DNA of 24,412 nt, from the IMG/VR virus record IMGVR_UViG_3300032246_002452, positions 1-24,412 of that record; one strand, given 5' to 3'. Source of the DNA: a virus. The position numbers and the translations under genes were made by a program. Of the stretch, positions 1 through 24,412 are shown piece by piece. The notes beneath the pieces are model-generated. The model was not told the origin of the DNA. It was given only the letters and a program-made list of their open reading frames with translations, and did not search any database. Every line of letters starts with the position of its first letter. Position 1 is the first letter of the stretch.

Positions 1-646
1 CGGCACCATTGTTGCCCTTGATGAGCTGGTTGCTGGCCGCACCAAGCTTGCCGTCAACTTTGCTGGCGCCAAGCACCACGCCCAGCATGACTACTCCAGT
101 GGCTTCTGCGTGTTTGCAGACCTAGCCATGGCTGCCACCATGCTCACAGAGGGCGCCTACGGAGACCGCAAACGCGTCGCCGTGTTTGATTTTGACGTGC
201 ATCACGGGGACGGCACGGAGAACCTGCTGCGCAAGAACCCTAACGTGCTGACGTATAGCGTCCACCAGAAGGGCATCTTCCCAGGCACGGGCAACGAGTC
301 TCACCCAGAAGACCACGTCTATAACTTGCCGCTGCGTTCAGGGGATGGCGATAAGCAGTTCCTGATTGCAGTAAACGAGTTCCTTGCGGTAGTGGACGAC
401 TTTGGTCCAGACTATGTGTTCATTGCTGGCGGCGCGGACGGGCATAAGCTCGACCCCCTTGCCTCAATCGACTATAGTTATAAGGGCTACAACAACGCCA
501 TGCGGACCATGCGTGATGGACTTCACGACATGCCAATCCTGTACGGTGGTGCTGGCGGGTACCGTCCTGACGACGTTACTCCTAGGGTCTGGGCGACTGC
601 GGTGACCGCACTTGCGGAAGAGCAGAAAGCATACGAGCGAGGGTAA
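1..646 (+). CDS. Histone deacetylase/AcuC-type zinc deacetylase, 5' end cut by window edge
   Basis: This is a zinc-dependent deacetylase of the HDAC/AcuC/acetylpolyamine amidohydrolase superfamily, which hydrolyses acetyl-lysine or acetylated amines. About 215 residues are visible; the family is usually 300 to 380, so roughly 100 N-terminal residues lie outside the window. The reading frame is open from base 2; a GTG at 110 is internal, because conserved sequence precedes it. Visible motifs are the His-His dyad (AGAKHHA, bases 74-79), the zinc-binding DFDVHHGDGT (188-217), the third zinc ligand in GADGHKLDP (Asp at 437-439) and the catalytic Tyr in GGAGGY (560-562). The C-terminus ends about where the family usually ends. 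Slight departures are AGAKHHA where GGRHHA is typical and CVFAD where CxFND is typical. The gene runs directly into the zinc-ribbon gene one base later. The family is clear; the substrate (protein lysine, polyamine, other) cannot be read from the sequence. Confidence 0.9.
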   Translation, partial: GTIVALDELVAGRTKLAVNFAGAKHHAQHDYSSGFCVFADLAMAATMLTEGAYGDRKRVAVFDFDVHHGDGTENLLRKNPNVLTYSVHQKGIFPGTGNESHPEDHVYNLPLRSGDGDKQFLIAVNEFLAVVDDFGPDYVFIAGGADGHKLDPLASIDYSYKGYNNAMRTMRDGLHDMPILYGGAGGYRPDDVTPRVWATAVTALAEEQKAYERG

Positions 647-647
647 G

Positions 648-848
648 ATGCCAACGTACGACTACAAGTGCGATAAGTGTGAATCGGTCATTGAGATCGT
701 TCACCCTATGAGTGATGAGTCTGAGCACCCGTGCGAGAAGTGCGCGGAGCCTATGCGCATCCTTATAGGCGGCGCTGGCGTTGTCTTCAAGGGCGAAGGC
801 TGGGCTACTACCGACAAGCGCGGTAACGGTACGGATATTTTCCTGTAG
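648..848 (+). CDS. FmdB-type small zinc-ribbon protein
   Basis: This 66-residue protein begins MPTYDYKCDKC, the signature start of the FmdB/CxxC_CXXC_SSSS zinc-ribbon family. Two CxxC pairs (Cys8/Cys11 and Cys29/Cys32) would hold one zinc ion. The C-terminal part contains GVVFKGEGW, also usual for the family, and the length is normal. FmdB was named as a putative regulator of formamidase in a methylotroph; the biochemical role of most members is unknown, so no function is claimed here. The ATG at 648 is chosen over an upstream in-frame ATG because it opens the conserved domain and has a GAGGG ribosome site at 639-643. It starts one base after the deacetylase stop, so the two are almost certainly co-transcribed and coupled. 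A GC hairpin follows directly. Confidence 0.88.
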   Translation: MPTYDYKCDKCESVIEIVHPMSDESEHPCEKCAEPMRILIGGAGVVFKGEGWATTDKRGNGTDIFL

Positions 849-856
849 GAAGAGAA

Positions 857-878
857 ACGCCCCGCACATGCGGGGCGT
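857..878 (-). terminator. GC-rich hairpin terminator between convergent genes
   Basis: A perfect 9-bp stem (ACGCCCCGC with GCGGGGCGT) closes on an ACAT loop. On the minus strand the stem is followed by a T-rich run (TTTCTCTTCCT), so it fits a Rho-independent terminator of the leftward late operon. On the plus strand the downstream bases are not T-rich, but the hairpin begins nine bases after the zinc-ribbon stop and may also end the rightward transcript. Confidence 0.75.
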
Positions 879-905
879 ACTCCGTATCAGCCGTCCTAGT
901 TGGCG

Positions 906-1091
906 TTAACGCTTAAACCAGGACCCGACCTTCCCAAGAAGGGACTTCTTCTCAACCTTTGGGGCCGCTACGGCCTTCTTGGCTGGCGCCTTCTTAACCG
1001 GCTTTGCAGCTGGCTTAGCGGCGGCTTTAACGGCAGGCTTCACAGCCGGCTTGGCGGCAGCCTTTGGGGCTACCTTGTTGTTCTTGACCAT
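906..1091 (-). CDS. Lysine/alanine/proline-rich basic protein, histone H1-tail-like
   Basis: This is a 61-residue, very basic protein with 17 lysines and a single acidic residue (Glu47). Lysines fall at exactly every fourth position from Lys6 to Lys38 in tetrapeptides such as KPAV, KAAA and KPAA, followed by PAKKA. This composition resembles histone H1 tails and the basic tails of actinobacterial nucleoid proteins, so nucleic-acid binding is the simplest guess. The C-terminus (SLLGKVGSWFKR) differs and could form a short amphipathic helix that touches membrane. The gene is real rather than chance: it has an AAGGAGG ribosome site seven bases before the ATG and is the last gene before the terminator. 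No homologous family is recognised. A lysis accessory role is possible because it follows the holin, and a DNA-packing role because of its composition; neither is shown. Confidence 0.75.
   Translation of the reverse strand: MVKNNKVAPKAAAKPAVKPAVKAAAKPAAKPVKKAPAKKAVAAPKVEKKSLLGKVGSWFKR
975..1076 (-). repeat. Tandem tetrapeptide (12-base) lysine repeat
   Basis: Residues 6-39 of the small basic protein have a lysine at every fourth position, nine in a row (6, 10, 14, 18, 22, 26, 30, 34, 38). The spacers are Ala, Pro and Val, with one extra Lys at 33. The DNA shows the matching 12-base period with partly degenerate copies. Confidence 0.85.
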
Positions 1092-1108
1092 TTAGTGGCC
1101 TCCTTGCA

Positions 1109-1130
1109 ACTTGCGGCTTTTGCCGTAAGT
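1109..1130 (-). other. Hairpin upstream of the lysine-rich gene
   Basis: ACTTGCGGC and GCCGTAAGT flank a four-base TTTT loop. The stem has nine positions with one wobble on the plus strand, which is an A-C mismatch on the minus strand. It lies between the holin stop and the ribosome site of the lysine-rich gene. There is no T-run after it on the minus strand, so it is not a classical terminator. It may be an RNA-stability or attenuation element, or chance. Confidence 0.3.
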
Positions 1131-1132
1131 GC

Positions 1133-1153
1133 ACTATACCACATTAATTGTGG
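1133..1153 (-). promoter_or_regulatory. Possible -10 box next to a short dyad
   Basis: On the minus strand a TATAGT hexamer (1138-1133) lies just downstream of a CCACA-N5-TGTGG dyad (1153-1139) that overlaps the holin stop. No convincing -35 is seen 16-18 bases upstream. This is a weak candidate for a separate promoter of the lysine-rich gene. Confidence 0.2.
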
Positions 1154-1536
1154 AACTCGTCGTCCCACGTCTCCCCGGCAAGGCTGCCAGCAAGCTGGTC
1201 CGCAATCCCGTCACCATCGGTGTCAATGGCAGAGCCGGCGATATGGGAGGTGTCCGCAAGAGCGGCCTTCTCCTCGGCCTTAACGGCCTTTGCCTTGCCA
1301 ACGCCAAACTTTGTGTCCTCTGGATTGAGGGCCCGGACAATGACCTGCAGGGTAGCCGCAATGGCGCCCGAAGCAACTGTTCGGAAGTCTTGCGCGGACA
1401 TGTCAAGAATTGGCGCACCTGTGGCGAGCATTACTGCAATACCCGTTGCAAGACCAACGCGAAACGCTTCAAGAAGAGCTTCGTCAATACCCGTGTTGTC
1501 AAAAACCCACTTAAGCTTTGAAAAAATTACGCTCAT
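1144..1536 (-). CDS. Putative holin
   Basis: Holins are small membrane proteins that permeabilise the inner membrane and let the endolysin reach the cell wall. This 130-residue protein has two hydrophobic stretches, about residues 24-44 and 51-70, joined by a short polar turn. ALNPEDTKFG follows, then a charged tail rich in Lys, Ala and Glu. The size, the single hairpin of hydrophobic segments, the charged C-terminus and the position right after the endolysin gene all fit an actinophage-type holin. The ATG has a GGAGG ribosome site six bases upstream, and the gap to the endolysin stop is 26 bases. The C-terminal tail contains DTDGDGIAD (residues 105-113), the shape of a calcium-binding loop, which is not a usual holin feature. 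The call rests on context and topology, not on a recognised family signature. Confidence 0.65.
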   Translation of the reverse strand: MSVIFSKLKWVFDNTGIDEALLEAFRVGLATGIAVMLATGAPILDMSAQDFRTVASGAIAATLQVIVRALNPEDTKFGVGKAKAVKAEEKAALADTSHIAGSAIDTDGDGIADQLAGSLAGETWDDEFHN

Positions 1537-1562
1537 AATGTACCTCCAAATTTCTTGGTGAA

Positions 1563-2186
1563 TTACGCTTCAACAATAATCGTGTGCTTGTAGGCTGGGT
1601 TGATGTCTTTCTTTGAGAGGCGCTTGCTATCGCAAAGCTTCAGCAACGTCTCTTCGCTAATTCGAACACCAAACTGCTCCTTGCCCTTGCCGGAACGCGT
1701 TGGGCAGGCCCACTGCCATCCAAGCTCTGCGTCCCAGACTGCGGCAGTCATGTGGCCATACGTGCGGTTAGGCTGCTTTTGCTTAACCCACCACCAACGC
1801 TTCCACTTTTCATGCCACTCGGACACTTCGAGATCCTTTGGGTAACCAAATGGCTGCTCAACCCAAACGCCGATGGCCGCGCCATTCTTGGCGCTGTTTA
1901 CTACATCATTCCAGTCCTTGGCCCAACGAGCCTTAGCGCCAAGCTTGCGCGCGGTCAGGATTAGCTGGCCCAAAGTTGAGCCGTTGTCGCTTACGCCCTG
2001 CTTGTCCACCTGGCCGGTGGCCTCAAATTTAGCTTTGATGCCGTCTGCGGCAGAGAAATCTTTGCCTGGGGCATACTTAAATACCCAAGCAACGCATGCC
2101 GCAATTGACGATGGGCCGCAATCGTCTAGGATGCCGCCCTTCTCTTCGTGATCAAGCTGTGACTTAACCTTAAACTGAACTCCCAT
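1563..2186 (-). CDS. Endolysin, C39-like cysteine peptidase
   Basis: This 207-residue protein probably cuts peptide bonds in host peptidoglycan at lysis. Near the N-terminus is DDCGPSSIAA, the nucleophile motif of C39-like (papain-fold) peptidases, with the Cys at residue 23. The second catalytic residue is likely His145 in TYGHMTAAV. Where many C39-like enzymes have an Asp-Pro after the His strand, this one has Cys161-Pro162, so the third catalytic residue is uncertain. No cell-wall-binding domain and no signal peptide are visible, so export would depend on the holin. The start is the ATG at 2186, not an in-frame ATG 36 bases upstream, because an AGGAGG ribosome site sits five bases before it. 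The ribosome site is one arm of a 10-bp inverted repeat (2188-2265) that could hide it. The holin gene follows. Confidence 0.8.
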   Translation of the reverse strand: MGVQFKVKSQLDHEEKGGILDDCGPSSIAACVAWVFKYAPGKDFSAADGIKAKFEATGQVDKQGVSDNGSTLGQLILTARKLGAKARWAKDWNDVVNSAKNGAAIGVWVEQPFGYPKDLEVSEWHEKWKRWWWVKQKQPNRTYGHMTAAVWDAELGWQWACPTRSGKGKEQFGVRISEETLLKLCDSKRLSKKDINPAYKHTIIVEA

Positions 2187-2187
2187 G

Positions 2188-2265
2188 AGAACCTCCTTAT
2201 GTGATTGCCAAAAGGCTCCCACATTTTATCCTGACCTGTGGTTAAGGGCTATGGCAGGAGGTTCT
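2188..2265 (-). promoter_or_regulatory. RNA leader predicted to sequester the endolysin ribosome site
   Basis: On the minus strand AGAACCTCCT (2265-2256) is the exact reverse complement of AGGAGGTTCT (2197-2188), which contains the endolysin Shine-Dalgarno sequence and ends one base before the ATG. Nested inside are GCCA/TGGC (2255-2252 with 2210-2207) and CCACA/TGTGG (2241-2237 with 2223-2219). A transcript running in from the fibre gene could therefore fold and block endolysin translation. The pairing is read directly from the sequence; the regulatory role is inferred. Confidence 0.6.
2223..2228 (-). promoter_or_regulatory. Candidate -10 box inside the endolysin leader
   Basis: TAAAAT on the minus strand (within GGATAAAATG) resembles a -10 element. 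It lies inside the loop of the leader hairpin. A transcript starting about seven bases downstream would lack the upstream blocking arm but keep the ribosome site. No -35 match is visible at normal spacing, so confidence is low. Confidence 0.25.
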
Positions 2266-2276
2266 GCGGTTAAAGC

Positions 2277-5216
2277 CTATAACTTAGCCTCAATTTCTTT
2301 AAGGCGTGTGTCAATATCAAGTAGTGCCCGAACTAAGAGCGCCTCCATCTCGTTTTGGGGAATGTTGACGGCAAGCACCGTAGTCTCTTCCTCGCTCCCA
2401 GTTGCAATCTCGGCCTCTTCACCGTTAATGTTCATGGCTTCAACCCAGTGCTTAAGGTCAGTTGTGGCAACTTGATCTGCAATAAATCCAAGGCGTGTTC
2501 CATTATCCGCCACTGAGTCAGTGCGCTCATGAAGGTGTGGAGCCTTCCACTTAAATGCCACTGGGATAAGTTGTCGCAGGGTATCTATTGCGCCAGAAAT
2601 CTCGGTAATTTCTTCCTTAAGACGTGAATCTGATGGTGTAGTAAGTGCAGCATACTTCCATCCACCTGCACTATAGACATAGAAGCGTGTGTTGGTGTTA
2701 TCAAGTGCCGTCCCGCCGTTTGTAACCACGTCAGCAAATACGTCTTGGGTTCCTGCTCCATTTACGGTTGTGGTTGGGGCACCCGGCAAAGACTTAACAA
2801 TAAGGCAGCCAGGTTGAGTACCAGACAGAGATACTTTTATATCCGCACCACCAAATTGCCATTGGCGACCATTTGTTCCAGCAAGATCAAGACTTAGTCC
2901 GCTTAATGAAGAACTTGCGTAAAGCGCACCATCAAAACCAATACTTCCGCTAGATGCAATGTCTCCAGTTGCAACAAATTTATCATCTGTTTTTAATGTA
3001 TTTGCCGCTGATCGGTAAATGTTTGTATCTTTTCCAGAACCAAAGACAATCCCGCCATTTGCGGCAGTCTGTTGACCCTGAATTCCCATGGTGTCCGAAA
3101 TGTCCGCGTCAAAGATAAGTGAGTCGTCGCCAATATACACGGCTGGGTCCGCCCCTCCAGTTGCAGTTCTAATTGCGGTTGAGACGGACAAGTCTCCAGT
3201 AACGTTTAGGGTCGACGCGGCGCCAGAGTAAAGGCTTGCCACGGAAGAGCCGCCAAAGTTAAGGCCGTTTGCGCCAAGCTCAATAACATCCCTAGCGCCG
3301 CCCGTTGAGCCACGAAGCCGCAAAGATCCGCCGCCAGATTTGTCAACGGTGATCCCGGAGCCCTCAATGGTGATAGCCTGCGTTACAAACCCTGGGGTCC
3401 AAGAGCGCACAACGTTTCCCTCTTCAACCTGAGCGCCGTCCACGTAGATTGCATCACCGGCTGCCGCTCCTGTTCCGGTCCCAAACTCAATGACTGGTTT
3501 TACCCAGCTACCAGTTGGGGTAAATTTGTAAAAAAGGCGATACCATCCATCCTGCTGCTCATAGCTACTGTAATTGTCTGAGCCAATTCCTATCTCTGCC
3601 CCTGGGGTAGCGCTTCCGCCGCTTGCTGCATAAACTCTTAGCTTAATGCTCCTAGATGTAAGAAGCGTTTGTGGCGTTGGCTTAACGTAAGCTGAAAAAA
3701 TGTAAGGCTGATTGGCAATAACGGCAACGTCGTATTGGGTGGTATCTCTTTTTGGCTGCATAATTGTGGCCGCAGAGCTTGCTGCCGAAAGCAAACCCGA
3801 CTTTGTGCCAAAGCGATAAGTTGAGTTGTTAAGAATAAGTGTGCCGTTTGCATCAACTTCCCAGTTGTCTGGGCTAACAGTTCCTGTCAGGTAGCTAAAA
3901 GTTATGTCTCCAACAGTTGGCTGCACCCCAGCGTCTGTTGAAAGGCGCAACATAGTTTGCAGGTATCTCCTACCAGAAACAACAGCGCCAAGAGACGAGT
4001 ACCAGGTTCCAGTGGTGGCGGTTGAAGTTGTTGTTGATCGGTAAAACATTGCCGCTTGGGTTCCCGCTGGTGGTGCGGGGTAGGTAATGTCCCACTGCGA
4101 AGAAGATGTACTGCCTGAGTCCCATACGTGGATAACCTGCCCCCATCGCACCTTAAAGGCGTAGCGAGCGGATTCCGAGGAAGTGTTTCCCGAGGAGTCA
4201 ACAACCTCAATCGTCCACCAGTATTCAGTGCCGTTAACCAGACCAGTAATAGTGCTCCAGCCAGTATATCCAGTAGCCGATGAAACCCAAGTTGGAACGT
4301 TGGTTGTCCCTGGGACCTCGAAGTAGGTATCGGCTTTATGGGCGGTATCCGTGATCAATCCCGAGTCGTAATATTTTGTCCCACCCGTAGATGCAGAATA
4401 AATCCTTACCCGCCAAGACGATTGAGCAAGACTTGCTGCGCTGGAGTAGTTCCAGCCAAGTTTTGGTCGGGCCAACTGTGTGGATGCAGACCATTCCGTT
4501 GTATCGGTAATGTTGACAAGCTTTGCAATTCCGGCGCTTGCAGGTGTGCTTGGAGATCCAATAGTTACGGTTGGTGCAGCTGCGTTGTAGTCAATAACAA
4601 TGTATGGGGCAACGGCGCCAGAAATACCGCTGGCGCCACCTTCAAGGCTGTACCAATCGCAATAGTCGGATCCTCCTTCGGTGTTGTTTCGAATTTGAAT
4701 GCCGTAGTTAGTTGCATTTCCGCCGCCGGTGACAGAAGTTGGCGCCCAAGCCTTAACAATGTCCGTAATGACAATGGTGTCTACGGCAGGGCTTGATGGT
4801 CGAGAGGATCTGGTGGTAAAGTTGACTGCGCCAGTTGCCGTTGTGCTAGGTTGGTTGTCCCACTCTACGGAGTTAGAACCGTTGAACCCTTCGTCTGTTC
4901 CGTAAATTCCCTCTGTCCACGTAGTTGTAACGCGGCTAAACTTTATTGATCCGGAATTCCATGTACCGTGCGTACCTCTTGCGACGCCGTTAACGGTTCC
5001 ATCGCTGGTACGTGCAGTTTTGAGATACAAAGTTGCACTATTGATGGAACCTACGTTTGAAAAGTCTACGTTAAATTGAATAAGCGAGCGGATGGTGTAG
5101 TCACCGCTATCGCCAACGTAATTGTGATAATCTTTTCCTGCGCCAAACGACACGCCGTCTATTCCGCGGATTGTAATTATGGAGTCTTTGGAGGCGGTAA
5201 ATGTTCTTGTGGCCAT
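2277..5216 (-). CDS. Tail fibre with DNRLRE-like head and S74 self-cleaving chaperone
   Basis: This 979-residue protein is likely a trimeric receptor-binding fibre. Residues about 1-212 resemble a DNRLRE domain (INSATLYL, then ITDIVKAWA and NYGIQI). Residues 213-357 look like a fibronectin type III-type beta sandwich ending in EYWWTIEVVDSSGN. Residues 450-660 resemble a carbohydrate-binding-type jelly roll, with YIFSAYVKP, then WYRLFYKF and IYVDGAQVEEG. A Gly/Ser/Ala-rich shaft follows. From residue 862 comes an S74 intramolecular chaperone with the SDSRLKEEI motif. In the known family the Ser and a nearby Lys cut the chain just before the Ser once the trimer has formed. The C-terminus ends in a heptad-like helix. 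The ATG lies three bases after the stop of the gene before it, in the same frame, and has no good ribosome site, so translation probably depends on coupling. Confidence 0.85.
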   Translation of the reverse strand: MATRTFTASKDSIITIRGIDGVSFGAGKDYHNYVGDSGDYTIRSLIQFNVDFSNVGSINSATLYLKTARTSDGTVNGVARGTHGTWNSGSIKFSRVTTTWTEGIYGTDEGFNGSNSVEWDNQPSTTATGAVNFTTRSSRPSSPAVDTIVITDIVKAWAPTSVTGGGNATNYGIQIRNNTEGGSDYCDWYSLEGGASGISGAVAPYIVIDYNAAAPTVTIGSPSTPASAGIAKLVNITDTTEWSASTQLARPKLGWNYSSAASLAQSSWRVRIYSASTGGTKYYDSGLITDTAHKADTYFEVPGTTNVPTWVSSATGYTGWSTITGLVNGTEYWWTIEVVDSSGNTSSESARYAFKVRWGQVIHVWDSGSTSSSQWDITYPAPPAGTQAAMFYRSTTTSTATTGTWYSSLGAVVSGRRYLQTMLRLSTDAGVQPTVGDITFSYLTGTVSPDNWEVDANGTLILNNSTYRFGTKSGLLSAASSAATIMQPKRDTTQYDVAVIANQPYIFSAYVKPTPQTLLTSRSIKLRVYAASGGSATPGAEIGIGSDNYSSYEQQDGWYRLFYKFTPTGSWVKPVIEFGTGTGAAAGDAIYVDGAQVEEGNVVRSWTPGFVTQAITIEGSGITVDKSGGGSLRLRGSTGGARDVIELGANGLNFGGSSVASLYSGAASTLNVTGDLSVSTAIRTATGGADPAVYIGDDSLIFDADISDTMGIQGQQTAANGGIVFGSGKDTNIYRSAANTLKTDDKFVATGDIASSGSIGFDGALYASSSLSGLSLDLAGTNGRQWQFGGADIKVSLSGTQPGCLIVKSLPGAPTTTVNGAGTQDVFADVVTNGGTALDNTNTRFYVYSAGGWKYAALTTPSDSRLKEEITEISGAIDTLRQLIPVAFKWKAPHLHERTDSVADNGTRLGFIADQVATTDLKHWVEAMNINGEEAEIATGSEEETTVLAVNIPQNEMEALLVRALLDIDTRLKEIEAKL
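2280..2633 (-). other. S74 intramolecular chaperone domain of the fibre
   Basis: Residues 862-979 of the fibre begin SDSRLKEEI and continue with LGFIADQV and LKHWVEAMN, the layout of S74/endosialidase-type chaperones. Family knowledge predicts release of this 118-residue piece by autocleavage before Ser862. Confidence 0.88.
3237..3869 (-). other. Carbohydrate-binding-type jelly roll in the fibre
   Basis: Residues about 450-660 have the common phage layout of this fold: a short N-terminal strand with a Trp, then PYIFSAYVKP, a Gly-rich strand, DGWYRLFYKFTPTG, and the closing AIYVDGAQVEEG. The same type of module occurs in the hub (9292-9814) and, cut short, at the end of the minor tail protein (5220-5381). 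No ligand can be inferred. Confidence 0.6.
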
Positions 5217-5219
5217 ATC

Positions 5220-7850
5220 TTAGTATCCGTATGTTGTCATCGTTAGCGCATCGCTAACGGCTGTAATATTGATGTTAGAGCTAGTCAACCAGTTTGCAAG
5301 ATCCACGGTCAACGTCCTGATTGAAGTTGATGGGCTTGAAAATCCAGACAGCTCAAAAGAAGAGTTTGGAATCATGTTGGAACCGCCTGGCATGGCGCCA
5401 AGAGTAATTGCTGACGCATTAATCCCACTGCCGTCAATTGCAACCTTTGGTACGTTGGCTTCATAAACATTAATTGCACCGTTCTCAATTTCTATTCGTT
5501 TAGTTGAAGCGTCAGTCCTAACAACTGCTCCAGGAAGTGTACCGTACTGGTACGTGTCTAAGTCGTTAAGAGTCAATCTATCTATGTCCCAGACCACACC
5601 CCTTGCGGTGTTGCCTTCGCCGGGACCAAAGAATATAAGCTGGGATAGCCCGGAAGATCGGCTACCGCCAAAGGCAAAAAGGCCAATGTCGCCAGCAAGA
5701 ATTTGGTTAGCATCAAGATTAACGACGTTAATATCGCGAGCGTCAATTGTTCCTGCGGTAATCTTATCCGCGCTTAGGCTTTGAATTTTTGCGTTAGTGA
5801 TAGTGGCGTCCACAATTTTTGCACCGTTGATTGCGGCAGTCCCAATGACCGTATCGGCATTGTTTACGTTAATAAAGTCCGTAGCATTCAGGTATCCACC
5901 AGTGATAAATATCTGCTTAGCGGTAACGTTGCCTGCTTTGTCTGCTACAAATGCAGAAAGTCTGGGGTCTGCGTTTCCTGCCCAGAACCTATACCCAGCC
6001 TCGTTGGCGGCTGGTTGGCCTGGGCCGAGATTGGCTGTTGTTGCGTAGGTAGAGTTGCCGCTCATGACCGCAACGTTGCTGCCTGAGCCAACGCTTACGT
6101 ATCCAGAGCTGTCGGCAACAATGTTTGTAGCCGTCAGGGCAGTCGCCCCAATGGTAAAGCCACCAATACGTCCAGTGCTTGCGGTAACTGTTCCAGAGAA
6201 CGAACCGCTTGTGGCATTTACTGCGCCTGTAATGTTGGCATTGCTGGCAAAAAGCGTTCCACTAGCGGTAATGTTTCCTGCCTTGTCAACAACAAACTTG
6301 GCTAAGGCAGGAGAGGAATTCCCAGCCCAGATACGATAGTTAGCATCCGCGCCACTGATGACTGCAACGTTGTTTCCAGAGCCAACGCTAACAAACCCAG
6401 AGCTATCTGCGACGATGTTGGTGGCGGTTAGCGCAGTAGCGCCGATGGTGAATCCGCCAATCTGACCAGAGGATGCGCGAACCGTGCCTGTGATGTTGGC
6501 ATTACTTGCAACAAGATTACCGTCAAGGTCAACGGAGAACTCTGCGGAGGTTGGAGTGGCGTTGCCTGCCCAGATGCCCCGGAATGCAGGGCTAACGTTA
6601 GTGCCAATGCGCACAATTTGATTTGCGTCAATGTCTCCACCAACAGTAAGTTCGTCAGCAATGACTGTGCCGATGTCGAGAGATGAGCCGACGGTGTTGG
6701 CGCTGAGAAGGATAGTGCCGTCTGGCTTGCGGATGATGACGCTGTCGTTGAGCACTTGGAAGATTGGGTCTCCGCCATCCTGTGTTCGGGCAGTCTGGAT
6801 GTTCAGCGAAGCAGCCGTAAGATCGCCGTTGGCGGAGACCGCGTAAGTCTTGCGCACGCGTATGGCAACGGGCGTCTCCAGGGATGGAAGATCAGCGCCA
6901 CCCAGGGCCGCCGCAGCATCAATGCCAAATCTATGGCGAAAGCTAAACACGTTTGATTGAGGGCAATTAACTACATACCAGACGCCGCTATACACAGCTC
7001 CGCAGTTATAGAGTTCAACGTAATCACCGGGCACAAGGTGGTGATCATCGGAAGTGGTAACGATAACTTCATAAACTTGCGCAGGATTTGGGGCGGGAAG
7101 CTGCGATGAGGTAACGCTAATAACCTTGTGGGCCTTAGACATGGTCGGGATAAAGGCTTGGCTTCTTGCAACTTTTCCTGTTTCAAGTTCTGCTTTTCCG
7201 GTATTGCTAACTGTATAGAATACACCAGTACCAACCGTGTCAACCGCCACTACTAGGCCGTAATTAACTGGCCCATCATCCTGGTCAACAACTCCAACGT
7301 TTGCATTCTCGCCGTCTGGTTGCTTGTTGTTCCCAGGCGTTCCAAAATTAGCTCCAGTGACTCGGACGTAATCTCCAACAGTGAAGTATGTTGCCGCGGC
7401 AGTTGTTCCAGTGGTTGTGCCGCTTAGGTAATCTCCCCACGTGGCAAATGTGGCATATACAACGTTAGGAGATACTGTTGTCCAGTCAGTCAGGTAGACA
7501 TAGCCGCCGGTATATCCCTGTTGGGCCTCAATAGAATCTTCCACAGAGCCATAATTTTTGTTGTTCCAAGAGGCAATAGTTTGCAGCTGCCCCGTGCGCA
7601 GAAGGTTAGCATCAAGAACGCCAGTTTTAATGTAAGAAGCATTAATAGAAGAATCGCCATCCCCGGCCGAAAGAATGGTTCCGGCCCCCGCGGCAACCTG
7701 CCGGCCCGAAGAGTCAGTTATGTCGGTTGGGTTAACAATCCGCACTTCTCCGTTTTCTACCGTTAGCGCGCTTACGGGATTTTCGGCACCAGAAATCGGG
7801 GCTGAAACAATTCTTCTTATTTTACTGTTTTTTGAGTTGATCTTGTCCAT
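5220..7850 (-). CDS. Repeat-rich minor tail / tip fibre protein
   Basis: This 876-residue protein lies between the hub and the fibre, so it is probably part of the tail tip or a fibre base. An N-terminal segment includes NASYIKTGVLDANLLRTGQL, the ASYI-KTG-LDA style of tip proteins that anchor fibres. Residues 258-306 hold a small beta module (DDHHLVPGDYVEL) like those in the hub. From about residue 424 there are three units with a WAGN-x2-P core and VD-x2-GN. Units one and two each contain a nearly identical 37-residue block with IGGFTIGATALTATNIVADS (464-500 and 562-598). KIVDATITNAKIQSLSADKI and LDANQILAGDI follow, typical of shaft segments. The last 53 residues start like a carbohydrate-binding jelly roll (SNMIPNSSFE) but stop after about a third of one. 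The ATG overlaps the hub stop (TAATG) and has a GGAGG site. Confidence 0.75.
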   Translation of the reverse strand: MDKINSKNSKIRRIVSAPISGAENPVSALTVENGEVRIVNPTDITDSSGRQVAAGAGTILSAGDGDSSINASYIKTGVLDANLLRTGQLQTIASWNNKNYGSVEDSIEAQQGYTGGYVYLTDWTTVSPNVVYATFATWGDYLSGTTTGTTAAATYFTVGDYVRVTGANFGTPGNNKQPDGENANVGVVDQDDGPVNYGLVVAVDTVGTGVFYTVSNTGKAELETGKVARSQAFIPTMSKAHKVISVTSSQLPAPNPAQVYEVIVTTSDDHHLVPGDYVELYNCGAVYSGVWYVVNCPQSNVFSFRHRFGIDAAAALGGADLPSLETPVAIRVRKTYAVSANGDLTAASLNIQTARTQDGGDPIFQVLNDSVIIRKPDGTILLSANTVGSSLDIGTVIADELTVGGDIDANQIVRIGTNVSPAFRGIWAGNATPTSAEFSVDLDGNLVASNANITGTVRASSGQIGGFTIGATALTATNIVADSSGFVSVGSGNNVAVISGADANYRIWAGNSSPALAKFVVDKAGNITASGTLFASNANITGAVNATSGSFSGTVTASTGRIGGFTIGATALTATNIVADSSGYVSVGSGSNVAVMSGNSTYATTANLGPGQPAANEAGYRFWAGNADPRLSAFVADKAGNVTAKQIFITGGYLNATDFINVNNADTVIGTAAINGAKIVDATITNAKIQSLSADKITAGTIDARDINVVNLDANQILAGDIGLFAFGGSRSSGLSQLIFFGPGEGNTARGVVWDIDRLTLNDLDTYQYGTLPGAVVRTDASTKRIEIENGAINVYEANVPKVAIDGSGINASAITLGAMPGGSNMIPNSSFELSGFSSPSTSIRTLTVDLANWLTSSNINITAVSDALTMTTYGY
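6057..6167 (-). repeat. 37-residue repeat, copy 2
   Basis: Residues 562-598 of the minor tail protein match copy 1 (6351-6461) at 34 of 37 residues; the differences are Tyr/Phe, Ser/Asn and Met/Ile. By hand count 21 of the 34 identical-residue codons differ at a synonymous base. Confidence 0.9.
6351..6461 (-). repeat. 37-residue repeat, copy 1
   Basis: Residues 464-500 of the minor tail protein, the block opening IGGFTIGATALTATNIVADS. See copy 2 at 6057-6167. The flanking WAGN-x2-P units are repeated less exactly. Confidence 0.9.
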
Positions 7851-10800
7851 TAACCCTCCAGGGTTTTAGTAAGGGCTATAGTAATAAAATCCTCACCGGT
7901 AGGGTATGTAGTATACACTGAGTAAACAGATACGTTAGATGAATTTGTCGCAACTGCGCGAATTCTGAACTGGAAATCAAGGTCGGCCTGACCGCCAATA
8001 CTGCTGATCTCCGTGGTAGTTGCAGCGTCAACGGGGCCATCGCTTGCGGGGTTCCACGCAAACTGTGTGCCAGTAATCTTGTTGTCAATATTCTTCCACT
8101 CGCCAAACGCCCCGCCCTGCTTCTGGGTAAAGGCAACCATAAATTTATCATTTACCGATTTGGCTGTATAGTTTTTTGCGACGCGCGTCACGTAAGTCAC
8201 CTCGCCATCCGGGGTTGTTGTTTTCGGGGCCAAGACATCGTATGCAAAAGATTTTCTGTCCGCGGCAACCCAAGAAACCCGGTAACCACCGTTGGGGCTC
8301 ACTTCCGTAGAGAGGGTTGCGTCATACGGGGCATTGGAAATAACAATAGGATCGCCAACTGCTAAAGTCCCAAAATTTGTTGCTGTTGCATAAACAACAA
8401 TGCGCACGGCTGAACCATTTTCGCTTGGGCCAACAGAAATTTGCGTATCAGTAGGTTTTCGGCCCATCGTTTTCTTGTTAATTTCTTTTACTGTGCGCTT
8501 GCGCCATCTAACCTGAATCTCAAAACCGGACTCCCTGACACCGCGGGCGGTCGGGTCGTCAAACGGGTATTGCCAAGACATGCGGAACTCATTAGCAAGT
8601 GTGGATAGTTTACCATCTGCGTCAACGCTTGCAATGCGGAAATTTCTCACAACGGGCGGCCTGTCTCTGGACTCTGGGGAGTTTGCCAAATCAACCTGCA
8701 TCTGTCTTCGATTAATAAGAACAAGAGCATTTTTTTGATAGTCAGGTTCTTGTTCCAGGGAAACGTGATGGTATAGCTCTGATCCAATCAAAGATGTTTT
8801 GTGGCTCTTTACAATCATCGGCTCAACAACGCCCACTTCCGACCAGATATATGGAACCACAGATCCGACTTCTAGGATTGCGGCTGAACCGTTATACGGA
8901 TGGTCAAACTCATATGAGTTAATAGTATCGCCATTGTCTTTCCAGAATGCCTGAGCTTTCCCAGTAAGTTCGTATTGCGTTGAGGCTTTATCTTCCGCTT
9001 GGCTTGCCTCAATAATCTTGCCGTGAGACTTCCAAATACCCTGGACGTAATCGTACGTGTATTCAAGAACAGACTGGCCAAGATTTTCGTTAGTAATGGT
9101 GTTGCCGTTTTCGTCCGAGTTGACTGTTGATGCATATAGGTACAGCCTATTTGCCACAGCGCCGCCGCTCCTGATTGTGTCTGGAGACTCAAACGGATAC
9201 GTTGCCATTGGGATGAAACTGCTGGCGGTGTCGCCGCTGTTAAGGTATGGCCGCGCCGGAGCCAGCTCGTAAGATAATCCTTCGTCGGCAAAGCCATATG
9301 CGCCCGTTAGTTGCACACATGAAAAATTAGTTGCGTAGGCGTTTACTGCCGTCGCAGAAGATAGCTTCACAACCCCAACGCTAATTTTTGCGGTTGTAGC
9401 TGGGGTTTTCACAACAGACCAAACTCGCTGCCAGTCGTTATTGCGAGTCAAGGGAGCCGCGTCAACGTAGGAAATGTCGTATGAAGACCCTACGGTATTA
9501 GTTGCTGAAGTGTAAAAGTGCACGCGCAATGCCGCCTTGGTAGTGTCAGAAGCTTTCATGTAGGCGGAGACAAAGTAGTATTGGTTTGCCGTAAGATTTG
9601 TGCCGTCAGGGTTTTCCGTAACAAAATCGCTGTGGGCGTAGCCGGCAGCGGTTCCGGAATAGCCCAGTGCGTAGCCGTATCCCCACGGACCCGGCTGCTT
9701 TGTGCTATCTGCCGAGTCCTGAGTGACAACGGAAAAATTGGAAAGGTTCCAATACCTTGAAGAAGCCATAGCCCGCTCGTCTTGGAGTATAGAGTTTTTA
9801 ATAAGGTTTTTTGTATTAAGTTCTTTGTAGTGCAGGTTTTTATTTTTATCCACCCAGAATTTAGCTCCAGTTGTTTTAGCAATAGATTCTAAGACTTGCT
9901 TTAATGTTCTTCCGCCAAATTGCGCGTTTTTTACCTGGCTGGAATCAGCCAGTTCGTTGTTTGGAATGTTGCGTATATCTCTGTAGTTTGGGATCAATTC
10001 CTCGTCAATAAAATTGACAAGCGCCCACTTATGCATCATCCAAGCGCGAAGTTTGAGCGACTCTTCCGCACCAAGATCGCTGTCGTAGGCGATGATCTCG
10101 CCAATGTGAGCAGTAATAGGATACCTATATCCCCCATCGGGCAACTGCTCCACCCCCAAGATTAATGTTCCAGCAGTAGAACCATTAACCGCGACGCTGC
10201 CGTCCCATACGGCCCGATATATCGTAGGAACTGAGAGCAATTGCTCTGGTCCGGTGTTTTTTGAAATGTATACCGTTGCCGAGGTTGCCGTTGTGTAGGC
10301 AACTCTGATCTGCAAGACAAAATCTTCTCCGGCAACAACAGTAATGTTTGTGGCAACATATTTGGTTCTAGTTATGCCTGCATTAACTATGAAACTTACC
10401 CATGGGTTGCCGTTGCTGTTAATGCCAACGGATATGTAAGGTGCGCCAGTGATCGCCCCGTGCTGAAATATTGTTGAGAAATTCCCTGCCGTTGGAAGCT
10501 CCGTAGCCTGCATCGCAATTGTCCAGGTTGAACTAAGTTTTGTTGTTCCCGTGATGCCAGTTGGAAGGCTTGCGTCCATGTAGAAGCGCTCTCCCCGCAA
10601 GGCCGACCATTGCCCGGCAACAAATTTTATTGCAGTTCTTCCACTAACATAAACTTCTGGGTTTCTTGGCATGGTCAAATTAACAAAATCTGGTACGTAA
10701 GCTTTTCTTGTGCGGATTTTGCATGGCGTACCGGCGTTTTGAGTTGTTGCTGCTGGGTATTCAAAAGTAAAAGTCTTTACGCCTGTTACTTTTATTCCCT

Positions 10801-13800
10801 TAGAGAGTGCGGCATCCGGTGACGTAATGTTTACCCAAGTACCGTTTGCGCCTTTGAACTCAACTGCTGGCTGGCTTGTTCCAAGGTTGTGTCCAGCATC
10901 AACAGTTACGGTGTGCACTCTATCGCCCGAGCCGCCAGTAACGCTATACGTTGCGTCGGTAATGGCTTCTGGCCATTCATAATATTTTATTTCAGTCATT
11001 GCCCCACCAACGCGCTTAATTCTTAAGTCGCTTGCGTAGTTTCTTTCCGAGACGCCACTAGACGGTTTAGTAAATACATTAATCAGTTTTGCTAATGTCC
11101 ATTCCGAACGGGCAACCGAAGTACTGTTATCGGAAATTACGTAGCTGTATTCCGGAGGCGCAACAATAGCGGGGCTATCAACAAATGAAAGTTTGGCGTT
11201 TGGCCCCGGGCTTACTCCAATGGCGGCTGCGTGCGATGGCCCGCCGGTCAGGGTAATAGTTTTCTTATCCGCGGAATAGAAATAGGAGGCAGAAGCCCAT
11301 CCTCCGGTTTTGTTAAGGGCCTTTACCGCCGCCAGCGAAGCAGCTGAAAGCCCCGTAATCTTGTTTGCAATTCCGGTAATTAGAAAAGACAAAGCAAGAC
11401 CAGAAAAATATGCTTGCGTTGGTGCATTTTTTAGCTTGATAGTCCAGACTTGGCTGCCAGCTGGCGAGGATACCTTTGTCACAATAAAGGAAGATGCGGC
11501 AAGGGTGTATTGAAACCTGTCAACATCAATCTGGTCAACAACCACCCTTTTCTTGCTTGTATTGTTTATGGCAAGGCCAGTATCCGAAGAGCTAAAATAG
11601 ATTTTATTTTTGTCTTTTAGGGCATGCCCAGGGGCAGTAATTTGAATTTTTCCATTCTTGTATTTAAATCCGGTGATTGGTGTTTTTCTGGTTTTAGGTT
11701 TGTACTTTTTTCCGCTGCCGTCACCAAGGACGTATGCGGTTGTATCTGAAACGTTTTGCCTGCCGTCAACGTATTCAAGGTAATCCGCACTAATGACGGA
11801 GCCGGCATCCGGTGTGTGAAAATTAGCGGATGAAACTTCTGCTGGCCTTGGCATCCCAATAAAACGAATAAAAAAAGTTCCCGGCGCCATGCCAAGGTCA
11901 ACGTGCTCTCCCACGGTTCCGGTATCGCCAGAATCAAAAATTGTGTATATCCCAGAAAAAACGTTTGCATACGTAGTGCCGTAAACAGAAGTGCAGGTAA
12001 GATCAAAATATGCCGACTTACCTTCGCTAAAATGTTCCTGAACAGCGCCAAGGTTTTTATTAAAATACAAAGTGACTACGCCATTGTCTCCCCATTGAAT
12101 TCTTTCTACACCCGTAACCGGTCGGTACTCAACGCGCTTGATTCTTCCCGCTCGAACCGGGACTGTTGAATCAAAATTTGTATGGCCAACTCCGGAAACA
12201 AAGAACGCTTCCTGTTCCTGATAAGCGTCGTCAGGCCTGCTGACTATTAAACCAATGCTCCCAGGTGATCCTTGATTTGCCTGCAATTGTCGCTCAAATT
12301 CCACAACAAGGACGCCCGAAGCATCTATATCTCCGGCACCGTTTGCCAGTATTCCAAACTCATTAGCCGTAGCATAAATAACTTTTGCAACGCCGCTTTC
12401 CTCGTATAATCCGTCTGGCGCCGCCATGACATTGAGCACAATTTGATCACCAGCTTTTAAGCCGTGGTGCGCGCAGGTAAGGCTGAGGTTCCACTTTTTT
12501 GTTGTGCCGTTTTTAAATCTAAGCATCCTTGTAACTACGCTTTTTTCTCGAACGGTAGAGTAAACCGCATAACCATTTGCGTCGGTTAAAGTTGTCGGAG
12601 TTCCGTTTTGCGCTACAACAACAAATGCATTCTCTGTTGCGCTAAAAACTTCGGCCTCCGACACATTCCACGTATTTGTCAGACCAAGAACGGTGACTTT
12701 TGTTCCAAAAGTAAAACCGTGGCCGCTTGATTGATACGTAATATATGGCGCCGAGTAAGAGGCTCCAGTAACAGCGGCGTAATACCCGTTTCCGAATGCA
12801 CCTTGTCGGTTTAGGGCCACCGCGTTTCCGGTTGTATAGGCTACTCTAAACCGCCCGCTGAAAGGGGCAGGCAAGCCAAGAACTCGAACAATTTGATTCT
12901 CTGAAAAGAAACCAGAGGCATCTTCGTCAAGGTAGGCAACCCAAGTGTTGGCGTCTTCTACCTTGTAAGCATTAATAATTTCAGCGGTAACAACAGTTAG
13001 CCTTGAAACAGTCTTGCGCATTGCGTGAATGATTCTGTGCCTTTTACCCGGAGCAGTAAGGGCCGCACCGGAGGTAATCATTATTGCTTTGTCACCTTTG
13101 TGTACGCCGTTGTCCGGGTACAACTCAATGTCTGGGTCTATTCCCCCGACATTAATGCTCACGTTGCTATACAAACCACCAAGTGGGTTGCTGGCAGTTT
13201 GGGAGCTTGTAATTGTAAAATTGCTGTCGTCAACTTCAGAAATTTTTGTGTTTGCTTTAAAGTTAACAAGGTCAACGGTTTCATTTTTCAGCAAAGAATG
13301 CGGCCTGGCGGTGTAAATTTTTAAATCGCCGCTATCATTATCGTACGTTGGCAGAAACCTTAGGGTGCACGTAGTCCCATTAGGAATTGAAAAATCTTTT
13401 GGTACTGCGCTGTTTTCTTCTTCTGTCAAATCAATTTGCGATGGATACGTACTTTCGGTAATTGTTAACTCTTGATTTACAATGCTGTTTGCGTCGGTTC
13501 CAGAAATGGCTGCAGAGAAGTTGTATAGAGACACGCGGTCTTTATCGGCAATGTTGTAACCGAAAGCCGTTGGTATAGACAAGGTTATTACTTTTGTGCT
13601 GCTGTTATATGAAACCGGAACACTATCTATTGTCCTAACAATTAATCGCTCACCAACAGAACGATTGCCTATTTTGGCAAGGTGCTTTATCGGAGAGGTT
13701 GCAGAATTTGTTGTTGGGTCAAAGGCAACGCTATCTAGCTCAGAGCCTTTTCTTGAAAAATCAATCCATATTGCTGATCGCGAACCAAACTCATCGGTAC

Positions 13801-15244
13801 TCTTTGAAGCAACATTAGGATAAGAGTCTTTATATCCGTAAAGTATTGGGTTATATCTAGCAGTTTCAACTTTGTCCACGTAGTCTTTATAGTTAACGCC
13901 AATGCTATCGTACGAATCCCGAAACGGGTTATTGTTTCGCACCGCATCAAAAATGGAAAGCGTGTAAGCCTGCGTGCTAATTGGGTAGCCGTTTTCATAT
14001 CCCGCAATTTCCACCGCGGCATCACCTGTTGTTAGCCCATTGTCAATGGCAAACGTGTAGAGCGACGGAACCGACAGAACGGCGGCCGGATACAGGCCGC
14101 TCCCGACCGGGCTTTCACTTAGGGCCCCCAGCCATGGCGACAAAAGATCTTTTTGCGCCTTTGTGAAATATGCGTTTTGCCCAACCTGAAACGAATGAGC
14201 AACAGAAGATTGCGCATATGCAAGGTCGGGGTTATTCTGGTTGTCTTCTGGGTTAATTGAACTAATGCTTGTAACATTAACCAAAGCCACGTCCAGGAAT
14301 GGGCTTGTTGCCGTTGCCGTAGCGGTAGCAACACGGTGCATAGAAGAAAACTTCAAATTGCTTATAACATTGTGAACAACGTAAAAACTGCTGTTAAAGT
14401 GGGCAATGTTAGAAAACTTGAACGTTTGATTTTTAGCGTACAGGTGATCTTCAACTGCCGTTGCGTATATGGCGTGATTCCACACGCGGAATCCCGACGT
14501 AAGGCTGAGGGCGCCGCTGTCCCCAGATCTTCGGTAGAAAATTGCATCGCCAGATGTGCCAACAACTTCGTACTCTATCCCTGTTGGCTGGTATTTAAAA
14601 CGCTCCCCTTTAATAAAGTCATGTTTGGCGCATGTTGCCTTATTGATGTCTTGCGTTGAGTCGTAAGATACGTGGGTGAAATTCCGATATGCCGTGGGGG
14701 TTGGCAGAGCCGAAAAGTCTGGCGATGATGAAAGCTGGGCCAAACCAATAAGCCCGTCGCTGTACGCCGCGCCACCCTTGATCATTTCCCAACCGTAGGT
14801 GTCTCGCGGTACGCGGTACTGCTCAACCACGCGCTCGTCTAGGAGTGCGGTGTAGTCGGAGCAGGTTAGGCGCTGGATAATGCCGCCGCCAATTCGTTCT
14901 TCCTCAACCTGCATGACCAGGCCGCCAAACAGCAACTTTGGGCTTTCCGTGTACCAGGAAGCGGCCTCCCAAATTTGAATTTCCGTGCGAGCAGGAATGC
15001 TAAAATAGAATTTACTGTCCTCTATTGCTTCTTGTGCACCTGCGTATTCGGTCCATTTTTTATTTTCAAGTGGGAACAGCGTGTACAGGCTAATTTTTGC
15101 AGAGGCAGTTGCGCCGTCCGAGCTTGATGTAAATTCAAACCCGTCGGAATCTACCCGACCACTGATGTCATAGAACGCAGCAGGCGTGGGGTCACCCTCA
15201 AACCTTGGCTGGATCTTGACAATCAGCGATTCGGTAGTTTCCAT
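7850..15244 (-). CDS. Giant tail hub (gp27/Tal-like) with very large insertions
   Basis: This 2464-residue protein follows the tape measure gene and carries the two halves of a phage tail hub, the ring that closes the tail tip. The first half is residues 1-150 (ISGRVDSDGFEF, FGGLVMQVEEE, TCSDYTALLDERVV). The second resumes near 1765 with FGGRTLKQVLESIAKTTGAK and FWVDKNKNLHYKE and ends near 2180. Between them lie about 1,600 inserted residues containing several small beta modules with an HGL/HSL/HAL-x2-G-D core and, at 1540-1740, a LamG-like domain. A carbohydrate-binding-type domain (1811-1985) splits the second half. A fibronectin type III-like domain near 2195-2450 ends the chain and is itself interrupted. 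The start is ATG 15244, overlapping the tape measure stop (TGATG), with GAGG eight bases upstream; a TTG one codon earlier is less likely. The stop overlaps the next ATG. Confidence 0.8.
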   Translation of the reverse strand: METTESLIVKIQPRFEGDPTPAAFYDISGRVDSDGFEFTSSSDGATASAKISLYTLFPLENKKWTEYAGAQEAIEDSKFYFSIPARTEIQIWEAASWYTESPKLLFGGLVMQVEEERIGGGIIQRLTCSDYTALLDERVVEQYRVPRDTYGWEMIKGGAAYSDGLIGLAQLSSSPDFSALPTPTAYRNFTHVSYDSTQDINKATCAKHDFIKGERFKYQPTGIEYEVVGTSGDAIFYRRSGDSGALSLTSGFRVWNHAIYATAVEDHLYAKNQTFKFSNIAHFNSSFYVVHNVISNLKFSSMHRVATATATATSPFLDVALVNVTSISSINPEDNQNNPDLAYAQSSVAHSFQVGQNAYFTKAQKDLLSPWLGALSESPVGSGLYPAAVLSVPSLYTFAIDNGLTTGDAAVEIAGYENGYPISTQAYTLSIFDAVRNNNPFRDSYDSIGVNYKDYVDKVETARYNPILYGYKDSYPNVASKSTDEFGSRSAIWIDFSRKGSELDSVAFDPTTNSATSPIKHLAKIGNRSVGERLIVRTIDSVPVSYNSSTKVITLSIPTAFGYNIADKDRVSLYNFSAAISGTDANSIVNQELTITESTYPSQIDLTEEENSAVPKDFSIPNGTTCTLRFLPTYDNDSGDLKIYTARPHSLLKNETVDLVNFKANTKISEVDDSNFTITSSQTASNPLGGLYSNVSINVGGIDPDIELYPDNGVHKGDKAIMITSGAALTAPGKRHRIIHAMRKTVSRLTVVTAEIINAYKVEDANTWVAYLDEDASGFFSENQIVRVLGLPAPFSGRFRVAYTTGNAVALNRQGAFGNGYYAAVTGASYSAPYITYQSSGHGFTFGTKVTVLGLTNTWNVSEAEVFSATENAFVVVAQNGTPTTLTDANGYAVYSTVREKSVVTRMLRFKNGTTKKWNLSLTCAHHGLKAGDQIVLNVMAAPDGLYEESGVAKVIYATANEFGILANGAGDIDASGVLVVEFERQLQANQGSPGSIGLIVSRPDDAYQEQEAFFVSGVGHTNFDSTVPVRAGRIKRVEYRPVTGVERIQWGDNGVVTLYFNKNLGAVQEHFSEGKSAYFDLTCTSVYGTTYANVFSGIYTIFDSGDTGTVGEHVDLGMAPGTFFIRFIGMPRPAEVSSANFHTPDAGSVISADYLEYVDGRQNVSDTTAYVLGDGSGKKYKPKTRKTPITGFKYKNGKIQITAPGHALKDKNKIYFSSSDTGLAINNTSKKRVVVDQIDVDRFQYTLAASSFIVTKVSSPAGSQVWTIKLKNAPTQAYFSGLALSFLITGIANKITGLSAASLAAVKALNKTGGWASASYFYSADKKTITLTGGPSHAAAIGVSPGPNAKLSFVDSPAIVAPPEYSYVISDNSTSVARSEWTLAKLINVFTKPSSGVSERNYASDLRIKRVGGAMTEIKYYEWPEAITDATYSVTGGSGDRVHTVTVDAGHNLGTSQPAVEFKGANGTWVNITSPDAALSKGIKVTGVKTFTFEYPAATTQNAGTPCKIRTRKAYVPDFVNLTMPRNPEVYVSGRTAIKFVAGQWSALRGERFYMDASLPTGITGTTKLSSTWTIAMQATELPTAGNFSTIFQHGAITGAPYISVGINSNGNPWVSFIVNAGITRTKYVATNITVVAGEDFVLQIRVAYTTATSATVYISKNTGPEQLLSVPTIYRAVWDGSVAVNGSTAGTLILGVEQLPDGGYRYPITAHIGEIIAYDSDLGAEESLKLRAWMMHKWALVNFIDEELIPNYRDIRNIPNNELADSSQVKNAQFGGRTLKQVLESIAKTTGAKFWVDKNKNLHYKELNTKNLIKNSILQDERAMASSRYWNLSNFSVVTQDSADSTKQPGPWGYGYALGYSGTAAGYAHSDFVTENPDGTNLTANQYYFVSAYMKASDTTKAALRVHFYTSATNTVGSSYDISYVDAAPLTRNNDWQRVWSVVKTPATTAKISVGVVKLSSATAVNAYATNFSCVQLTGAYGFADEGLSYELAPARPYLNSGDTASSFIPMATYPFESPDTIRSGGAVANRLYLYASTVNSDENGNTITNENLGQSVLEYTYDYVQGIWKSHGKIIEASQAEDKASTQYELTGKAQAFWKDNGDTINSYEFDHPYNGSAAILEVGSVVPYIWSEVGVVEPMIVKSHKTSLIGSELYHHVSLEQEPDYQKNALVLINRRQMQVDLANSPESRDRPPVVRNFRIASVDADGKLSTLANEFRMSWQYPFDDPTARGVRESGFEIQVRWRKRTVKEINKKTMGRKPTDTQISVGPSENGSAVRIVVYATATNFGTLAVGDPIVISNAPYDATLSTEVSPNGGYRVSWVAADRKSFAYDVLAPKTTTPDGEVTYVTRVAKNYTAKSVNDKFMVAFTQKQGGAFGEWKNIDNKITGTQFAWNPASDGPVDAATTTEISSIGGQADLDFQFRIRAVATNSSNVSVYSVYTTYPTGEDFITIALTKTLEG
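8228..8410 (-). other. Small beta module nested in the terminal FN3-like domain
   Basis: Hub residues about 2279-2339 read as a strand (RIVVYAT), a loop with LAVGDPIVI, and a closing NGGYRVSWVAADRKSFAYDV. This is the same strand-turn-strand pattern as the modules in the large insertion. It sits between FEIQVRWRK and GEWKNI, which look like adjacent strands of one fibronectin-type fold. Confidence 0.5.
9292..9814 (-). other. Carbohydrate-binding-type domain inserted in the hub
   Basis: Hub residues about 1811-1985 open with NLIKNSIL and RYWNLSNFSVV, continue with QYYFVSAYMKA and NDWQRVWSVVKTPA, and end with AYATNFSCVQLTGAYG. This is the usual order of a phage jelly-roll carbohydrate-binding-type module. 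Recognisable hub sequence lies on both sides. Confidence 0.6.
10013..10630 (-). other. LamG/concanavalin-like lectin domain in the hub insertion
   Basis: Hub residues about 1540-1744 include a Trp-rich beta start (FVAGQWSAL, SSTWTIAMQ), NGNPWVSFIV, and the closing IGEIIAYDSDLGAEESLKL with MMHKWAL. The ending GEI-x2-YD...L...E...L..W...KW is the hallmark of LamG-type domains in phage and bacterial surface proteins. Confidence 0.65.
10015..14800 (-). other. About 1,600-residue insertion within the hub domain
   Basis: This stretch separates two segments that are usually close in phage hub proteins. It contains repeated small beta modules, for example PHSLLKNETVDLVNF (near residue 650), SGHGFTFGTKVTVLGL (near 840), HHGLKAGDQIVLNV (near 930) and PGHALKDKNKIYF (near 1210). 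Each is followed by an NG/NT turn and an F-x-[IVL] strand. The pattern resembles the E1 FCCH-like small beta-barrel annotated in many phage proteins. The segment ends with the LamG-like domain. Confidence 0.6.
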
Positions 15245-18200
15245 CAACTTGGCCTCATGAATCCTGCCGCACGGAGGGTGCGGACCTGCGCTGCGCTTAC
15301 CTTCTCGGCAAGTTTATCAATATCGGCAGCATCCGACACAACAGGGTTGTTGATGGTGACGGATGCATTGATTGTCCCGTTTCCACCCGCTGCGCGCAAG
15401 TCCCCTGGGGCCTGCAACGCCTTCAATCCTGTGTTTGGAAGCATGTACCCGCTATTGCTTGGGATCATCAACTCCGGCCCACGCTCGCCCACGAGGTACG
15501 GCATGTACGGGGTGATGGACCCACCAGCGGCACGTGCCGTTGGAGAGAACTTCCCTGGAGATTGCGTGAAAGGCTTCCAATCGGCTGGCATGACCTCGAA
15601 CGCTTTGAGGTCGTCGTACATTTTAATCCACGCCTCGACAAGTTGGCCCCGCCCAAGCATCTGGTTCTGCAGGTCCGAGTACGTCTTTCCGTCAAAGCTG
15701 ATTTGCGGCGAGTTAAGCATGAACAACTCATCAGTGAGCTGATGCCTGCCCGAGCCAACCATTTCTGGATTAATCAAACCCTTAACAGTCCTGTGCTTTG
15801 CGTTGTTCCAATCAAATGGCGCTTTATTGCCCAAGGCCGCAAGTGAACCAAAAAAATCACCAAAAGTACCACCAACAGCGGCAAGGCTGTTAAGTATTCC
15901 TGGCTGCGGTGGGTTTTGTCCAATTCCACGAACTTCGTGGAACGGTGTCATGGTTCCAAAAAGCTTGTCGTAATTGTTTGCCCCGGCATTTTCACCGGCC
16001 CACGCAAGCAAGCTGCCAAGGAATGGCGCAGCCAGCAGCGCAGCGCCGCCACTCAGGACTCCCGCGGGCGCCAATATTGCTCCCGCAAGCATCATTCCCC
16101 CGGCCATGCCGCCCGCGCGGGCAGCTACGCGCGCAAGCGGTTCCTTTGACGCCTCAAAGTACGCACGCTCTTCTGGGGTAAAGGTGATTGGCTCTGGGAG
16201 CTTAATCCCCCCTGTTGCAATTGCCTTTTCAACCGCAGTCTTTTTATATCCATCTTCCTCCCATGGCCAATAGAACGATGGTAGGTGCTGCTGCTTGTTG
16301 GTGTCCCACCAATCGGTGATGACATCCTCTGCCATCATTTGACGGACTCGGCCCTGCCAGTAATCCGCACCTTGGCTCTGCCCATCAACGGCATCCGCAA
16401 CAAACGGAATAGCCGAGAGGATTGCCGAACCCCACTTAAGGAACGGATACATTTTCATAGTTGCCCGAGACATCAGGTTGCCGTTTTGGAACAGTCGACC
16501 GATTGGCCCCTTACCGCTCATTCCCTGCGGAATGAATCGGTTCTTGGACAGCGGCCCACCAGAGGTTTTAGACCTCGTTGGATCGCCCTTGATTTTCATC
16601 GTTCCAAGCTGGCCGGGCTTTAGGAAATCGAGCGGACGAATGTCTTCTTCCAGAATTGCCTTCAGGCCAGGGACCATCCCCATGCCTGGGAGCTTTGCAA
16701 GCTTTGAAAACCATCCCCAGCGCTTTTGCCAACCAGTACCGCCCATGACGACCGCGCCTTGGGATCCGCCAAACTTTGGACCTGGTTTGACCCTTGCCTT
16801 AACCGGATCGCCAAAGCCAAACGTCTCATCAAGAATGTCCGGGTTGCCACCCTTGCCTCTGCCCCATGGCGTATAGCCCGTTGGGCTTGCCCCAGGAATC
16901 TTTACTACGTTGCCCTTGGCGTCGTAGCGATACCCCTGTTCCAAGTTCGAAGCCATGTACGCGCGAGAGTCAAGAAGAAGAGCGGCCCACCTTGGGAGCG
17001 CAATTTCATAACCGCCCTGCGTAAATGTTAGTGGGTCGACTACTGGTGGCTCAACAACCGGAGGCTCTACCTTGATTACCTCACAGGAATAGCCACCTTC
17101 GCTCCAAACCATTCGATACCCAGGAGGGCAAACAAAGGGTTCCGTCGGCGGAACAACTGGCGGCAATGGAACCACTGGTACGTCTTTAGGAATAGAACCG
17201 CCAACAGCTCGACCGCCCATACGACCAAAGCCAAACTTGCCGCCGCCGCTACTGCTAATCTTGGATCGAACGTAAGCCGCGTAATTCTTTGGGAACCTTC
17301 GGGCTAGTTCGTTTTTTTGCTGCCTGGTATTGTTTGGACTTGCCATAAAATCATTAAACGACTGTTGCTGGAAACCAGCAGGGTTGCCAATGTATGGAAG
17401 GCTGTTTTGGAAACTTGCTGATGGGTCTTGGGTAGAATAATTATCTCGTCCTGGCCCAACGTAGCCGCCACCGGCTCGACCCTGATACTGATTGCCACCA
17501 CCGGCTTTTAGCGCGCCATAAGAGGAACGCATAGACGCTGGAAGTTTGTGATTTGGAACCACATAGCCACCACCATCCGGATACATTTGCAGCATCTCTG
17601 GGCCGCGCTCACCGACAATATATTGACCTGCGCCAATTGAACCGCCGCGCGCTTGGCCACCCTTTCTAGTGGAGACGTTTGGAACAATGGTTGCCAATGG
17701 CCCAAGCGCATCGTACAAAGACGTAAACACGCCATAGATGCTGCTAAAGGCATTGTCAAAGTCCTTACGCATGTACATCTTGGTTGGGTCCCATGCCTGC
17801 ATGGACCCAATCTTTTCTTCAGCAAGCTTCAAATACCCCTGATACTGATTGATCTGGGCAAGAAGATCGAAGTTTCCTTCGGACACTGCCTGCGCGGCCT
17901 TTACGGCAAGGACGGCTTTCGTTTGATTAATAACGTCGGTCATTCGCGCTTTTTCGGCAATGATCTTATCGCCTTTAACCTTGTCGGTGCCTTTGTCAAT
18001 CTGATCAAGCTTCTTAATAATTGCATCGACATTCGTGGCCGCAATTGCCGCAGCAACACCAGCCCGAACTACGGTTCCAATAGTGTCTGTAATCTTTGAC
18101 GCAAGGCTTTGGAAGCTATCGACAAATGATGTCCCAAAGGCATCTGCCAGTGTCTGCCCACCAAGTTGACCAGATGAAATAATCTGCTCCATGTTGATGC

Positions 18201-21200
18201 CGACATCGCCAAACATGTTGTAGAACTCTGCCTGCGCCTTTGCGGGGGTAATCTTTCCTTCCTTAATATCTTTCAAAAGCTGTTGAGCTCGTTCTTGAAT
18301 AAGGCGTGATCGCTCCGCCTGGTCAGCATCAAGTTGCGCCTTCTTGTTTGCCCAGAACTCTTCTGTCTTGGCGTATTCAACGCTATTTTTGGTGCGCTCA
18401 ATGTCTGTTGCTAGTGTCTCCATTGCAGCGTCTTGCTCAGCCTTTTGCAAAGCTTGCGACGCCTCTCTTGCAGCTATTGCCGCATCAATTGGGTCAAGCT
18501 GGGCATCGAAGAGGCCAAGGGTTGACCGAGCGGCAGCTTCTTGTGCATCTTGAAGTGCCTTAAGGCGCTCCTGTTCCTTGCGCTGCTCTTCAAGAACTTT
18601 GTACTGCTCTTCCAATACGCCAAGGCGTGACACTTCACCGTTGTGAAGTGCGGTTACATTAGAGAGAGCATCGCTTGTCTTGGCGGTCAGCTGGTCTTGT
18701 TCCATCTGGAAGACCTTTTGAACAATCTGCATAGCTCGCGCCATGAACTGTTCAAATGCAGTAGCAAAAGGATCAAATAGATCATTAAGCTTCTTGGCTG
18801 CATCTTGCGCTGCTTTTTGCGCATCTTCAAGAGAGGCATTGAGAAGCTTTAGCTTCTCTGTGGTGTTAAAGATTGTTTCGTCTACAAGACCAGCTTTTCC
18901 TGGTGCGCCAAGGTGAGAGTTTGCAAAACCTTGACCCTTAAGAATTCCACCAATTCCGGAATCGGTAAATTCTGGATGATCTTTTACCCATGCCCGGAAA
19001 GCGTAGTCGTATGCCATTTGCCCTGTCGGATCAAGGGCAATCTTTCCCTTCCGTGCAGAGTCTAATTCGTAAGACTTCTTCCCAGCATCAAGATATTTTT
19101 GCCATTCTTTTGGCGAAAGATTGCCCATTTCAAATTGCTTGGTAAGCCTTGCTTTATTTTTCTCATAATCGGGAATCTGTGATCCGTAGAACAAACCCTC
19201 AATAGTCTTAGCAAACGCTGCCGATTCGGATTCAGTTGGAAGAGTTATTCCCTTTGGCATTCCAACATATGCGTTGTCAGTAATAATGCTAGAACCAGAA
19301 TATCCAGCCTTAAAACCAGCTGGCGTTGGCGTGTAGCTGTATGCGTTTGGATCGTTAGGGCTTACTAGTGGATTTAGTTTGGCCTCGAACAACCCCTGCT
19401 TAACAAGCTGGTCCATCTTCTCTTTGGTCATGGTTGCGTCAAGGCTTACGCCCTTATCGTTCATGCCCATAACCTTGATGGAGTCTTTTCCTGCGCCAAC
19501 GGCTGTATCAAAGCTGACAGATTCTTGGGTCTTTGTGGCTACCGATTCAAAAGTATCTCGCCATTTCTTCGTGCCATCTTTAAGATTTTGCGTAGTTGCC
19601 TTTACTTGATTGTCAAGCTGGACAAACGTCAATGCGATCATTCCAACAACTGCAGCAATCCCCATTGGACCTGTTGCAAAATTCATAAGAGCGCTCATGG
19701 CGTTGGCAATTCCTGCCCTGCCGCCCATGGCGGTTATGGCCGCTGTTGCCATGGTGACCATCTGACCAAATCCCAAAAGCAACACGCCAATCTGGGAAAT
19801 AGTCGCACCAAGTTCGGTGTTAAATACACCAGCAAGTGCGCCAGCGGCCATAGTTGCTGCGCCAAACGCTGTAGCCAAGCCGCCAGCAGCCTCTGCCGCT
19901 GCCGCAGTTGCCTGGCTGCCATGCTTGTCTTTCCAGTACGCCTTGAAACCAGATGCCTGAGACATGAGTTCGTCTTTTGCAAGCAAGGCTTTGGCCCGTA
20001 GGCTTTCTTTTAGCTGTGCAATCTTTCCGCCACCAACAAGGTCCTGCTCTGTATTAAATGCACTAAGCGGCATGATGCTTTGCGTGCGAATTCTTCTTGG
20101 CTGAAGTGTTGCAGGCCCGGCGCCCTCGGTGCCAAATGCCGCCAGGGGATTTCTTCCGCCCCTAAGACTGTTAAGCCACTTGCGAACGGCGCCAACTTTT
20201 CCGCCGCCCTCGGTGCTGAATGCCCCAAGAGGAATTGGTCCGCTGGTTGGAACTCGATTTGAGCCTGGAATTGTCCCCGTTGGCCCAATACCTCGCTCAG
20301 TGCTAAATTGTGCCTGATCGTAGGCTGTGACTTTTTCTCGACCCAGGGTATACATCCTGGACCCAAGACGCTTTAGATACTCTCGAATACGAGTGGTGCC
20401 CCTAAGCCGTGGCGATCCAGGAATCCTGCCAGTGGCAGAGTCCCCCTCTGTGCTAAATACTTCGCCAGGAATAACGGTACGTGCCTTTGGCAACACAACG
20501 CGAGGTCGGGCCTTTGCGCGCAAGTCTGCCCTGCGCTGCCGCTCCTGCTCAACACGTTGTGCGCGAGAAAGATTTGGCTCCGCAATTGCCTTTTCGCGCA
20601 TTTGACGATCAAGTTCTGCCAGCTTTTCTGCTTCCGTAAGTTGTTCTGGGCGAAGCAATTTAGCGGGAACAGTAAGTTTTCCGCCAGGATCAAGGACTTG
20701 ACCCGTTCTCTGGTCAATTACTTCTGGCGTTCTAATGCCTTCTCCGCTTAAACGCCTGTCCATTTCTCTAACAGAAATTCCAAGACGCTTTGCAGCTGCC
20801 TTTCTTTCTGCTCTTGAAGACCTTGCAAGCTGGATATTTCCTTGCTTGCGAACTCCAATTTCGCCTTCTCCTGCCCTTCGGGCACGAAGTAGCCCTGGAA
20901 GAACTGTTCCCCTGCCCTCCGCGGCGTTGAACTTTTCCTGCTCTGTCATGTGGCGCTTTATATCGTCCGAAGAAGGCATAAGGCCGATCCAGGCACGATC
21001 AACCATCTTTTGTCGAAGTTTATGTACTTGCTGAATTTCCTTATTGCCAAACAGCTCTGTGCCCATTGTTGCGCCAAGTTGCGTTATGGCGATTGGCGCT
21101 ATGCTTGCTTCGCGCGCAATTACCTTTCCGGTGCGCGTATCAATTGTTTGCGCCCCACCCGGCGTGGCAACTGGTCCCATTTCGCTAACGTATGAGGCTC

Positions 21201-24200
21201 CGCGCAATAGACCTGGGGTTGCGATGGTTTTTTGGCCAACAAAGCCTTGCCCGTTTCCGCCTTTTTCTGCAGCAGATCCGCGAATTACTTCACCGCGGCT
21301 GTTAACCGGCATCAATCCGACGCCAGCACCAACTACACTCCTTGATCCCCATGACCTTGTGTTCGCACCAAATACTGCCATCTGTCCAGATGTTCGAGCG
21401 ATAGCAGCACCAAGTTTTTCAAAGGCAAGAGCAAAACCGTTAACAGCAAGTTGCTTGGTTACCATCATGGCAACAATAAATCCAAGAATTGGAGCTATTG
21501 TCCCAAGAATTCCCCCAAAGCCGCCAAAAGCATTTGCAATTCCAGCAATAATTGGCCCAAAGACTTTGATTACGCCAGAGGCCAGCATGGTGATAAATGA
21601 ACCAAAGCCTTCTACAAACCCGGTTATTGCAGGAACAATCTGCTCCGAAATAGTTGTTGCAAGTTCGGCAAATGACGGCGCCAGTTGATCAATGGTATCT
21701 CTAATGCCAAAGAAATTTTGCTCATAGGCTGCACGCAATGAGCCTAGCAAGGCAATAATTGCCCCAATGCTTACAAGCAAAGGATTGGCGGTAATAGCTG
21801 ACATAAGGGCTTTCGCCGCAATTGCGGCAAAAGCCATAGCTTTTACGGTGTCGTTTTTAAGCAAATCACCAAGTGTTTTAAAACCGTCAATAATGAGTGC
21901 AAGACCGCCGCCAACCCCGTTGCCGGAACCAAACATTTTTTGGAACATTGCAACAAAGAAACCAAGCGCATCCCCGCCAATTTTTGCTGCGGCCGGGATT
22001 GCTTCCCTAAGGCCGCTGGCAACTCCCAGAAGACCTTCGCGCATTTTTACGAAGAACGCCATAATTTCTGGGCCCTGAAGGTACGTAGCAAGCTGAACGA
22101 CAACGTCTCTAATTGCGTTGTAAAGAGGACCAGTCATTGTGGCAACAAGTGCCTGCGACATGTCCGCAATGGTGCTGAATGCACCCATCATTGTCTTGGA
22201 GAGGCGATCCATGCCGCCGCCGTACCTGTCTTCCAAGCCGGCCATAATTGCTTGCACTGCGCCCTTACCCGAAATGGCGCCCTTTGACGTTAGTCGACGA
22301 ATTGCCTCAATCCTGTTGTTGTACAAGTCGTTGAGCATTTTCTTGTCTTCATTGGTCATATCCTTGCCCTTGGCTTCAAGCTCTGCAATGAGCTTTTCTG
22401 CCAAGATTTCATAACCAGCAATACCAGCGTTTGCCAACTGCATCATGTCGTTTTGGTAAACACGGCCGGCTGAGTTCATCTGACCAAGGGCGTACGTAAT
22501 ACGCATGATCTTGTCGTCGCCACCGCCGAGGGCTGCTACTGCGTCACCAATGCTCTGCATGTATCCGCTAAACTTTCCAGTTTGCGGATCCATTCGGATA
22601 ATGTTGCCCATTTCAAGTCCGAATGCCTTCATTCGGATGGCCGCCTCTTCCAATTGTGGGAAGCGGAATGGCGTGACGTTGGCAAACTGCTTCATCTTTT
22701 CGATCATGCCGGCGGCACGGGACTCCGCTAGTGCAAGTGAGTCTCCGCCCTGGGCAAACAATGTGGTGAATCCAACTCTTGACTGTTCAAGGATTGAGTT
22801 GAACTGGATAAAGCCACCAGTCAAGTGCCCAATTGACTGGCTAATAGCTCCAGCAGCGTTCTGGGTCAGCGTAATTGCCGTGGCAAACTTAATGGTGTCC
22901 TTGACAGTAAACAACAACCCCTTGCTGCTATCGCCAATAGTTCGGAGCGCGGAACCAAAGTTCAACGTTCCGGCGCGCGCCTGTTGTATGGCGGCGTTAA
23001 AGTCTTGCGTCAAACCGCGGGCAAGCTTGCTATCCGTGACGTAATTCTTCATGCCGTTTGCCATTTCTTTTAGACTTGGCGCAAAGTTGTCCATAGGGTT
23101 GGTTGGATCAGCAAGGATGTTCCCCCCTGGGACCTGTGGCCTGCGCGGCTTTCCGCCCATGCCAAAAGCGTCACCAAAGATGGATGACTGAATCCTTGCA
23201 AGGTGTTGCTGGTATGGAAGGTTGGCTTCTCCCGCTGGCACTATTGCTGTGCTTGAAGAGAAACCAGACGTGGCTACGCCGGCACTGCGGCCTCGGCCCG
23301 TTCTGGTTCCCTTTGGAAGATCAAACAATGGGTTGTTTGGCATGTGCGGCTGAAGCATTCCTTTAAGGGCTTCCTTATGGGGGCCTTCTGGCATTGCGCC
23401 AACCTCGGCTGCAAGCGTGGCAAGGGCAAGGCTTCTGCGTACTGCTTCAATATCTGGCGATACCCGTGCAGGAAGACCCAATGCGCCTGTTCGGGCTTGG
23501 CGAACGTTTGCGCGTGCCTGTGGGAGCGCAGCCGCGGAAACACCCGCGGTGCTTAGCGTAAGAGCGTGGGTGGCAGCGGATACGGCCTGCAGACCCTCTG
23601 GGGTCAACGCTCGGACCGTTACTCCGCCGCCCACTGGGGCGGCTGGCACATTCGCTTTGCGGCGTCTCTTTCCCTTGGCATCCGTAACGTAGCCCGGGTC
23701 CACATAGTTTGCGGTGCCCGGAGCTTCGGTGACAGGTGCGCCCATAGGCACATCCCTGGTGAGCTTTCTTCCGCTGCCAACTGCGGCGTCAATAACCATT
23801 CCAAAGTCTGCAAGCGCTGTAGAGCTAAGCGAACCAAAGGTGGCCTTAAGTTCTTTGGCTGGAATTGCCTGTGTTGCCCTGACAAGCGCCTTGGCAGCGC
23901 CGCCAAGCAGCGACATCTCGTCGCCTCCGGCAGCAAGAGCCGTAACGGCATTTGTTAATCCAGCTTGAACCCTTGCGCCAAACATTGCAGCAGTACGCTG
24001 TGGGCCCTTGGCAACTTGCTCATACGCAGGCAGCGCACCAGCAATAAATGAGTTAGAGGTTCCCGCAAGACCTGGACGAATAGCGTTAATTCCGCCCGCG
24101 GCAATTACTGATTGCTCTGCTCCGCCCGGGAAGAAACCGGTGTTTGTCAGGCGGCTTCGAAGCGTTGCCTGATCCCTGCTCTCGCCAGGAAGAATGTTCC

Positions 24201-24393
24201 TGTTAGAAAAGGCCAGCAAGCTTGCCATTTGGGAGATACCAAATCCAGACTCCATGCCCATTCGTGCCTGTGGCATAAAGTGACGTTGGATATTTGCGTG
24301 CGAGCCTTGGGCGTTTTTGTCAAACTCTGCCGCTTGCGCCTGCGTAATAGTTGCACGCTCAAAACCGCCACGCTTGGCAATCGGAAGCTCCAT
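15244..24393 (-). CDS. Tail tape measure protein, very long
   Basis: This 3049-residue protein sets tail length. At about 1.5 angstrom per residue it could span up to about 450 nm if fully extended, and the C-terminal parts probably do not. Residues 490-825 match the tape-measure domain (NVTPFRFPQLEEAAIRMKAF, GQMNSAGRVYQNDMMQLANA). Hydrophobic segments lie near 845-885, 957-981, 1527-1592 and 2751-2803. Residues 1050-1450 are Arg/Gly/Pro-rich and probably disordered, with an [AV]F[SNG]TE motif. Residues 1848-2048 are a long charged helix with coiled-coil character. GERGPE motifs, usual near tape-measure C-termini, occur at 2261 and 2969. No peptidase or lysozyme domain is seen. The ATG at 24393 has a modest AAGAG site seven bases upstream. 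The frame stays open to the window edge, so an earlier start cannot be excluded. The stop overlaps the hub ATG. Confidence 0.92.
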   Translation of the reverse strand: MELPIAKRGGFERATITQAQAAEFDKNAQGSHANIQRHFMPQARMGMESGFGISQMASLLAFSNRNILPGESRDQATLRSRLTNTGFFPGGAEQSVIAAGGINAIRPGLAGTSNSFIAGALPAYEQVAKGPQRTAAMFGARVQAGLTNAVTALAAGGDEMSLLGGAAKALVRATQAIPAKELKATFGSLSSTALADFGMVIDAAVGSGRKLTRDVPMGAPVTEAPGTANYVDPGYVTDAKGKRRRKANVPAAPVGGGVTVRALTPEGLQAVSAATHALTLSTAGVSAAALPQARANVRQARTGALGLPARVSPDIEAVRRSLALATLAAEVGAMPEGPHKEALKGMLQPHMPNNPLFDLPKGTRTGRGRSAGVATSGFSSSTAIVPAGEANLPYQQHLARIQSSIFGDAFGMGGKPRRPQVPGGNILADPTNPMDNFAPSLKEMANGMKNYVTDSKLARGLTQDFNAAIQQARAGTLNFGSALRTIGDSSKGLLFTVKDTIKFATAITLTQNAAGAISQSIGHLTGGFIQFNSILEQSRVGFTTLFAQGGDSLALAESRAAGMIEKMKQFANVTPFRFPQLEEAAIRMKAFGLEMGNIIRMDPQTGKFSGYMQSIGDAVAALGGGDDKIMRITYALGQMNSAGRVYQNDMMQLANAGIAGYEILAEKLIAELEAKGKDMTNEDKKMLNDLYNNRIEAIRRLTSKGAISGKGAVQAIMAGLEDRYGGGMDRLSKTMMGAFSTIADMSQALVATMTGPLYNAIRDVVVQLATYLQGPEIMAFFVKMREGLLGVASGLREAIPAAAKIGGDALGFFVAMFQKMFGSGNGVGGGLALIIDGFKTLGDLLKNDTVKAMAFAAIAAKALMSAITANPLLVSIGAIIALLGSLRAAYEQNFFGIRDTIDQLAPSFAELATTISEQIVPAITGFVEGFGSFITMLASGVIKVFGPIIAGIANAFGGFGGILGTIAPILGFIVAMMVTKQLAVNGFALAFEKLGAAIARTSGQMAVFGANTRSWGSRSVVGAGVGLMPVNSRGEVIRGSAAEKGGNGQGFVGQKTIATPGLLRGASYVSEMGPVATPGGAQTIDTRTGKVIAREASIAPIAITQLGATMGTELFGNKEIQQVHKLRQKMVDRAWIGLMPSSDDIKRHMTEQEKFNAAEGRGTVLPGLLRARRAGEGEIGVRKQGNIQLARSSRAERKAAAKRLGISVREMDRRLSGEGIRTPEVIDQRTGQVLDPGGKLTVPAKLLRPEQLTEAEKLAELDRQMREKAIAEPNLSRAQRVEQERQRRADLRAKARPRVVLPKARTVIPGEVFSTEGDSATGRIPGSPRLRGTTRIREYLKRLGSRMYTLGREKVTAYDQAQFSTERGIGPTGTIPGSNRVPTSGPIPLGAFSTEGGGKVGAVRKWLNSLRGGRNPLAAFGTEGAGPATLQPRRIRTQSIMPLSAFNTEQDLVGGGKIAQLKESLRAKALLAKDELMSQASGFKAYWKDKHGSQATAAAAEAAGGLATAFGAATMAAGALAGVFNTELGATISQIGVLLLGFGQMVTMATAAITAMGGRAGIANAMSALMNFATGPMGIAAVVGMIALTFVQLDNQVKATTQNLKDGTKKWRDTFESVATKTQESVSFDTAVGAGKDSIKVMGMNDKGVSLDATMTKEKMDQLVKQGLFEAKLNPLVSPNDPNAYSYTPTPAGFKAGYSGSSIITDNAYVGMPKGITLPTESESAAFAKTIEGLFYGSQIPDYEKNKARLTKQFEMGNLSPKEWQKYLDAGKKSYELDSARKGKIALDPTGQMAYDYAFRAWVKDHPEFTDSGIGGILKGQGFANSHLGAPGKAGLVDETIFNTTEKLKLLNASLEDAQKAAQDAAKKLNDLFDPFATAFEQFMARAMQIVQKVFQMEQDQLTAKTSDALSNVTALHNGEVSRLGVLEEQYKVLEEQRKEQERLKALQDAQEAAARSTLGLFDAQLDPIDAAIAAREASQALQKAEQDAAMETLATDIERTKNSVEYAKTEEFWANKKAQLDADQAERSRLIQERAQQLLKDIKEGKITPAKAQAEFYNMFGDVGINMEQIISSGQLGGQTLADAFGTSFVDSFQSLASKITDTIGTVVRAGVAAAIAATNVDAIIKKLDQIDKGTDKVKGDKIIAEKARMTDVINQTKAVLAVKAAQAVSEGNFDLLAQINQYQGYLKLAEEKIGSMQAWDPTKMYMRKDFDNAFSSIYGVFTSLYDALGPLATIVPNVSTRKGGQARGGSIGAGQYIVGERGPEMLQMYPDGGGYVVPNHKLPASMRSSYGALKAGGGNQYQGRAGGGYVGPGRDNYSTQDPSASFQNSLPYIGNPAGFQQQSFNDFMASPNNTRQQKNELARRFPKNYAAYVRSKISSSGGGKFGFGRMGGRAVGGSIPKDVPVVPLPPVVPPTEPFVCPPGYRMVWSEGGYSCEVIKVEPPVVEPPVVDPLTFTQGGYEIALPRWAALLLDSRAYMASNLEQGYRYDAKGNVVKIPGASPTGYTPWGRGKGGNPDILDETFGFGDPVKARVKPGPKFGGSQGAVVMGGTGWQKRWGWFSKLAKLPGMGMVPGLKAILEEDIRPLDFLKPGQLGTMKIKGDPTRSKTSGGPLSKNRFIPQGMSGKGPIGRLFQNGNLMSRATMKMYPFLKWGSAILSAIPFVADAVDGQSQGADYWQGRVRQMMAEDVITDWWDTNKQQHLPSFYWPWEEDGYKKTAVEKAIATGGIKLPEPITFTPEERAYFEASKEPLARVAARAGGMAGGMMLAGAILAPAGVLSGGAALLAAPFLGSLLAWAGENAGANNYDKLFGTMTPFHEVRGIGQNPPQPGILNSLAAVGGTFGDFFGSLAALGNKAPFDWNNAKHRTVKGLINPEMVGSGRHQLTDELFMLNSPQISFDGKTYSDLQNQMLGRGQLVEAWIKMYDDLKAFEVMPADWKPFTQSPGKFSPTARAAGGSITPYMPYLVGERGPELMIPSNSGYMLPNTGLKALQAPGDLRAAGGNGTINASVTINNPVVSDAADIDKLAEKVSAAQVRTLRAAGFMRPS
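15472..15489 (-). repeat. GERGPE motif, C-terminal copy
   Basis: The motif lies in PYLVGERGPELMIPSNSGYM at about residues 2965-2984 of the tape measure, the form commonly seen close to tape-measure C-termini. Its partner is at 17596-17613. Confidence 0.85.
15520..17035 (-). other. Unrecognised roughly 500-residue C-terminal module of the tape measure
   Basis: Residues about 2455-2958 lie between the two GERGPE motifs. They are richer in Trp, Tyr and Phe than the rest (WWDTNKQQHLPSFYWPWEED), and contain a Gly/Ala-rich hydrophobic hairpin at 2751-2803 and basic Gly/Pro loops. No known family is recognised. Its place at the tip-proximal end suggests a part that leaves first or touches membrane, which is inference. 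Confidence 0.45.
17035..17195 (-). other. Proline/valine-rich linker with a two-cysteine loop
   Basis: Residues about 2400-2453 run VPVVPLPPVVPP, then a short loop FVCPPGYRMVWSEGGYSCEV with two cysteines, then VEPPVVEPPVVDP. Symmetric Pro-rich arms around a Cys-x15-Cys loop are unusual in a tape measure. Confidence 0.7.
17596..17613 (-). repeat. GERGPE motif, internal copy
   Basis: The motif lies in QYIVGERGPEMLQMYPDGGG at about residues 2257-2276 of the tape measure. GGYVVPNHKLP follows, as GYMLPNTGLK follows the C-terminal copy. Confidence 0.85.
19813..20460 (-). repeat. Periodic [AV]F[SNG]TE motif in the tape measure
   Basis: The motif occurs at 20446-20460 (VFSTE), 20296-20310 (QFSTE), 20209-20223 (AFSTE), 20125-20139 (AFGTE), 20047-20061 (AFNTE) and 19813-19827 (VFNTE). 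Spacings are 50, 29, 28, 26 and 78 residues, close to one, two or three times 26. A looser relative, FNAAEG, lies at 20917-20931. The surroundings are rich in Gly, Arg, Pro and Ser. Confidence 0.75.
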
Positions 24394-24412
24394 AAATTGA
24401 CTCTTGGTTAAC

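Follow-up and report, generated by a model that had tools for sequence, protein, structure and literature searches.

A bipartite promoter-like element and hairpin leader as a candidate control module for a putative phage lysin gene

A candidate control module for a lysis gene occupies positions 2267-2184 (minus strand) of a viral DNA stretch of 24,412 nucleotides (IMG/VR record IMGVR_UViG_3300032246_002452, positions 1 to 24,412; hereafter the window), at the junction between a tail-fiber gene and the gene for a putative lysin (Table 1). Pairing of the ribosome site, a conserved bipartite element and a hairpin anatomy shared across relatives were observed computationally, and from them we infer promoter activity, a start site, an effect on translation and a role in timing. 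In the proposed mechanism, a dedicated promoter, composed of a GCAGAAC box, 30-31 bp and a TAnnnT -10 hexamer with no -35, would initiate near 2216. In RNA read through from the tail genes, the -10/discriminator segment would fold back on the Shine-Dalgarno sequence and the bases preceding it; in this phage, the CTCCT adjacent to the box would also fold onto the Shine-Dalgarno region. The readthrough mRNA would be poorly translated and mRNA started at the promoter, devoid of the 5′ arms, would be translated, which would uncouple lysin output from transcription of the tail genes, in the manner of T4 gene e. We regard the module as a whole, with its own promoter and masking of readthrough mRNA, as very nearly an even call. 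Phages in general face the problem of readthrough from strong tail operons into a lysis gene, and the unusual bipartite promoter would offer a handle on lysis timing in phages for which the searched collection contains no relative that is cultured or annotated.

Table 1. Features of the lysis region of the window
Feature	Positions	Strand	Description
Tail-fiber gene, upstream neighbor	2277..5216	-	C-terminal Peptidase_S74 chaperone domain (Pfam PF13884, E 5e-9); phrog_5481 tail fiber
GCAGAAC box	2261..2267	-	31 bases (from 8-base box) upstream of -10; about -50 to -43 from predicted start
Upstream arm AGAACCTCCT	2256..2265	-	Complement of ribosome-site arm; left half AGAAC overlaps GCAGAAC box
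-10-like hexamer TAAAAT	2223..2228	-	Aligned TAnnnT in leaders of all classes; between the two arms
Two-tier hairpin	2199..2224	-	Outer ATGTGG (2224-2219)/TCACAT (2204-2199), inner GCC (2216-2214)/GGC (2209-2207)
Predicted transcription start	2216	-	7 bases after hexamer; inferred from geometry
Ribosome-site arm AGGAGGTTCT	2188..2197	-	Holds Shine-Dalgarno AGGAGG; 3′ arm of 10-bp helix
Lysin gene, 207 aa	1563..2186	-	Papain/C39-like cysteine peptidase by predicted fold
Candidate holin gene, 130-aa protein	1144..1536	-	Gene after lysin; no trusted family match

The tail-fiber gene would be the source of readthrough transcripts into the lysin gene. The 207-aa product of the latter had been labeled an endolysin in the first-pass annotation, a name made likely by a predicted papain/C39-like fold although not by any family library: the window protein had no match in Pfam, PHROG or NCBIfam, and PF13529 was matched weakly by 2 of 14 members of the lysin family. 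AlphaFold returned a confident papain-like fold (pLDDT 79, pTM 0.84), Foldseek matched the model to staphopain, the pseudomurein endoisopeptidase PeiR and C39-like peptidases, and DDCGP and GHMT motifs are invariant in the family. A cell-wall or lysis peptidase is thus the likely, if putative, assignment from the modeled fold. Annotated phage records yielded no relative of the lysin and none of the large tail protein, and no relative was found in GTDB genomes. By eye, the C-terminal part of the candidate holin resembles the protein that precedes the lysin in L098-L100. The lysis operon ends with a 61-aa Lys/Ala/Pro-rich, histone-tail-like protein (906-1091, minus strand) with no Pfam or PHROG family match. 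Convergent with the late operon, a histone-deacetylase-family domain protein is encoded at 110-646 (plus strand), adjoined by a zinc-ribbon protein at 612-848.

The lysis-timing switch proposed in the first-pass annotation started from a 10-base complement, and its local description was confirmed. AGAACCTCCT (2265-2256, minus strand) is the exact complement of AGGAGGTTCT (2197-2188, minus strand), 58 bases apart, and the gap holds the reported nested stems (ATGTGG/TCACAT and GCC/GGC) and the TAAAAT at 2228-2223. The minimum-energy fold of 2150-2290 (-40.7 kcal/mol) pairs both arms in the 10-bp helix and with them the Shine-Dalgarno sequence; this region is modestly more structured than its shuffles (z -1.68, 13 of 200 as good). 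Among 20,000 dinucleotide shuffles of the upstream region, 6 gave a perfect run of at least 10 between the upstream and ribosome-site regions; fixing the initial bases of the promoter box raised the count to 22 in 20,000. The chance originally put at under once in a thousand therefore holds approximately for this single site, with no correction for how many sites were looked at. Runs of 10 also occur at 2 of 254 other gene starts of related loci, in two loci at similar positions, probably the same homologous place. The 10-base pairing of the window is thus uncommon, though not decisive alone. Predicted opening of the ribosome site in the window costs 9.6 kcal/mol in the long transcript versus 5.0 in the short one, and the long-transcript masking is not unusual relative to shuffles (z 0.79, p 0.17). 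No Rfam match was found.

Two overlapping IMG/VR scans retrieved 36 and 80 loci that encode relatives of the 207-aa protein, and their upstream regions were split into two groups by the preceding gene. In group 1, the lysin follows a small membrane-protein-like or other short gene, with a gap that is usually at most 24 bases, and no promoter-like element was found in these upstream regions. Tight coupling of the lysin to a short membrane-protein-like gene without a promoter-hairpin leader was observed in L007, L008, L010, L013, L016, L104, L105, L108 and L111-L115. In group 2, a tail gene or, at a number of loci, an unrelated short ORF precedes the lysin, usually at a distance of 57-122 bases. 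This group comprises 43 distinct leaders, which were assigned by eye to 16 classes, A to O plus W; class W contains the window, L009 and L031. The same small zinc-ribbon-like ORF precedes both the L003 (class A) and the L009 (window-type) leaders, and this sharing across two leader classes suggests that leader and lysin move as a module.

Every group 2 leader contains a TAnnnT hexamer, nearly all of them 37-48 bases before the start codon. These hexamers were chosen by eye ahead of the recognition of the GCAGAAC box, which lies 30-32 bases upstream of TAnnnT with at most one mismatch in 34 of the 43 distinct leaders, a count that includes L075, whose box reads GCAGAATT. Classes C, N and O are without the box, and that of class K has two mismatches. 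The leader of L030 extends 68 bases to the start codon, yet its box-hexamer spacing is 30, which indicates that the box is locked to the hexamer and not to the start codon. Spacer identity between classes is near random (0.37 vs 0.32 expected), so the box has been retained within diverged surroundings. The exact bipartite pattern was present in 23 of 28 phage records, once per genome at the lysin, with 3 matches elsewhere. When viral contigs were scanned for the box plus -10, the full leader geometry appeared, among the 200 matches listed, only in the same lysin family; most of the listed matches had no gene start in register, and a few were unrelated coincidences.

Additional constraint is visible where the box falls within the tail gene and encodes Ala-Glu-Leu. 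Near the gene end, Ala-Glu is written GCAGAA in 22 of 23 cases versus 0 of 15 for other AE[LIV] of the same tail genes, counts that are not independent because the rows are related. The GCAGAAC DNA motif thus appears to force the Ala-Glu-Leu codons at the tail-fiber C-terminus (the place of 2261-2267; L001, L011, L063, L077 and others). The box is noncoding, with at most one mismatch, in the window, L003, L006, L009, L030, L031, L075, L077 and L092. In L077, the tail-gene end is tandemly duplicated (~2895-3001), and a second, noncoding copy, GCAGAACT, located after the tail-gene stop, occupies the promoter position. A -35 hexamer was not found 16-18 bp upstream of the -10, and a sigma-70 scan gave no minus-strand match. 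The geometry points to a promoter specific to the lysis gene that has an upstream activator-type site around -50 and lacks a -35, and the sequence pattern makes it quite probable that the lysin has its own promoter. The start predicted from the hexamer agrees with the internal start near 2216 suggested previously, and the promoter-like element lies inside the hairpin.

Between the -10 and the Shine-Dalgarno sequence, leaders of about 13 of the 16 classes fold into a two-tier hairpin. The outer 5′ arm starts at the hexamer end or in the discriminator, the inner stem begins near the predicted +1, and the outer 3′ arm stops at or just before the Shine-Dalgarno sequence; transcripts starting at 2216 would consequently lose the 5′ arm. 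The outer arms differ by class (ATACTG/CAGTAT, ATGTGG/TCACAT, TGACT/AGTTA, TGCC/GGTA, TCCGT/ACGGA, CTGTG/CACAG, TAATC/GATTG and others). In several classes, the window included, but not in all, the Shine-Dalgarno sequence or start codon is paired in long transcripts. The predicted opening cost of the long transcript exceeds that of the short one in most members of classes A, W, B-G and O; in classes H-N, the difference is near zero, slightly positive or negative. From -10 to ATG, structure exceeds that of the leaders' own shuffles (class-mean z -1.21, Wilcoxon p 0.0002) and that of all other gene starts (p 0.008); relative to control starts with intergenic gaps, leaders are only marginally more structured (MWU p 0.07). 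The most extreme leader is that of L075 upstream of 3001 (z -5.2), where a near-continuous hairpin runs from GTTTTATAC across the -10 to the start codon. On these folding models, the hairpin has just short of an even chance of lowering lysin translation from readthrough mRNA.

The search for covariation among relatives, put forward at first pass as a check on the switch, gave a divided answer. In exchanges between classes of the upstream half, ending at the predicted start, and the leader half, native combinations interacted better across the 16 classes (p 0.0002-0.006 by length and representatives). Arm-only tests were weak, however: the exchange of arm and ribosome site was marginal (p 0.01-0.09, and p 0.26 without classes E and O). 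A swap of the discriminator alone gave p 0.04-0.19, and a swap of the spacer alone was not significant (p up to ~0.6). RNAalifold on a MAFFT alignment of the leaders returned no consensus structure, probably because the classes do not align.

Lack of the pairing in relatives had been named in advance as evidence against the switch, and the 10-bp arm is indeed not kept in either of the other members of class W, the two nearest relatives. Upstream arms AGAACCTCCT (window), AGAACCCCCT (L009) and AGAATCCCTT (L031) stand opposite ribosome-site arms AGGAGGTTCT, AGGAGGTTTC and AGGAGGTTTC, respectively, and the three upstream regions contain perfect runs of at most 10, 5 and 4 bases. With G-U pairs allowed, some class W pairing persists around one C-A mismatch. 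The box half of the arm is retained in classes unable to pair it with the ribosome site. Given this retention and the lack of the full arm in L009 and L031, the perfect helix may have been strengthened recently or by accident. The 10-bp arm itself is perhaps particular to this phage, and a functional need for it here is doubtful. Other leaders carry arms of their own against the ribosome site: in class A, ACCTCC directly before the -10 pairs with GGAGGT; in L075, TTTTATAC pairs with GTATAAAA just before the start codon; and in L101, TCCTTTGC pairs with GCAAAGGA. Perfect arms of at least 7 bases were found in 4 of 16 classes (A, the window's, E and O), and these four consist of different sequences. 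Among control starts, 7 of 254 have such an arm; a binomial worked out by hand, in which the controls are not independent, puts the difference at roughly p 0.001. A Fisher combination of arm length over all classes was not significant.

The absence of the 10-bp arm from L009 and L031 and the weak arm-only tests favor a simpler account, in which function resides in the promoter and a short leader alone, the 5′-end hairpin protects the message or is neutral, and the 10-bp complement is a coincidence of the box and a strong Shine-Dalgarno sequence. The same account is helped by conservation of the box where pairing is impossible (classes B, D, F, H, J and M) and by a GCC that begins 6-8 bases after the hexamer in most leaders. 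It leaves three observations unaccommodated, namely the significant whole-leader swap, the four classes with independent long perfect arms, and the leaders of classes B, E and O that are paired right up to the start codon. We consider it a real, though minority, possibility.

The whole-leader swap also bears on a DNA operator, in which a repressor or activator would bind dyads over -10 to +20 and RNA pairing would be incidental. Location over the -10/+1 is typical of operators, and the unique box around -50 hints at an activator that binds DNA; the arms, however, vary in sequence from class to class yet remain complementary, G-U pairs and bulges included, unlike a conserved operator. Together with the swap result, this renders the operator improbable. 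That the -10-like box and the pairing are functionless products of chance in an AT-richer gap is less probable still: the missing -35, the modest folding z of the window and the lack of a minus-strand sigma-70 match fit such a view, but the codon constraint speaks against it, as does a bipartite element that is unique and locked in its spacing in 23 of 28 genomes. A tail-operon terminator without a U-run that insulates the lysis cassette can be dismissed as the least probable reading, since, although the hairpin closely follows the tail gene and no other terminator intervenes, a T-run is absent, a terminator scan lists none on the minus strand, and the hairpin overlaps the -10 and the next-gene leader and so would stop the promoter's own transcripts.

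The proposed module, a promoter embedded in a masking hairpin, can be set against several known arrangements. Start-associated sequences of cluster K mycobacteriophages combine a conserved short sequence with inverted repeats at gene starts and occur at several genes per genome; the element described here differs in being single-copy and tied to the lysin. In T4 soc, 49, I-TevI and segB and in Aeh1 mobE, a late promoter lies inside a hairpin that sequesters the ribosome-binding site (PMC2988022, PMC3014915). Those are other genes and phages, and the hairpin here often ends before the Shine-Dalgarno sequence without covering it. Several classes instead resemble seg43(25) of Aeromonas phage 25, whose hairpin, of untested function, is directly upstream of the ribosome site and does not cover it (PMC2988022); seg43(25), unlike the gene here, is a homing endonuclease gene.

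The closest parallel is T4 gene e. Its long transcripts conceal the ribosome site, with lysozyme synthesis from this form reduced ~100-fold, and late promoters within the 5′ arm produce transcripts in which the site is free (PMC3014915). The present system would share with it a lysis gene, a ribosome site that can pair in longer transcripts and a promoter in the DNA of the 5′ arm, whose transcripts lack that arm (PMC3014915). Of the T4-like switch originally proposed for the window, the promoter-in-hairpin layout recurs in most relatives with different sequences, whereas the 10-bp arm is not maintained. The promoters also differ, with GCAGAAC-N30/31-TAnnnT here and the T4 late promoter TATAAATA there; the latter is absent from the window, which has TAAAATGT instead (family consensus TAnnnT), so this system is at most an analogue of the gene e switch and not a member. 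The lysin is unrelated, the arm sequence is not conserved, and the present system is known from sequence alone. Although the arrangement is alike, tail genes lie upstream here and early genes in T4, and the T4 timing logic of early readthrough into a late gene is for this reason not simply transferable. It is conceivable, and we suggest it tentatively, that phages unrelated to T4 independently evolved the T4 lysozyme logic, with a single-copy, lysis-specific promoter of unusual architecture, its box partly in the tail-fiber frame, doubling as the mobile 5′ arm of a hairpin that masks the ribosome site; the arm sequences would turn over quickly while the layout persists. If so, they would hold a second, independent solution of the T4 type, and the promoter-embedded masking hairpin would be a convergent design.
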